Made by a program: the position numbers and the translations under genes
In this document: in pieces, positions 1-64,000 of the stretch
Layout: the number at the start of each line of letters is the position of its first letter
Numbering within the stretch: the stretch's first letter is position 1
The notes under the pieces: model-generated
What the model was told of the DNA's origin: nothing
What the model saw: the letters and a program-made list of their open reading frames with translations, nothing else
The model's database searches: none
NCBI RefSeq assembly: GCF_022919095.1
Contig: NZ_CP095073.1
Location: 1,550,001-1,614,000 of the forward strand
Direction of reading: 5' to 3'
DNA: 64,000 nt
Source of the DNA: Halobacillus salinarum
GTDB taxonomy: Bacteria > Bacillota > Bacilli > Bacillales > Halobacillaceae

Positions 1-1
1 T

Positions 2-1659
2 ATTACTGAATTAGTCAGTAAGGAACTTGAACTGAAACGCATGAACGCGAAATTTAAATCCCTGATGAAGCATACGGCAGATGCTATATTAATTGTCTCG
101 CTGGATGGGAAGACACTTGAGGTTAACGATGCTTTTGAAAAATTGTACGGGTTTCATGAACAAGAATTGCAGGAGACAGTATTCCCGTTTATACCCGTCA
201 GGTATCTTCAAGAAGCTTATGATCTTCTACATAAAGCTATAGATGGAAAAGGAACAGCCGCTTTTGAAACCGTTCGTCAACATAAAGATGGGACTCAATT
301 GGATGTCGAAATAACGGTATCCCCGATTCACGGAGAAAGTGGGGAAGTAATAGCAGTCAGCTCCATTATTCGGGACATCTCAGAATATAAGAAAGCTGAG
401 GGAAGACTAGCCGCAAGCCGCCATCGTTATCATGCGCTGTTTGAATACAATCCTCAACCCATTCTAAGGCTGACGATAAATGGAACCATTCTTAAAGCGA
501 ATCCGGCGTTTCTCAAGATGATGAACCTTACAGAAAAAGCACTATCTTACAAATCCATTTTCTCCTGGATTCCTGATTGTGATAAAAATAAGGTGAGAAC
601 TTATTTCGAAGGAAAACATTCGAATGAAGCTGTTTTCCAAACGAATTTTCATATAAACGGGGAGAAGAGGAATATTCGAGTTTGTTTAGTCCCGATAATA
701 CTGGAAGACAGGCGTGTATCGCTTTACGCGATCATGGAAGATACCACAGATCAAAATATAGTGTTAAATGCACTTGAGGAAAGTGAAGAAAGATTTCTGT
801 TAATTGCTAATCATTCCCGCGACCTTATTGCAGTTCTCACTCCAACCGGCACCTTGAAATATGCATCTCCCTCTCATGAAAAATTATTTGGTTTTGACCC
901 GGTTCAAGCAACGGCTGAAAAAGTTATCGGGAGGGTTCACCCAGAAGATTTCCGTTTCGTAAAAGAGGCTTTTATAGCTTTCCAGGAAGGGAAGACCTCT
1001 TTTTCCTTAAAGGTTCGTTTGTTAAAGAAGAATCAGCAATGGATTTGGCATGAATGCCGAGGAACAGGAGTTTTTGCTGAGGGAAGCGTAGCAAATATTG
1101 TGCTGGTTGCCAGAGATATTTCTTCACAAGTAAGCTATGAAGAGAAATTAAAGGAACTGGCCTTCTATGATTATTTAACAGGTCTTCCCAACCGCCGTTT
1201 GTTTGAAGATCAGGGCAGGTCAAGGTTGAAACAGACAGTCAATGGTAAAGCTGCCTTACTTTATTTAGACGGAGATCAATTTAAAGAAATAAATGACCAG
1301 CTCGGGCATGATGCAGGGGATGACTTTCTCAAAATGGTAGGAACTCGGCTGCATCATTGGGGCGGGAAAGCGATCTTGTCGCTCGTATAGGCGGGGATGA
1401 GTTTGCAATTCTCTTATTCGATGTACCTGGTACAGACTACGTTCAGCAAAGAGCGGAGCAATTATTGCAGATCCTGCGCCAGCCTTATCATTTGAAACAA
1501 AGCATCATTGCTTCCTCGTTTTCTATAGGTGCTGCAAGTTTTCCGTCGGACGGCCGATCGCTAGAGGAATTATTCAGGCTGGCTGATCAGGCTTTATACT
1601 ATAGCAAAAAGCAAGGCAAAGACCAGGTTTGCCTTTATGAAGAAATGAAGGATGGCTGA
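2..1659 (+). pseudogene. PAS-PAS-PAS-GGDEF diguanylate cyclase, 5'-truncated by window and frameshifted
   Basis: Predicted signalling enzyme making cyclic di-GMP from two GTP. The reading frame is already open at base 2 and the first ATG (41) has no ribosome site, so the gene probably begins upstream. Counting from that ATG, three PAS-like sensor segments lie at about residues 1-117, 126-240 and 246-365, followed by a GGDEF domain beginning near LAFYDYLTGLPNRR. The frame breaks around G-run 1359-1362. One added G would join it to the second half, which carries RESD (an RxxD inhibitory site), then VARIGGDEF and the C-terminal ADQALYYSKKQGKD helix. No EAL domain follows. There are no membrane segments in the visible part. 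The active-site motif is intact, so the break may be a sequencing error. Confidence 0.85.
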
Positions 1660-1674
1660 TGGCCATCCTTTTTT
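1648..1674 (+). terminator. Intrinsic terminator of the GGDEF gene
   Basis: A 9-bp stem (AAGGATGGC at 1648-1656 with GCCATCCTT at 1662-1670) is followed by a T run. It overlaps the stop codon of the GGDEF gene and the end of the convergent minus-strand gene. Confidence 0.8.
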
Positions 1675-2326
1675 ATGCATCAGAAACTTCTTTTAAGTTG
1701 TGAAGAATATAAGTGGGTTCAATCCCTAACTCCGGCCATTTCTCCTCACCACGGTTAACCCAGGCCGTATGAAAACCGAATTGAGCTGCTCCGGCAATAT
1801 CCCAGGGGTTACTGGAAAAGAAGAGGATCTTATCTTTATTTTCATCCAAGTGGTCCTGTGCGTATTGATAAGCCTGTTTGTGAGGCTTATATATTTTTGT
1901 GTCATCTGCACTTAAGAGCTCGAATTGAGAAGAAAGCTCGTTGAAATCGAGTAAAGGCTTCAGCATGTTTCTTGTGCCATTTGAAAAAATTGTCAACTTT
2001 TTCTGAGGATACTGTACAGCAAGTTCCTCTACTTCTGGATAAGGCTTTAATCTTTTGTATTGTTCCATAAACACTTGTATTTTTTCAGGATCTGCTTCGA
2101 TGCCGCTGAACTGCAGGGCATCGATTAATGCCCGCCGGGTGATGATATCAAACGACTCGTATCCGTCTATCAATTGGCGGACGAGAAAGTAATGGATCTG
2201 TCGCGTTCTCCACTCCTGACTAATTGCTGTGCTGTAATCTGGATAATACTCATGAATTTTTTCCTTAACCGAATGCACGTCAAACAATGTGCCATATGCA
2301 TCAAAAACATAAGCGTGTTCGTTCAT
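1673..2326 (-). CDS. Haloacid dehalogenase, type II (HAD superfamily hydrolase)
   Basis: Cytosolic HAD hydrolase of 217 residues, the usual length of the L-2-haloacid dehalogenase family. Asp9 in VFDAYGTLFD is the expected nucleophile. The family features IFSNGT, YKPHK and FFSSNPWDIAGAAQFG follow in order, the last being typical of type II dehalogenases, which hydrolyse short 2-haloacids to hydroxyacids. The start at 2326 has an upstream AAAGGAG. The gene stands alone and converges on the GGDEF gene. The true substrate cannot be told from sequence; many relatives are annotated only as HAD hydrolases. Confidence 0.85.
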   Translation of the reverse strand: MNEHAYVFDAYGTLFDVHSVKEKIHEYYPDYSTAISQEWRTRQIHYFLVRQLIDGYESFDIITRRALIDALQFSGIEADPEKIQVFMEQYKRLKPYPEVEELAVQYPQKKLTIFSNGTRNMLKPLLDFNELSSQFELLSADDTKIYKPHKQAYQYAQDHLDENKDKILFFSSNPWDIAGAAQFGFHTAWVNRGEEKWPELGIEPTYILHNLKEVSDA

Positions 2327-2605
2327 GTCTGCTCAGCTCCTTTCGTTGCGGAATTTCCCTCTAACACAGCTGTCTAAACGAGCGATCGACTGGGATTAAT
2401 GGGCAGAAAAGGAGGGAATGGGCTTACTGATCGTTTACTAAAATGGAAGCGGAAGGATTAAACTTCTCTAACACAGGCTTTTGTTCACAAAAAGTTCATG
2501 ACCATAAGTTGCCTTTTCCGTTCTCTCTCCTTTGGTTTTCATGATATCATTTGTAATGGAGAAACTAGGGTTATTCCTGATTTTAAATAGAGAAAGGGTA
2601 AAACC

Positions 2606-3487
2606 ATGAAGAAATTTTCAATTTTAACTACTTTCGTTACGTTTTTGGCATTAATCCTTGGAAATGTAGTTGTTGCTACAAAATCCGGTGATGCCTGCGG
2701 AACGACCTGGCCGGTCTGCAAAGGATCAGTGATTCCGGACTTTACGAATTATCATATGATTATTGAGTATTCCCACCGGTTAATGGTTCCATTACTGGTG
2801 TTCTTAACAGTCATAAATGCAGCAGGAGCTATCTATAAATATCGCAAAAATCGATCTGTCCTTATTTTAGCCTTATTAAGTCTTGGTCTGCTTGTTTTAC
2901 AATCTTTAGTTGGCGGATTTAATGTCCTGCTCGGGACGCCGCCTGGATTTACTACGCTCGATGTAACGTTCAGCCAGGCGTTATTGTTAGTGCTTGTGTT
3001 ACTCAGTTACAGTCTTCACAAGGAAAAAACAGTGGTTCCCCAGGCAAGCAGGGAAGCCGTGACTATGAGCTACAAGGCCTTTTTAGTTGGCTACTCCCTC
3101 TATTTAGCCCAGATTATACTAGGTGCATTTTTCAAGCACAGCCGTGCGAGCAACGTGCTATTAGATATTCCTGCTGTAGAATATTTAGTGAAGAATGCCA
3201 ATTTGGCTAATATGATTTATTCACTGCACTGGGTTGCTACAGTAGTGATCTTTGTTGCTGCCTTATGGTTTGTGATTTACGCAACAAAGTTCCGGTATCA
3301 TCTTACGCTTGCGTGGCTGTACTTTATCACGATCCTTTTAAATGCGGTTGTTGGTTTTGTCATAGTGATCACAGGAAATATTATTATCGCCTCTTCTCTT
3401 CACATGATCATCTCCACCATCACCATGGTGATTGGTGCATCGATCCTGGGAGGCTATTGGTTTAAAATGCAAAGAAATCCCAGATAA
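2606..3487 (+). CDS. COX15/CtaA-family membrane protein (heme A synthase-like)
   Basis: Polytopic membrane protein of 293 residues with about eight hydrophobic segments in two similar halves, as in CtaA, which oxidises heme O to heme A for cytochrome oxidase. It keeps the external cysteine pair (Cys31, Cys38 in ACGTTWPVCKG), Glu54 and His57 in IEYSHR, His208 in YSLHW and His266 in SSLHM. The second histidine of the first half, expected in the helix near residues 118-128, is replaced by TFSQALL. No ctaB or oxidase genes are adjacent, which is unusual because ctaA normally lies beside ctaB. It may be a paralogue with altered activity rather than the housekeeping enzyme, so I give no symbol. Start ATG 2606 follows AGAAAGGG. 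Confidence 0.7.
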   Translation: MKKFSILTTFVTFLALILGNVVVATKSGDACGTTWPVCKGSVIPDFTNYHMIIEYSHRLMVPLLVFLTVINAAGAIYKYRKNRSVLILALLSLGLLVLQSLVGGFNVLLGTPPGFTTLDVTFSQALLLVLVLLSYSLHKEKTVVPQASREAVTMSYKAFLVGYSLYLAQIILGAFFKHSRASNVLLDIPAVEYLVKNANLANMIYSLHWVATVVIFVAALWFVIYATKFRYHLTLAWLYFITILLNAVVGFVIVITGNIIIASSLHMIISTITMVIGASILGGYWFKMQRNPR

Positions 3488-3492
3488 CATGT

Positions 3493-3527
3493 AAAGCCCT
3501 CCGCTAAAGAAGTGGAGGGCTTTATTA
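3493..3527. terminator. Bidirectional terminator between the ctaA-like and SNF2 genes
   Basis: A 9-bp stem (AAGCCCTCC 3494-3502 with GGAGGGCTT 3514-3522) is flanked by A residues on the left and a T-rich tract on the right. It lies between two convergent genes and can serve both. Confidence 0.85.
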
Positions 3528-6500
3528 TTATTGCAGTAGTTCACGGATTTCATTTTCAGTAAGTGAGCTCAGCATGGATTCACCAGGCTGGATGATGCGG
3601 TCTACGAGATCCCTTTTCTTCTGCTGCAGCTGGTAGATCCGTTCTTCAATGGTACCTTCGGATATCATACGGATGACTTGGACTACTTTTTCCTGTCCAA
3701 TGCGATGAGCGCGTCCAGCTGCTTGTTCTTCAATGGCTGGATTCCACCATAAGTCGTATAAAATAACCGTGTCCGCACCGGTAAGGTTCAAGCCGGTTCC
3801 CCCAGCTTTTAAGGAAATAAGAAATGCTTCTTTTTCTCCTTCATTAAACTGATCCACCATATCCATCCGTGTCTTCGTTTTGGTGCTTCCATCTAAGTAG
3901 AAGCTGTCCAGACCGCAGGCCGTTAATTCCTCGTACAAGAGAGTCAGCATACTTGAAAATTGAGAAAAGATTAATATCCGGTGGCCCCCGGCCTTTAATT
4001 CCTTGACAAGCTCTTTCAATTGCTCCAGCTTGCCGGATTCTCCATTATAGTTTTCAAGGAAGAGGGAAGGATGGCAGCAAATCTGCCGGAGTCTTGTAAG
4101 GCCGGCAAGAATTTCAAGCTTCCCTTTTTGGATGCCTTTCGTAGCAATGGTAGCGTTGATCTCAGATTGAATTTTTTCTAAATAAGCCAGATATACTTCT
4201 TTTTGGTCCCGCGTTAACTCAGAATATTGAACGGAATCAATTTTTTCAGGCAGGTCCTCAAGTACATCTTCTTTCATTCTCCTTAAGATAAACGGCCGGG
4301 TCATTCGCGCAATCTTTTCTGAACTGAGCTGCAAAAACTTCCGCTTGCTTTTGTAGAATCCTGGCATGATTGTTCTAAACAGAGACCACAATTCATTCAA
4401 AGAATTTTCTATGGGTGTTCCACTTAAAGCAAAACGATGCTTGGCATTTATGTGACGAGCGGCATTGGCAGTTTTGGTCGCCTCATTTTTTATTGCCTGA
4501 GCTTCATCAAAAATAATAGTGTGAAAATGCTGTTTCTTATAAAAGGCCTCATCCTGTCTTAGTAAAGGATAGGAAGTAATCCACAAGTCTTTGGAAGCGG
4601 CAGTCCGCATAGCTTCTGAGCGTGTGGATGGGTCGCCGGCAATAATGACGGTACTCAATACAGGAGCGAATTTCTCTACTTCCTTTCGCCAGTTATAAAG
4701 CAAGGAGGAAGGAGCCACGATGAGTACGGGATTATTTAAGGAAGATTGTTCTTTTTCCGATAGTAAAAAGCTGATAGTCTGAAGCGTTTTACCAAGTCCC
4801 ATATCATCTGCAAGAATGCCGCCAAAATGATATGCCGCCAAGGTCTTAAACCAACGGAATCCTGTCAGTTGGTACGGTCTGAGCTCCGCCCGCAGGCCAT
4901 TAGGTGGATCAAGCTCAAGAGATTGGGGGGCTTTCATCAGTTCGACTAGCTGGTTAAACTGTGCCGAGCTTTCGTCTCTCGTCGGGTGCAAGGCACTGTC
5001 GACCTGGAGACTGCGCGCATGAGAGACTCTCGCTGACTGCTCATTGATGTCCTCAGATGTTAATTCAAGCTCTGAGGCGAGGCGTTGAAAACGCTGAAAG
5101 GAGTCGCTCATTAATGAAAGGAGTGCTCCATTTGACAGACGATAATATCGTTTCCGTTCAATGGCTGCTTTCAAGGCTTCGGTGACATCATCAGAGCTGA
5201 TGCCTTCAATGGTAAAATTAATATCCAGCCAGCTGCCTTCACTCGCTATTTGAATATCCGGTTTAAGCTCCTGGTCCTGCTGGTGGAGCATAGCTTTCAC
5301 AGATGGAGATAAAAACACTTCGGCCAATTCGTTCAGTTCTTTTAAATACACATTCACAAAATCATCAAGTGCAGATTCATCATCGATATAAACCATTTCT
5401 CCGTCAAATTTAAATTCCGCTTGTTCAATGATTTGAATAATTGCTTGTTCCTTTTCGGTGTTCCGCTGAATAATAACCTGATTACCGGTAGAATGATGGT
5501 TAAAAGGGTTGAACGCATAGTCGCCGTAATTGAAATGGACATCAATCGTAAGCGTCCACTGGGCAAAATCGAGATAAATAGCTGCTTGTAAATCTGTTTG
5601 CAGGATCTTCCTTTGCGCAGCTTCATCCAATTGAATGTCGGCAATGGTTTCAAGTTCTGGCAGGACGTGAGATACAATACCTTCCATATCCTGGTAATTG
5701 ACGGTGTGGTTCCCATTAGAGTTATAAGGAAGGAGTGTGTTTAAAGTTCGAATCACGCTTTCTTTTTCCTCATCTAAAGGGAAGAAGCTGCCGTCTTTAT
5801 ACAGCAAATGATAGTTGCTTAAATACTCGTAGGCTTTTAATTTATCCATATAAAGGTGGAAGCTCCCGCGTTCCTCTGAAATATAAAAGGACATTTCAGG
5901 AAAGCTGTCGTGCATATGAAGTTCTCCTTCTACAGTTCCACGATTAACCATTTGACTTGAGCGGCAAGCAAGCTTACTCAGCATCTCTTCAGCCAGAGAC
6001 GGAGGTATGGTCAGTATTTTCTGATCAGACTGGTTCCATTGGCGTTCGTAAAATAATTCCTGTTCATAGGATTTGTGGAGCAATTGCAGAAGATCGGTGT
6101 CTTCTTTGCTCCATTGGTGTTCATCGGGATCATAGCTGAATTTTTTTGATAACCGGTATGGCTGTCCCTGCTTAATATGCTGAAGAAGCTGTCTGATGTT
6201 TTTAATCACGTACATGTAATCTTCACCAATTTTTAATTCAATCCCTAAATTCTTACTGCCAAGCAAGGATTGAAGGTGTACGTAATACTCTATATGAAGA
6301 GGTTTCTTTAAATGGGCATTGTAACGGTTTTCCCGGCGCTGACGGAATGTTTCAAAGAGCTGCCCCGCAAATAAGCGGTCATGGCTTCCAGTATCATTTT
6401 TGGAAGTGATAAGCGTGCTTGATTGGGAAGGCGCACTTTCTTTAATTGCCCACTCCCGGATTGAGATGAGGACCGCAGCAATATGTTTACAGCAGAAATA

Positions 6501-6731
6501 CTTCTCATATGCGGGGCATTCGCAAGTCGCTTCAAGGTCATCGTCTTCAAAAAAGAAAACGCGTACTTCATAATCATGAGTACCCGTTACGACGGCACGC
6601 CAGGAATGAATAGCGCTGTTATGGGAAAGTCCATACACCTTTCCCAATTCATAATACCGCTTTCCACGGTCATAATAACTTTTCCCGGTGATTTTAATGA
6701 TGTCGTTAGGTTGTAATAAATATGACTGCAT
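3528..6731 (-). CDS. SWIM zinc-finger SNF2-family DNA helicase/ATPase
   Basis: Large protein of 1067 residues. The N-terminus has a SWIM zinc-binding motif (Cys70-Glu-Cys72 ... Cys81-Lys-His83). A long middle region without a recognised fold follows, then a SNF2 ATPase: motif I ILADDMGLGKTLQT near residue 645, a DEAQ box near 742, SGTPIEN after it, and the C-terminal helicase lobe ending in AGRAHRIGQEKVVQ near 1013. Such proteins translocate on double-stranded DNA and remodel protein-DNA complexes; the bacterial role is poorly defined. It stands alone on the minus strand. Start 6731 is an ATG without a strong Shine-Dalgarno sequence, so the start is less sure than the gene. Confidence 0.9.
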   Translation of the reverse strand: MQSYLLQPNDIIKITGKSYYDRGKRYYELGKVYGLSHNSAIHSWRAVVTGTHDYEVRVFFFEDDDLEATCECPAYEKYFCCKHIAAVLISIREWAIKESAPSQSSTLITSKNDTGSHDRLFAGQLFETFRQRRENRYNAHLKKPLHIEYYVHLQSLLGSKNLGIELKIGEDYMYVIKNIRQLLQHIKQGQPYRLSKKFSYDPDEHQWSKEDTDLLQLLHKSYEQELFYERQWNQSDQKILTIPPSLAEEMLSKLACRSSQMVNRGTVEGELHMHDSFPEMSFYISEERGSFHLYMDKLKAYEYLSNYHLLYKDGSFFPLDEEKESVIRTLNTLLPYNSNGNHTVNYQDMEGIVSHVLPELETIADIQLDEAAQRKILQTDLQAAIYLDFAQWTLTIDVHFNYGDYAFNPFNHHSTGNQVIIQRNTEKEQAIIQIIEQAEFKFDGEMVYIDDESALDDFVNVYLKELNELAEVFLSPSVKAMLHQQDQELKPDIQIASEGSWLDINFTIEGISSDDVTEALKAAIERKRYYRLSNGALLSLMSDSFQRFQRLASELELTSEDINEQSARVSHARSLQVDSALHPTRDESSAQFNQLVELMKAPQSLELDPPNGLRAELRPYQLTGFRWFKTLAAYHFGGILADDMGLGKTLQTISFLLSEKEQSSLNNPVLIVAPSSLLYNWRKEVEKFAPVLSTVIIAGDPSTRSEAMRTAASKDLWITSYPLLRQDEAFYKKQHFHTIIFDEAQAIKNEATKTANAARHINAKHRFALSGTPIENSLNELWSLFRTIMPGFYKSKRKFLQLSSEKIARMTRPFILRRMKEDVLEDLPEKIDSVQYSELTRDQKEVYLAYLEKIQSEINATIATKGIQKGKLEILAGLTRLRQICCHPSLFLENYNGESGKLEQLKELVKELKAGGHRILIFSQFSSMLTLLYEELTACGLDSFYLDGSTKTKTRMDMVDQFNEGEKEAFLISLKAGGTGLNLTGADTVILYDLWWNPAIEEQAAGRAHRIGQEKVVQVIRMISEGTIEERIYQLQQKKRDLVDRIIQPGESMLSSLTENEIRELLQ

Positions 6732-6912
6732 AACAATGGCATCCTTATTGTTGATTTTTTTTTATTATAACAGGTAGAAGGGGAGTTTATCTTCCTTCCT
6801 TTATAACTATTTTTGGTTATGATAGGAAAATACAAGCTGGATAAGCAGAGGAATAGGATTGATTTTCCATAGTGGTTGTGCTAACTTTCAAGGTATGAGT
6901 TTTAAATATAAT

Positions 6913-6945
6913 TCAGCCGGCTCTTAGAGTGAGCGGCTTTTTTTT
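6913..6945 (+). terminator. Orphan terminator-like hairpin upstream of prfC
   Basis: AGCCG, a bulged G, then CTC pair with GAG-CGGCT, followed by eight T. No plus-strand gene lies between the divergent SNF2 gene and this hairpin. It may therefore end a short leader or small RNA, or attenuate prfC. The 280-bp gap otherwise shows no gene; a possible but weak promoter (TTGATT, 17 bp, TAACTT) starts at about 6859. Confidence 0.6.
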
Positions 6946-7026
6946 GGAGTGAATCGACCAATGTGATACGTATATCCTGCCTTAATACTTAGAGTCCATA
7001 ACTTACTATCGATGGAGGATATGACG

Positions 7027-8610
7027 ATGAATATAAAAGAAGAAATGAAAAAGCGACGTACCTTTGCAATTATTTCTCACCCGGACGCCGGTAAAACAAC
7101 GATGACGGAGAAGATGCTGTTATTTGGGAATCTTATCAGGTCAGCTGGGACGGTAAAAGGGAAGAAGTCAGGAAAATTTGCTACCTCAGACTGGATGGAA
7201 ATTGAGAAGCAGCGTGGAATTTCAGTGACCTCCAGCGTCATGAACTTTCCTTATAAGGATTACCAGGTCAATATTTTAGATACTCCCGGGCACGAAGATT
7301 TTAGTGAGGATACGTATCGTACGCTTACAGCTGTTGACAGCGTAGTAATGATTATTGATGGGACAAAAGGGATTGAAGCCCAAACCATCAAGCTGTTTAA
7401 AGTATGTAAGATGCGAGGAATTCCGATCTTTACGTTTATTAATAAAATGGACCGCGAAGGCCGCGACCCTTTTGAGTTAATGGAAGAAATTGAAGAAACA
7501 CTCAATATCGAGACGTATCCGATTACTTGGCCCGCTGGAATGGGCAAGCGGTTCCTCGGTGTGTTTGACCGAAATCACGAACAGTTTGTACATTTTACTG
7601 GAAATGAATCGGAAGAATATATTCCATACAGTGAATTGGATCAGCGGACCGATATCACTGAACATGCTGAATTCAGTGATGCTCAGGATGAAATGCTGCT
7701 TTTAGAAGAAGCTGGGGATTCTTTTGACATGGATAAAGTGTTAAAAGGCGATCAAACGCCTGTTTTCTTCGGAAGTGCCCTCGCCCCATTTGGCGTTGAA
7801 ACCTTTTTTAATACTTTTATTGATATGGCACCTGAGCCGGCACCGCGCCGCTCAACAGAAGGAACCGTTTCACCCGACCACGAAGAGTTTTCGGGTTTTA
7901 TCTTCAAGATCCAAGCGAATATGAATCCTCAGCATAGGGATCGTATCGCTTTTGTCCGTGTTTGTTCCGGGAAGTTCGAACGCGGGATGAATGTAACGTT
8001 ATCCCGTACTGGAAAGACGTTTAAGCTCGCCCAGTCCCAGCAGTTTGTGGCTTCTTCACGGGGGACTGTAGAGGAAGGATATGCCGGAGATATCATAGGA
8101 ATCTATGATCCGAATGTGTACCGGATTGGCGATACAATTGTTACCGGCCGGCGGAATTTCGAGTATGATGAACTTCCTCAATTCCCGCCTGAGCTGTTTA
8201 AAAAAGTGACCGCTAAGAACGTTATGAAAGCGAAGCAGTTTAAAAAAGGCCTGGAGCAGCTCGTGCAGGAAGGAGCGATCCAGTTGTTTAAACGTTACCG
8301 GTTTGAAGATTACATTATTGGGGCGGTAGGAGAACTTCAGTATGAAGTCTTTGATTACCGGATGAAAAATGAATATAATGTGGAAATTGAACTTACTTCT
8401 ATCGGAGAGAGAATTCCGCGTTGGTTGAAGCCTGAGCAAGTGGACGAATCCTTGTTTGATGAGAGAAATATGCTCGTCCAGGATCGGGAAGGGAATCCGC
8501 TCGTTTTATTTAAAAACGACTTTTCGCTGCGCTGGTTTATTGACAAAAATCCGGATATAGAGCTAATTGACCTATTTGAAGTGAATCAGTACGACCAGGC
8601 TTACGAATAA
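7027..8610 (+). CDS. prfC: Peptide chain release factor 3
   Basis: GTPase of about 527 residues that recycles class I release factors from terminated ribosomes. G1 is [10 protein letters not shown]3 is [10 protein letters not shown] and G4 is NKMDRE, followed by the EF-Tu-like second domain and the RF3 C-terminal region ([10 protein letters not shown] ... [15 protein letters not shown]). I chose the ATG at 7027 because GGAGG at 7014-7018 sits 8 bases before it. The in-frame ATG at 7012 lies upstream of that ribosome site and ATG 7021 is only 2 bases from it. It is a single-gene unit with its own terminator. From memory, Bacillus subtilis lacks this factor, so its presence is a modest taxonomic hint. 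Confidence 0.95.
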
Positions 8611-8621
8611 ATATCTTTTGG

Positions 8622-8650
8622 CCGCTGCATTACTGTGCAGCGGTTTTTTT
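8622..8650 (+). terminator. Terminator of prfC
   Basis: An 8-bp perfect stem (CCGCTGCA 8622-8629 with TGCAGCGG 8636-8643) is followed by eight T residues, 12 bases after the prfC stop. Confidence 0.92.
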
Positions 8651-8699
8651 TACTAAAAAATTTGTTGAAATCGATGATAATAAACAATAGAAGGCATAG

Positions 8700-8882
8700 T
8701 ATGGGGAGTGGAAATGTGGGAAATCACTTGAAGTATCAAGTTCTTCATTTTCATTAGGAATTACGAGCGGGGTTACCGAAATGATAACGGCTGTTAATAA
8801 AATGCAAGATCTAATTATTCAAGCAGATCTAGCGTTGTATAAGGGGAAAAGGTCAGGAAAAGGACAGGAAAAGGACAGGTAA
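8700..8882 (+). pseudogene. Remnant of a GGDEF domain (C-terminal end only)
   Basis: An open stretch of about 60 codons without a usable start encodes GKSLEVSSSFSLGITSG and then DLIIQADLALYKGKRSGKGQ, ending at TAA 8880-8882. These are the last strand and the last helix of a diguanylate cyclase domain; compare SFSIGAASFPSDG and ADQALYYSKKQGKD in the gene at the left edge. The GGDEF motif and everything before it are missing and the open frame begins just after a TAG at 8697. It is therefore a decayed fragment, left by deletion of a second cyclase gene. No mobile-element ends are visible beside it. Confidence 0.75.
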
Positions 8883-8980
8883 ACGTGTACCATACAAATA
8901 AGGGGATGGCACACCATCGAATGAAAACATCGTACACTGTCATTATCATGAAAGACGCTTATTAATATATGATTTTTAAG

Positions 8981-9013
8981 AAACCACACCAAAAGAGAAG
9001 TGTGGTTTTTTCT
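8981..9013 (+). terminator. Terminator downstream of the GGDEF remnant
   Basis: A perfect 9-bp stem (AAACCACAC 8981-8989 with GTGTGGTTT 9000-9008) plus a T run. It is probably the original terminator of the lost GGDEF gene. It also isolates the uvrB promoter that begins 15 bases later. Confidence 0.8.
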
Positions 9014-9020
9014 ATAAGAC

Positions 9021-9034
9021 CGAATGTTTGTTCG
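9021..9034. promoter_or_regulatory. LexA (DinR)-type operator of uvrBA
   Basis: CGAATGTTTGTTCG differs at one position from the Bacillus SOS box, CGAAC-N4-GTTCG. It overlaps the predicted -35 of uvrB, the position expected for repression. uvrBA belongs to the LexA regulon in B. subtilis. Confidence 0.85.
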
Positions 9035-9056
9035 TTTTGTGTTAGAATGTTAAAAT
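9028..9056 (+). promoter_or_regulatory. uvrB promoter
   Basis: A -35 TTGTTC at 9028-9033, a 17-bp spacer and a -10 TAAAAT at 9051-9056. The LexA-type box covers the -35. Confidence 0.75.
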
Positions 9057-9103
9057 GATGTGGTAAACTATTGGTGATAGAGTTCGGAACGGAGGGATTC
9101 GTC

Positions 9104-11082
9104 ATGGAGAATCAATTTGAATTAGTTTCACAGTATTCCCCGGAGGGGGACCAGCCAAAAGCAATAAAAGAACTCGTGGAAGGGATCAATCGGGGGAAAA
9201 ACATCAAACTCTGCTTGGCGCAACGGGAACAGGAAAGACGTTCACGATGTCCAATGTCATCCAGCAAGTAAACAAACCGACTTTGATCATTGCCCATAAT
9301 AAGACGTTAGCCGGCCAGCTTTACAGCGAATTTAAAGAATTTTTTCCAAATAATGCTGTCGAATATTTCGTCAGTTATTACGATTACTATCAGCCGGAAG
9401 CGTATGTACCGTCTTCCGATACATTTATAGAAAAAGACGCGAGCATCAATGATGAGATTGATAAATTGCGCCACTCTGCTACGTCCGCTTTATTTGAGCG
9501 GAACGATGTCATTATTGTTGCCAGTGTCTCGTGTATTTATGGCTTAGGTTCTCCGGACGAATATCGCAGTCAAGTATTATCCATACGTTCCGGTATGGAA
9601 AAGGACCGTGATGAACTGCTCCGTAATTTAGTAGACATTCAATATGCAAGAAATGATATAGAATTTCAACGCGGAACGTTTCGTGTACGAGGGGATTCTG
9701 TGGAGATCATTCCGGCTTCCCGTGAAGACCACGCCATCCGGGTTGAATTTTTTGGAGATGAGATCGACCGGGTACGAGAAGTAGATGTTCTTACAGGGGA
9801 AATTGTCGGAGATCGTGAACATGTAGCTATTTTCCCAGCTTCCCACTTCGTTACACGAGAAGAAAAGCTTAAAAAAGCAATTGAAAATATTGAGAAAGAA
9901 CTTCAGGGACGTTTGAAGGAGCTGAGAGATGAAGATAAGCTTCTCGAAGCCCAGCGTCTGGAACAGAGGACCAATTATGATTTGGAAATGATGCGGGAGA
10001 TGGGTTTTTGTTCAGGTATTGAAAACTACTCACGCCATTTGACGTTTCGGGAACAAGGAGCCACCCCCTATACACTCATCGATTACTTTCCTGATGATTT
10101 CATGATTATGGTAGATGAATCACACGTGACCTTGCCTCAGGTGCGTGGGATGTACAACGGGGACAAGGCAAGGAAGCAGGTGCTTGTCGATCACGGATTT
10201 CGACTGCCTTCGGCTCTTGACAACCGTCCGCTTCAATTCGAAGAGTTTGAAAATCATATCAATCAAATCACCTATGTATCTGCAACTCCGGGTCCATATG
10301 AAAAGGAGCATTCTCCTAAAATGACGGAACAGATTATCCGCCCGACAGGACTGCTTGATCCGGAAATTGATGTTCGGCCGATTCATGGCCAGATTGATGA
10401 CTTAGTCGGTGAAATTAATAAGCGTGCGGATAGAAATGAACGAGTGCTTGTGACTACCCTGACGAAAAAAATGTCTGAGGATCTCACCGATTACTTGAAA
10501 GAACTGAATATGAAAGTCGCCTACCTTCATTCTGAAATTAAGACGCTCGAAAGAATTGAAATCATCCGTGATTTACGGGTAGGCAAATACGATGTCCTGA
10601 TTGGCATCAACCTGTTAAGAGAAGGACTTGATATTCCTGAGGTTTCGCTTGTCTCAATTCTTGATGCCGATAAGGAAGGTTTCCTTCGCTCGGATCGCTC
10701 CCTCATTCAGACGATCGGCCGTGCGGCGAGAAATGAAAACGGCAGGGTCATTATGTATGCCGATAAAATTACCGATTCCATGCAGTTTGCCATTGATGAA
10801 ACCTACCGACGCAGGGAGAAGCAGATTGCTTATAATGAAGAGCATGGAGTGACGCCGACAACCATTAACAAAGAAATTCGTGATGTGATCAGAGCGACTA
10901 CGGCAGCTGAAGAAGAAGCTTCCTACGATACAGGCAAAAAGCCATCAGAGATGACAAAGAAAGAACGCCAGGAACTTGTAGACAATATGGAAACAGAAAT
11001 GAAACAGGCAGCACGCAACCTCGATTTCGAAAAAGCTGCCGAGCTAAGGGATATTATTTTGGAACTAAAAGCGGAAGGATGA
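9104..11082 (+). pseudogene. uvrB: UvrB, excinuclease ABC subunit B (frameshifted as sequenced)
   Basis: Nucleotide-excision repair helicase that verifies damage and positions UvrC. The start [21 protein letters not shown] at 9104 follows GGAGG. The frame is lost in G5A5 at 9192-9201: one extra A (or G) gives the expected [19 protein letters not shown], including the Walker A motif. The rest, from about 9205, is complete: [12 protein letters not shown] (beta-hairpin), MVDESHVT (Walker B), helicase motifs through QTIGRAARN, and a C-terminal UVR motif. Total length would be about 660 residues, normal for the family. It is followed after 7 bases by uvrA in one transcript. Loss of an SOS gene with otherwise intact sequence makes a base-call error the likelier cause. 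Confidence 0.95.
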
Positions 11083-11089
11083 TTACGAT

Positions 11090-13966
11090 ATGGCTAGTAA
11101 GCATATCAGTATAAAAGGTGCCAGAGCCCATAATTTAAAAAACATCGATTTAGATATACCCAAAAATAAGCTGGTAGTCATGACCGGCTTATCCGGATCA
11201 GGGAAGTCCTCGCTCGCCTTTGATACGATCTATGCGGAAGGGCAGCGCCGCTATGTCGAATCTTTAAGCGCTTATGCCCGCCAATTTCTCGGGCAGATGG
11301 ACAAGCCGGATGTAGATTCCATCGAAGGACTTTCCCCGGCTATTTCGATAGACCAGAAAACCACCAGCCGTAATCCAAGGTCTACTGTTGGGACGGTTAC
11401 GGAAATCTATGATTACCTTCGCCTGTTATTTGCACGAATCGGACGACCTACATGTCCGAAGCATGGGATAGAAATCAGCTCGCAAACCGTTCAGCAGATG
11501 GTGGACAGGATTATGGAATATCCTGAAAGGACGAAACTGCAAATTCTAGCCCCTGTTATATCTGGTCGTAAGGGTGAGCATGTTAAAGTGTTTGAGCAGC
11601 TGCAGAAAGAGGGATATATCCGCCTGCGCGTGGACGGGGAAATGCGTGAGATTTCCGAGGAAATAAAATTAGATAAAAATAAAAAGCACTCCATTGAAGT
11701 GGTGGTAGACCGGATTGTCGTGAAGGAAGGCGTGGAAGGCAGGCTTTCGGATTCATTGGAAACGTCTCTTCAATTAGGAGGCGGTCACGCCCTTGCCGAT
11801 GTCATCGGGGAGGAAGAACTCATGTTCAGTGAGCACCATGCCTGCCCGATCTGCGGGTTTTCCGTGAGTGAACTCGAACCCCGGATGTTTTCTTTTAACA
11901 GCCCTTACGGTGCCTGCAGCCGATGTGATGGTCTCGGGACACAGCTTGAGGTTGATATTGATCTAGTGATTCCTGACTGGTCCCGGTCTCTGAAGCAGCA
12001 TGCGATCGCTGCCTGGGAACCAAATAGTTCCCAGTACTACCCGCAGCTTTTGAAAAGTGTTTGTGACCATTATGGCATTGATATGAATATGCCCGTGAAA
12101 GACATTCCGAAGGACCTGATGGAGCGTGTGCTTTATGGAAGCGGAGAAGAGAAAATTTTCTTCCGTTATGAAAATGATTTTGGAAAAGTACGGGAAAGCG
12201 AAATCTTTTTTGAGGGCGTGATACCAAATATTTCTCGCCGCTACCGGGAAACAAGCTCGGATTTTATTCGGGAGCAGATGGAAAAATATATGGCCCAAAA
12301 GCCATGTCCGAAGTGTAAAGGGAACCGTCTAAACGAAGAGGCGCTTGCTGTTTTGATTAATGGAAAGCATATTGGTCAGACGACTGATTTTTCCGTTACC
12401 GAGGCAAAAGAATTTTTTGAGAATCTTGAGCTGACTGAAAAAGAGAAGACGATTGCCCATATGATTTTAAAAGAAATTTGCGAGCGGCTCAGCTTTCTAT
12501 CCAATGTAGGCTTAGAATATCTGACATTATCGCGCTCAGCTGGCACTTTATCAGGCGGCGAAGCACAAAGGATCAGGCTTGCCACTCAAATCGGTTCTGC
12601 TTTGACAGGTGTTCTTTATGTATTAGACGAGCCATCCATCGGTCTTCATCAGCGGGATAATGACCGCTTGATCAAAACGCTGAAAAGAATGCGGGATTTG
12701 GATAACACCCTTATTGTCGTTGAACACGATGAAGATACGATGCTTGCAGCTGACTATTTAATCGATATCGGTCCTGGTGCCGGTGCTCATGGAGGTCATA
12801 TCGTAACGCAGGGAACTCCTAAGCAAGTAATGCGGAACAAAAAGTCGTTAACCGGCCAGTATTTATCAGGGGAGAAATTCATTCCTCTTCCAGCGAAGCG
12901 GCGTCAGCCTGATGGACGTAAATTAACGATAAAAAAAGCAGAAGAAAATAACTTGAAAAAGGTCAATGCTTCTATTCCGCTAGGGTTATTTACTGCTGTC
13001 ACCGGAGTTTCCGGCTCCGGAAAGAGTACCCTGATAAATGAAATCTTATATAAGTCTTTATCTATGAAGCTTCATAAGGGCAAGCAGAAACCCGGGAAAC
13101 ACCAGGAGATTGAAGGGATAGACCAGCTAGAGAAGGTCATTGACATTGACCAGTCTCCCATCGGCCGGACACCCCGTTCCAATCCTGCCACTTATACAGG
13201 TGTATTTGATGATATTCGCGATGTGTTTGCACAGACAAATGAAGCGAAAATCCGTGGCTATAAAAAAGGACGGTTCAGCTTTAATGTCAAAGGCGGACGC
13301 TGTGAAGCCTGCAGAGGAGACGGGATAATAAAAATAGAAATGCATTTTCTGCCCGACGTCTACGTACCGTGTGAAGTGTGTAACGGTAAACGATACAACC
13401 GTGAGACGCTTGAAGTGAAATATAAAGGAAAAAGCATCGCAGATGTACTCGGAATGACGATTGAAGAAGCTTTGGAATTCTTCGGGAACATTCCAAAGAT
13501 CAAACGGAAATTACAAACTGTTGCGGACGTAGGTCTTGAATATATCAAGCTTGGTCAGCCCGCCACAACGCTGTCTGGAGGAGAAGCCCAGCGCGTGAAG
13601 CTTGCCAGTGAGCTGCACCGCCGTTCTAACGGTAAATCCTTCTACATCCTGGATGAGCCCACCACAGGTCTTCACGTCGATGATATCTTCCGACTGCTTC
13701 AAGTGCTGCAGAGGCTCGTTGAAAATGGCGACTCTGTTTTAATTATTGAGCATAACCTCGACGTTATAAAAGAAGCAGATTATATCATCGACCTTGGACC
13801 TGAGGGTGGTGAAAAAGGCGGTCAAATCATCGCCACGGGAACTCCAGAGGAAGTAGCAGAAACAGAGGAATCCCATACAGGGCGTTATTTAAAGCCAATT
13901 TTGGAAAGAGATCGCAAGCGGATGGAAAAGAAATTGCAGACACGGGAAAAAGTGGTGAGCAAGTAG
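11090..13966 (+). CDS. uvrA: UvrA, excinuclease ABC subunit A
   Basis: Damage-sensing ATPase of nucleotide-excision repair, 958 residues, the usual length. The first P-loop is GLSGSGKS at residues 33-40. The first zinc module (CPICGF ... CSRCDGLG), the insertion domain and the signature [16 protein letters not shown] follow. The second half repeats the pattern with [15 protein letters not shown], a C-x2-C zinc finger ([16 protein letters not shown]), [15 protein letters not shown] and [10 protein letters not shown]. It works with UvrB, encoded 7 bases upstream, under the shared LexA-type promoter. It is complete and in frame. Confidence 0.98.
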
Positions 13967-14033
13967 ATGTTTTGACGCTTTCCGATATTTTAAGTATCGT
14001 AAAACAAGAGATGCTTAACGGGAGGATTCGTCA

Positions 14034-14405
14034 ATGAAAATAATCGAACAGGAAAAAGTGCAGACGAAGATTGATGAGCTTGCAGACAAACAGGTTTATA
14101 TCCATTTGGAAACGACAAATGGCGCTTATGCAAGCCATTTTGATGAAGAAGCTTATAATGTTGGGGCGTTTATTAGGAATGCCAGGGTCAGTTACCAGCA
14201 TGGGAAGATTGTCAGTACTGGAGGATCTTTCCGTGTTGGTTTGAAGCTGGATATCGGCTGGGTTTATGCGGAAGGAGTGACTGACTATGAAATCGATGAT
14301 AACGATCGATTGCTCATGGCGGGTCATGACCGCGAAGGAAGGTTGATGGTCGCTTTGGAAATCAGCGAAACGCCTTTCTCTCATGAGGCTGATCTAAATG
14401 AATGA
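14034..14405 (+). CDS. yojF: YojF family protein (DUF1806)
   Basis: Small soluble protein of 123 residues with no signal peptide or membrane segment, matching the YojF family in size and in the stretch NGAYASHFDEEAYNVGAFIRN. Function is unknown. Its gene overlaps bshB2 by 8 bases, the same pairing as yojF-yojG in B. subtilis, which suggests translational coupling and a link to bacillithiol metabolism (inference). A GGGAGG ribosome site precedes ATG 14034. Confidence 0.88.
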   Translation: MKIIEQEKVQTKIDELADKQVYIHLETTNGAYASHFDEEAYNVGAFIRNARVSYQHGKIVSTGGSFRVGLKLDIGWVYAEGVTDYEIDDNDRLLMAGHDREGRLMVALEISETPFSHEADLNE

Positions 14406-15054
14406 GCAGCATGTCGTAGTTGTTTTCCCCCACCCGGACGATGAATCATTTGGAGCTTCAGGTACGATTTCCAAGTTTCGTGAAGAAGGGGTACCTGTTA
14501 CTTATTTATGCGGTACATTAGGTGAAATGGGTAGAAATATGGGAAACCCTCCTTTTGCGAACCGGGAAACGCTGTCGTCTTATCGCATTCAGGAATTAAA
14601 AGAAGCAGTGACTAAGCTCGATATTTCTTTGGAATTATTGGGTTACCGTGACAAGACCATAGAATTTGAACCGATCGATGAGCTTGCAGAAGATCTTCTC
14701 AAACGTTTGGAAAGACTGAAACCTTCAATAGTGATTACCCACTATCCGGGGTTTGCTGTCCATCCGGACCATGACGCTCTCGGAGCCGCGGTCGTAGCAG
14801 CAGTGGAGAAGATGAAGAAGGAAGAACGTCCGGAGATTTGGATGCATGCCATCTCGAATGATCATGAGGAGCGCCTTGGTAAGCCTGAAATCATCCATGA
14901 CGTAACCCCTTATTGGGATAAAAAGCTTGCAGCGATCAAATCCCATCTTTCGCAGGCTGATGGAATGATGAACCTCATTGAAAAGCATGATCAGGCTTCT
15001 GAGCAAGTCAATCGATTAAAAACCGAACGTTTTTACCGCTATCCAACCAAGTAA
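14398..15054 (+). CDS. bshB2: BshB2, bacillithiol biosynthesis N-acetylglucosaminyl-malate deacetylase
   Basis: Zinc-dependent deacetylase of the LmbE/PIG-L family, 218 residues. It removes acetate from N-acetylglucosaminyl-malate, the second step of bacillithiol synthesis. HPDDE near the N-terminus supplies zinc ligands and the catalytic aspartate, and HPDHDALGAAV carries the third ligand. The start of the gene lies inside the end of yojF. The closest remembered relative is YojG/BshB2 rather than BshB1, because of the yojF neighbour and the GTLGEMGRNMGNPPFANRETL segment. The gene ends at a strong terminator. Confidence 0.9.
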   Translation: MNEQHVVVVFPHPDDESFGASGTISKFREEGVPVTYLCGTLGEMGRNMGNPPFANRETLSSYRIQELKEAVTKLDISLELLGYRDKTIEFEPIDELAEDLLKRLERLKPSIVITHYPGFAVHPDHDALGAAVVAAVEKMKKEERPEIWMHAISNDHEERLGKPEIIHDVTPYWDKKLAAIKSHLSQADGMMNLIEKHDQASEQVNRLKTERFYRYPTK

Positions 15055-15060
15055 TAGTAT

Positions 15061-15105
15061 GGACACCATAAGATGAATTCCTTCGTCTCATGGTGTCCCT
15101 TTTTA
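15061..15105 (+). terminator. Terminator of yojF-bshB2
   Basis: GGACACCAT (15061-15069) pairs with ATGGTGTCC (15090-15098), with a partial inner stem, followed by five T. Confidence 0.88.
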
Positions 15106-15168
15106 GTTTTCTTGAATCAACATCGGGGAATGTGTAATCTTAGAGTTAAGTAAAGGAGAGATGGATCA

Positions 15169-16194
15169 ATGTCAGAAGAGCGTATGAGAATATTAAAAAT
15201 GATTGAAGAAGGCACTATCACTGCGGAGGAAGGGGAAAAGCTGTTAACCGCCGTAGAAGAAAAGAATAACCAGACTTCCTCTTCAGAAAAAAGATATGGC
15301 ATTAAAGACTTTATTGGGGAAGCCGTTGAAAAAATTAAAAATGCTGACTTTGACCTTACTTTTGGAGAATCCTTCCGCTTTGAGCATACGGAAGAGTTAG
15401 AGAAAAAAGATTTTAATGATATTGACATCCAGATCGCTAATGGCTCGTTAGACATCGAAACATGGAAAGAGGATTTTGCCAAGGCTGAATTAGAGGTAAA
15501 GGTTTACCAGGTATCTTCTGAAGAGGAAGCAAAAGAAAGATTCTTTACCGACAGCCAGCTTAATATCCATAACGGTATTTTGCGGGTTGCCAGTCCTTCA
15601 AAGAAAATAAAGACCAATGTACATTTGTATATTCCTGATGACCACTATGAATTCTTTAAAACAAAACTGAGCAACGGTACACTCAACGCTTTTGGCTTGG
15701 CAAGCAATCACATCCAGGTGAAAACGGCGAATGGTTCGCTTCGTCTCAATGATATGAAAGGCAGCTCGTGTAAAGCGGAAACAGGAAATGGTTCGATTCA
15801 AGTAGTAGGAGCAGCACTGGATGAATGCCAGGCCGATACGATTAACGGATCCATAAAACTAATTGGAGAATTCGGCAAAGCCCATGCTTCCGCCGTTACT
15901 GGGAGCGTAGTCGTAGAGAACAAAGGCACGAGAGCTAACAGCGGTTTCTTTAAAACAACTACGGGAAGTGTAATCGTTCATTTACCGCCGGCCAGGGAAA
16001 TTGAAGGGAAGCTTAAAACCAGCTTCGGCAGCATTGACTGTCGTCTTGAGAATTATAAAATTCTTAACAATAAAAAAGAAGTCATGAATAAACAGTTGGA
16101 ATTTGAAGCTTTTGAACAATATGAAGATACCTATCACATCGAAGCAGAAACGAAAACTGGTGCCGTAACTATTATTCCAGCAAAACAACTGTAA
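15169..16194 (+). CDS. yvlB: YvlB-like DUF4097 family protein
   Basis: Protein of 341 residues. An N-terminal helical segment (EERMRILKMIEEGTITAEEGEKLL, short-linker type) precedes a DUF4097 region built of repeated short beta strands with the recurring pattern NGSL/NGSI/TGSV, as in LiaG-type adhesin-like proteins. No signal peptide is evident. The gene is followed after 17 bases by yvlD, then by hprK, as in B. subtilis, where yvlB and yvlD lie in one cluster; yvlC is absent here. Cell-envelope involvement is inferred from the family. Start ATG 15169 follows AAAGGAGAG. Confidence 0.85.
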   Translation: MSEERMRILKMIEEGTITAEEGEKLLTAVEEKNNQTSSSEKRYGIKDFIGEAVEKIKNADFDLTFGESFRFEHTEELEKKDFNDIDIQIANGSLDIETWKEDFAKAELEVKVYQVSSEEEAKERFFTDSQLNIHNGILRVASPSKKIKTNVHLYIPDDHYEFFKTKLSNGTLNAFGLASNHIQVKTANGSLRLNDMKGSSCKAETGNGSIQVVGAALDECQADTINGSIKLIGEFGKAHASAVTGSVVVENKGTRANSGFFKTTTGSVIVHLPPAREIEGKLKTSFGSIDCRLENYKILNNKKEVMNKQLEFEAFEQYEDTYHIEAETKTGAVTIIPAKQL

Positions 16195-16211
16195 AAAAGT
16201 AGGTGAATGTT

Positions 16212-16562
16212 ATGAAGAACTGGCTGTTGCATGTCATTGTTAATGCCATTGCTATCCTCTTAGTCAGCTGGCTAATTACAGCTGTATCGATTAATGGCGT
16301 AGTAGGAGCTATAGCTGCTGCTTTTATTCTCTCTATTCTAAATGCGATTGTACGGCCGATTCTTATCGTGCTTACCCTTCCGATTACCGTCCTAACCCTG
16401 GGGCTGTTTCTATTTGTCATTAATGCAATTACGTTGTTAATTACTGACGGGCTGCTGGGGAGCACGTTTGAAATAGACGGATTTGGAACAGCCATTCTTG
16501 CTGCGATCATCATTTCGATCATCAACTTAGTTTTAAATAGCTTGATTAAAGATAAAGGGTAG
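16212..16562 (+). CDS. yvlD: YvlD-like phage holin family membrane protein
   Basis: Small integral membrane protein of about 116 residues with four hydrophobic segments. It matches the 4-TM phage-holin-like family (the conserved ILNAIVRPILIVLTLPITVLTLGLFLFVINA core). Despite the family name these chromosomal proteins are not linked to phage lysis. I chose ATG 16212 because AGGTGA at 16201-16206 is 5 bases away; the in-frame GTG at 16203 overlaps that site. It is probably co-transcribed with yvlB. Confidence 0.88.
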   Translation: MKNWLLHVIVNAIAILLVSWLITAVSINGVVGAIAAAFILSILNAIVRPILIVLTLPITVLTLGLFLFVINAITLLITDGLLGSTFEIDGFGTAILAAIIISIINLVLNSLIKDKG

Positions 16563-16565
16563 TCA

Positions 16566-16601
16566 AAACCTCCAGTACCTGTCCGTACTGGAGGTTTTTT
16601 T
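16566..16601 (+). terminator. Terminator of yvlB-yvlD
   Basis: A 12-bp perfect stem (AACCTCCAGTAC 16567-16578 with GTACTGGAGGTT 16585-16596) and a run of seven T. Confidence 0.93.
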
Positions 16602-16673
16602 GCTCGGTAAATGAAAGCATGATCTGATCCTGTGTTCCCTGCTTTTGAAAACTATCCAATTTCATTGAAAAAG

Positions 16674-16682
16674 TGCTACAAT
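16674..16682 (+). promoter_or_regulatory. Extended -10 promoter of the hprK operon
   Basis: TGCTACAAT is an extended -10 (TGn plus TACAAT) 43 bases before the hprK start. The -35 region is poor. Confidence 0.5.
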
Positions 16683-16724
16683 AGGGGACAGTGATTGAGG
16701 TTTTTTGAGGAGGTAAACTAACCA

Positions 16725-17660
16725 ATGAGCAAGGTAAGAACCGAAGATTTACTGGAACAGTTTAACTTGGAAATCGTAGCGGGTGAAGATGGTGTGCACC
16801 GTGAAATACATACGAGTGATATTTCGAGACCAGGTGTAGAGATGACCGGCTATTTTAAATTTTACCCTAAAGAACGCTTGCAGCTGCTTGGAAAAACGGA
16901 ACTGTCTTATTTTAATGAACTCAATGAAGAACAGCGCCGCGAACGAGCAGATAAACTATGTACAGACGTAACTCCAGGGATTGTGATCAGCCGTGGGATG
17001 GATATACCTGCAGAGTTGTTGGCTGCGGCAAGAGATGCAGGTGTCCCGCTTATGAGATCACCGCATAAAACGACGAGAGTTATCAGTCGGCTTACAAACT
17101 ATCTCGAGTCAAAATTTGCTCCATTCACAGCAATTCATGGTGTCCTTGTTGATATTTATGGGATAGGCGTGCTTATTACCGGTCAAAGCGGTGTCGGTAA
17201 AAGTGAAACTGCTTTGGAACTAGTGAAGCGCGGCCACCGGCTTGTGGCGGATGATAGTGTTGAAATTCGTCAGGAGGATTACGACACTCTAATTGGAAAC
17301 AGTCCTCCGTTAATTGAGCACTTATTAGAAATACGGGGATTAGGGATTATCAATGTGATGACTTTATTTGGAGCGGGTGCTGTTAGGAGCTTTAAACGAA
17401 TTACACTTGTCATCAATCTAGAGCTGTGGGATAAAAACAAGCAATATGACCGATTAGGGTTAGAGGAAGAAACGATGAAAATCATGGACGTAGATTTACC
17501 AAAAGCCACAGTTCCAGTCCGCCCAGGGCGTAACTTAGCAGTAATCATAGAAGTAGCAGCGATGAATTTCCGTTTGAAGCGGATGGGTGTAAATGCGGCT
17601 GAAGAATTTTCTGACCGCTTAACGAAAGTCATCGATCAGGACCAATTAAAGGAAGAGTAG
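16725..17660 (+). CDS. hprK: HPr kinase/phosphorylase
   Basis: Bifunctional sensor of carbon status, 311 residues. It phosphorylates Ser46 of HPr and Crh with ATP or PPi and removes the phosphate by phosphorolysis, making PPi. His138 lies in [11 protein letters not shown], the P-loop is GQSGVGKS at 153-160, and the family signature [20 protein letters not shown] follows. Both substrates, crh (38.5 kb) and ptsH (51.1 kb), are in this window. It heads an operon with lgt, ppaX and the yvoF-like acyltransferase. PpaX removes the PPi that HprK makes. An AGGAGG site precedes ATG 16725. Confidence 0.97.
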
Positions 17661-17673
17661 AGGAGAGTGCCAC

Positions 17674-18507
17674 ATGACTTGTACACCTGATGCATTAGAT
17701 CGAGTATTTCTACACTTGGGCCCCTTAAATATTTATTGGTACGGTGTCATTATTGCAACTGGTGCTTTTTTAGGCTTGCTTATTGCTACGAGGGAATCAG
17801 AAAGACTCGGGATAAGTAAAGACTATTTGATAGATATTGTTGTATATGCCATTCCAATCTCCATTATTTGTGCCAGGATCTACTACGTTATTTTTGAATG
17901 GGATCGGTATACTGGTGGACCATGGTGGGATGTTTTTGCCATTTGGGAAGGCGGTATTGCCATTCACGGAGCTCTCATTGGGGCAACGCTTACCGCACTA
18001 ATCTACACGCGTGTGAAGAAGATTTCTTTCTGGCAGATGGTGGATATTGCTGCACCGAGTATTTTGTTAGGACAAGGGATCGGACGCTGGGGGAACTTTA
18101 TGAACCAGGAAGCCCATGGCGGACCTGTGAGTGAATCCTTTTATAATAATTTCATGCAGTATTTGCCGGATTTTATTAATCAGCAAATGTGTATTGAAGG
18201 AACCGTCTACCACCCGACGTTCCTGTATGAATCCCTATGGGATCTTCTCGGAGTGGTGCTGTTGTTAATATTAAGGCACAAATTCAATCCGCGAAGAGGA
18301 GAAGTGTTCTTAAGTTATCTGATTTATTATTCTATCGGCCGTTACTTTATAGAAGGAATGAGAACCGACAGCCTTTACTTAATCGGCCATATCCGCATGG
18401 CTCAGCTCATTTCAATTATTCTTGTCATAGCTGCCCTGGCTGTGATGTTTTACCGTAGAAAAACGGGCATGGCGAATAAATATTATAACGGTAAACAAGT
18501 ACACTAG
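17674..18507 (+). CDS. lgt: Prolipoprotein diacylglyceryl transferase
   Basis: Integral membrane enzyme of 277 residues with about seven transmembrane segments. It transfers diacylglycerol from phosphatidylglycerol to the lipobox cysteine of pre-lipoproteins. The Lgt signature [15 protein letters not shown] is present, as are the N-terminal [13 protein letters not shown] and the late R-x-D/E region [13 protein letters not shown]. It starts 13 bases after hprK and ends 15 bases before the first possible start of ppaX, consistent with one operon. Confidence 0.96.
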
Positions 18508-18540
18508 TAGTTATAGATACACTTGGAAGAAAGGAATTTT

Positions 18541-19182
18541 ATGATGAGTATTCGAACGATACTTTTTGATTTAGATGGTACGCTGATTGATACAAATGAA
18601 TTAATTATTGCCTCTTTTATGCACACGATTGAGCAGCATGGAGGCCGTTCATATTCCAGGCAGGAAGTGCTTGATTTTATCGGCCCTCCTTTAAAAGAAA
18701 GCTTAAGTAAAATCGATCCGGACCGGGTAGACGAATTAATTGAAGTTTACCGCAAACACAACATTGAACATCACAATGCTTATGTGAAAGCCTATGAAGG
18801 TGTGGTAGAAACGGTCCAGTTGCTGAAAGAAAGAGGCTTTAAACTGGGAATTGTAACGACCAAACTGCGTAACACAGTCGAACTTGGTCTCAATATCACC
18901 GGCCTTGATGGTCTGTTCGATACGATCATAACGTTAGACGATGTGACAAATGCAAAACCTCATCCAGAACCAGTAGCTAAAGCACTGCAAGCGTTAGATT
19001 CGTGTGCAAGCGAGGCACTTATGGTTGGAGATAACACCCATGATATTGAGGGAGGTAAGAATGCGGGCACGAAAACTGCAGGAGTAGCCTGGACAGTCAA
19101 AGGCAGGGAAGTGCTTGAACAGCTTCATCCAGACTATATGTTAATGCAAATGAACGATTTGTTGGAAATAACTGGAGGATAA
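18541..19182 (+). CDS. ppaX: Pyrophosphatase PpaX
   Basis: HAD-superfamily pyrophosphatase of about 213 residues. It hydrolyses the pyrophosphate released by HPr phosphorylase and so drives HPr dephosphorylation. Asp10 and Asp12 of LFDLDGTLIDTN are the catalytic pair, with TTKLRNTVELGL and MVGDNTHDIEGGKNAGTKT further on. I start it at ATG 18541, about 7 bases after AGAAAGGA; a TTG at 18523 lies upstream of that ribosome site. The position after hprK-lgt matches B. subtilis. Confidence 0.92.
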   Translation: MMSIRTILFDLDGTLIDTNELIIASFMHTIEQHGGRSYSRQEVLDFIGPPLKESLSKIDPDRVDELIEVYRKHNIEHHNAYVKAYEGVVETVQLLKERGFKLGIVTTKLRNTVELGLNITGLDGLFDTIITLDDVTNAKPHPEPVAKALQALDSCASEALMVGDNTHDIEGGKNAGTKTAGVAWTVKGREVLEQLHPDYMLMQMNDLLEITGG

Positions 19183-19185
19183 AAA

Positions 19186-19734
19186 ATGAGAAAGACTGAG
19201 CGGTATAGAGTGCATGGGGCGAATTCGCTGTGGCACATATATAAAACGGTACCTTTCTTCAAAGTAATAAAAAACTTTATCGTGATTCAGATTGCCCGTT
19301 ATACGCCTATCTTGAAAGTAAAGAACTGGCTGTATCGCTCTTTGTTGCAGATGGAAGTGGGCAGGGAAACCGCATTTGCGCTTATGGTAATGGTAGATAT
19401 TATGTTCCCGGAGCGGATATCGGTTGGTCGTAATAGTGTCATTGGCTACAACACAACGATTCTTGCTCATGAGTACTTAATTAAGGAATACAGACTGGGA
19501 GACGTGGTCATTGGTGATGAGGTGATGATAGGAGCTAATACCACCATTCTTCCTGGGGTAACTATTGGAAATGGAGCTATTATTTCTGCCGGTACGCTCG
19601 TTCATAAAGACGTTCCTCCCGGCGTATTCGTTGGAGGAAATCCAATGACTGTTATCTATTCTAAGGAAGAGATGGACAAGCGAGCAGCGGTGGATGAGTT
19701 TTTGAAAGGTGGGGAAGCTGAATATGGAGATTGA
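19186..19734 (+). CDS. yvoF: YvoF-like hexapeptide-repeat acyltransferase
   Basis: Acetyltransferase of 182 residues from the left-handed beta-helix family. The repeats run from about residue 65 (ISVGRNSVIGYNTTI) through VVIGDEVMIGANTTILPGVTIGNGAIISAGTLVHKDVPPGVFVGGNP. Such enzymes acetylate sugars or related acceptors with acetyl-CoA; the substrate here is unknown. It begins 4 bases after ppaX and its end overlaps the start of glpP by 11 bases. The symbol rests on size and on position after ppaX. Confidence 0.85.
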   Translation: MRKTERYRVHGANSLWHIYKTVPFFKVIKNFIVIQIARYTPILKVKNWLYRSLLQMEVGRETAFALMVMVDIMFPERISVGRNSVIGYNTTILAHEYLIKEYRLGDVVIGDEVMIGANTTILPGVTIGNGAIISAGTLVHKDVPPGVFVGGNPMTVIYSKEEMDKRAAVDEFLKGGEAEYGD

Positions 19735-20269
19735 ACAGCAGGTGCTTCCAGCCGTGAAAAAGATCAAAGACTTCGAGAAGCTATTGGATAGCAGCACCAC
19801 CTATATTATTATCCTTGACAGTAGGCTGGGTCTACTAAAAAAGCTAGTGAAAGTCGGCCATAAAGCGAGCAAAAAAGTGTTTGTGCATGTTGATTTAATC
19901 CAAGGACTGAGAGCAGATGAGTATGGCATGGAATTTCTAGGCCAGGAAGTAAAACCTGATGGAATCATTTCTACTCGGTCACAAGCAATCATTCAGGCGA
20001 AAAAATATAATCTTTGTACCGTACAACGGTTGTTTTTAATTGACAGTCAGGCGATTAATCATCATATGAAACTTATCCAAAAAACAAAGCCTGACTATGT
20101 GGAAGTTTTGCCAGGGATTTTACCGGGAATGATAACAGAGATTAAGGATCGTTTAGGCGTACCAGTAATCGCTGGCGGATTAATCCGTACCCATGAAGAA
20201 ATTGAGGACGCCATCGGTGCAGGTGCTTCTGCGGTATCTACTTCACGGGCGGCACTATGGCCATCCTAA
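19724..20269 (+). CDS. glpP: GlpP, glycerol-3-phosphate-responsive antiterminator
   Basis: RNA-binding regulator of about 181 residues. With glycerol-3-phosphate bound it prevents termination in the leaders of glp genes. It is a TIM-barrel-like protein: FVHVDLIQGL, KPDGIISTRS, PDYVEVLPGILPGMI, GVPVIAGGLIRTHEEIEDAI and GASAVSTS are family features. ATG 19724 is preferred because the GGTGGGG stretch lies about 9 bases upstream; a GTG at 19709 is possible. The gene overlaps yvoF by 11 bases, so it may be read through from the hprK promoter, which is unlike B. subtilis. Terminator leaders before glpF and glpD are its likely targets. Confidence 0.92.
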   Translation: MEIEQQVLPAVKKIKDFEKLLDSSTTYIIILDSRLGLLKKLVKVGHKASKKVFVHVDLIQGLRADEYGMEFLGQEVKPDGIISTRSQAIIQAKKYNLCTVQRLFLIDSQAINHHMKLIQKTKPDYVEVLPGILPGMITEIKDRLGVPVIAGGLIRTHEEIEDAIGAGASAVSTSRAALWPS

Positions 20270-20304
20270 GGCTGTTACATAACGATTCGTGAATAGAAGC
20301 TGAA

Positions 20305-20352
20305 GATCCACACAATGATTTGGAAAATAGAATCATTGTGTGGATTTTTTCT
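20305..20352 (+). terminator. glpF leader terminator, likely GlpP antitermination target
   Basis: A 15-bp perfect stem (ATCCACACAATGATT 20306-20320 with AATCATTGTGTGGAT 20331-20345) with a six-T run, placed 36 bases before glpF. Known biology of GlpP in Bacillus (antitermination in glpFK and glpD leaders) makes this a regulated terminator rather than only the end of glpP. Confidence 0.8.
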
Positions 20353-20387
20353 TAGGCGGTCCACTCTTGATAGAGGAGGGATGAATT

Positions 20388-22707
<2,320 letters not shown>

Positions 22708-22718
22708 GTTGAAAAGGT

Positions 22719-22746
22719 TTGATGTCCTTCTAGTTTTTGATATACT
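22719..22746 (+). promoter_or_regulatory. glpD leader promoter
   Basis: TTGATG at 22719-22724, a 16-bp spacer and TATACT at 22741-22746, directly after glpK. The transcript would begin about 30 bases before the leader hairpin. Confidence 0.65.
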
Positions 22747-22781
22747 AAGATTAAGTTAATCAATATAGGTCGGAGATACGG

Positions 22782-22836
22782 AGAGACCACGAAGCCTCGT
22801 ACTTAGCTGCGAGGGCTTTCGTGGTCTCTTTTTTTA
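22782..22836 (+). terminator. glpD leader terminator, likely GlpP antitermination target
   Basis: A long hairpin: left arm 22782-22799 (AGAGACCACGAAGCCTCG) pairs with right arm 22810-22829 apart from a small bulge, followed by eight T. It lies about 88 bases before the glpD start and downstream of a promoter, the arrangement of the GlpP-controlled leader in B. subtilis. Confidence 0.85.
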
Positions 22837-22924
22837 TTACAAAAAACACATATTTCCTCCGGTTATTGGGAATATACGTATCAGACGGCATCATTTATGA
22901 AGATTTAATACAAGGAGAGATATT

Positions 22925-24606
22925 ATGAAGCAGCAGTTTTCCAGCTACAATCGAGAGCAGCAATTAAATGAGCTGAAACAGGAAGAATGGGATGTCCTTG
23001 TCGTAGGGGAGGGATTACCGGCTCAGGAATTGCTCTTGATGCGGCAAGCCGTGGTATGAAAACAGCCGTAATAGAGATGCAGGATTTTGCCGCCGGGACT
23101 TCCAGCCGTTCTACTAAATTGGTGCATGGCGGTCTCAGATATTTAAAACAGTTTGAAGTGAAAATGGTGGCTGAAGTAGGCAAGGAACGTGCGATAGTTT
23201 ATGAAAACGGACCTCATGTGACCACTCCGGAATGGATGATGCTTCCGTTCCACGAAGGCGGGAACTTTGGTCCTTTCTCCACGAACATCGGTTTACGTGT
23301 GTACGATTATTTAGCAGGTGTGAAGAGAAATGAAAGACGGACGATGTTAAGTGCAGAAGAAGCTTTAAAAAGGGAGCCCCTGATTAAGAAGGAAGGTTTA
23401 AAAGGGGCAGGCTTTTATGTAGAATATAAAACCGATGATGCAAGGCTTACGCTTGAAGTTATGAAGAAAGCTGTGGATTACGGAGCGTCTTCAATTAATT
23501 ATACGAAAGTGGTCGATTTTCTTTATGATGAGCAAGGTTCTATTCAAGGTGCAAAAATTGAAGACACCATCACTGGCAGACAATACCATGTAAAAGCTAA
23601 AAAGGTCGTGAATGCCGGTGGTCCATGGGTAGATGAGCTTCGTGAGATAGACGGCTCTAAAAAAGGAAAACATCTTCAGCTGACGAAAGGCGTTCACCTC
23701 GTCTTTGATCAAGAAGTTTTTCCACTGCAGCAGGCTGTCTATTTTGATACACCTGATGGACGAATGATTTTCGCTATTCCAAGAGACGGAAAAACGTATG
23801 TCGGTACAACAGACACCCCCTACTCAGGAAAAATTTCTCATCCAACGATGACAGAAGAGGATCGCAACTATATTCTCAATGCCATTCACATGATGTTTCC
23901 TAAGGTTGATATTACACCGGATGACATTGAGTCAAGCTGGGCAGGTGTACGACCTCTTATTTATGAAGAAGGGAAGGATCCATCTGAAATATCCAGGAAA
24001 GATGAAATATTTGTTTCGGATTCTGGACTCATTTCCATGGCTGGAGGGAAGTTGACTGGCTATCGCAAAATGGCACAAACCGCAGTTGATCTTGTTCGTG
24101 ATCAATTAATGGAAGAGTTCGGGATTCGCTATTCAGATTCAGAAACGAAAAATATGCCGATTTCAGGCGGAGAGGTGAACGGTTCTCAAGGATTCGAACA
24201 GTTTAAGAGAGAACGGATTCAAGTAGCAGAATCAATGGGATTATCTCATAAGGATGCAGAACAACTGGTTAGGCTGTACGGTTCCAACGTAGATATTGTG
24301 TTTAATATTTACAAAGAAGGGAAGCAAAGAGCGGAACAAGAAGGAATCGAGCCAGTTGTATTTGCCAAGCTCGTGTATGGATTAAATTATGAACTCACCT
24401 TTAAACCTGTTGACTTTTTTGTTAGAAGAACGGGGGCTTTGTTCTTTAATATTCAAATGGTGAGAGAATATAAAGACCAAGTGATTCATTACATGGCTGA
24501 AGAATTAAACTGGACAGAGTCTCAAAAACAAGAGTACACCGAAGAGCTAGAGCAGCTGTTAAAAGAAGCAGTCCAGCCGATTGAATACGTGCGGGAAACT
24601 GTCTGA
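22925..24606 (+). pseudogene. glpD: Aerobic glycerol-3-phosphate dehydrogenase (frameshifted as sequenced)
   Basis: Membrane-associated FAD enzyme that oxidises glycerol-3-phosphate to dihydroxyacetone phosphate and feeds the quinone pool. The start MKQQFSSYNREQQ at 22925 follows AAGGAGAG. The frame breaks at G4 (23006-23009): one extra G gives [23 protein letters not shown], the FAD-binding glycine motif. The rest is intact: [44 protein letters not shown] and [15 protein letters not shown]. The repaired length, about 560 residues, is normal. It is the last gene of the glp set and ends at a strong terminator. A lost base in sequencing is more likely than a true mutation. Confidence 0.95.
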
Positions 24607-24649
24607 CAAAATGATTGGAGCTGGGACGAAAGAGTTTTAGCCATTATCT

Positions 24650-24706
24650 AATCCGAATGAAGGTGAACTTATTACGATAAGACTTCACCATCATTCGGAT
24701 TTTTTG
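24650..24706 (+). terminator. Terminator of glpD
   Basis: AATCCGAATGA (24650-24660) pairs with TCATTCGGATT (24691-24701), extended by AGGTGAA/TTCACC, and a T run follows. Confidence 0.9.
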
Positions 24707-24739
24707 GGAGATAAACTTCAAATCTAATTCCTGTCATTA

Positions 24740-24935
24740 CTTTTGATATCTGCCTTACTGGGTCGGCGCGTGGCCGCTCCGACATCGAACTAGCCTACGT
24801 GCTGAAGCACGCCAAAAGCGGAGTGTATTTCCGAATCGGTCTTACAACCAACGACAGCTTCGGAATTTACCAATTCCTTCACTGTTCGTCTTTAGAAGGT
24901 GGTTGCTAATTATGTAACTCCCCGATTTTTAATGC
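24740..24935. other. Unexplained hairpin-rich intergenic stretch
   Basis: The 300 bases between the glpD terminator and the next gene contain no convincing coding frame. They are more G+C-rich than the surrounding spacers and hold nested short inverted repeats: GTCGG/CCGAC around 24763-24784, CGTGCT/AGCACG around 24799-24813, and TTCCGAA/TTCGGAA around 24830-24864. No T run follows any of them. The stretch could be a dispersed intergenic repeat or a degraded gene; I cannot tell from one copy. Confidence 0.35.
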
Positions 24936-25005
24936 CACGTTTTTGAAACTTCACCTGCACAGTAATCGTAAAGATAGTATGGAAAGGGAAAGCTGGTGAA
25001 TAAGG

Positions 25006-25815
25006 ATGGTAAATTTACATACTTTATTGAAACAGGATGCAAGAAGGCAGACGGCGCTGGGAGTAGTGTTATTATCTTTAGCCTTGCTATTTCTAGCGGG
25101 GTTGTTTTTTAATTACAGTACACTTCTTTTAGGAATCCTGTACGGTTTATTATTTTTAATTTCAGGTTCTGTTCTACTCTTTACGGGTTTTAGGGATTAC
25201 AATCGTGCCGGCAGAACGAAGCGAGATTTTACAAAAGACGAAGAGAAAATGAACTTGGAACAAGTCCCTGCAACAATGTATATAGGACATTACTATAAAA
25301 AAGAGACGAGAGAGAAACTTTATGCCATGAATGGTTCTGTTTACAGCGAGTTGAAGAAGCGTGGATCTTTTCCTGCTGTATTCTACTTTACTTATTCTGT
25401 CACGGGTGGAATATGGATCCCAGAAGAATACACAATGTACCAAAAAGATGGAAAACCCGTCTATCATCTTGAAAAGAAAGGCGGTTTGACGTGGAGAGGG
25501 TATGTCAAGAATGTAAATGATGAATATCTTGCTTACACAACGATCAAAAAAAACAAAGCCACCGGTAAGTCTGTGTACAGATATATAGAAAATGAGGAAT
25601 GTAAGTGGTTTGCAGAAGGAGACCCATACATTGCTCACTATACAGTTAAAGACCAAAAAGGTTTTACATGGGCGGTAGTAAAACAAGGAGCAGTTACGAA
25701 GGAAGCCGCAGCGCAATTCGGTGATTTGCCAGGGAGTGTTATAGAGTGGAAAGTTCAAGAAATGGTTCCTTCATCACTCATGGCTTTTATCTTTTTAATG
25801 CAAACCCATCGGTAA
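25006..25815 (+). CDS. Hypothetical membrane-anchored protein
   Basis: I do not recognise this 269-residue protein. Two hydrophobic helices lie at about residues 15-35 and 38-60. A basic, soluble part rich in Tyr, Lys and Trp follows (YIGHYYKKETREKLYAMNG; YTMYQKDGKPVYHLEKKGGLTWRGYV), with a strand-rich feel that faintly recalls tubby/LURP-like barrels, though this is only an impression. The final residues, SLMAFIFLMQ, form a short hydrophobic tail. ATG 25006 has GGTGA about 5 bases upstream. It sits alone between the glp and his operons and has no clear partner. Confidence 0.65.
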   Translation: MVNLHTLLKQDARRQTALGVVLLSLALLFLAGLFFNYSTLLLGILYGLLFLISGSVLLFTGFRDYNRAGRTKRDFTKDEEKMNLEQVPATMYIGHYYKKETREKLYAMNGSVYSELKKRGSFPAVFYFTYSVTGGIWIPEEYTMYQKDGKPVYHLEKKGGLTWRGYVKNVNDEYLAYTTIKKNKATGKSVYRYIENEECKWFAEGDPYIAHYTVKDQKGFTWAVVKQGAVTKEAAAQFGDLPGSVIEWKVQEMVPSSLMAFIFLMQTHR

Positions 25816-25879
25816 TCGTGATTCAGCTGCCTGCCAAATCCAAACGCAGGGATTAAGGATAGAAAGGCATAGAAGCATA

Positions 25880-25909
25880 TTGGGCTGAACTCTTGATACC
25901 AGGTATACT
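25880..25909 (+). promoter_or_regulatory. Possible promoter just ahead of a terminator
   Basis: TTGGGC (25880-25885), an 18-bp spacer and TATACT (25904-25909). The hairpin at 25928 begins only 18 bases after the -10, so any transcript would be about 50 nt long unless it is read through. Confidence 0.3.
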
Positions 25910-25926
25910 CTTCTACATATGCGTTT

Positions 25927-25966
25927 TAGCGTGCGGATCACTTATGTGTATCTGCACGCTTTTTCA
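25927..25966 (+). terminator. Terminator between the hypothetical gene and hisZ
   Basis: AGCGTGC (25928-25934) pairs with GCACGCT (25954-25960), followed by five T. It ends transcription from the hypothetical membrane gene. The rest of the 370-bp gap holds the his promoter and no gene. Confidence 0.75.
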
Positions 25967-26118
25967 TTTATTGAAAAGAGATAGGTACTGTAAGGAGCCA
26001 TGCATGCTGTGAAGGAGTGAATCGAACTGCGGATATATCCAAGCACGCTTTTTTGTAAGAGTGTTTCTGCTATGATAAAGGTGGGTACAATTCAATAGAT
26101 GCAATATAGCAGAAGTCA

Positions 26119-26147
26119 TTGACGGTTGTTCTTTATTTTGGTAGCAT
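26119..26147 (+). promoter_or_regulatory. his operon promoter
   Basis: TTGACG at 26119-26124, a 17-bp spacer and TAGCAT at 26142-26147. The predicted start of transcription is near 26154, inside the palindrome listed next. Confidence 0.65.
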
Positions 26148-26148
26148 G

Positions 26149-26160
26149 TTAGCATGCTAA
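26149..26160. promoter_or_regulatory. Palindromic operator candidate at the his transcription start
   Basis: TTAGCATGCTAA is a perfect 12-bp palindrome that begins one base after the -10 and covers the predicted start site, ideal for repression. No T-box motif is seen in the leader. A TrpR-like regulator (YerC/HisR) is known to control his genes in Firmicutes, but I cannot confirm that this is its motif. Confidence 0.55.
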
Positions 26161-26187
26161 AGGATTTGTCGAAAGGAATGAGAAAAA

Positions 26188-27369
26188 ATGGGGAAGAGGC
26201 TCATGTTTGAAAAACCATTAGGAATGCGAGATACGCTTCCTTTTTTTTATAATCAAAAGAAGCGAGCTAGAAACCAGTTGTCTGAGGCCATTTTATCCTA
26301 TGGCTATTCATTTATGGATACACCGCTGCTTGAATATCACGAAACGGTGGGGAGAGTGAGCGCTACCCTCGATCAGCAGCTGTTTAAGTTATTGGATCAG
26401 CAGGGCCATTCCTTAGTGCTCCGCCCTGATATGACCGCTCCGATTGCACGGGTGGCAGCTTCTCAGTTAAAAAATGCTGAATTTCCATTGCGGCTTGCTT
26501 ATGATGGACCAGTTTTCCGTGCCCAGCAGGCAGAGGGAGGAAAGCCTGCCCAGTTTGAGCAAGTGGGAACGGAACTCATTGGCGACCATTCTTCCTATGC
26601 AGATGCAGAAGTGATTGCTTTGCTTGTAGAATCGTTGAAGCAGGCCGGACTGGAGGATTTCGTAATTACCGTTGGTCATATCGGATATGTGAAAAGTTTT
26701 TTCAGCGATGTGCTTAAAGATGATGAAACGACGATGGATGAGTTATTGAATTATTTATATCGTAAAAACTATGTAGGATATAGGGAAGCCGTGAAGGAAT
26801 TATCACTTCCTAAGGAAGCTGAAGATTCCCTGCTTCAGCTGCTCCACTTAAGGGGTGGCGAAGAAATCTTCGGAATGAGTAAATCATTAGCGAGAAATCA
26901 GTCCTGCATTCTGGCGGTTAATGAACTTAAACAGCTTTATAAGCTGCTCAAGCAATATGGAGTTGCTCAGTATATTCATTTTGATTTAAATTTGATCAGC
27001 CATATGAACTACTATACCGGGATTCTGTTTGAAGGATACGCTCCAAATCTGGGCGCATTATTATGCAATGGCGGGCGTTATGACCAACTACTTCCTACTT
27101 TTCAGTTAAACGCGTCTGCAACTGGATTTGCTATCCGTGTAGAGCGGCTTGTGGAAGCTTTGCAAAAGCATGAAGAAAAAGATACAAGAGTAGCAGTTCT
27201 TGTTGATGAGGACACGCATGGGCAAGGCATTCAAAAGGCTAAGGAATTGCGGCAGCAAGGGTATCAGGTGCTGTTGCAGCACGTAGATCAAATCCCTAAT
27301 CTTCAGGCTTTTCAACAACATTTACAAAAGACAATTAATTTAACTACAGGAGGCGAGTCCGTTGAATAA
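26188..27369 (+). CDS. hisZ: HisZ, ATP phosphoribosyltransferase regulatory subunit
   Basis: Class II histidyl-tRNA-synthetase-like protein of 393 residues that lacks tRNA charging but forms the hetero-octamer with short-form HisG. Features of the synthetase fold remain: GMRDTLP, FQ-type motif 1 region ([11 protein letters not shown]), [15 protein letters not shown] (motif 2) and the late [11 protein letters not shown]. The C-terminal anticodon-type domain is shortened, as usual for HisZ. It opens the his operon and overlaps hisG by 8 bases. AAAGGAATGAG precedes ATG 26188. Confidence 0.95.
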
Positions 27370-28000
27370 ACCGTTAACGATCGCTATGCCGAAAGGGCGC
27401 ATTTATGAAGAAGCTGCCTCCTTAATGAAGCAAGCCGGCTATGATTTAGGAGGGGACAAAGAAAAATCAAGAAAGCTGATTCTTGAATATCCAGACCAAA
27501 ATCTCCAAATCATGATGGCTAAGCCGATGGATGTTGTAACCTATGTCGAATATGGGGCTGCAGACATTGGTATTGCTGGCAAAGACGTGTTATTAGAGCA
27601 GGACAGAGACGTATATGAAGTACTCGATTTGAAAATAAGTCCGTGCTATGTGGCTGTTGCGGGGCTTCCTGATCAGCCTTTAAGCCGGATTGCTCCAAAG
27701 ATAGCGACGAAATACCCGAAAGTGGCATCCGATTATTTCCGGGAAAAAGGCGAGCAGATAGAAATTATTCCTCTTAATGGATCGATTGAGCTGGCTCCAC
27801 TGATTGGACTCGCTGACAGAATTGTCGATATTGTCTCGACCGGAAGGACTTTAAAGGAAAATGGTCTTGTGGAATATGAAAAAATCGCAGAGATTACATC
27901 ACGATTAATCGTGAACCCGGTAAGCTACCGTGTAAAAAGTCAGGAAATTGATGAATTAGCGCAAAAACTAAGCGAGGTTGTTGAGGTGAAGACAGGATGA
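27362..28000 (+). CDS. hisG: ATP phosphoribosyltransferase catalytic subunit (short form)
   Basis: First enzyme of histidine synthesis, joining ATP and PRPP. At 212 residues it is the short form that lacks the C-terminal regulatory domain and needs HisZ, encoded just upstream. [26 protein letters not shown] and the PRPP-binding [18 protein letters not shown] are seen. The start is TTG 27362, within the end of hisZ, with AGGAGG 8-9 bases ahead. Its stop overlaps the hisD start (ATGA). Confidence 0.96.
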
Positions 28001-29271
28001 AAATCGTAACCCGAAGTGACCTTCCTTCCTTAAGACGCAGTGTAGACCAGGGAACCGAAGAACAAAGACGGGCCGTAAAGGAAATTATTACAGAGGTAAA
28101 ATCGCGGGGAGATGAGGCTGTGTTTGCCTATACCCGCCAATTTGACGAAGTCTCTCTGGAATCATTAAAGGTGAATCCAGATGAATTCGATCAGGCGTAC
28201 GAATCAGTGGATGGTGAATTTGTTGAAATCTTAACCGAAGCAGCAGCGAACATTCGCAGCTTTCATGAAAAGCAACTATCCCAGTCGTGGTTTGATACGA
28301 GCAGTGATGGAACGCTGCTCGGTCAAAAAATTACGGCTCTTGATGCCGCTGGCGTGTATGTGCCTGGAGGAACAGCTGCCTACCCTTCTTCAGTGTTTAT
28401 GAACGTGATTCCAGCACAAGTAGCCGGGGTAGATCACATTGTGATGTGTACACCGCCGGGAGAAGACGGTAAAGTGCCAGCCGGGGTCTTGGTCGCAGCC
28501 CGCATTTTAGGGATTACTGAAGTGTATAAAGCAGGAGGAGCTCAGGCGATCGCAGCACTTGCATATGGAACGGAGACGATTCCTGCGGTAGACAAAATTA
28601 CTGGACCTGGGAATGTGTTTGTGGCCTTAGCGAAAAGAGAAGTGTTTGGTGATGTCGATATTGACATGATTGCTGGACCAAGTGAGATCGCGATTTTGGC
28701 CGATGAATCAGCAGCTTCGACGGAAATAGCGGCTGATCTTTTATCCCAGGCGGAACATGATGCGCGCTCTTCGAGTGTCCTTATTACGACAAGCGCTGTC
28801 CTTGCGGAAGCTGTTAACAACGCGGTTGAAGAACAGCTCAACGACCTCCCTCGTGAAGATATAGCCAGACAAAGTGTAAAGGACTACGGAATGGCTGTCG
28901 TGTGCCCGACAATGCAGGACGCCGTAGACACAGTGAATGAAATTGCTCCTGAGCATTTAGAGATCTTGACCTCAGACCCTTATCAGCAGCTTGGGAAAAT
29001 TAAGCATGCCGGAGCCATTTTCCTCGGTCCATACAGCAGTGAGCCGGTAGGGGATTACTTTGCAGGTCCTAATCACGTACTGCCTACGAATGGGACGGCG
29101 AGGTTTTCTAGCCCTCTCAATGTTGATGACTTTGTTAAAAAGTCCAGTGTTATAGCTTATAGTGAAGAGGCACTCAAGAAAAACGTTGACAAAATTGCCC
29201 GCTTTGCCCGGCTGGAAGGCCTGGAAGCCCATGCAAGAGCAGTAGAAAAACGTAAGGAGCGATGGAAATGA
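27997..29271 (+). CDS. hisD: Histidinol dehydrogenase
   Basis: Zinc- and NAD-dependent enzyme of 424 residues that carries out the last two oxidations from histidinol to histidine. The family pattern is clear: [60 protein letters not shown] and the C-terminal [18 protein letters not shown]. It overlaps hisG by 4 bases and hisB by 4 bases, so translation is probably coupled. It is complete and in frame. Confidence 0.97.
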
Positions 29272-29864
29272 GAGAAGGACGCAGAGCAGCAGTCGAACGT
29301 AAAACCAGGGAAACCGATATCTCCCTGGATTTAACTATTGATGGAACGGGGAAAGCAGACCTGGATGTCCAAGTTCCCTTTTTATCTCATATGCTTGAGC
29401 TTTTCACTAAGCACGGTCTCTTTGATCTTAGCGTGAAAGGGTATGGCGATGTAGAGGTAGATGACCATCATTTAACGGAGGATATTGGTATTTGCCTGGG
29501 GCAGGCGTTGCGACAGGCGATAGGGGATAAAGCTGGAATGAAACGGTATGGTTCAATGACCCTGCCGATGGACGAAACGCTTGTAACCGTTGCCGTTGAC
29601 TTAAGCGACCGCCCACATTTCGAATGGAAGGCTGTACTTCCAAAGGACCGTGTAGGTACGTTTGACACGGAAAATGTTCATGAATTCTTTTGGAAATTAG
29701 CGGTTGAAGCGCGCATGAATTTGCACATCGTCCTTCATCATGGTCACAATACTCATCATATTATCGAAGCAATGTTTAAGGCGCTTGCCAGAGCTCTGGA
29801 TGAAGCCACACAATTGGATCCTAGAGTTCAAGGTGTTCCGAGTACGAAGGGGAGCTTGTCATGA
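29268..29864 (+). CDS. hisB: Imidazoleglycerol-phosphate dehydratase
   Basis: Manganese enzyme of 198 residues catalysing the sixth step of the pathway. The two histidine-rich metal motifs are present: [14 protein letters not shown] (with [16 protein letters not shown] before it) and [21 protein letters not shown]. It is the single-function form, without the phosphatase domain found in enterobacteria. ATG 29268 is preferred because AAGGAG (29254-29259) is 8 bases upstream; ATG 29262 would be only 2 bases away. Overlaps hisD and hisH. Confidence 0.96.
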
Positions 29865-30490
29865 TTGGCATCATCGATTATGGGATGGGAAACCTATTCA
29901 GCGTATCAAAAGCGTTAGAGCGCATGAATATTCCTTATCAGCTTGGAGAAAGACCTTATCAAATTGAGGATTGTGACGGATATATCCTTCCTGGCGTAGG
30001 AGCATTTCCAGACGCAATGAAAGCCTTGCATGAACATGGTTTTATCGACTTCATTCATCGAAAAATCAATGAAAACTTCCCCTTTTATGGGATTTGCTTA
30101 GGCATGCAGCTTTTATTTGAACGCAGTGAGGAAGGTGGAATAACTGCAGGACTTGGTCATTTCCCTGGAAATATTGTCAGGTTCTCTGATAAGGATGAAA
30201 ATGGAGATGCCTATAAAGTGCCTCATATGGGCTGGAACCGCTTAAACATTCACCAGCCCGACCAGCCGCTGTTTACGGATGTTCTTGAGGATTATGTTTA
30301 TTTTGTACATTCCTACGTTGTGGAAACGAAAGACACCTCCATCTTATATGCCACTGCCGATTATCATAGGCAGGTACCGGCAATTGTAGGAAGGGGAAAT
30401 GTTGTAGCCAGTCAGTTTCATCCAGAAAAAAGTGGAAGCGCAGGCGTGAAACTTCTTGAGAACTTCTGCAAGACCATGGTTAAACAGTGA
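29861..30490 (+). CDS. hisH: Imidazole glycerol phosphate synthase, glutaminase subunit
   Basis: Class I glutamine amidotransferase of 209 residues that supplies ammonia to HisF. The nucleophile elbow is [16 protein letters not shown], the opening [14 protein letters not shown] and the oxyanion-hole [10 protein letters not shown] are typical, and the His-x-Glu of the triad is in SQFHPEKSG. Overlaps hisB by four bases (ATGA). Confidence 0.96.
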
Positions 30491-30503
30491 GGAGAAATTT
30501 GTT

Positions 30504-31235
30504 ATGACATTTACTATTTATCCAGCAATAGATATGAAGGATGGCAAGTGTGTGCGTCTGGAACAAGGGGATTTTGACAAACAGACAGTGTATGGAGACA
30601 ATCCATTTGAAACGGCAAAAGAATTTGCTGAAGCCGGAGCTTCATGGGTCCATATGGTGGACTTAGATGGAGCAAAAGCCGGGGCTGAACAAAATGGTGA
30701 GCATGTCATCAGGGTAGCTAATGAACTGCCATGCAAAGTACAAATTGGCGGCGGAATTCGGTCTGAAAATGATGTCCGTTATTACTTAGATCAAGGTGTC
30801 GATCGCGTAATTATCGGGTCACTCGCCGTCAGAAATCTCGGACTGACCAAACAGCTTGTTCAGGAATTTGGTGAACGGATTGCTATTGGATTGGATGCGA
30901 GGGATGGTTACGTCGCTACACAAGGATGGCTGGAAAGCTCTGAAGTTAAAGCTGTTGACTTAGGCCGGGAATTAGCTGAGGCTGGAGCTCAGACATTTAT
31001 CTATACAGACATTGCTAAAGATGGTATGCTCTCTGGTCCTAATTTGGAAGAAATCGTGACTCTAGCTGATAAGACGGCAACAAATGTAATCGCTTCTGGA
31101 GGTATTAAAGAGCTTGAAGATTTACGGAAGCTAAAAAAATATCAGGATCAGAACGTCATTGGTAGTATTGTTGGAAAAGCGATCTATACAAAACAATTTA
31201 AACTCGAAGATGCTTTGAAGCTGGAGGTGGAATAA
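30504..31235 (+). CDS. hisA: ProFAR isomerase
   Basis: TIM-barrel isomerase of 243 residues acting on phosphoribosylformimino-AICAR phosphate. The start [24 protein letters not shown] is typical, with Asp10 in PAIDMKDGK as the acid/base. [13 protein letters not shown] and [16 protein letters not shown] bind the two phosphates. ATG 30504 follows GAGGAG by about 9 bases; a start at 30456 would lie inside hisH without a ribosome site. The stop overlaps the hisF start by one base. Confidence 0.95.
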
Positions 31236-31993
31236 TGCTGTCAAAAAGGATTATTCCATGCCTTGATGTGAAAGAAGGCAGAGTCGTCAAAGGAATTCAA
31301 TTTGTTGAAATAAGAGATGCGGGCGATCCCGTGGAACTTGCCAAGGTATATGATGAGCAAGGAGCAGATGAGTTAGTCTTTCTCGATATTTCGGCAACCC
31401 ATGAAGGGAAGAAAACGATGATCGATGTCGTACGGGCTGTTGCTTCCGAATTAGCGATCCCTTTTACCGTTGGCGGCGGTATTCGTACGCTTGAGGATAT
31501 GAAAGAAACCCTCCGAAACGGAGCCGATAAAGTATCACTGAATTCGGCCGCTGTGAAGCGCCCGGAACTGATTACAGAAGGTGCGGATTATTTTGGCAGC
31601 CAGTGCATCGTAGTGGCAATAGATGCCCGGTACGATGTAGAAGCGGGAACGTGGCGGGTCTATACACATGGTGGCCGCACTCCGACGGACTGGCTGGCGG
31701 TTGAATGGGCAAAGGAAGCAGTTAAGCTTGGAGCAGGAGAGATCCTGCTTACATCGATGAACAAGGATGGAGAAAAGACTGGATTTGATTTGCCCTTACT
31801 AAGAGCCATCCAAGAAGTTGTTTCTGTACCAGTGATCGCTTCCGGGGGTGCCGGGGCGGCAGAACACTTTTATGATGTATTCACGGAAGTGAATGCTGAT
31901 GCCGCACTGGCTGCTTCCATTTTCCATTATAAAGAAACATCTGTTGCTAACGTTAAAGAGTATTTAAAGAGTAAAGGGGTTGTTGTTCGATGA
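31235..31993 (+). CDS. hisF: Imidazole glycerol phosphate synthase, cyclase subunit
   Basis: TIM-barrel cyclase of 252 residues paired with His[25 protein letters not shown] carries the catalytic Asp11. [13 protein letters not shown] and [15 protein letters not shown] are the phosphate-binding loops, and [17 protein letters not shown] carries the second aspartate region. It releases AICAR to purine synthesis. Tight overlaps with hisA and hisI support one transcript. Confidence 0.97.
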
Positions 31994-32613
31994 ATATAAG
32001 TGAAGTCTCATTTGATGAACGCGGGCTGGTACCCGCTGTCGTACAAGATGCAAGATCAAAGGCAGTGCTTACGCTTGCTTATATGAATAAGGAAGCATTG
32101 GAAAAGACGTTGGAATTAAAGGAAACGGTCTTTTACAGCCGTTCACGCCAAGAGTTATGGCATAAAGGAGAAACATCGGGAAACACCCAGAAGGTGGTAA
32201 GCCTTCATTTTGATTGCGACCAGGATGCGCTGTTAATCCAAGTGATACCATCTGGGCCGGCCTGCCATACAGGAAGCTACAGCTGCTTCTACAAATCGAT
32301 TACTGACCAAACCACGGACTTGAAGCCTGACCGATTTGCTATTTTAGACGAGCTGCTTCACGTGTTAGCTGAACGAAAGGCAGCGCTGCCTGAAGATTCC
32401 TATACGTCCAAGCTGTTTCAGGAAGGAGTAGACAGAATTGCCAAGAAAATTGGTGAAGAAGCGGGTGAAGTAATTATTGCCGCAAAAAACAATGACGCCG
32501 AAGAAATGTCTATGGAGTCTGCCGATCTACTCTTTCACTTGCTGCTATTACTAACAGAACGTGATGTTCCATTTGACCGGGTACTGGACGTACTTCAAGA
32601 ACGGCACCAATAA
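31990..32613 (+). CDS. hisI: Bifunctional phosphoribosyl-AMP cyclohydrolase / phosphoribosyl-ATP pyrophosphatase
   Basis: Fusion protein of 207 residues carrying steps two and three of the pathway. The N-terminal cyclohydrolase (about residues 1-105) has [16 protein letters not shown] and metal ligands in [10 protein letters not shown] and CHTGSYSCF. The C-terminal pyrophosphatase (about 115-205) has [15 protein letters not shown] and [11 protein letters not shown]. The domain fusion is as in B. subtilis. It is the last gene of the operon. hisC is not here but begins at the far right of the window. Confidence 0.96.
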
Positions 32614-32660
32614 TTTCGACAAAAACTCTTAAATTCCTCCTATTTCATAGAGCAAGATTA

Positions 32661-32669
32661 TGTTATACT
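32661..32669 (+). promoter_or_regulatory. Extended -10 promoter of the yvcD gene
   Basis: TGTTATACT is a good extended -10 about 40 bases before the start codon. No clear terminator separates it from hisI. Confidence 0.5.
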
Positions 32670-32709
32670 GCTTAATTAGTGAGATTTGAAACGTAATAGG
32701 GGGAGCGTC

Positions 32710-33726
32710 ATGACGACATCAAACAGCTCAGCAGTAAAAGAAAATAAAAATGTCATCCCATTTATGCCGACAGCGAATTTTTATTTTTCACATGGCATCC
32801 AGGCTTTTCAAAAGCGCCGATTTAAAGCTGCTGTTAAATGGCTGAATAAAGCTATTGAAGCTGATCCTGATGAACCATTGTATCCATGCCAGCTTTCCGT
32901 AATCTATACGGAAGTTGGCTCTTATCATGCTGCCAACCAATTGTTAACTGAGGTCTTGGCTAAATTTGGAAAAGAATATGTGGATTGCTATTACCTCATG
33001 GCTAATAATTATGCTCATCTTGGTTTGTTGAACGATGCAAAAAAATATGTAGAAACCTATCTTGAGCAATCCGGCGATGGAGAGTTTGATGAAGCTGCTA
33101 AACAACTACTGGAGATGCTGGATAGCTTGGACGATGAGTCTTTAGAAGATGATGATTGGGCATTTGAAGATGAAGACGACTTGCTTGTGTACCAGGAGAC
33201 GGCGTTTTACCATTTGGAACACGAGCATTGGGACCAGGCACTATCCGTGTTGGAAGAAATGATGCAGCATTTTCCTGAGTTCTTGCTGGCCAAGCATAAA
33301 TATGCTTATGCCTTGTTTCATAGTGGAGATAAGCATGGAGCAATTGAATTAGAGAAACAATGGCTGAAGAAGAATCATACTAATATTCATAGCCACGTCA
33401 ATTTAGCTGGTTTTTATTTAGAGCAAGGTTTTCCTGAGAAAGCAGAGATCCATGTCAACGTCCTCTTTAATGTTTTTCCTATGCACGAACAGCAGAAGCT
33501 CGCCGTAGCTGAAACGTTGTCTCGCGCTGGGCATTATGAGGAAGCGGTCGAACGATTCCGTATCCTCGACCAAAAGCAGGTGATTCAGCGGCGTGTCTAT
33601 TACAAGTGGTACAGCATTGCTTTATACCACACCGGCAACCCTTCAAAAGCTCTTCAGCTCTGGGAAAAAGGATGTCACTCTTTTCCGAAGCTGGGCGAAG
33701 AAGACGGGCCATGGAGCGATAAGTAG
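32710..33726 (+). CDS. yvcD: TPR-repeat protein (YvcD-like)
   Basis: Soluble protein of about 338 residues with tetratricopeptide-like helices: residues about 23-125 (FYFSHGIQAFQKRRFKAAVKWLNKAIEADPDEP) and about 155-330. The halves are joined by a very acidic linker (LDDESLEDDDWAFEDEDD). TPR proteins bind other proteins; the partner is unknown. ATG 32710 follows AGGGGGAG by about 5 bases; a TTG at 32686 would leave the ribosome site inside the gene. The gene precedes trxB, as yvcD does in B. subtilis. Confidence 0.85.
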   Translation: MTTSNSSAVKENKNVIPFMPTANFYFSHGIQAFQKRRFKAAVKWLNKAIEADPDEPLYPCQLSVIYTEVGSYHAANQLLTEVLAKFGKEYVDCYYLMANNYAHLGLLNDAKKYVETYLEQSGDGEFDEAAKQLLEMLDSLDDESLEDDDWAFEDEDDLLVYQETAFYHLEHEHWDQALSVLEEMMQHFPEFLLAKHKYAYALFHSGDKHGAIELEKQWLKKNHTNIHSHVNLAGFYLEQGFPEKAEIHVNVLFNVFPMHEQQKLAVAETLSRAGHYEEAVERFRILDQKQVIQRRVYYKWYSIALYHTGNPSKALQLWEKGCHSFPKLGEEDGPWSDK

Positions 33727-33837
33727 GGTTAAAAGGACTGCCTTGTTCAATGAAGCACATTAATGGACGATGGTACTAAGATTTACTATGATAAGGAAGG
33801 CATAAAAATTGATACAATTGGATTCACAAGGAGTTGA

Positions 33838-34794
<957 letters not shown>

Positions 34795-34896
34795 AAAAGT
34801 AATTTCAATTTAACCGTGTTGTAACACGTGTGAAACATTTATAGGGTACAATGTAAGTGATTAATTGACCCCCTTTTAATAGATAGATCTCTATTA

Positions 34897-34928
34897 AGCA
34901 CAGGTGCTATCACCTGTGCATTTTTTTT
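34897..34928 (+). terminator. Terminator downstream of trxB
   Basis: A 9-bp perfect stem (GCACAGGTG 34898-34906 with CACCTGTGC 34911-34919) followed by a run of eight T. Confidence 0.92.
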
Positions 34929-34958
34929 GTGAAGATAAACATCTGGAAAATCATAATA

Positions 34959-34988
34959 TTGTAGCGAATAGAATATTCATTGTATAAT
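34959..34988 (+). promoter_or_regulatory. Promoter of the yvcI operon
   Basis: TTGTAG (34959-34964), an 18-bp spacer and a consensus TATAAT (34983-34988). The -10 overlaps an ATG at 34987, which therefore cannot be the start of the downstream gene. Confidence 0.75.
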
Positions 34989-35028
34989 GATTAAAGATGC
35001 CCTCGAGAGAGAAAATGAGGTGACGCAC

Positions 35029-35496
35029 ATGCAGCGTGTATCGAACTGTATCTTGCGAGTTAACGATCAAATACTCCTGTTAAAAAAGCCAAGACGTGGC
35101 TGGTATGTGGCTCCAGGCGGAAAGATGGAAGCCGGAGAAAACATTAAAGATGCCGTAGTCAGGGAATTCAAAGAAGAAACCGGACTAACCATTCATAATC
35201 CAGAACTTAAAGGATCCTTTACTTTCATTATGCGTGACCAGGAAGTAACGAAGCAGGAATGGATGATGTTTACGTTTTACACGACGAGTTATACAGGAGA
35301 ATTGCTGGAAGAAAGTGAAGAAGGACAATTGGAATGGGTGCCTGTAAGCGATGTATTAACTAAGCCAATGGCGGAGGGCGATCGGTATATTTTTGAACAT
35401 ATTCTCAAGCATGACGAACAAGTATATGGAACCTTTATTTATACCACGGACTTTAAACTAATTGATCAGGACCTTGATCCATCCCGTCCAGAATAA
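35029..35496 (+). CDS. yvcI: Nudix hydrolase YvcI
   Basis: Nudix-family hydrolase of 155 residues that cleaves nucleoside diphosphates linked to another group; exact substrate unknown. The Nudix box runs from [18 protein letters not shown] to KEETGL, in the usual GX5EX7REUXEEXGU pattern. I start it at ATG 35029 ([13 protein letters not shown]), 5 bases after GAGGTGA, since the upstream ATG 34987 overlaps the promoter -10. The first gene of yvcI-rapZ-yvcK-whiA-crh, the same order as in B. subtilis. Confidence 0.92.
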
Positions 35497-35512
35497 CAAG
35501 GAGCGATTTACG

Positions 35513-36406
35513 ATGACCACGGCTGATAAAACAAAAAATACTCAACTAGTAATCATCACTGGGATGTCTGGAGCCGGAAAGACGGTTGCCGTTCAAAGTT
35601 TTGAAGATCTCGGTTTTTTTTGTGTCGATAATCTTCCTCCCGCCCTTCTTCCTAAATTTCTCGAATTAATGAAAGATTCCACAAATAATATTCAAAACGT
35701 TGCTTTAGTTATGGACTTACGGGGACGGGAGTTTTTCGAGTCGCTCTTTGATGCTTTGGACAGGCTTGGGAAAGAGGACTGGCTGCAAGAGCATATTCTC
35801 TTTTTAGATGCAGAAGATCAGGCTCTTGTATCCCGTTATAAAGAGACGAGAAGGTCCCATCCGTTAGCGAAGGATGGCCTGCCCTTGGAAGGAATTCGCA
35901 GAGAGCGAAAAATGCTCGAAGAATTAAAAGGACGCGCACAAACATTAGTCAATACGACTAGTCTAAAACCAAAGGAGTTAAGAGAAATTATTTTAGAAAG
36001 ATACCGGGCTCAAGAGCAGCAGGTATTTTCTGTCCAAATGGTCTCCTTTGGCTTTAAATACGGAGTGCCGATTGATGCAGATCTTATGTTTGACGTTCGA
36101 TTTTTACCTAACCCGCACTACGTCGATCACATGCGCCCGCTGACAGGATTGAACTCTGAGGTTTCCTCCTACGTATTTAAATGGTCGGACACGCAGAAGT
36201 TCTTAGAAAAATTAAAAGATCTTCTTCAATTCATGCTTCCTCAATACAAACGGGAAGGGAAGAGCCAATTGGTTGTAGGAATAGGATGTACAGGAGGACA
36301 GCACAGATCTGTAGCGATCGCGGAGTATTTAAGTGAGTATTTCTCAAGTGATTTTGTAACTCACGTCACGCATAGAGACATAGACAAAAGAAAGGGTTTA
36401 TCCTAA
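35513..36406 (+). CDS. rapZ: RNase adapter protein RapZ (YvcJ)
   Basis: Nucleotide-binding protein of 297 residues. Walker A is [12 protein letters not shown]; the C-terminal half carries [26 protein letters not shown] and [16 protein letters not shown]. In E. coli RapZ guides RNase E to the GlmZ RNA; in Bacillus YvcJ binds nucleotides and affects competence. ATG 35513 follows AAGGAG; an upstream in-frame TTG (35462) would overlap yvcI without a ribosome site. The stop abuts the next start (TAAATG). Confidence 0.94.
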
Positions 36407-37360
36407 ATGACAAATCCAACAGAACCACGAGTGGTTGTGATCGGAGGGGGGACTGGGATGCCGGTCCTCTTGCGCGGTTTAAAGTACTTTCCAATCGAGC
36501 TGTCAGCGATCGTTACCGTTGCTGATGATGGGGGAAGCTCAGGAAGACTGCGTAAGGAATTAGAAATTCCTGCTCCTGGCGACATTCGGAATGTAATTGC
36601 TGCCTTATCGGAAGCAGAACCGATGCTTCTCGACTTGTTTCAGCATCGGTTTACAAATGGAAACGGGTTAACCGGGCACTCAATGGGGAATCTTCTGTTA
36701 GCTGCAATGGCTTCCATGACAGGGGATTTTTATCACGGGATTAAAGAAATCTCACGTGTGTTAAATGTGAAAGGGCATATCTATCCGATTGCTAATCATT
36801 CAATGAGTCTGCATGCGGAAATGGAAGATGGAACGATCGTGACTGGAGAATCGAGCATTCCCATGCAGAATAAGCGTATTAAGCGCGTGTTTGTCAGCCC
36901 TGCTCCGATCAATCCATTGCCTGAAGCAATTCAAGCTGTAAAAGATGCTGATTTGATTGTCATCGCCCCCGGAAGTCTCTACACGAGTATTCTCCCGAAC
37001 ATAATCATACCTGAAATTGGGCAAGCTTTACGAGAGACGAAGGCCAAAGTCACGTACGTATGCAATGTGATGACCCAGGAAGGGGAGACTGCCGGATACA
37101 CAGCTGCTGATCACGTGCAGGCACTGTTTGATCACATCGGAAAAGGGTGCATTCATTCTGTCATTGTTCATAATGCACCAATAGATCAATCGGTACGAAA
37201 GGTTTATGCTGAAGAGAATGCAGAACCAGTTGTTTATGATATGGAACGGATTAAAGGCATGGGACTGCAGATTATTGAAGAAGATATCATTGATCAGAGC
37301 CAATCCATGCTGAGACATGATACTACTAAGCTCTCTCATTTGCTTTATTCCATGATTTAG
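36407..37360 (+). CDS. yvcK: YvcK, gluconeogenesis factor (MgfK)
   Basis: Cytosolic protein of 317 residues of the CofD-like/UPF0052 family. [44 protein letters not shown] and the later [15 protein letters not shown] are characteristic. In B. subtilis it is needed for growth on gluconeogenic substrates and for cell shape, and binds UDP-sugars. It begins directly after the rapZ stop and precedes whiA by 25 bases. Its neighbour crh and the nearby glycolytic genes fit a carbon-control role. Confidence 0.95.
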
Positions 37361-37385
37361 AGAGCTGACGAGGAGGTGGAGGTTC

Positions 37386-38336
37386 ATGTCCTTTGCATCA
37401 GAGATAAAAAAAGAACTAACGAACGTAGAAGCAGAGAATTTCTGTTTAGAATCTGAGCTGGCTGCTCTGGTACGCATGAATGGAACGTTCTCATTTTCTA
37501 ACAGGGAATATGTGCTGGATGTGCAGACAGAAAACGCAGCGATTGCCAGAAGAATTTATATGCTTATTAAAAAGCTTTACCCTTATCCAGTAGAACTGCT
37601 CGTACGAAAGAAAATGCGTTTAAAGAAAAATAACGTATACATCGTCCGCTTAAAGGAAAACGCAGAAAAAGTCTTAAGGGACTTAGAGATCTTGAACGGC
37701 CCGCTTTCCATTAACCCGAATATACCTGAGAAGTATTTGCAGGATACGAGCTGTAAGCGTGCGTATTTACGTGGAGCTTTTTTAGCTGGTGGGTCTGTTA
37801 ACAACCCGGAAACCTCTTCTTATCACTTAGAAATCTATTCTAGTGACGAGGAACACAACGAAGCGTTGTGTAAGCTCATGAACAGCTTTGGGTTGAATGC
37901 ACGCACCTTGGAAAGAAAGAAAGGGTTCATTACCTATTTAAAAGAGGCTGACAAAATAACAGAATTAATTAGTAACATAGGTGCTCATCAAGCTTTATTT
38001 AAATTTGAAGATGTGCGAATCGTGCGGGATATGCGGAATTCCGTGAATCGTCTCGTAAATTGTGAAACAGCGAACTTGAATAAGACGATAGGGGCCGCCT
38101 TTCGACAAGTAGAGAACATTAAGTTTATTAAACGAACTGTAGGACTAGAAGCCCTCCCTGATAAACTCCAGGAGATTGCTTCACTGCGGCTGCAGCATCA
38201 GGAAGTTTCTCTTAAGGAACTGGGGGAACTTGTTTCTGGGGGAAGGATCAGCAAGTCCGGCATTAATCATCGTTTGAGGAAAATTGACGAATTTGCTGAT
38301 AAAGTTCGTAGAGGAGAAATCATTGAAAACAGTTAA
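37386..38336 (+). CDS. whiA: WhiA, DNA-binding protein of the LAGLIDADG-like family
   Basis: Protein of 316 residues with an N-terminal degenerate homing-endonuclease fold ([54 protein letters not shown]) and a C-terminal helix-turn-helix ([34 protein letters not shown]). In Streptomyces it activates sporulation genes; in Bacillus it affects division and chromosome segregation. The stop is followed by a short terminator before crh. AGGAGGTGGAG precedes ATG 37386. Confidence 0.96.
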
Positions 38337-38382
38337 AACTAATGTATTCTTCTCTTATTCATGCTATAATGATATCAATTCT

Positions 38383-38410
38383 AAAACGCTTTCAAACGAG
38401 AGCGTTTTTT
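38383..38410 (+). terminator. Terminator between whiA and crh
   Basis: AAAACGCT (38383-38390) pairs with AGCGTTTT (38401-38408) with further T residues. A TGCTATAAT extended -10 lies at 38363-38370, so a start there would run straight into this hairpin. Confidence 0.75.
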
Positions 38411-38461
38411 CGTACAAATTTTGGAAACGTTTTATGACGTTGGAGAGAGGAGAATTGTACA

Positions 38462-38716
38462 TTGATCGAACGCGAGCTTAAGGTAGAATTGGATACGGGA
38501 CTGCAAGCAAGGCCGGCTGCTCAATTCGTACAGCAGGCAAATTTATTTTCCGCTGATATTTTTATAGAAAAAGATGAAAAGCGAGTAAATGCAAAAAGCA
38601 TTATGGGATTAATGAGCCTGGCAATTGGACACGGAGAAGAAATCCTTCTCATTGCCGATGGAAATGATGAAGAAAAAGCATTAGAGGAATTAACGTCGTT
38701 TATTTTAAAAAATTGA
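38462..38716 (+). CDS. crh: Crh, catabolite repression HPr-like protein
   Basis: HPr paralogue of 84 residues that acts only in regulation. Position 15 is Gln (TGLQARPAA) instead of the catalytic His, so it cannot pass phosphate from enzyme I, while Ser46 in AKSIMGLMSLA remains as the HprK target. Ser46-phosphorylated Crh acts as a corepressor with CcpA. The start is TTG 38462, about 6 bases after AGGAGAA. True HPr is encoded at 51.1-51.4 kb. Confidence 0.95.
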   Translation: MIERELKVELDTGLQARPAAQFVQQANLFSADIFIEKDEKRVNAKSIMGLMSLAIGHGEEILLIADGNDEEKALEELTSFILKN

Positions 38717-38762
38717 GGCATTCTTTGTGAAATAACGAACATAAAGTCCTTTAAAAACAATG

Positions 38763-38797
38763 AAAAAGCGTTGCGGCAGTTAAGCGCAACGCTTTTT
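38763..38797. terminator. Bidirectional terminator between crh and clpP
   Basis: A 13-bp perfect stem (AAAAAGCGTTGCG 38763-38775 with CGCAACGCTTTTT 38785-38797). Its A and T ends serve crh on the plus strand and clpP on the minus strand. Confidence 0.92.
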
Positions 38798-38809
38798 ATA
38801 ACTATATTT

Positions 38810-39394
38810 TTATTGGGTTTTCTCCATAACCTTATCGATTAAGCCATATTCTACGGCTTCCTCTGCAGACATAAAGTTATCGCGGTCTGTGTCACGTTCA
38901 ATGACTTCAATAGGCTGACCGGTGCGTTCAGAAAGAATTTTGTTTAACTTCTCGCGCATTTTCAAAATTCGTTTCGCGTGAATTTCAATGTCTGTAGCTT
39001 GACCCTGAGTTCCACCTAATGGCTGGTGAATCATGACTTCACTATTAGGAAGGGCATATCGTTTTCCTTTCTCTCCTGCATTTAGAAGGAAAGCCCCCAT
39101 AGATGCAGCCATGCCTGTGCAGATGGTAGAAACATTTGGTTTAATAAACTGCATCGTATCATAAATGGCCATTCCGGATGTGATGGATCCGCCTGGTGAA
39201 TTGATGTAAAGAGAGATATCTTTCTCAGGATCATCGGCTGCTAAGAACAAGAGCTGGGCAACGATAGAATTGGAGACGTTATCGTCAATCGCACTGCCGA
39301 GCATGATGATTCGATCTTTTAATAAGCGGGAATAAATGTCATAAGCGCGCTCCCCGCGGTTCGTTTGTTCAATAACTGTAGGCACTAAATTCAA
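38810..39394 (-). CDS. clpP: ClpP, ATP-dependent protease proteolytic subunit
   Basis: Serine protease of 194 residues forming the tetradecameric chamber used with ClpX, ClpC and ClpE. The catalytic triad is Ser98 ([11 protein letters not shown]), His123 (VMIHQPLGG) and Asp172. It is involved in degrading proteins tagged by tmRNA, whose gene is also in this window. The start is TTG 39394, 7 bases after AAAGGAGG. The promoter overlaps a CtsR-type box, as expected for a class III heat-shock gene. Confidence 0.97.
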
Positions 39395-39438
39395 TTTAAT
39401 TTCCTCCTTTTTGATCAGAACATTAAGATTATGTTTTT

Positions 39439-39467
39439 ATCATACAATTAAGGTCAGTAAAGGTCAA
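39439..39467 (-). promoter_or_regulatory. clpP sigma-A promoter
   Basis: On the minus strand: TTGACC (complement of 39462-39467), a 17-bp spacer and TATGAT (complement of 39439-39444). Confidence 0.8.
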
Positions 39468-39468
39468 A
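39452..39468. promoter_or_regulatory. CtsR-type operator of clpP
   Basis: GGTCAGTAAAGGTCAAA resembles the CtsR heptamer direct repeat RGTCAAA-N3-RGTCAAA, with two mismatches in the first half. It overlaps the -35. Control of clpP by CtsR is established in Bacillus. Confidence 0.75.
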
Positions 39469-39603
39469 CAAAATGAATGCCTTTCTCTCTCTTTATTCTT
39501 CTACCATCTTTCCCCAAATAAAATGGAATAAACGTGTGAAAATGATTTCCTGAGACTCAGGAAAAGGAAATAAGAAAATTTATAAATTCTTTCTGAGGAA
39601 TCC

Positions 39604-39632
39604 TTGCGTTTTTTTATTGTTGTTCGTATAAT
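39604..39632 (+). promoter_or_regulatory. tRNA-Arg promoter
   Basis: TTGCGT (39604-39609), a 17-bp spacer and a consensus TATAAT (39627-39632), 19 bases before the tRNA. Confidence 0.8.
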
Positions 39633-39651
39633 GAATATTGCATGTCGCTTT

Positions 39652-39727
39652 GCGCCCGTAGCTCAGTTGGATAGAGCGGTAGATTCCGGTTCTACGTCAG
39701 TCGGAGGTTCGAATCCTCTCGGGCGCG
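39652..39727 (+). tRNA. tRNA-Arg (anticodon CCG)
   Basis: A full cloverleaf can be drawn: acceptor GCGCCCG with CGGGCGC, D stem GCTC/GAGC, anticodon stem GTAGA/TCTAC with loop TTCCGGT (anticodon CCG), and T arm GGAGG-TTCGAAT-CCTCT. CCA is not encoded after the discriminator G. It is flanked by its own promoter and terminator and so is a single-gene unit. Confidence 0.95.
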
Positions 39728-39736
39728 CTAATCTAT

Positions 39737-39777
39737 AAGACTTCTGTTGCTGTAATAAGCTGCAGAAGTCTTTTTTT
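39737..39777 (+). terminator. Terminator of tRNA-Arg
   Basis: AAGACTTCTG (39737-39746) pairs with CAGAAGTCTT (39763-39772), followed by a T run. Confidence 0.9.
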
Positions 39778-39779
39778 GT

Positions 39780-40142
39780 TAATAATGGAAAAGGTTTTCC
39801 CTGGGAGTTTTTCTAAAACAGCGGGTTTGTTCCTCTAAGATTAAAAGGAGAAATTTCATTCGACAGCGTTCCCCTTAAAAAGTAGTAATATTTATGTTAT
39901 GGTAATTTAAAGAAGTTGTTTATTATTTAAGAATAACGTTTGGTGATGTGAGTGAACTCACCTGATTACCTGTCTTATAACTTACATATAAATTACACAT
40001 TAACTCTACATTTATTATACAAGCTATTTCTTAATAGTTTTGTTATGGTAATGTAGTTTTTTAATTTATTTATTTATGTTATGCTGGATTTTGTAGAGAT
40101 GAAACTGCTGTTTCTGCTCATTGGAATAGAAATGGGGTTATT
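39780..40142. other. AT-rich intergenic stretch with repeats
   Basis: This gap has no gene that I can support. It holds an exact 12-bp direct repeat, TGTTATGGTAAT, at 39895-39906 and 40041-40052, a related TGTTATGCT at 40077-40085 (each resembling an extended -10), and a tight inverted repeat GTGAGT-GA-ACTCAC at 39948-39961. It may be a multi-promoter control region for the small gene that follows. Confidence 0.35.
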
Positions 40143-40367
40143 ATGACAAATATTATCCGTTACAAAATGTTGTCGACGGAAAAAATTTCTGAAGATAGGC
40201 GAATTCACGTATTTGATATGCAGGAGCAACAAAAACTATCATTTAATTACGAATCATTAAAAAGGACACCTGACAATTACGCAGGTGAGGAACTCTCAGA
40301 GTTCTTACAAAAACGAAAATTAAAAATTGACCACGGTTTTTATGATCATACAGGACACGCTTCTTAG
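40143..40367 (+). CDS. Small hypothetical protein, 74 residues
   Basis: A charged, soluble protein with no hydrophobic segment and no motif that I recognise. The start ATG 40143 has only a weak GGGG upstream. Support comes from context: promoter-like repeats lie ahead of it, and its TAG stop sits inside a strong intrinsic terminator, an arrangement common for real short genes. It may still be a chance frame. Confidence 0.45.
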   Translation: MTNIIRYKMLSTEKISEDRRIHVFDMQEQQKLSFNYESLKRTPDNYAGEELSEFLQKRKLKIDHGFYDHTGHAS

Positions 40368-40382
40368 CGTGTCTCTTTTTTT
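40354..40382 (+). terminator. Terminator over the end of the 74-residue gene
   Basis: GACACGCT (40354-40361) pairs with AGCGTGTC (40366-40373), followed by a T run. Confidence 0.88.
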
Positions 40383-40420
40383 GGTAAGATGGAATGAAAA
40401 GAGGTTGCAGGAGGGATTCC

Positions 40421-40654
40421 GTGCAGACGGTATATTTAATGAGTAGAGAAGGCTGCCATCTTTGCGAGGAAGTTCGGGCTTTGTTATCTATTCTGGAGCT
40501 CGAAAAGAATGTAAAGGTACAAGAGGTAAATATCGAGAATGATGAGGCCTTATTGAACCAATATATGCTGGAAATTCCAGTAGTGATCATCGGTGATCAA
40601 GAACTCCAGTATCCTGCCATTTCTCTGGAGTTATTAAGAGAGCGTTTACAATGA
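40421..40654 (+). CDS. Glutaredoxin-like small thiol protein
   Basis: Thioredoxin-fold protein of 77 residues with the redox motif CHLC (VYLMSREGCHLCEEV) and the cis-proline segment EIPVVIIGDQEL. It likely reduces or senses disulfides; the partner is unknown. I start it at GTG 40421, 5 bases after AGGAGGG (40409-40415); an ATG at 40394 would lie ahead of that site. Such a gene is found just before cggR in several Bacillaceae, as I recall. Confidence 0.8.
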   Translation: MQTVYLMSREGCHLCEEVRALLSILELEKNVKVQEVNIENDEALLNQYMLEIPVVIIGDQELQYPAISLELLRERLQ

Positions 40655-40673
40655 AAAATTGAAGGTTTTTAGC

Positions 40674-40702
40674 TTGCGCCTGGTTATTGTCACTGGTACT
40701 AT
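40674..40702 (+). promoter_or_regulatory. Possible cggR operon promoter
   Basis: TTGCGC (40674-40679), a 17-bp spacer and TACTAT (40697-40702), upstream of the CggR-type operator. The match to consensus is modest. Confidence 0.45.
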
Positions 40703-40734
40703 TAATGGTGAAAAGGGTATTTTTTTGTACTAAG

Positions 40735-40770
40735 TGGGACAAAATACGGCTTGCCGGGACAATGTTATCC
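40735..40770. promoter_or_regulatory. CggR-type operator
   Basis: TGGGAC (40735-40740) and CGGGAC (40755-40760) repeat in the same direction exactly 20 bases apart, as in the B. subtilis operator CGGGAC-N6-TGTC-N4-CGGGAC-N6-TGTC. The TGTC elements are degenerate here (CGGC and ATCC). It lies 30 bases before cggR, downstream of the putative promoter, suited to a roadblock or repression. Confidence 0.75.
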
Positions 40771-40799
40771 CAGCTATTAACCATTAAAGGGGCTTTTCC

Positions 40800-41830
40800 A
40801 TGAGAGCTTTAATCGACCTTCAAAAAAAGTTATTCCCTGATGTGCTGGAAGTTATCCAGCGGCGTTACCAGCTGCTGCATTATATTCAGTTGATGCAGCC
40901 CGTAGGGCGAAGAACTCTCTCTGAAAACATGGAATTGGCTGAACGTACGGTTCGCACCGAGGTGGATTTCCTTAACAAACAAGGAGCAGTCGAGATCACA
41001 TCTATAGGCATGAGCTTAACCTTTGAAGGCCAAAGCATTCTCGAACAGCTTGCCGAGTTTATTAAAGAAGTCACTGGAGTCAAGGTTTTAGAGCAGCAAA
41101 TTAAGGATAAATTAAACCTAGACTACGTAGTTGTCGTTCCAGGGGATAGTGATGAACTTCATTGGGTAAAACAAGAGATGGGAAAAGCATGTGTCGATTA
41201 TTTGAAACAAAGGATAACTCCTGGTGAAGTGCTTGCCATCACTGGCGGCACGACGATGGCAGCCGTAGCGGAAATGATGCCCCCGCTTCAAGAAGCTAAC
41301 AATTGCCTTTTCGTTCCGGCTCGAGGAGGGCTGGGGGAGAGAGTAGAAAATCAGGCGAACACGATTTGCGCAGAAATGGCCAAAAAAGCAAGAGGTGACT
41401 ATCGCTTGCTTTATGTACCTGACCCTTTAAGCGAAGAAGCCTATCAGACAATCATCGAAGAACCCTCGATTAAAGAAGTACTTGAGATTATCCGGAATGC
41501 GGATATTGTCATACATGGGGTAGGGGATGCCATTACCATGGCTGAACGGCGGCGAACTCCAGCAGATCAGCTGAAGATGATAAAAGACAGCAGCGCTGTA
41601 GGGGAGGCCTTTGGTTATTATTTTAATTCTCAAGGGAGATTGTCTATAAGGTGCGTACGGTCGGACTGCAGTTAGAGGACTTGCAAAACACCAGTCAGGT
41701 AATTGCCGTAGCTGGCGGTCGTTCTAAAGCCCAGGCCATAGCATCTTATTTCCAGCCTGGAAAAAGCAACGTGCTCATTACAGATGAGGGCGCTGCCCAA
41801 GAGTTAATAAGGGATCTTCCCTTTAAATAA
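40800..41830 (+). pseudogene. cggR: CggR, central glycolytic genes regulator (frameshifted as sequenced)
   Basis: SorC/DeoR-type repressor of its own operon, released by fructose-1,6-bisphosphate. The N-terminal helix-turn-helix (GRRTLSENMELAERTVRTEVDFLNKQG) and the sugar-binding domain (AITGGTTMAAVAEMM; FVPARGGLGERVENQANTI) are intact. The frame breaks at GGG (41634-41636): adding one G gives NSQGEIVYKVRTVGLQLEDL and continues to the TAA at 41828-41830, with the expected VIAVAGGRSKAQAI. The repaired protein is about 343 residues, normal length. It is followed after 31 bases by gapA. The break is probably a base-call error. Confidence 0.94.
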
Positions 41831-41861
41831 ATTTTGCATTTAATCCAAGGAGGAATTTAGC

Positions 41862-42869
41862 ATGACAGTAAGAATTGGAATTAACGGTTTCGGACGTATT
41901 GGACGTAATGTATACCGTGCTGCTTTAAAAAATGATGAGGTCGAAGTAGTCGCAGTAAACGACTTAACTGATGCAAACATGTTAGCTCACTTACTTCAGC
42001 ATGACTCTGTTCATGGCCGTCTGGATGAGGAAGTTACTGTAAATGGTGACAACCTGGTTGTCGGTGGAAAAGAAGTGAAAGTTCTATCTGAAAAAGATCC
42101 AGCACAGCTTGGCTGGGGAGACCTTGGAGTAGAAGTTGTTATCGAATCTACTGGACGTTTCACTCAGCGTGAAGATGCGAAAAAACACTTGGACGCAGGT
42201 GCGAAGAAAGTAATAATCTCAGCGCCAGCTAAGCAGGAAGATCTTACGGTCGTAATGGGCGTTAACGAAGATCAATATGATAAAGACAGTCACCATGTTA
42301 TTTCTAACGCATCTTGTACAACAAACTGCCTTGCTCCTTATGCAAAAGTTCTTAACGACAAGTTCGGTTTGAAACGCGGCATGATGACTACCGTGCACTC
42401 TTATACAAACGACCAGCAGATTCTTGACTTACCGCACAAAGATTACCGTCGTGCGAGAGCTGCTGCTCAAAACATTATTCCAACAACAACAGGGGCCGCT
42501 CAAGCTGTAGCCAAAGTTCTTCCTGAACTTGAAGGAAAGCTAAGCGGTATGGCTATGCGAGTACCAACTGCCAACGTATCAATTGTTGACTTTGTGGCTG
42601 AGCTTGACAAAGATGTGACAGCTGATGAAGTAAACGAAGCATTAAAAGCAGAAGCAGAAGGAAGCCTGAAAGGAATTCTTGCCTACAGCGACGAGCCTTT
42701 AGTTTCTTCTGATTATAACGGAAATACGAATTCTTCTATCATTGATGCTCTTTCTACCATTACCCTTGAAAACAATATGGTTAAAGTTGTTTCCTGGTAC
42801 GACAACGAAACTGGTTATTCCAATCGTTGTGTTGATCTTGCAGCATTCTTGAAAAAGCAAGGCTTGTAA
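41862..42869 (+). CDS. gapA: Glyceraldehyde-3-phosphate dehydrogenase, type I
   Basis: Glycolytic enzyme of 335 residues. GINGFGRIGRNVYRA binds NAD, and Asp34 in VNDLTDANM favours NAD, pointing to the glycolytic GapA rather than the NADP-linked GapB. The catalytic Cys152 is in SNASCTTNCLAPY and His179 in TVHSYT. It lies directly behind cggR, so it is regulated by CggR. AAGGAGGAAT precedes ATG 41862. A strong hairpin with a poor T run follows and may shape the ratio of gapA to downstream messages. Confidence 0.98.
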   Translation: MTVRIGINGFGRIGRNVYRAALKNDEVEVVAVNDLTDANMLAHLLQHDSVHGRLDEEVTVNGDNLVVGGKEVKVLSEKDPAQLGWGDLGVEVVIESTGRFTQREDAKKHLDAGAKKVIISAPAKQEDLTVVMGVNEDQYDKDSHHVISNASCTTNCLAPYAKVLNDKFGLKRGMMTTVHSYTNDQQILDLPHKDYRRARAAAQNIIPTTTGAAQAVAKVLPELEGKLSGMAMRVPTANVSIVDFVAELDKDVTADEVNEALKAEAEGSLKGILAYSDEPLVSSDYNGNTNSSIIDALSTITLENNMVKVVSWYDNETGYSNRCVDLAAFLKKQGL

Positions 42870-42898
42870 TAGACGAATAAGTATAGAAAGCAATAGGT

Positions 42899-42928
42899 AA
42901 AGGAGGAGGTCTCAGGTCCTCCTCCTTT
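42899..42928 (+). terminator. Hairpin after gapA (partial terminator)
   Basis: An 11-bp perfect stem (AAAGGAGGAGG 42899-42909 with CCTCCTCCTTT 42918-42928) but only three T follow. It could let part of transcription pass to pgk or protect the 3' end of gapA mRNA. Confidence 0.65.
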
Positions 42929-42964
42929 CTCCATGTTTTCCCGCTCTCTACTTAAAAGCGTTTC

Positions 42965-42973
42965 TGTTAAAAT
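42965..42973 (+). promoter_or_regulatory. Possible extended -10 promoter of pgk
   Basis: TGTTAAAAT, 65 bases before the pgk start, is an extended -10 without a clear -35. Confidence 0.4.
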
Positions 42974-43038
42974 AGATTGTGGAAACCTACATAATGGTAG
43001 GAGTCATCCTGATCATAAATTGAGGAGGTTGTCAATTC

Positions 43039-44220
43039 ATGAATAAGAAGACCATTCGTGATGTCGAAGTGAACGGGCAGACAGTTTTTTGCCGTGTAGA
43101 TTTTAACGTGCCAATGAGCGATGGCGAAGTAACGGATGATACAAGGATTAAGGCTGCTCTTCCTACGATTAAACATCTCGCAGGAAATGGAGCCAAAGTC
43201 ATTCTCGCAAGTCATCTGGGGCGTCCTAAAGGCGAAGTTGTAAAAGAACTCCGCCTGGATCCAGTAGCGAGGCGCTTAAGCGATCTGCTGGGGCAGCTTG
43301 TAACAAAAACAGATGAAGTATACGGAGACGAAGTGAACAAGGCCATTTCTGAAATGGAAAACGGCGATATTCTCTTGATTGAAAATGTCCGCTTTAACCC
43401 TGGCGAAGAAAAGAATGATCCTGAATTAGCCAAGGCTTTTGCGAATATGGCAGATCTTTACGTTAATGATGCGTTTGGGGCCGCCCATCGTGCGCATGCT
43501 TCCACTGCAGGTGTAGCAGAACATCTTCCTGCAGTAGCTGGCTTCTTAATGGAAAAAGAAATCAATGTTCTGGGACAGGCTTTGTCCAATCCAGAACGTC
43601 CGTTTACAGCGATTATTGGCGGAGCGAAGGTAAAAGATAAAATTGGTGTAATCGACAACCTTATTGATAAAGTAGACCATCTCATTATTGGTGGCGGATT
43701 AGCTTATACTTTCGTCAAAGCCCAGGGACATGAAGTAGGTAAGTCTTTATTAGAAGAAGATAAGATTGATTTAGCTAAAGAGTATATGAAAAAGGCTGAA
43801 AATAAAGGCGTGGACTTTATCATGCCGGAGGATGTAATTGTCGCTGACGATTTCTCAGATTCCGCTAATACAAAGGAAGTGGCAATTGACAGTATTCCTG
43901 AAGACTGGGAAGCGCTGGATATCGGTCCGAAAACGAGAGAGAAATACGCTCAAGTTATTAAAGATTCCAAACTCATTATTTGGAATGGGCCAATGGGCGT
44001 TTTTGAACTTGAGACTTTTGCCAACGGAACAAAAGCCGTAGCCCACGCTCTTGCGGAAACAAAAGGTTACTCCGTGATCGGCGGCGGGGATTCTGCAGCA
44101 GCTGTTGAAAAATTCGGCTACGCTGATGATATGGATCATGTATCTACAGGAGGCGGAGCTTCCTTGGAATTCATGGAAGGTAAAGAACTTCCCGGCGTAG
44201 CTCTACTCAATGATAAATAA
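43039..44220 (+). CDS. pgk: Phosphoglycerate kinase
   Basis: Monomeric glycolytic kinase of 393 residues that makes ATP from 1,3-bisphosphoglycerate. [20 protein letters not shown] is the N-terminal signature; [46 protein letters not shown] and [13 protein letters not shown] follow in the expected order. GGAGG precedes ATG 43039. Part of gapA-pgk-tpiA-gpmI-eno. Confidence 0.98.
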
Positions 44221-44241
44221 ATAAGGAGAGGTGATGGCAAT

Positions 44242-44995
44242 ATGCGTAAGCAAGTCATAGCAGGAAACTGGAAAATGAATAAAACCCACACGGAAGCTGA
44301 AGATTTCGCTCAAACGGTAAAAAATGACCTCCCAGCAGCTGAACAAGTGGAATCTGTTATCTGTGCTCCATTCCCTTTTCTTCAAAAACTTGTAGAAGTA
44401 ACAAAGGATACTCCTTTGGAAATTGGTGCCCAAAACATGCACTATGAAGAAAAAGGTGCGTTTACAGGTGAAGTAAGTCCAGTAATGCTCAAAGAACTAG
44501 GAGTAACCTATGTCGTAATCGGCCACTCAGAGCGCCGTGAAATTTTTAAAGAGACAGATGAAGAAGTAAATAAAAAGGTGCATGCGGCTTTTGAACATGG
44601 ATTGACTCCAATTGTTTGTGTAGGAGAAACGTTAGAGCAGCGTGAAGCGAACAAGACTATGGAACATGTAGAAGGTCAGGTTAAGGAAGCCCTGGAAGGC
44701 TTAAATCAGCAGCAGGCTTCTAAGGTCATCATTGCTTATGAACCAATCTGGGCGATTGGAACAGGTCGTACAGCAAGTGCAGAACAAGCCAACGAAGTGT
44801 GCACACACATTCGTAAAGCACTTCAAGAGAAATACAATGGAGATGTCGCGGAAGCTGTCCGGATTCAGTATGGTGGCAGTGTAAAGCCTGCTAATGTAGA
44901 TGAGCTTCTTTCCCAGTCTGATATCGATGGGGCATTAGTTGGCGGTGCGAGCCTTGAAGCTGCTTCATTCCTAAAACTTGTGGAGGCAGGTAAGC

Positions 44996-45003
<8 letters not shown>
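44242..45003 (+). CDS. tpiA: Triosephosphate isomerase
   Basis: TIM-barrel enzyme of 253 residues interconverting dihydroxyacetone phosphate and glyceraldehyde-3-phosphate. GNWKMNKT carries the active lysine, His95 is in [10 protein letters not shown], the catalytic glutamate is in [11 protein letters not shown] and the phosphate loop is in [11 protein letters not shown]. Its 3' end overlaps the start of gpmI by 8 bases. Confidence 0.98.
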
Positions 45004-47834
<2,831 letters not shown>

Positions 47835-47848
47835 AAAATGTGTAATTT

Positions 47849-47877
47849 AAGCCTCCCTATGACAGGGAGGCTTTTTT
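47849..47877 (+). terminator. Terminator of the glycolytic operon
   Basis: A 10-bp perfect stem (AAGCCTCCCT 47849-47858 with AGGGAGGCTT 47864-47873) plus a T run. Confidence 0.93.
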
Positions 47878-47925
47878 CTATGATATGATGGGGAAGGACA
47901 CTTTAAAGTAGGAGAACTTACAGTA

Positions 47926-48510
47926 ATGAAAAAAATCATATTATTTGTCTTTCTTGCCATTTTAGCTTATATCGCCTATACAGGCATCAGCATATGGACA
48001 TATGGCAGCAATAAACACGTAAAAAAAGCAGATGCAGCAATCGTATTAGGAGCTGCTCAATGGAACGGACGACCGAGTCCGGTATTTGAAGGCCGGCTAA
48101 AAGAAGCCATTGAATTATACAAAGAAGATAAAGTGAACTATTTAATTTTTACCGGTGGATCCAGTCAAGATGCAGCGTCTTCAGAAGCAGCGGTAGGAAA
48201 ACAATATGCGATGGATCACGGAGTTCCTGACAAAGCCATTCTATATGAAGACCGCTCTTTAAAGACGGAAACAAATCTTAGAAATGCGAAAGAAGTTGCG
48301 GAGAAAAATTCAATCCAATCGTATTTACTTGTCAGTGACCGGTACCATCTTAAACGTGCCGTCGCTTTAGCACAGAACGCAGATATGAAAAATGTGACGG
48401 GAATTCCGACTAAGTATTCTGCCTACAAGACAAGAGATACAAAACTGCCTTTCTTTTTTAAAGAATGGGGCTATTTTATGGGATATCAGGTAATGCAATT
48501 TTTCCGTTAA
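47926..48510 (+). CDS. YdcF/SanA-like DUF218 protein
   Basis: Protein of 194 residues with one N-terminal transmembrane helix (about residues 3-26) and an outward DUF218 domain. Family features are ADAAIVLGAAQWNGRPSPVFEGRLKEAIELY, FTGGSS and SDRYHLKRAVALAQ. Relatives act in envelope integrity (SanA, ElyC), but the reaction is not known. The gene starts after the eno terminator and is followed 17 bases later by a nitroreductase gene. Confidence 0.85.
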   Translation: MKKIILFVFLAILAYIAYTGISIWTYGSNKHVKKADAAIVLGAAQWNGRPSPVFEGRLKEAIELYKEDKVNYLIFTGGSSQDAASSEAAVGKQYAMDHGVPDKAILYEDRSLKTETNLRNAKEVAEKNSIQSYLLVSDRYHLKRAVALAQNADMKNVTGIPTKYSAYKTRDTKLPFFFKEWGYFMGYQVMQFFR

Positions 48511-48527
48511 GAAACAGGTGAGATAAA

Positions 48528-49124
48528 ATGAACCTTAGACAAGGAATAAAAAATCGGCGGTCCATCCATGATTTTAAAAGTGAAAAAGTCAGTGAAGAAA
48601 TGCTGACGGAAATCTTTTCAACCGCTTCCTGGGCGCCAAACCATCGGATGAAGGAACCATGGAACATCCGAATTTTTCAAGAGGATGGAAAGAAGGACTA
48701 TGCTGATCTTGTGATAGAGAGTTATGAGAGGGCTGGTTTCTTCGCGGCTTATAACGATGGGAAAAAGCAGAAAATGATCGAGGGCATCCGTAACTTTCTT
48801 GTGTCTATTCCTCACCATGCGTTGATCTTTATGGAAAGAGAGCAGGATCCTCATAAGTTTGAAGAAGATTATGCAGCGGTGTGTGCGTTTATTCAGAATG
48901 CTCAGCTAGGCGCTTGGGAAATGGGAGTAGGGATGCTGTGGACGACAAGTCCTTACTTGAATGATGAATGGTTTGCCGAAGGCTTAGGGATTGATTTCAA
49001 CCGCTATAAGCCTGTAGCTGTTTTGCAGATGGGGTTTCCTAATCAAGTACCTGCTGCGAAGAAGCGGAGTTCGATAACAGAAAAAATGAAGTTTGTTAAT
49101 AATAGGTTTAAAGAAAAAAGCTGA
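48528..49124 (+). CDS. Nitroreductase-family flavoprotein
   Basis: FMN-dependent NAD(P)H oxidoreductase fold of 198 residues. The N-terminal IKNRRSIHDF, TASWAPNHRMKEPW and the C-terminal VAVLQMGFP are typical of the family. It may reduce nitroaromatics or quinones; the natural substrate is unknown. AGGTGAG precedes ATG 48528. It probably shares a transcript with the DUF218 gene and ends at a bidirectional terminator. Confidence 0.88.
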   Translation: MNLRQGIKNRRSIHDFKSEKVSEEMLTEIFSTASWAPNHRMKEPWNIRIFQEDGKKDYADLVIESYERAGFFAAYNDGKKQKMIEGIRNFLVSIPHHALIFMEREQDPHKFEEDYAAVCAFIQNAQLGAWEMGVGMLWTTSPYLNDEWFAEGLGIDFNRYKPVAVLQMGFPNQVPAAKKRSSITEKMKFVNNRFKEKS

Positions 49125-49149
49125 CACGGAATTTACGTGTCAGCTTTTT
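49116..49149. terminator. Bidirectional terminator after the nitroreductase gene
   Basis: A 13-bp stem (AAAAGCTGACACG 49116-49128 with CGTGTCAGCTTTT 49136-49148). It serves the nitroreductase gene and, on the other strand, the small convergent gene whose stop lies in the loop. Confidence 0.9.
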
Positions 49150-49297
49150 GGTTGTTTTCATTATCATCTAGAGTTTCGTCAGGAAGCGGATCGACAGTGT
49201 GCTTATATTCATAGCCTTTGGATACGGCAAATCCAAAAGCAGCTGCGATAATCAGTACAATCACAATACATATAATAAGCAGTAAGACTAAAGGCAA
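49133..49297 (-). CDS. Small membrane protein, 54 residues (YtzI-like)
   Basis: An N-terminal hydrophobic helix (LPLVLLLIICIVIVLIIAAA) is followed by a short hydrophilic tail with SKGYEYKHTVDPLPDE. The motif KGY-x-KHTVDPLP with one helix recalls the YtzI family of Bacillaceae; this is from memory. The start is TTG 49297 with AGGTGG 5 bases ahead, and the stop lies in the convergent terminator. Function is unknown. Size, ribosome site, membrane pattern and terminator together support it as a real gene. Confidence 0.7.
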   Translation of the reverse strand: MPLVLLLIICIVIVLIIAAAFGFAVSKGYEYKHTVDPLPDETLDDNENNQKADT

Positions 49298-49323
49298 TGG
49301 TCCACCTACTTTCTTTCAGCAGT

Positions 49324-49358
49324 CTTAAAAAAAGAAGGAGCGTAAAACTCCTTCTTTT
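49324..49358 (-). terminator. Terminator of the fru-pts operon
   Basis: An 11-bp perfect stem (AAAAGAAGGAG 49330-49340 with CTCCTTCTTTT 49348-49358). On the minus strand it is followed by a long T run, 34 bases after the ptsI stop. Confidence 0.92.
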
Positions 49359-49391
49359 CAAGCTTATTGTGCCATAAATGACTTTGGATTA

Positions 49392-51110
49392 CTACTGGCT
49401 TTCGGTTTTTTCTTTAATAAATGCTACTACTTCTTCAGCGGTACCCATTGATAACAGTTCTTTCTTGAAAGAAGCCAATTCTTTCTTGGAAAGATTTCTT
49501 ATTTGTGTACGCGCAGGAAGGATAGAAGTCGCACTCATACTGAATTCGTCCAGTCCTAAACCTAAAAGGATAGGAATCGCAATTTCGTCGCCTGCCATTT
49601 CACCGCACATTCCAGCCCATTTTCCTTCCGCATGTGCTGCTTCAATGACGTTATTGACTAAATGAAGAATTGCTGGATTGTAGGGCTGATACAAGTAAGA
49701 GACGCGCTCATTCATACGATCAGCAGCCATGGTGTACTGAATAAGGTCGTTGGTGCCGATACTGAAGAAATCAACTTCTTTAGCAAATTGGCGTGCGATA
49801 ACAGCTGTAGAAGGAATTTCAACCATCATTCCTACTTCGATGTCCCCAGCGACTTCCATACCTTCGCTAAGCAGTTTTTCGCGTTCTTCATCAAGGATGC
49901 CTTTTGCCTGACGGAATTCGTCCAGTGTCGCAATCATCGGGAACATGATTTTCAAGTTTCCGTGAACGCTTGCCCGCAAGAGCGCACGAAGCTGGACTCG
50001 GAAAATGTCATCGCGTTCAAGGCAGAGACGAATCGCCCGGAAACCAAGAAATGGGTTCATTTCATCCGGAAGATCCAGGTAATCCAATTCTTTATCTCCG
50101 CCGATGTCCAACGTACGGACGACAACCGGCTTGTCTCCCATTTGTTTTAAGACAGAGGAATAAGCATCGTATTGTTCTTCTTCTGTAGGCAGCTGGTTTT
50201 TGCCCATATAGAGGAATTCAGTACGGTAAAGCCCGACACCTTCTCCACCGTTGGCTAAAACCCCTTCCACATCTTCAGGAGTGCCGATATTGGCTGCAAG
50301 CTCAACGTGCTCGCCTTCAGATGTGACCGTTGCTTCATCCTTCAGCTTCGCCCATTCCTGTTTTTGTTTGTCAAAATCGGCTTGCTTTTCTTTATAGGAT
50401 TGAATATCTTCTTCAGATGGATTAACAATGACATTGCCATCAATCCCATCTACGATAATCAAGGAATCCTTCTCAGCCTTAGCCGTGATGTCTTTCGTAC
50501 CGACTACCGCTGGGATCTCTAGCGAACGGGCCATAATTGCAGAGTGGGAAGTACGACCGCCGATGTCCGTCGTAAACCCTTTCACGTATTGTTTATTTAA
50601 TTGAGCAGTATCTGAAGGAGTCAGATCATCGGCAACGATCACGACTTCTTCATTAATAAGAGCAGGATCTGGGAACGTCACGTTTAACAAATGTGCCATC
50701 ACACGTTTTGTAACGTCCTGGATGTCTGCTGCACGTTCTTTCATGTATTCATTGTCCATGTTTTTAAACATGTTAATAAACAGATCGGCTGTTTCATCTA
50801 AAGCAGCTTCTGCATTTACATTTTCCGTTTTAATCTTATCTTCTATCGGTTTGATTAATTCAGGATCGCTCAAAACAAGAAGGTGAGCAGAGAAAATATC
50901 TGCATGCTCCTGACCTAAGGTTTCCAGCGTGTGGGCTTTAATCTTTTCAAGCTCGCTTTTAGAAACGTCGAGAGCGTCATGAAGACGTTTGACTTCCTGG
51001 TCTGGCTGTTGGATTTCATTCTTGCTGTAGGAAAGGTCTGGAGCTTCCAGACGGTAGACCTTTGCAATGGCAATCCCGTTGGAAGCTGCAATCCCCTGGA
51101 GGTGTGTCAT
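49392..51110 (-). CDS. ptsI: PTS enzyme I (phosphoenolpyruvate-protein phosphotransferase)
   Basis: Soluble enzyme of 572 residues that moves phosphate from phosphoenolpyruvate to HPr. The active His189 is in [16 protein letters not shown]. The C-terminal barrel has [51 protein letters not shown] and CGEMAGDE. The gene follows ptsH after 4 bases and is last in the fruR-fruK-fruA-ptsH-ptsI set. Pairing with the fructose genes differs from B. subtilis, where ptsHI follows ptsG. Confidence 0.97.
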
Positions 51111-51114
51111 AAAA

Positions 51115-51381
51115 TTACTCCCCCAGCCCTTCGTTCTTCATAGTGCTTGCTAAATGGTCAATCGCTTCCTGTTCATCGCTGCCTTCAGCAGAAATTTTCA
51201 CTTCTGCACCAGCAGGAATTCCTAGGCTCATAATCCCCATAATTGACTTTAAGTTGACGGATTTCTCTTTGTAGTGAAGATTAATATCAGATTCGTACTT
51301 TCCTGCATTTTGTACAAGTACAGTGGCTGGACGCGCGTGTACTCCGTCTGATGATGTAATTTTGAATGATTTTTCTACCAT
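51115..51381 (-). CDS. ptsH: HPr, histidine-containing phosphocarrier protein
   Basis: Central phosphocarrier of 88 residues. His15 in [10 protein letters not shown] takes phosphate from enzyme I. Ser46 in [12 protein letters not shown] is the site for HprK, whose gene lies at 16.7 kb; Ser46-phospho-HPr is the CcpA corepressor. AGGAGG precedes ATG 51381. A small hairpin without a T run (GAGTTA-CCC-TAACTC, 51419-51433) lies in the 59-base gap from fruA, so ptsHI may be read from the fru promoter. Confidence 0.97.
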
Positions 51382-51440
51382 GATTTATTCCTCCTCAAAA
51401 AATAAGTCCTTAATTGGTGAGTTACCCTAACTCTATTATT

Positions 51441-53315
51441 TTAAGCCTTTTCTACATCTTTTTTCAAGAATCCTACAATAATTGCGCTCACAATTGTACC
51501 GATAATAATGGCAGCCAAGTACAACACGATTTTCATAAACCCGCCTTCAATTAGCGGAACTACAATTAATCCACCGTGTGGTGCTCTTAAACCAATATGG
51601 AAGAGCATGGTCAGCATACCAGCAGTCGCGCTTCCTACGATCATAGAAGGGATGACACGAATCGGGTCAGCTGCGGCAAAAGGAATGGCGCCTTCCGTAA
51701 TGAAAAACGCTCCCAGCGGATAAGCGGCTTTTCCTGTTTCTCTTTCCTGCTTCGTGAATTTATTTCTAAATAGGGTTGTTGCAAGTCCCATCGCAAGCGG
51801 CGGTACCATTCCACCAGCCATTGCGGCAGCGATAAACGTATAATTATCGGCACCTAGCGCAGCGATACCAAAGGTGTAAGCGGCTTTGTTGACGGGTCCG
51901 CCCATATCTACGGCCATCATCCCGCCTACGATAATACCAAGGAGAGCAAGGTTTGCGCCGCTCATGCCATTTAAGAAATCAAACAGTCCCGTATACACAC
52001 TTGTGAGGGCAGGATTGATAAGCAGCATAATCATACCTGTAAAGAATAAAGAAAATACTGGATAGAAGAGTACTGTTTTTAGTCCGTCTAATACAGCAGG
52101 AAGTCCTTCCAGAGCCTTTTTAACACCTATAGTAATATAACCTGCTAAGAAACCTGCAATTAGACCACCTAGAAAACCAGATCCATTGTCTGCTCCTTCT
52201 ACGGTTTGCGTAATCGCAATTAAACCGCCGACCATACCAGGAGCGAAACCAGGGCGGTCAGCAATACTTGAAGCGATGAAACCTGCAAGCACAGGAACGA
52301 GCAGGTAGAAGGCATTGGCACCGCCGATCGTACTTAGCATTTGAGCAAATTGGTTATCGGAATTTATGCCCCAGAAAAAGGAAATCGCAATGAGAATTCC
52401 GCCGCCGACAACAAATGGCAGCATGTTGGAAACCCCGTTCATTAAGTGTTTATAAAAACCGGTACGCTGGTTTTTATCACCTGCTGATTCAGAGCTTTTT
52501 CCTCCACCTTGGTAAATAGGTGCATCTTTATTTAACGCTTTTGTGATTAATTCCTTTGGTTCATGAATGGCTTTAGCCACAGGCACTTCAATCACCGGTT
52601 TACCGTGAAAGACATCCATGTCGACCTTTGTATCAGCGGCGACAATGATGGCGTCTGCTTCTTTAATATCCTCGTCGGTGAGACGATTCTTAACGCCGCT
52701 TGATCCGTTCGTCTGGACCTTAATATTGACACCCATTTCTTTAGCGGTATCTTTCAGTTTATCTGCTGCCATATACGTGTGTGCAATACCGGTAGGGCAT
52801 GCAGTTACGGCGAGAATTTTACTATCAGAAGCATCAGTTGTTACTTCACCTTCGTCTTCTTCCGCTTCTTTTGCATTGATTGCTTCAATGACATCTTCAA
52901 TAGATTTGGCTTCTTCAAGCTTTCTGCGGAATTCCTTATCCATAAGATAGGAAGAAAGACTGGATAACGTTTCAAGGTGCGCGTTACTTGCTCCCTCAGA
53001 AGCAGCGATCATAAAGAATAAGTTGGTAGGCTGTCCATCCAATGACTCGTAATCAAGTCCTTCTTGAGACCGCCCAAAGGCGATTGCAGGCTCTTTGACT
53101 GCATCTGTTTTCGCGTGAGGAATAGCGATGCCTTCACCGATTCCTGTCGTGCTTTGCTGTTCGCGGGCTTCAATCGCCTGTTTGTATTCATCGCGATTGT
53201 TAAGCTTGCCCGCACGATCCAATTTGCCAATCAATTCATCAATCGCCTCTGCTTTTGATGAAGCCTGCATATTTAACAAAATGGTATCTTTCGTAAGTAA
53301 GTCCGTAATCTTCAT
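51441..53315 (-). CDS. fruA: PTS fructose-specific enzyme IIABC
   Basis: Three-domain transporter of 624 residues that imports fructose as fructose-1-phosphate. Domain order is EIIA (active His67 in IAIPHAKTDA), EIIB (Cys173 in AVTACPTGIAHTYMAADKL) and membrane EIIC from about residue 300 with about nine or ten hydrophobic segments (GGMMAVDMGGPVNKAAYTFG; FFITEGAIPFAAADPIRVIP). The linker is acidic. It follows fruK by 15 bases. All three domains are complete and in frame. Confidence 0.96.
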   Translation of the reverse strand: MKITDLLTKDTILLNMQASSKAEAIDELIGKLDRAGKLNNRDEYKQAIEAREQQSTTGIGEGIAIPHAKTDAVKEPAIAFGRSQEGLDYESLDGQPTNLFFMIAASEGASNAHLETLSSLSSYLMDKEFRRKLEEAKSIEDVIEAINAKEAEEDEGEVTTDASDSKILAVTACPTGIAHTYMAADKLKDTAKEMGVNIKVQTNGSSGVKNRLTDEDIKEADAIIVAADTKVDMDVFHGKPVIEVPVAKAIHEPKELITKALNKDAPIYQGGGKSSESAGDKNQRTGFYKHLMNGVSNMLPFVVGGGILIAISFFWGINSDNQFAQMLSTIGGANAFYLLVPVLAGFIASSIADRPGFAPGMVGGLIAITQTVEGADNGSGFLGGLIAGFLAGYITIGVKKALEGLPAVLDGLKTVLFYPVFSLFFTGMIMLLINPALTSVYTGLFDFLNGMSGANLALLGIIVGGMMAVDMGGPVNKAAYTFGIAALGADNYTFIAAAMAGGMVPPLAMGLATTLFRNKFTKQERETGKAAYPLGAFFITEGAIPFAAADPIRVIPSMIVGSATAGMLTMLFHIGLRAPHGGLIVVPLIEGGFMKIVLYLAAIIIGTIVSAIIVGFLKKDVEKA

Positions 53316-53330
53316 ACGGATTTCCCTCCC

Positions 53331-54245
53331 TTAGTTAAGTGAAGAAATTTTGATTTCTTCCAAAAGCTGAACTACGTCTCTTTTCTCACATAAGTCGTCT
53401 TGAAAAGCCGTTGCACTTCCAGCTGCCACTCCATATTTAAAAGATTCTTCAATCGTTTTGCCTAAAGTAAGACCGGCGATAAAACCGGATACAACAGAAT
53501 CACCCGCACCGACGGAGTTTTTCACTTTCCCTTTCGGAACGTTAGCGAACAACTGCTGTTCCTTGTCCACATAAACAGCTCCTTCTCCCCCCATAGATAC
53601 GATGACGTGCCTGGTGCCTTTCTCTACAAGCCTGGCGGCATATTCAGCCGCTTTTTCTTTTGTGTCAATCACAGTATTGAATAATTCACCTAGTTCGTGA
53701 TGGTTAGGTTTTAATAATAAAACCGGATATCGAGCGACCTGCTCAAGGGCTTTGCCGGAAGTATCGGCCACGAGCTTAGCGCCGCTTTCCGTACATAGTT
53801 GGGCAATCTTCATATAGAAATTTTCCGGCAGGGAAGAAGGAACACTGCCCGCAAGGATTAACACGTCATCCGATGACAAAGAGCGGATTTGTTCTACTAG
53901 TTTCTCCTGCTGGTCAAAATTTATTTCCGGACCAGGGCCGTTGATTTCGGACTCTTCATTTCCTTTAAGTTTCACATTGATCCGTGTGTATTGGCCTGTA
54001 TCGATAAACTGATGGCTGATGCTCTCCTCATCGAGAAAATCGGTAATAAACCTGCCGGTAAACTCACCAATGTAACCTAAGGCTGTTGTGTTCACGCCGA
54101 GTCTGCGCATGACTCTTGATACATTGATTCCTTTCCCGCCAGGATAGTAAAATGCCCGCTTGGCTCGGTTTAACCCGCCTGCTTGGAATGTCTCAAGAGT
54201 CATTACGTAATCAATCGACGGGTTAAGCGTGCACGTGTATATCAT
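53331..54245 (-). CDS. fruK: 1-phosphofructokinase
   Basis: PfkB-family kinase of 304 residues converting fructose-1-phosphate to fructose-1,6-bisphosphate, the inducer of CggR and activator of HprK. YTCTLNPSIDYV, GGKGINVSRVMRRLG, LAGSVPSSLPENFY and the anion-hole motif VGAGDSVVSGFIAG with its catalytic aspartate are seen. The ATG overlaps the fruR stop by four bases. Confidence 0.96.
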   Translation of the reverse strand: MIYTCTLNPSIDYVMTLETFQAGGLNRAKRAFYYPGGKGINVSRVMRRLGVNTTALGYIGEFTGRFITDFLDEESISHQFIDTGQYTRINVKLKGNEESEINGPGPEINFDQQEKLVEQIRSLSSDDVLILAGSVPSSLPENFYMKIAQLCTESGAKLVADTSGKALEQVARYPVLLLKPNHHELGELFNTVIDTKEKAAEYAARLVEKGTRHVIVSMGGEGAVYVDKEQQLFANVPKGKVKNSVGAGDSVVSGFIAGLTLGKTIEESFKYGVAAGSATAFQDDLCEKRDVVQLLEEIKISSLN

Positions 54246-54991
54246 GTGGTCACAACCTTTATGTTTGTTTTTTCTTGAAATTGTTTTAACAATGGTCCTT
54301 GATAGTTAGTGATGATGGCAGATTCGTTAAGGTCTGCAATTTTACAAAAGGAAACTTCATCAAACTTGGAATGATCTGCAAGGATATAGCTTTCCTGTGA
54401 CAGGGAAAGGGTACGGTACTTAATGGACGCTTCTTCAGGGTCAGGCGTCGTAAATCCCTCTTTCAACGAAATACCGTTAGCACCAAGAAAACACTGATCA
54501 AACCTATACTGAGCCAATGCTTCTAACACTTGAGTGCCGATAACGGCTCTCGTCTTATGCTTTACATAACCGCCTAACATATAAGTCTTCACTTGATAAT
54601 CAGTGAGTGACTCTAATTGGTTAAGACCATTGGTGACTGCAATAATATCTTTTCCTTGAAGGTGCGGGATCATTTCCATCGTTGTTGTTCCGGCATCAAT
54701 AAAGATACAATCTCCATTCCGTACGACTGAAGCCGCGTACTTACCTATCAACTTTTTTTCATCGTGATACTTCGTAAGTTTTTCTCCCACGCTGGGTTCT
54801 TCCAGCGTTCGCTGTCTAATAGAGGCACCGCCGTGGACCCGTCTAAGCTTTCCCTCCTTTTCCAGCTGATCCAAGTCCCGCCGAATCGTGGATTCTGAAG
54901 CTCCTGTGTGAAGCACAAGGTCCTGCATTTTTACATTATGATGCGCATGTAAAAGGGTCATGATGAGTTGATGACGCTCAGGAGTAAGCAT
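54242..54991 (-). CDS. fruR: FruR, DeoR-family repressor of the fructose operon
   Basis: Transcription regulator of 249 residues. An N-terminal DeoR helix-turn-helix (ERHQLIMTLLHAHHNVKMQDLVLHTGASESTIRRDLDQLEK region, residues 5-47) is followed by a sugar-phosphate-sensing domain with DAGTTTMEMIPHL and FLGANGISLKEGF. Repression is expected to be lifted by fructose-1-phosphate. It is the first gene of its own operon. The predicted promoter overlaps a run of 10-bp repeats, a likely binding region. GGGAGG precedes ATG 54991. Confidence 0.94.
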   Translation of the reverse strand: MLTPERHQLIMTLLHAHHNVKMQDLVLHTGASESTIRRDLDQLEKEGKLRRVHGGASIRQRTLEEPSVGEKLTKYHDEKKLIGKYAASVVRNGDCIFIDAGTTTMEMIPHLQGKDIIAVTNGLNQLESLTDYQVKTYMLGGYVKHKTRAVIGTQVLEALAQYRFDQCFLGANGISLKEGFTTPDPEEASIKYRTLSLSQESYILADHSKFDEVSFCKIADLNESAIITNYQGPLLKQFQEKTNIKVVTT

Positions 54992-55024
54992 TACCTAAGC
55001 CTCCCTTTAGTAATCGATATTTCC

Positions 55025-55053
55025 ATCATAAAGTAAGCCCTTACAAAAATCAA
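55025..55053 (-). promoter_or_regulatory. fru operon promoter
   Basis: On the minus strand TTGATT (complement of 55048-55053), a 17-bp spacer and TATGAT (complement of 55025-55030), about 34 bases from the fruR start codon to the -10. Confidence 0.75.
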
Positions 55054-55097
55054 CCATAATCAACCACAAACAATCATAAACGATCAAAAATCATTCG
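55048..55097. repeat. 10-bp periodic repeats at the fru promoter (FruR operator candidate)
   Basis: Read on the plus strand, AATCAACCAT, AATCAACCAC, AAACAATCAT, AAACGATCAA and AAATCATTCG follow one another without gaps, so an AATCAA-like core recurs every helical turn. The first copy overlaps the -35. DeoR-type repressors often bind such direct repeats. Confidence 0.6.
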
Positions 55098-55256
55098 TAA
55101 AGCTTCATTTTGTTTCTCGAAATGATCCTTCCGATTTTCGCTCTGGTACTCCTATTTTTCTTTATGTCTTAAGTTTCAATTCATCTTGCTGATTCTGTGC
55201 TTTTATGCTACATTTAAAAATAGTTAATTGTGCGGTCTAGGAGGTGTAGGTACATC

Positions 55257-55487
55257 ATGGAAACTATCGCAGTATCGTTGTTAGTCATTGATACCATTGC
55301 TCTAATCGTTTTAGTATTGCTGCAATCGGGAAAAAGTGCCGGTCTGTCTGGAGCAATTTCCGGGGGAGCGGAGCAATTGTTCGGTAAACAAAAAGCACGG
55401 GGGATTGACGCCGTACTTCATCGTTCTACTGTTGTTGTTGGCGTATTATTTTTCGTTCTTGCTTTTTTAGTTGCTTATGTACTTTAA
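55257..55487 (+). CDS. secG: SecG, preprotein translocase subunit
   Basis: Membrane subunit of 76 residues with two transmembrane helices (about residues 3-22 and 55-75). It binds SecYE and aids SecA-driven export. [23 protein letters not shown] is the SecG core. ATG 55257 follows GGAGGTG by about 10 bases. It leads secG-est-rnr-smpB-ssrA, but a terminator directly behind secG shows it is at least partly expressed alone. Confidence 0.95.
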
Positions 55488-55496
55488 AGAAGTGGA

Positions 55497-55525
55497 AGCC
55501 GCGCTGTTAAAGCGCGGCTCTTTTT
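55497..55525 (+). terminator. Terminator of secG
   Basis: A 9-bp perfect stem (AGCCGCGCT 55497-55505 with AGCGCGGCT 55511-55519) plus five T. Confidence 0.9.
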
Positions 55526-55639
55526 ATTTGAAAGCAAATGGTATGAAACCTGATCCACACTTTTGTTAAAATTAATAGCATTGCTAATAAGGAATGAAAT
55601 TTTCAAAGTAGGAAATAGTGGAAGTAAGGAGAGAACGAG

Positions 55640-56383
55640 ATGAAAATTAAACAACCTCAGCCGTTTACGTTTGAAGCAGGCGAGCGTGCGGTATTATTAC
55701 TACATGGATTCACAGGCCATTCAGCCGATGTCCGTATGCTGGGGCGTTTTTTAGAAAAGAATGGATATACAAGTCATGCTCCAATTTACAGGGGGCACGG
55801 AACTAAACCGGAAGATCTCATCGATGCCACGCCTGAAGAGTGGTGGGAAGATGTGCAGGCTGGCTTGAACCACTTGAGAGAAAAAGGGTATGACAAAATT
55901 GCTGTTGCCGGTCTTTCTCTTGGCGGAGTATTAAGCTTGAAACTTGGCTATTCTGAGCCGATCAAAGGAATAGTAACCATGTGCGCGCCGATGTTCTTTG
56001 ATAATGAAGAGCAATTGACGGAGGGCTTTCAATTTAAAGCCAGGCAGTATAAGCAGCTGCAAGGTAAAGACAAAGAAACGATAGAAGCAGAAGTGAAAGA
56101 GCTTCTGGATGATTCGAAAGATATGTTTCAACAGCTTGGCCGGTTTATTAATGAGGTCCACGATGAGATTGATCAGGTTTATACGCCCACACTGGTTGTG
56201 CAGGCTGAACAGGATGAGATGATCAACACGGATAGTGCCAGCTATATTTATCATCAAATTGAAGCAGATCATAAAGATTTGAAGTGGTACAAAAACTCTG
56301 GGCACATCATTACGATGGATAAAGAAAAAGACCAGCTCCATAAGGATATACTCGAATTTCTTGAATCCCTGGATTGGTCATAG
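55640..56383 (+). CDS. est: Carboxylesterase (Est30/YvaK-like)
   Basis: Alpha/beta-hydrolase of 247 residues acting on short-chain esters. [12 protein letters not shown] forms the oxyanion hole, the nucleophile Ser93 is in AGLSLGGVL, and the acid and histidine are in [11 protein letters not shown] and [11 protein letters not shown]. It matches the Geobacillus Est30 type in size and motif spacing. It lies between secG and rnr, its usual place. AGGAGAG precedes ATG 55640. Confidence 0.92.
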
Positions 56384-56422
56384 CCCAAGAGCCCTGCCCT
56401 TCAGTTAAAGGAGGAAAGGCAA

Positions 56423-58711
56423 GTGAACACTGAATTACAACAACAAATACTACAATTTTTCAAAGAATCGGTCTCTAAACCGCTATCTGTACAAGAATTA
56501 GAAGAAGAGCTCCAGCTTAATGAAGGGGATCAATTCAAAGACCTTATGAAAGCGTTGAATGCCTTGGAAGAGGAAGGGGAGCTTGTCCGCACGAGGAAGA
56601 ACCGGTTCGGACTTCCAGAAAAGATGAATTTAGTTCGCGGACGCATTCAAATGCATGCGAAAGGTTTTGCCTTTTTAATTCCGGATGAAGAAGATAAGGA
56701 CGACGTGTATGTGCACCATTCCGACCTTAACTCAGCGATGAATAATGATAAAGTTCTTGTCAGAATTGAGAAAAGAGATGAGGCGGGTCAGCGTCCGGAG
56801 GGAACTGTCATTCGTATAGTGGAACGGGCAACGACTAGAGTGGTCGGAACGTATGAACAAAGCCGTAACTTCGGGTTTGTCATTGCAGATGATAAACGAA
56901 TTCCCAACGATATCTTCATCCCTAAAGGTCAGGCAAACGGCGCTGTTGATGGGCATAAAGTGATCGTAAACATTACAAAGTTTCCTGAAGCGCGTATGAG
57001 CGCGGAAGGGGAAATTGTAGAAATCCTTGGTCACAAAAATGACCCGGGAATCGACATCATTTCGATTATTTATAAGCACGGAATCAAAATTGATTTCCCT
57101 GAAGAGGTATTGGCCCAAGCAGCCGAAACCCCTGACCAAATTAGTGAAGATGAAATTAAGAATCGGCGTGATCTTAGAGATGAAACGATTGTTACGATTG
57201 ATGGAGCAGATGCAAAGGATCTTGATGATGCCGTAACGGTCAAGAAATTGAGCAACGGACACTATAAGCTTGGTGTTCATATTGCAGATGTCTCTTATTA
57301 TGTAGGTGAAGGGTCCCCGATCGATAAAGAAGCTCGGGAGCGGGCTACCAGTGTGTATTTAGTAGACCGCGTGATCCCGATGATCCCTCACCGGTTATCC
57401 AACGGAATTTGTTCATTGAATCCTCAAGTGGACCGTTTGACTCTTTCCTGTGAAATGGAAATCAATGATCGTGGTGAAATTGTCGAACATGAAATTTTTC
57501 AAAGTGTCATAAAAACCAACGAACGTATGACGTACCGTGATGTTAATGAAATTCTTGAGAATGATGATCCCGCTCTAATCGAAAAATACAGCAAGCTTGT
57601 TCCTATGTTCAGAGATATGGGCTACCTTGCTAAAATTCTGCGCACGAAGCGGATGAAACGAGGAGCGATTGACTTTGATTTTAAAGAAGCCGGAGTCATT
57701 GTGGATGAAGAAGGAAAAGCAGTTGATGTTAAGCTGAGGGATCGCTCGGTTGCTGAACGGCTGATTGAAGAATTCATGCTCGCTGCGAACGAAACGATAG
57801 CCGAACATTTCCATTGGATGGACGTTCCGTTTATTCACCGGATTCACGAAGATCCTGATTCAAGCAAATTGCAGCATTTCTTTGAATTTGTTGCGAATCT
57901 CGGTTTCTCGGTTAAAGGAACCTCAGATGATGTCCACCCACAAGCATTGCAAAAGGTGCTTGAAGAAGTAAAGGGCACCCAGGAGGATATGATTATTTCC
58001 AAGCTGATGCTTCGTTCGATGCAGCAGGCCAAATACGATCCTCAAAGTCTCGGTCACTTTGGTCTGGCAACAGACTTTTATACCCACTTTACTTCGCCGA
58101 TCCGCAGGTACCCGGATTTGATCGTTCACCGTTTAATCCGAACCTACTTAGTTGAGAAAAAAGTGGACTATAAAACGCGTAAACACTGGAAAGACCAGAT
58201 GCCGGATATTGCCCGCCACTCTTCCGAAATGGAGCGGGCAGCGGTAGACGCCGAACGGGAAACCGATGACCTTAAAAAAGCAGAGTATATGCAGGACAAA
58301 ATCGGCGAAGAGTATGAAGGTGTGATCAGTTCGATTACAAGCTTCGGTATGTTTGTGGAACTGCCAAACACCGTTGAAGGACTCGTACATGTTAGTACGC
58401 TGACCGATGATTATTATCATTTCCACGAAAAACAATATGCCATGATTGGTGAGCGGACAGGAAATGTATTCCGTATCGGTGATGAAGTCACGATTCGGGT
58501 AACCAATGTCAATTTAGACGAGCGCGTCGTTGATTTTGAAATTGATTATATGAAACCACGCAAAGAGCGTCCTCGCCGTGAGCGTCCTAAGGAAATTCAA
58601 TCAAAAGGTCCTGATCGCAAGAAAGATAAGAAGAAGAACAAGCAGAAAGGAAATAAGCCTTTCTATCGCAATAAAGGGGTTCCTAAAAAAGGTCGGAAAA
58701 AGAAAAAATAA
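56423..58711 (+). CDS. rnr: Ribonuclease R
   Basis: Processive 3'-5' exoribonuclease of 762 residues. An N-terminal winged-helix is followed by two cold-shock domains ([46 protein letters not shown]), the RNB catalytic domain ([31 protein letters not shown]), an S1 domain ([20 protein letters not shown]) and a lysine-rich tail. It degrades structured RNA and, with tmRNA and SmpB encoded just downstream, non-stop messages. The start is GTG 56423 after AAGGAGG. Confidence 0.97.
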
Positions 58712-58723
58712 CTGAAGATATAA

Positions 58724-58749
58724 AAAAACGCGCATTTAAGCGCGTTTTT
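58724..58749. terminator. Bidirectional terminator after rnr
   Basis: A 10-bp perfect stem (AAAAACGCGC 58724-58733 with GCGCGTTTTT 58740-58749) between rnr and the convergent GNAT gene. Confidence 0.92.
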
Positions 58750-59619
58750 CTATGACTGCATCCATTTTCCATAAAGAATCCATGGTTTCTGAATTTCGAA
58801 AGGAGTTAAATCAGGGATATTGTGATAGCCCTCCGGAGAAAAGTCGATCCAGCACCCAGTATGGGAAGGGTGCTTGCGCCAATGGTGAAGAATGGTTTCG
58901 AACAAGCCGGGTTGAAGGTAATGATCGTTCCAGAAATATTTCACGTGTGAATATTCCTCTCCTTTTCGATCATTCCTAATGATTACAAAACGCTTCCCGT
59001 CAGGAGAAGTGTAAACACTGGATTCACTTAAATGTTTATCTGTAAATAACTGTTTGTGGTAAGGGAATGGATAATAGCACTCATATGGAAAAAAGCCAAG
59101 TGTGTTTTCTTCTAGCTGAAGGAGCAGGGTTCGTTTTTCTTTGATTTCAGTAACTTCTCCCCATATCTTTCCTTTTGTGCTGCCTGCAAGCAGCTGCGGG
59201 TGTCTCAACACTGTATAATAATGGAGCGGCCCGGGAAGAAGGCCGATTTTTTCCAGAACTCTCCGGGCGGGCTTGTTATGTTTATGTGTGTTGGCCCCCA
59301 TCCAAAGGATTTCGTTTCGCGTATGTAATTCTTCTACGACAAAAAGCAGCAATTGAGTCGAGCAGCCTTTGCCATAAAAGCGGCGGTCTGTTCTCATCCG
59401 GCCGATCATTGCAAATCGTCCATTGGCAAATAAACTATAGCCCCCGACAGAAACCAACTGGTTTCTGTTAAACAATCCGAATAAAGTGTGATCTTGGGAA
59501 GCGATGAGCCGGTCAAAAATTCGGAGCACATAATCATCTTCTATACCAGTGTCCATTTTTGAAAATGCGGGTAAATCCTTGTCTGTTAATTTTCTAACTT
59601 GAAGGTGGAGAGATTCCAT
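58750..59619 (-). CDS. GNAT-family N-acetyltransferase
   Basis: Predicted acetyl-CoA-dependent acetyltransferase of 289 residues, longer than a minimal GNAT domain. The N-terminal half (about residues 1-140) carries the fold, with MIGRMRTDRRFYGKGCSTQLLLF as the acetyl-CoA-binding motif A. The second half (YYPFPYHKQLF ... CWIDFSPEGYHNIPD) has no motif I recognise. The substrate is unknown. It interrupts the rnr-smpB pair on the opposite strand, an insertion relative to B. subtilis. AAAGGAG precedes ATG 59619. Confidence 0.8.
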   Translation of the reverse strand: MESLHLQVRKLTDKDLPAFSKMDTGIEDDYVLRIFDRLIASQDHTLFGLFNRNQLVSVGGYSLFANGRFAMIGRMRTDRRFYGKGCSTQLLLFVVEELHTRNEILWMGANTHKHNKPARRVLEKIGLLPGPLHYYTVLRHPQLLAGSTKGKIWGEVTEIKEKRTLLLQLEENTLGFFPYECYYPFPYHKQLFTDKHLSESSVYTSPDGKRFVIIRNDRKGEEYSHVKYFWNDHYLQPGLFETILHHWRKHPSHTGCWIDFSPEGYHNIPDLTPFEIQKPWILYGKWMQS

Positions 59620-59769
59620 CAGCTAAAGCTCCTTTGAATAAGGGTTGCGAGATAATAATCTCATAAAAAACGAGATCCTGTCTATTTGGAGAAAAAGGAG
59701 CAGCTGTGAATTGGAAACGCTTGAGACATTTGGTACAATAGAAGGTACGCAATAGAGGAGGAAAGCGCC

Positions 59770-60234
59770 ATGCCAAGAGGTCACGGGAAAACCATCGCTC
59801 AAAATAAAAAAGCCAGACACGACTTTACAATTGAAGAAACCTTTGAAGCCGGAATTGTCCTGCAAGGCACGGAAATAAAATCGATTCGTAACGGAAGAGT
59901 AAATCTTAAAGACAGCTTTGCCCGGATTAATAATGGAGAAGCTTATCTGCATAATATGCACATTTCTCCGTATGAGCAAGGCAACATTTACAATCATGAT
60001 CCCACTCGCGCGCGTAAGCTGCTCTTACATCGGAAAGAGATTAATCAGCTAATCGGACAAACTCAGCAAAAAGGGTATTCGCTAGTGCCGCTGAAAGTTT
60101 ATATTAAAAACGGAGTGGCTAAAGTACTCATCGGACTTGGAAGAGGAAAAAAGAAATATGACAAACGAGAGGACTTAAAACGCAAGCAAGTGAACCGTGA
60201 AATTGACCGGGCGATTAAAGAGAGCTTGAAATAA
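59770..60234 (+). CDS. smpB: SsrA-binding protein SmpB
   Basis: Small basic protein of 154 residues that escorts tmRNA to stalled ribosomes. [32 protein letters not shown] is the start of the barrel; [11 protein letters not shown]-like [13 protein letters not shown] and the basic tail [27 protein letters not shown] are typical. GAGGAGG precedes ATG 59770. Its RNA partner, ssrA, starts 100 bases downstream with its own promoter. Confidence 0.97.
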
Positions 60235-60242
60235 TTACCGGC

Positions 60243-60270
60243 TTGAAAAATATCAATAATGTGCTATAAT
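60243..60270 (+). promoter_or_regulatory. ssrA promoter
   Basis: TTGAAA (60243-60248), a 16-bp spacer and a consensus TATAAT (60265-60270) with an extended TGC. Transcription would start about 57 bases before the mature tmRNA. Confidence 0.85.
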
Positions 60271-60333
60271 ATTTTATGTCGCTATATGTGACAGCATAGA
60301 ATTGAGCTTGATTTTCTATCCTTTAATCCTAAC

Positions 60334-60696
60334 GGGGACGTTACGGATTCGACGGGGATAGGTCGAGCTCGGGCTGCAGGTCGAGGCGACGACTCGTAAA
60401 ACGTCATTTGCCTAAATATAACTGGCGAATCTAACGAAAACCTAGCTGTAGCTGCGTAAGTAGTCTATAGCTGATCCTTCCTGGTATCGCCCGTGTACTA
60501 GATGAAGGGTCTCAAACTAAAGCGGGCTACGCGTTTTTCCACCGCCTGAGGAAAAACGAAGAGACTAATCAGGCTAGCTTCTCGGAAGCCTGTTGATAGG
60601 CTGAAGAGGAAGTGAATGACAATATATCAACTAAGCTTGTAGATGCCCGAGTGCCGATATCTCCGGACGTGGGTTCGACTCCCACCGTCTCCACCA
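60334..60696 (+). ncRNA. ssrA: tmRNA (transfer-messenger RNA)
   Basis: RNA of about 363 nt that rescues stalled ribosomes and tags the nascent protein. The 5' end GGGGACG pairs with CGTCTCC next to an encoded ACCA, and GGACGTGGGTTCGACTCCCACC forms the T arm. The message segment at 60424-60459 reads GESNENLAVAA then stop, so the tag would be Ala-GESNENLAVAA if GGC is the resume codon. The -VAA end fits recognition by ClpX/ClpP, whose protease gene is in the window. smpB lies just upstream. Confidence 0.96.
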
Positions 60697-60720
60697 ATAC
60701 ATATATTGGTGGTTTTTTAA
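60691..60720 (+). terminator. Terminator of ssrA
   Basis: CACCAAT pairs with ATTGGTG over a short loop, followed by six T; it overlaps the encoded CCA end. Confidence 0.75.
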
Positions 60721-60736
60721 TTTGTGTGTAAATAAC

Positions 60737-60775
60737 GCACCATTCTTCTGCTGCAGAAGAATGGTGCTTTATTTT
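60737..60775. terminator. Second strong hairpin downstream of ssrA
   Basis: A 14-bp perfect inverted repeat (GCACCATTCTTCTG 60737-60750 with CAGAAGAATGGTGC 60754-60767) with a 3-base loop and a T-rich tail. It probably acts as a back-up terminator. The remaining bases up to 60894 show no gene. Confidence 0.75.
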
Positions 60776-60894
60776 GTTTAAGAGAAAGCTCCTCTTGATC
60801 TCCACTAAATTTCCTCATTACGTCCCTTTTACCTAACAATTATTTTAGATGCTCAAGTAGTTTTTTAATATTTACTTTGAAAAGCATAGGAATA

Positions 60895-60923
60895 TTGACT
60901 ATCAAATGAATGAAAGATAAAAT
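60895..60923 (+). promoter_or_regulatory. Promoter of the tetR-monooxygenase pair
   Basis: TTGACT (60895-60900), a 17-bp spacer and TAAAAT (60918-60923). Confidence 0.8.
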
Positions 60924-60953
60924 ATGAATGCATTCATAAATGAATAAGTTCAT
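60924..60953. promoter_or_regulatory. TetR-type operator candidate
   Basis: ATGAATGCATTCAT (60924-60937) is a perfect 14-bp palindrome directly after the -10, over the predicted start of transcription. A second inverted repeat, ATGAA-TAAG-TTCAT, follows at 60940-60953. Autoregulation by the adjacent TetR protein is the likely reading. Confidence 0.7.
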
Positions 60954-60970
60954 AATTTGGAGGTGGGAAG

Positions 60971-61606
60971 TTGGCCGGTCTAAGAGAAGAAAAGAAAAAG
61001 CAAACTCAGCTGGCGATCATGGAATCGGCTAAAAAGATTTTCTCGGAAAAAGGGTTTGAAAATGCTTCAATGGTGGAGATAGCAAAGGATGCAGCCGTCG
61101 GCACAGGGACTATATATAATTATTTTTCATCTAAAGGTGCTTTGTTGCTGCAAATATTCTCAGAAGAAACGTCCCGGATGGAGATGAAAGAGCCTCAGAG
61201 GTTAAAAGCTTCTTCAGAGGCTGGACTGGCAGAGAGGATCAGCGAATTTATTTTACAGTTTACAGTGTTATTTTCTCATTACCCTAAAGCTTTTTGGAAA
61301 GAATTGTTCCATGTGATGACAGAAGAAGCACAAGAAAGTATCCATTTAAGACAGGGGTTGTTCGGCTTAGATGAAGACATCATGAAGGATGTGACATCCA
61401 TTATCAGCACCGCATCAGAACAATTTCTTTTGCCTGTAGATCCAGAAGATGCAGCTTATGTAATCTATAGTTCAGTTATGACAGATACACTATTTTATAT
61501 TTACAGCGAGGACATGTCCTATGAAACTTATGCAGGTCGTATTTCCGAGCACATTAAATTTGTATTAGCTGGGAAAATAAAGGGAAGACAGCCTGGATCG
61601 ATTTGA
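60971..61606 (+). CDS. TetR/AcrR-family transcriptional regulator
   Basis: Repressor of 211 residues. The N-terminal helix-turn-helix spans about residues 9-50 (QLAIMESAKKIFSEKGFENA; VEIAKDAAVGTGTIYNYFSSKGALL) and the ligand-binding C-terminal domain is variable. The start is TTG 60971 after GGAGGTGG. It lies 7 bases before the monooxygenase gene and below a promoter with a palindrome at the start site, so it likely controls both genes. The ligand is unknown, perhaps the substrate of the monooxygenase. Confidence 0.88.
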   Translation: MAGLREEKKKQTQLAIMESAKKIFSEKGFENASMVEIAKDAAVGTGTIYNYFSSKGALLLQIFSEETSRMEMKEPQRLKASSEAGLAERISEFILQFTVLFSHYPKAFWKELFHVMTEEAQESIHLRQGLFGLDEDIMKDVTSIISTASEQFLLPVDPEDAAYVIYSSVMTDTLFYIYSEDMSYETYAGRISEHIKFVLAGKIKGRQPGSI

Positions 61607-61613
61607 GGGTTAC

Positions 61614-62810
61614 ATGAGTCAAAAAAAGCTTGATAAGGTGGTTGAAAATATGAAAGTAATGATTGTAGGTGGCGGTATTGCTGGATTAACGTTAGCTTAC
61701 TGGCTGAATAAGAATGGAAATGATGTGAAGATTATAGAAAAAGCCCCGGAATTAAGGACGGAAGGGTATATGCTGGACTTTTTTGGGCCTGGATATGATG
61801 TGGCTGAGAAAATGGGGATCATGAGAAAGTTAAGTGATATTCATTATCCTATCTCAGGCCTGAAATTTCTTAATGAGAATGGAAAAGTGAAATTTGATCT
61901 CCCTTACCAATCTCTTAGAGCTCTTTTGGACAATAGGCATTTTAATTTTATGAGGGGAGACCTGGAACGAGTTTTATACGACTTAGTAAAAGACAGCGTC
62001 GAAATTAAATTTGGAATGACGGTTGATGACGTTTATCAGGATGACCAGCACGTCCATGTAACCTTATCCGATGGGAGTGTTGAAACTTCAGATTTATTGG
62101 TAGGGGCAGATGGAATCCGTTCTAAAGTTCGTTCCTTGGTATTTGGTGATCATAAAAACTACATCAAGTATATGGGATATTATACAGCTGCTTATGTCAT
62201 AGAAAACTCCGGGATGTATAAGGAGCTAAGCGACGCTTTTTACTCCTTGTCGTCTCCTGATCTTCAAGCCTCGGTTTATCCGATTAGAGGAAATAGATTA
62301 GCTACCTTTTACTTATATAAAGCTCCCAAAAAGGATAAGCATTTATCTGGAGCAGCAGCAAAAGATGAATTGAAGGCGCAATTTAAGCAAATGGGCTGGA
62401 TTGTTCCTGAGATGTTGGATAAAGCAGGGACTTCAAACGATTTTTATTTCGATGAGGTTTCCCAAGTAGAAATCCCTCATTGGAGTAAGGATCGTGTGGT
62501 GCTCGTTGGAGATGCGTGTCAAGCAGTCTCCCTCTTGGCGGGCCAGGGGGCTTCGCTAGCTATGACAGGCGGGTATGTACTCGCCCGCAATTTATGTAAG
62601 GATCAAGATGTTCAACAAGCACTACTTCAATATGAAGAGGATTTAAAACCGCAGATTGAAAAGACACAGGAATCCGGAAGAAAATTTGCGCGTTACTTTC
62701 TCCCTGATACGCGCCTAAGAATTTTTATTAGAGACGTTACAATGAGGATTAGTGTACTTCCAGTCATAAGAAAGTTTGTGAATATGAATAGAGCTCGAAT
62801 TCCGAAATAG
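61614..62810 (+). CDS. FAD-dependent monooxygenase
   Basis: Flavoprotein hydroxylase of about 398 residues, PHBH-like. VMIVGGGIAGLTLAYWLNKNG binds FAD, DLLVGADGIRSKVR is the DG motif and RVVLVGDACQAVSLLAGQGASLAMTGGYVLA the GD motif. Relatives include tetracycline-inactivating TetX-like and antibiotic-biosynthesis enzymes, but sequence alone does not show the substrate. Two starts are possible: ATG 61614 (GAGGG 4 bases ahead) and ATG 61650 (AAGGTGG 8 bases ahead), the latter placing the FAD motif at the very N-terminus. Co-transcribed with the tetR gene. Confidence 0.87.
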   Translation: MSQKKLDKVVENMKVMIVGGGIAGLTLAYWLNKNGNDVKIIEKAPELRTEGYMLDFFGPGYDVAEKMGIMRKLSDIHYPISGLKFLNENGKVKFDLPYQSLRALLDNRHFNFMRGDLERVLYDLVKDSVEIKFGMTVDDVYQDDQHVHVTLSDGSVETSDLLVGADGIRSKVRSLVFGDHKNYIKYMGYYTAAYVIENSGMYKELSDAFYSLSSPDLQASVYPIRGNRLATFYLYKAPKKDKHLSGAAAKDELKAQFKQMGWIVPEMLDKAGTSNDFYFDEVSQVEIPHWSKDRVVLVGDACQAVSLLAGQGASLAMTGGYVLARNLCKDQDVQQALLQYEEDLKPQIEKTQESGRKFARYFLPDTRLRIFIRDVTMRISVLPVIRKFVNMNRARIPK

Positions 62811-62871
62811 CAAACGGCGAGTCTTGATGAGGATAGAATTTCAATAGTTAACTAAAAAAAGGAGGGGAAGG

Positions 62872-63360
62872 ATGGGGAACAATTCTTTTTACTTCATTGT
62901 AGTGCTTGTAGCGGCACTTGTGGTTTGGAGGAGAACGAGGAGCATGTACAGGCCGATCAAAGGTAATGGCAGAAGGCTGCTACTGCCCATATTCTTTTTT
63001 ATCCCTGGTCTCGCTCTTATTTCCAGCCCTGAAGTACATCTCCGCTTATGGGAGGATCTGCTTGCTGTAACCGCTGGACTTTTACTTTCCACTCCATTAA
63101 TCTGGACGACTGAGTTTGAAATTCGTGAGGACCGAAATATCTATGCTAAGAAGAATATGGCCTTTGTTTTCGCGTTTTTAGGAGTTTTTGTTATCCGCAT
63201 AGTTATGAGAAGTTATTTTACGTCTTTAGATTCTCAATCAGTTGCGGCGTTATTTATGATTGTCGCCATTAGTTATATCGTACCTTGGAGAGTAATTTCG
63301 TATATGAAATTTAGAAAAGTTTATCTATCAAATACGAAAAGAAGCATCGGATTAGGATGA
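62872..63360 (+). CDS. CcdC-family membrane protein (DUF1453)
   Basis: Membrane protein of 162 residues with four hydrophobic segments (about residues 5-20, 37-52, 62-80, 95-112, with a fifth near 123-138). WRRTRSMYRPIKGNGRRLLLPIFFF and the late PWRVISYMKFRKVY match the CcdC family. CcdC sits with CcdA in cytochrome c biogenesis operons in Bacillus, but its task is unclear and no such genes are beside it here. AAAGGAGGGG precedes ATG 62872. Confidence 0.8.
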   Translation: MGNNSFYFIVVLVAALVVWRRTRSMYRPIKGNGRRLLLPIFFFIPGLALISSPEVHLRLWEDLLAVTAGLLLSTPLIWTTEFEIREDRNIYAKKNMAFVFAFLGVFVIRIVMRSYFTSLDSQSVAALFMIVAISYIVPWRVISYMKFRKVYLSNTKRSIGLG

Positions 63361-63416
63361 TGTTTTACTCAGAATATAATAGAACTAATAATACTTATTA
63401 AGGTGAAAGAGTTGGT

Positions 63417-63456
63417 ATCCCCTGTCAGGAATGGTTGGCCTGACGGGGGATTTTTT
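63417..63456 (+). terminator. Terminator of the CcdC-family gene
   Basis: A 13-bp stem with one G-T pair (63417-63429 with 63439-63451), followed by six T. Confidence 0.88.
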
Positions 63457-63637
63457 GATGTTGATTTGAAAATAGTTTAATTGAAAAACTCATTGAGTGA
63501 GTACATAAAACCAATAAATTTTAGTGCGATAACGTGTTTTAACTTTAAATGATATTCTTGAGGGAAAATTTAGATAATTCTAGAATAAATGGTGATGATA
63601 GATAATCTTTGACTAGTTGATTAAAGGAGGAACGTCT

Positions 63638-64000
63638 TTGGTTCATACACGCCCGCAAATCGATAAAATTTCGATGTATTCCCCTGGAAAACCTGTAGAA
63701 GAACTTAAACGTGAAAAAGGACTATCAAGAATTGTCAAAATGGCTTCCAACGAAAATCCTTTTGGATATTCTCCCCTTGCAGCAGAAGCAATTCGTGCTG
63801 AAATGAAAGAAATCCCTCTCTATCCTGAAGTCACCTCCCCGCTGCTTGCTGAAAAATTAGCCAATAAACTTGGGGTTTCCCCAAACCAAATCGTATTTGG
63901 AAATGGCTCGGATGAAATTATCCGCCTGCTTACGAGGACGTACATCAACGAAGGTGATGAAGTCGTTATGGCTCGGGTGACGTTTCCCCGCTATAAACCA
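63638..64000 (+). CDS. hisC: Histidinol-phosphate aminotransferase, 3'-truncated by window
   Basis: The first 121 codons of a PLP-dependent class II aminotransferase that converts imidazole acetol phosphate to histidinol phosphate. QIDKISMYSPGKPVEELKREKGL, KMASNENPFGYSPLA, LYPEVTSPLLAEKLANKLG and VFGNGSDEIIRLLTRTYI are HisC hallmarks. The start is TTG 63638, 7 bases after AAAGGAGG (63623-63630). It supplies the step missing from the his operon at 26-32.6 kb. In B. subtilis hisC is in the trp-aro cluster, so tyrA or aroE could follow outside the window. The 180-bp gap before it shows no gene. Confidence 0.93.
   Translation, partial: MVHTRPQIDKISMYSPGKPVEELKREKGLSRIVKMASNENPFGYSPLAAEAIRAEMKEIPLYPEVTSPLLAEKLANKLGVSPNQIVFGNGSDEIIRLLTRTYINEGDEVVMARVTFPRYKP

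Follow-up and report, generated by a model that had tools for sequence, protein, structure and literature searches.

A putative TetR-controlled flavin monooxygenase operon with paired operator sites behind ssrA in Halobacillus salinarum

In the genome of the salt-tolerant Bacillus relative Halobacillus salinarum, genes for a TetR-family regulator and a class A flavin-dependent monooxygenase (FMO) lie behind a promoter that carries two adjacent operator-like sites, and we interpret the pair as an autoregulated, inducer-released detoxification operon (with a probability of roughly 0.75). Gene order, promoter–operator geometry, an operator class shared with homologous regulators and the class of the enzyme all come from comparison with related genomes. 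The window, i.e. the whole stretch of 64,000 nucleotides that was analysed, covers positions 1550001-1614000 of the 4.24-Mb single-contig genome. The original prediction had seen here the layout of an inducible detoxification or antibiotic-modifying pair with an enzyme of a family that includes TetX-like proteins. Comparison bears out the layout of a repressor plus a detoxification enzyme (tandem operators, promoter geometry, and related FMOs linked to TetR, AraC/GyrI and MarR regulators), with the caveat that no TetR or AraC homologue lies near five related FMOs; the suggestion of TetX is not supported. A TetR–FMO pair is of a known type; its history of regulator exchange is mildly interesting.

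The two genes and their genomic site

The promoter (60895-60923, + strand) consists of the -35 hexamer TTGACT (60895-60900), a 17-bp spacer and the -10 hexamer TAAAAT (60918-60923). With 10/12 consensus matches it is good rather than exceptional (a scan of 4 kb gave 14 promoter-like sites, compared with 9.8 +/- 3.7 in shuffles), and the perfect 14-bp palindrome that had been predicted is also present. The -10 hexamer ends at 60923 and directly abuts the operator O1 (60924-60937), the perfect palindrome ATGAATGCATTCAT over the expected start site, which stays perfect over 16 bp (TATGAATGCATTCATA, 60923-60938). The second inverted repeat reported just after it was also found: O2 (60940-60953; ATGAATAAGTTCAT) is an imperfect copy with 5-bp arms, 16 bp downstream of O1 and in register with it. 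A ribosome-binding site read from the sequence (GGAGGTGGG, 60959-60967, + strand) precedes the tetR gene (60971-61606, + strand; 211 aa, TTG start), whose product has the N-terminal helix-turn-helix domain of the family (Pfam TetR_N, 53.9 bits, cut-off 24); against NCBIfam it had 22 matches, none of them at its cut-off. A palindrome over the regulator's own promoter, another trait of TetR-family genes, is present as well, as judged by sequence comparison of the shared tandem sites. We infer that TetR binds the O1 palindrome, and it probably sits on the two adjacent DNA sites.

The FMO gene was predicted to begin 7 bases after tetR, which holds for its first in-frame ATG (61614-62810, 398 aa). 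In the Halobacillus relatives of the FMO, the protein begins at the position corresponding to the second in-frame ATG, 61650 (MKV...), and a likely ribosome-binding site, AAGGTGG (61635-61641, + strand, read from the sequence), lies 8 nt before it. We consider 61650 the more likely start, and therefore the gap between the genes is about 43 bases and the enzyme has 386 aa (61650-62810, + strand). The FMO contains the FAD_binding_3 domain (81 bits, cut-off 22), the GxGxxG and GD motifs of class A enzymes (G7, G12, G287, D288) and the FAD-site residues; together with the TetR_N match, this confirms the predicted module of a TetR regulator and a flavin monooxygenase. Its best NCBIfam score was a nearly full-length match to PRK07588 (NF005761) at 363.3, under the cut-off of 454. 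The closest named relatives, both from Halobacillus, share 77% and 75% identity. An AlphaFold model built from a 4-sequence alignment (mean pLDDT 48.8) supports no conclusion here.

Upstream of the operon are smpB and the tmRNA gene ssrA (60334-60696), with terminator-like hairpins at, among other places, 60691-60712 and 60737-60767. Downstream, a CcdC-like gene (PF07301; 62872-63360) begins 61 bases after the FMO gene, with no terminator-like site listed between them, and could be a third gene of the operon; a hisC-like gene (named by eye) follows further on. We examined 14 relatives, drawn from the 40 further genomes in which smpB had a match. GNAT, smpB and ssrA stand together in 14/14, and the FMO, CcdC-like and hisC-like genes are found behind ssrA in none of these 14. 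They have different genes there, in one case a TetR-like gene (31% identity, partial) together with a large transporter-like gene. The stretch behind ssrA (window 60697-62870) is thus a variable site, and we claim no more for it than that. A mobile island at ssrA was considered and rejected: a search for repeats of window 60601-60700 with at least 11 bases found none as far downstream as roughly position 70,000, a range that extends past the end of the window, and the ORFs over the same distance, inspected by eye, included none that looked like an integrase. A role in anti-phage defence was also rejected: PADLOC did not match TetR at all and matched the FMO once, over a short N-terminal part (31.7 bits, residues 1-49). 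At E <= 1e-40, the FMO was found in 5 of 44 genomes of the family and 19 of 397 genomes of the order, own genome included; it is an accessory gene of patchy presence.

This patchiness bears on the alternative that survives best, namely that the FMO hydroxylates a physiological substrate in a biosynthetic or catabolic pathway, of which TetR senses a metabolite. Enzymes for 3-hydroxybenzoate, salicylate and urate hydroxylation belong to the same superfamily, but no evident pathway gene adjoins the pair (ssrA upstream, the CcdC-like and hisC-like genes downstream), and identity to HpxO, 3HB6H and SalA is 21-23%. We regard this alternative as unlikely, and prefer the detoxification operon.

Tandem operators and the lineage of the regulator

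A single palindrome is weak evidence, being only mildly unusual: when the 273-bp intergenic region that separates ssrA from tetR was shuffled 20,000 times with dinucleotides preserved, 860 of the shuffles (4%) contained a 14-bp palindrome and 262 a 16-bp palindrome. In the whole window, perfect 14-bp palindromes number six. Strong evidence comes from the tandem pair, which appeared in none of the 20,000 shuffles. We judge the tandem operator to be real because it is conserved among TetR homologues. Our TetR set has 27 rows, i.e. the window protein and 26 homologues (10 loci at E <= 1e-15 from 101 genomes and 16 loci at E <= 1e-20 from 397 genomes), one of which is a paralogue in the window's own genome, and the 220 bp before each tetR gene were searched (195 bp for one row). 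Two TGAR-N4-YTCA sites, the form of O1 and common to the homologues, were found in 18/27 rows including the window, spaced by 16 bp in all 18, with no other spacing below 60 bp; none of 13,500 shuffles gave such a pair. At five more loci (L061, L062, L063, L065, L024), one of the two sites deviates by a single mismatch. The tandem operator is absent at four of the 27 loci: L066 has one site, and L025, L030 and L060, where tetR lies behind a co-directional gene (one overlap, and gaps of 15 and 136 bases), have none. Judged on these sequences, the spacing appears unusually rigid.

The promoter takes part in this geometry. We scored 21 loci, those where a tandem pair had sufficient sequence upstream of it. 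In 16 of these the best -10-like hexamer directly abuts the first operator, L026 with a promoter score of just 7/12 among them; at L027, L028, L032, L058 and L059 it does not. We also scanned 199 genomes of the order with a stricter tandem pattern and found 6 places in 6 genomes (reversed control: 0), all adjoining tetR genes already in the set; as the pattern was composed after the loci had been seen, this shows its specificity to such tetR genes and not an independent recurrence.

In the TetR tree (27 rows, midpoint root), the window protein groups with ten others (support 98/96) and, within that group, with seven f27 sequences (98/99). All four operator arms are TGAA/TTCA in these 11/11 rows, and in the other TetR group the first site begins with TGAG in 13/13 rows. 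Some arms at L024, L029, L031 and L061 of the TGAG group are TGAA or TTCA, so the half-site difference is a trend and not a rule. Within the first 70 residues, positions 13, 56, 57 and 60 (window protein numbering) split the 11 from the 13 TetRs, and these are only candidates for half-site recognition.

Nine of the ten closest TetRs, all from related genera (L056 is outside this count), share 40-61% identity with the window protein and have tandem TGAA/TTCA operators 16 bp apart, as in the window. Where the window has the FMO gene, these nine are followed by exporter genes: an ABC ATPase gene comes after tetR in 9/9, and a gene for a permease of 740-743 aa comes after it in 8/9, those with a long enough stretch. 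One ATPase and one permease were tested, both from L033, and have the domains ABC_tran, and FtsX and MacB_PCD, respectively. These comparisons suggest that the TetR and its operator cassette come from a lineage that otherwise stands at the head of MacB-type ABC exporter operons. In the wider TetR group, one gene with a tandem operator upstream (one mismatch) stands before an AcrB-type (ACR_tran) transporter gene (L086, 4343-8111).

That the closest TetRs precede ABC exporter genes and not FMOs is the argument for a second alternative, in which the main targets of TetR lie elsewhere and the FMO stands beside it by chance. The tandem matches in the window's genome speak against this. Exact ones number three, at the window site, before the TetR paralogue and inside an ORF; three further places match with one mismatch, two of them inside ORFs and one overlapping an ORF end; and apart from the window site and that of the paralogue, none of these places puts a tandem operator at a promoter. 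For the exporter permease, the genome gave a single match, at 32% identity. Moreover, tetR and the FMO gene are on the same strand, with a short gap and no terminator-like site on the + strand between them. We therefore hold a chance neighbourhood to be very improbable and keep to an operon in which the FMO is the regulated gene. A scan with the single site ATGAATNNNTTCAT gave 18 matches at 15 places, compared with 8 for the reversed control, and is uninformative on this point. The paralogue itself (68981-69640 of the same contig) is 27% identical to the window TetR, has TGAG-type sites in a 16-bp tandem operator and lies between transporter-like and tRNA-synthetase-like ORFs (by eye), with no obvious partner gene behind it.

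Relation to tetracycline destructases

The best matches of the FMO among solved structures are Tet(55), Tet(50), Tet(56-3), Tet(51) and Tet(56) (E 1e-42 to 7e-49), i.e. type 2 tetracycline destructases, likewise class A FMOs. Out of 16 destructase-conserved positions, taken in Tet(50) numbering from the available text of PMC10944477, 14 are matched in the window enzyme, D47 included (window D43); the two misses are I111 (Val) and E102 (Asn99). On these grounds one could take the enzyme for a TetX-like or type 2 destructase and TetR for a tetracycline sensor. The destructase model NF033476 (tet_destruct), however, gave 206.7 bits against its curated cut-off of 550, and identity is 28-30% to the type 2 fragments and 23.5% to Tet(X3).

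In the tree of 30 FMOs, the destructases are represented by fragments that lack the C-terminal end. The window enzyme joins three proteins from Halobacillus and its genus code (100/99), and these four fall within a wider group of 14 rows (90/90, not starred), one of them an enzyme encoded on a haloarchaeal plasmid. Beside this wider group stands another group (100/99) with the five type 2 destructases and other FMOs. Tet(X3), HpxO, 3HB6H and SalA (21-24% identity to the window FMO) sit on long branches. A clade of the type 2 enzymes with the window's 4-row group was rejected (p-AU 6e-57), as was one with 13 rows of the wider group (p-AU 5e-61) and one with the window enzyme alone (p-AU 4e-53), the last being a weak test as it parts the window enzyme from its near sisters; the groups were named after the tree had been seen. 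The placement relative to TetX that the original prediction proposed as a check thus puts the enzyme outside the type 2 clade (p-AU <= 4e-53), with the long branch of Tet(X3) placed unsurely.

The available text of PMC10944477 describes D47 and E102 as conserved throughout the destructases, with different residues in other FMOs. At the position of Tet(50) E102, the clade of the window enzyme has Asn in 13/13 bacterial rows and Ala in the haloarchaeal row. This residue is not decisive, because the E102A variant of Tet(50) retained 80-100% of the MIC (same text) and because five uncharacterised FMOs outside the destructase clade (G222, G347 and those of Agrobacterium, Komagataeibacter and Streptomyces) also carry Glu there; the E102 mark is less exclusive than reported. 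Taking HMM score, tree and residues together, we reject a tetracycline destructase as very improbable, the least probable of the alternatives, and retain the reading of a detoxification enzyme of another kind. In the first screening round described in that text, no sequence outside the two destructase clades conferred resistance, and in the second round one sequence at 55% identity to type 2 did. The chains of PDB 8TWF and 8TWG are listed as 6-hydroxynicotinate 3-monooxygenase; the same text reports them as Tet(56-3) and Tet(56-2). A TetR–FMO layout alone is insufficient for calling tetracycline resistance.

Origin of the pairing, proposed operation and parallels

With the neighborhoods of related FMOs, we were able to compare the regulators that accompany this enzyme. 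The three closest relatives (L001 and L002 of Halobacillus, and G011 of the same genus code) are all found behind a homologue of an AraC-type/GyrI-like regulator (3/3; the two domains were tested on the L001 regulator, the others being assigned by homology). In genus g25, the FMO is present at E <= 1e-40 in 4/14 genomes, each time directly behind a tetR gene. These four pairs resemble the window in gene order, in a related FMO (53-57% identity) and in paired sites with the spacing of the window (a perfect pair in G192, pairs with one mismatch in the remaining three genomes), and differ from it in a TetR of another group (32-35% identity) and in TGAG-type sites. A MarR gene adjoins the related FMO on the Halostagnicola plasmid. 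Divergent TetR genes are the neighbours of the more distant FMOs that Agrobacterium, Komagataeibacter and Streptomyces carry on plasmids. Around the FMOs of G119, G018, G312, G408 and Planomicrobium, the examined stretch contained no TetR or AraC homologue; G119 and G018 have a glyoxalase-family gene before the FMO. A third, distant pair, with the FMO gene ahead of tetR and with proteins 30% (FMO) and 27% (TetR) identical to those of the window, occurs at G028:C1:1694948-1696708 (L009, L030), near a transposase-like ORF (by eye).

A tree that unites the FMO-linked TetRs from the window and from g25 in a single clade was rejected (p-AU 7e-8), and so was one that does the same for the FMOs of these pairs (p-AU 0.004), the groups having been picked after the neighborhoods were seen. 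The TetR–FMO pairing thus has two or more origins, or regulator exchange has re-created it. As the closest TetRs head ABC-exporter operons and the closest FMOs stand behind an AraC-type regulator, the sequences indicate that the pairing in the window probably arose by regulator exchange, separately from the g25 pairs. A wider reading, which we favour with some reserve, is that this TetR subfamily travels with a fixed cassette of promoter and tandem operator (the first TGAR-N4-YTCA site usually touching the -10 hexamer) as a plug-in drug sensor for MacB-type exporters, an RND pump and FMOs, and that two subgroups with different half-sites independently captured the same FMO lineage, here behind ssrA.

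The operon might work as follows. Without inducer, TetR dimers would occupy O1 and O2, abutting the -10 hexamer and covering the transcription start, and would thereby keep tetR and the presumably cotranscribed FMO gene low. A small hydrophobic or aromatic compound would bind TetR and release it, and the freed promoter would yield more repressor and more FMO. With FAD and NAD(P)H, the enzyme would then hydroxylate the inducing compound or a relative of it and so lower its toxicity. Historically, a TetR cassette of the exporter lineage would have been joined to an FMO lineage in which the relatives have different regulators. Since the closest TetRs do not precede FMO genes, the inducer of TetR need not be the substrate of the FMO.

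The pair is a small, complete and testable sensor–enzyme unit. The shared operator class would allow targets to be predicted from sequence for the whole TetR subfamily, and the A/G half-site difference between the TetR groups gives a handle on the recognition residues. The wider consequence is modest, as regulator exchange around detoxification genes is expected. Judged by titles and abstract openings in the open-licence PMC literature, we found no earlier account of such an operon or operator.

A functional parallel may be seen in YetL–YetM of Bacillus subtilis, which the available text of PMC10458429 describes as a repressor and a flavonoid-responsive monooxygenase. In both systems, as far as that text describes the B. 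subtilis one, a dedicated small-molecule repressor adjoins a monooxygenase gene, for detoxification. YetL is of the MarR type and its gene is divergent from yetM (according to a title cited in PMC10458429), whereas the repressor in the window is of the TetR type and co-directional with the FMO gene, and the two enzymes are likened by description only.
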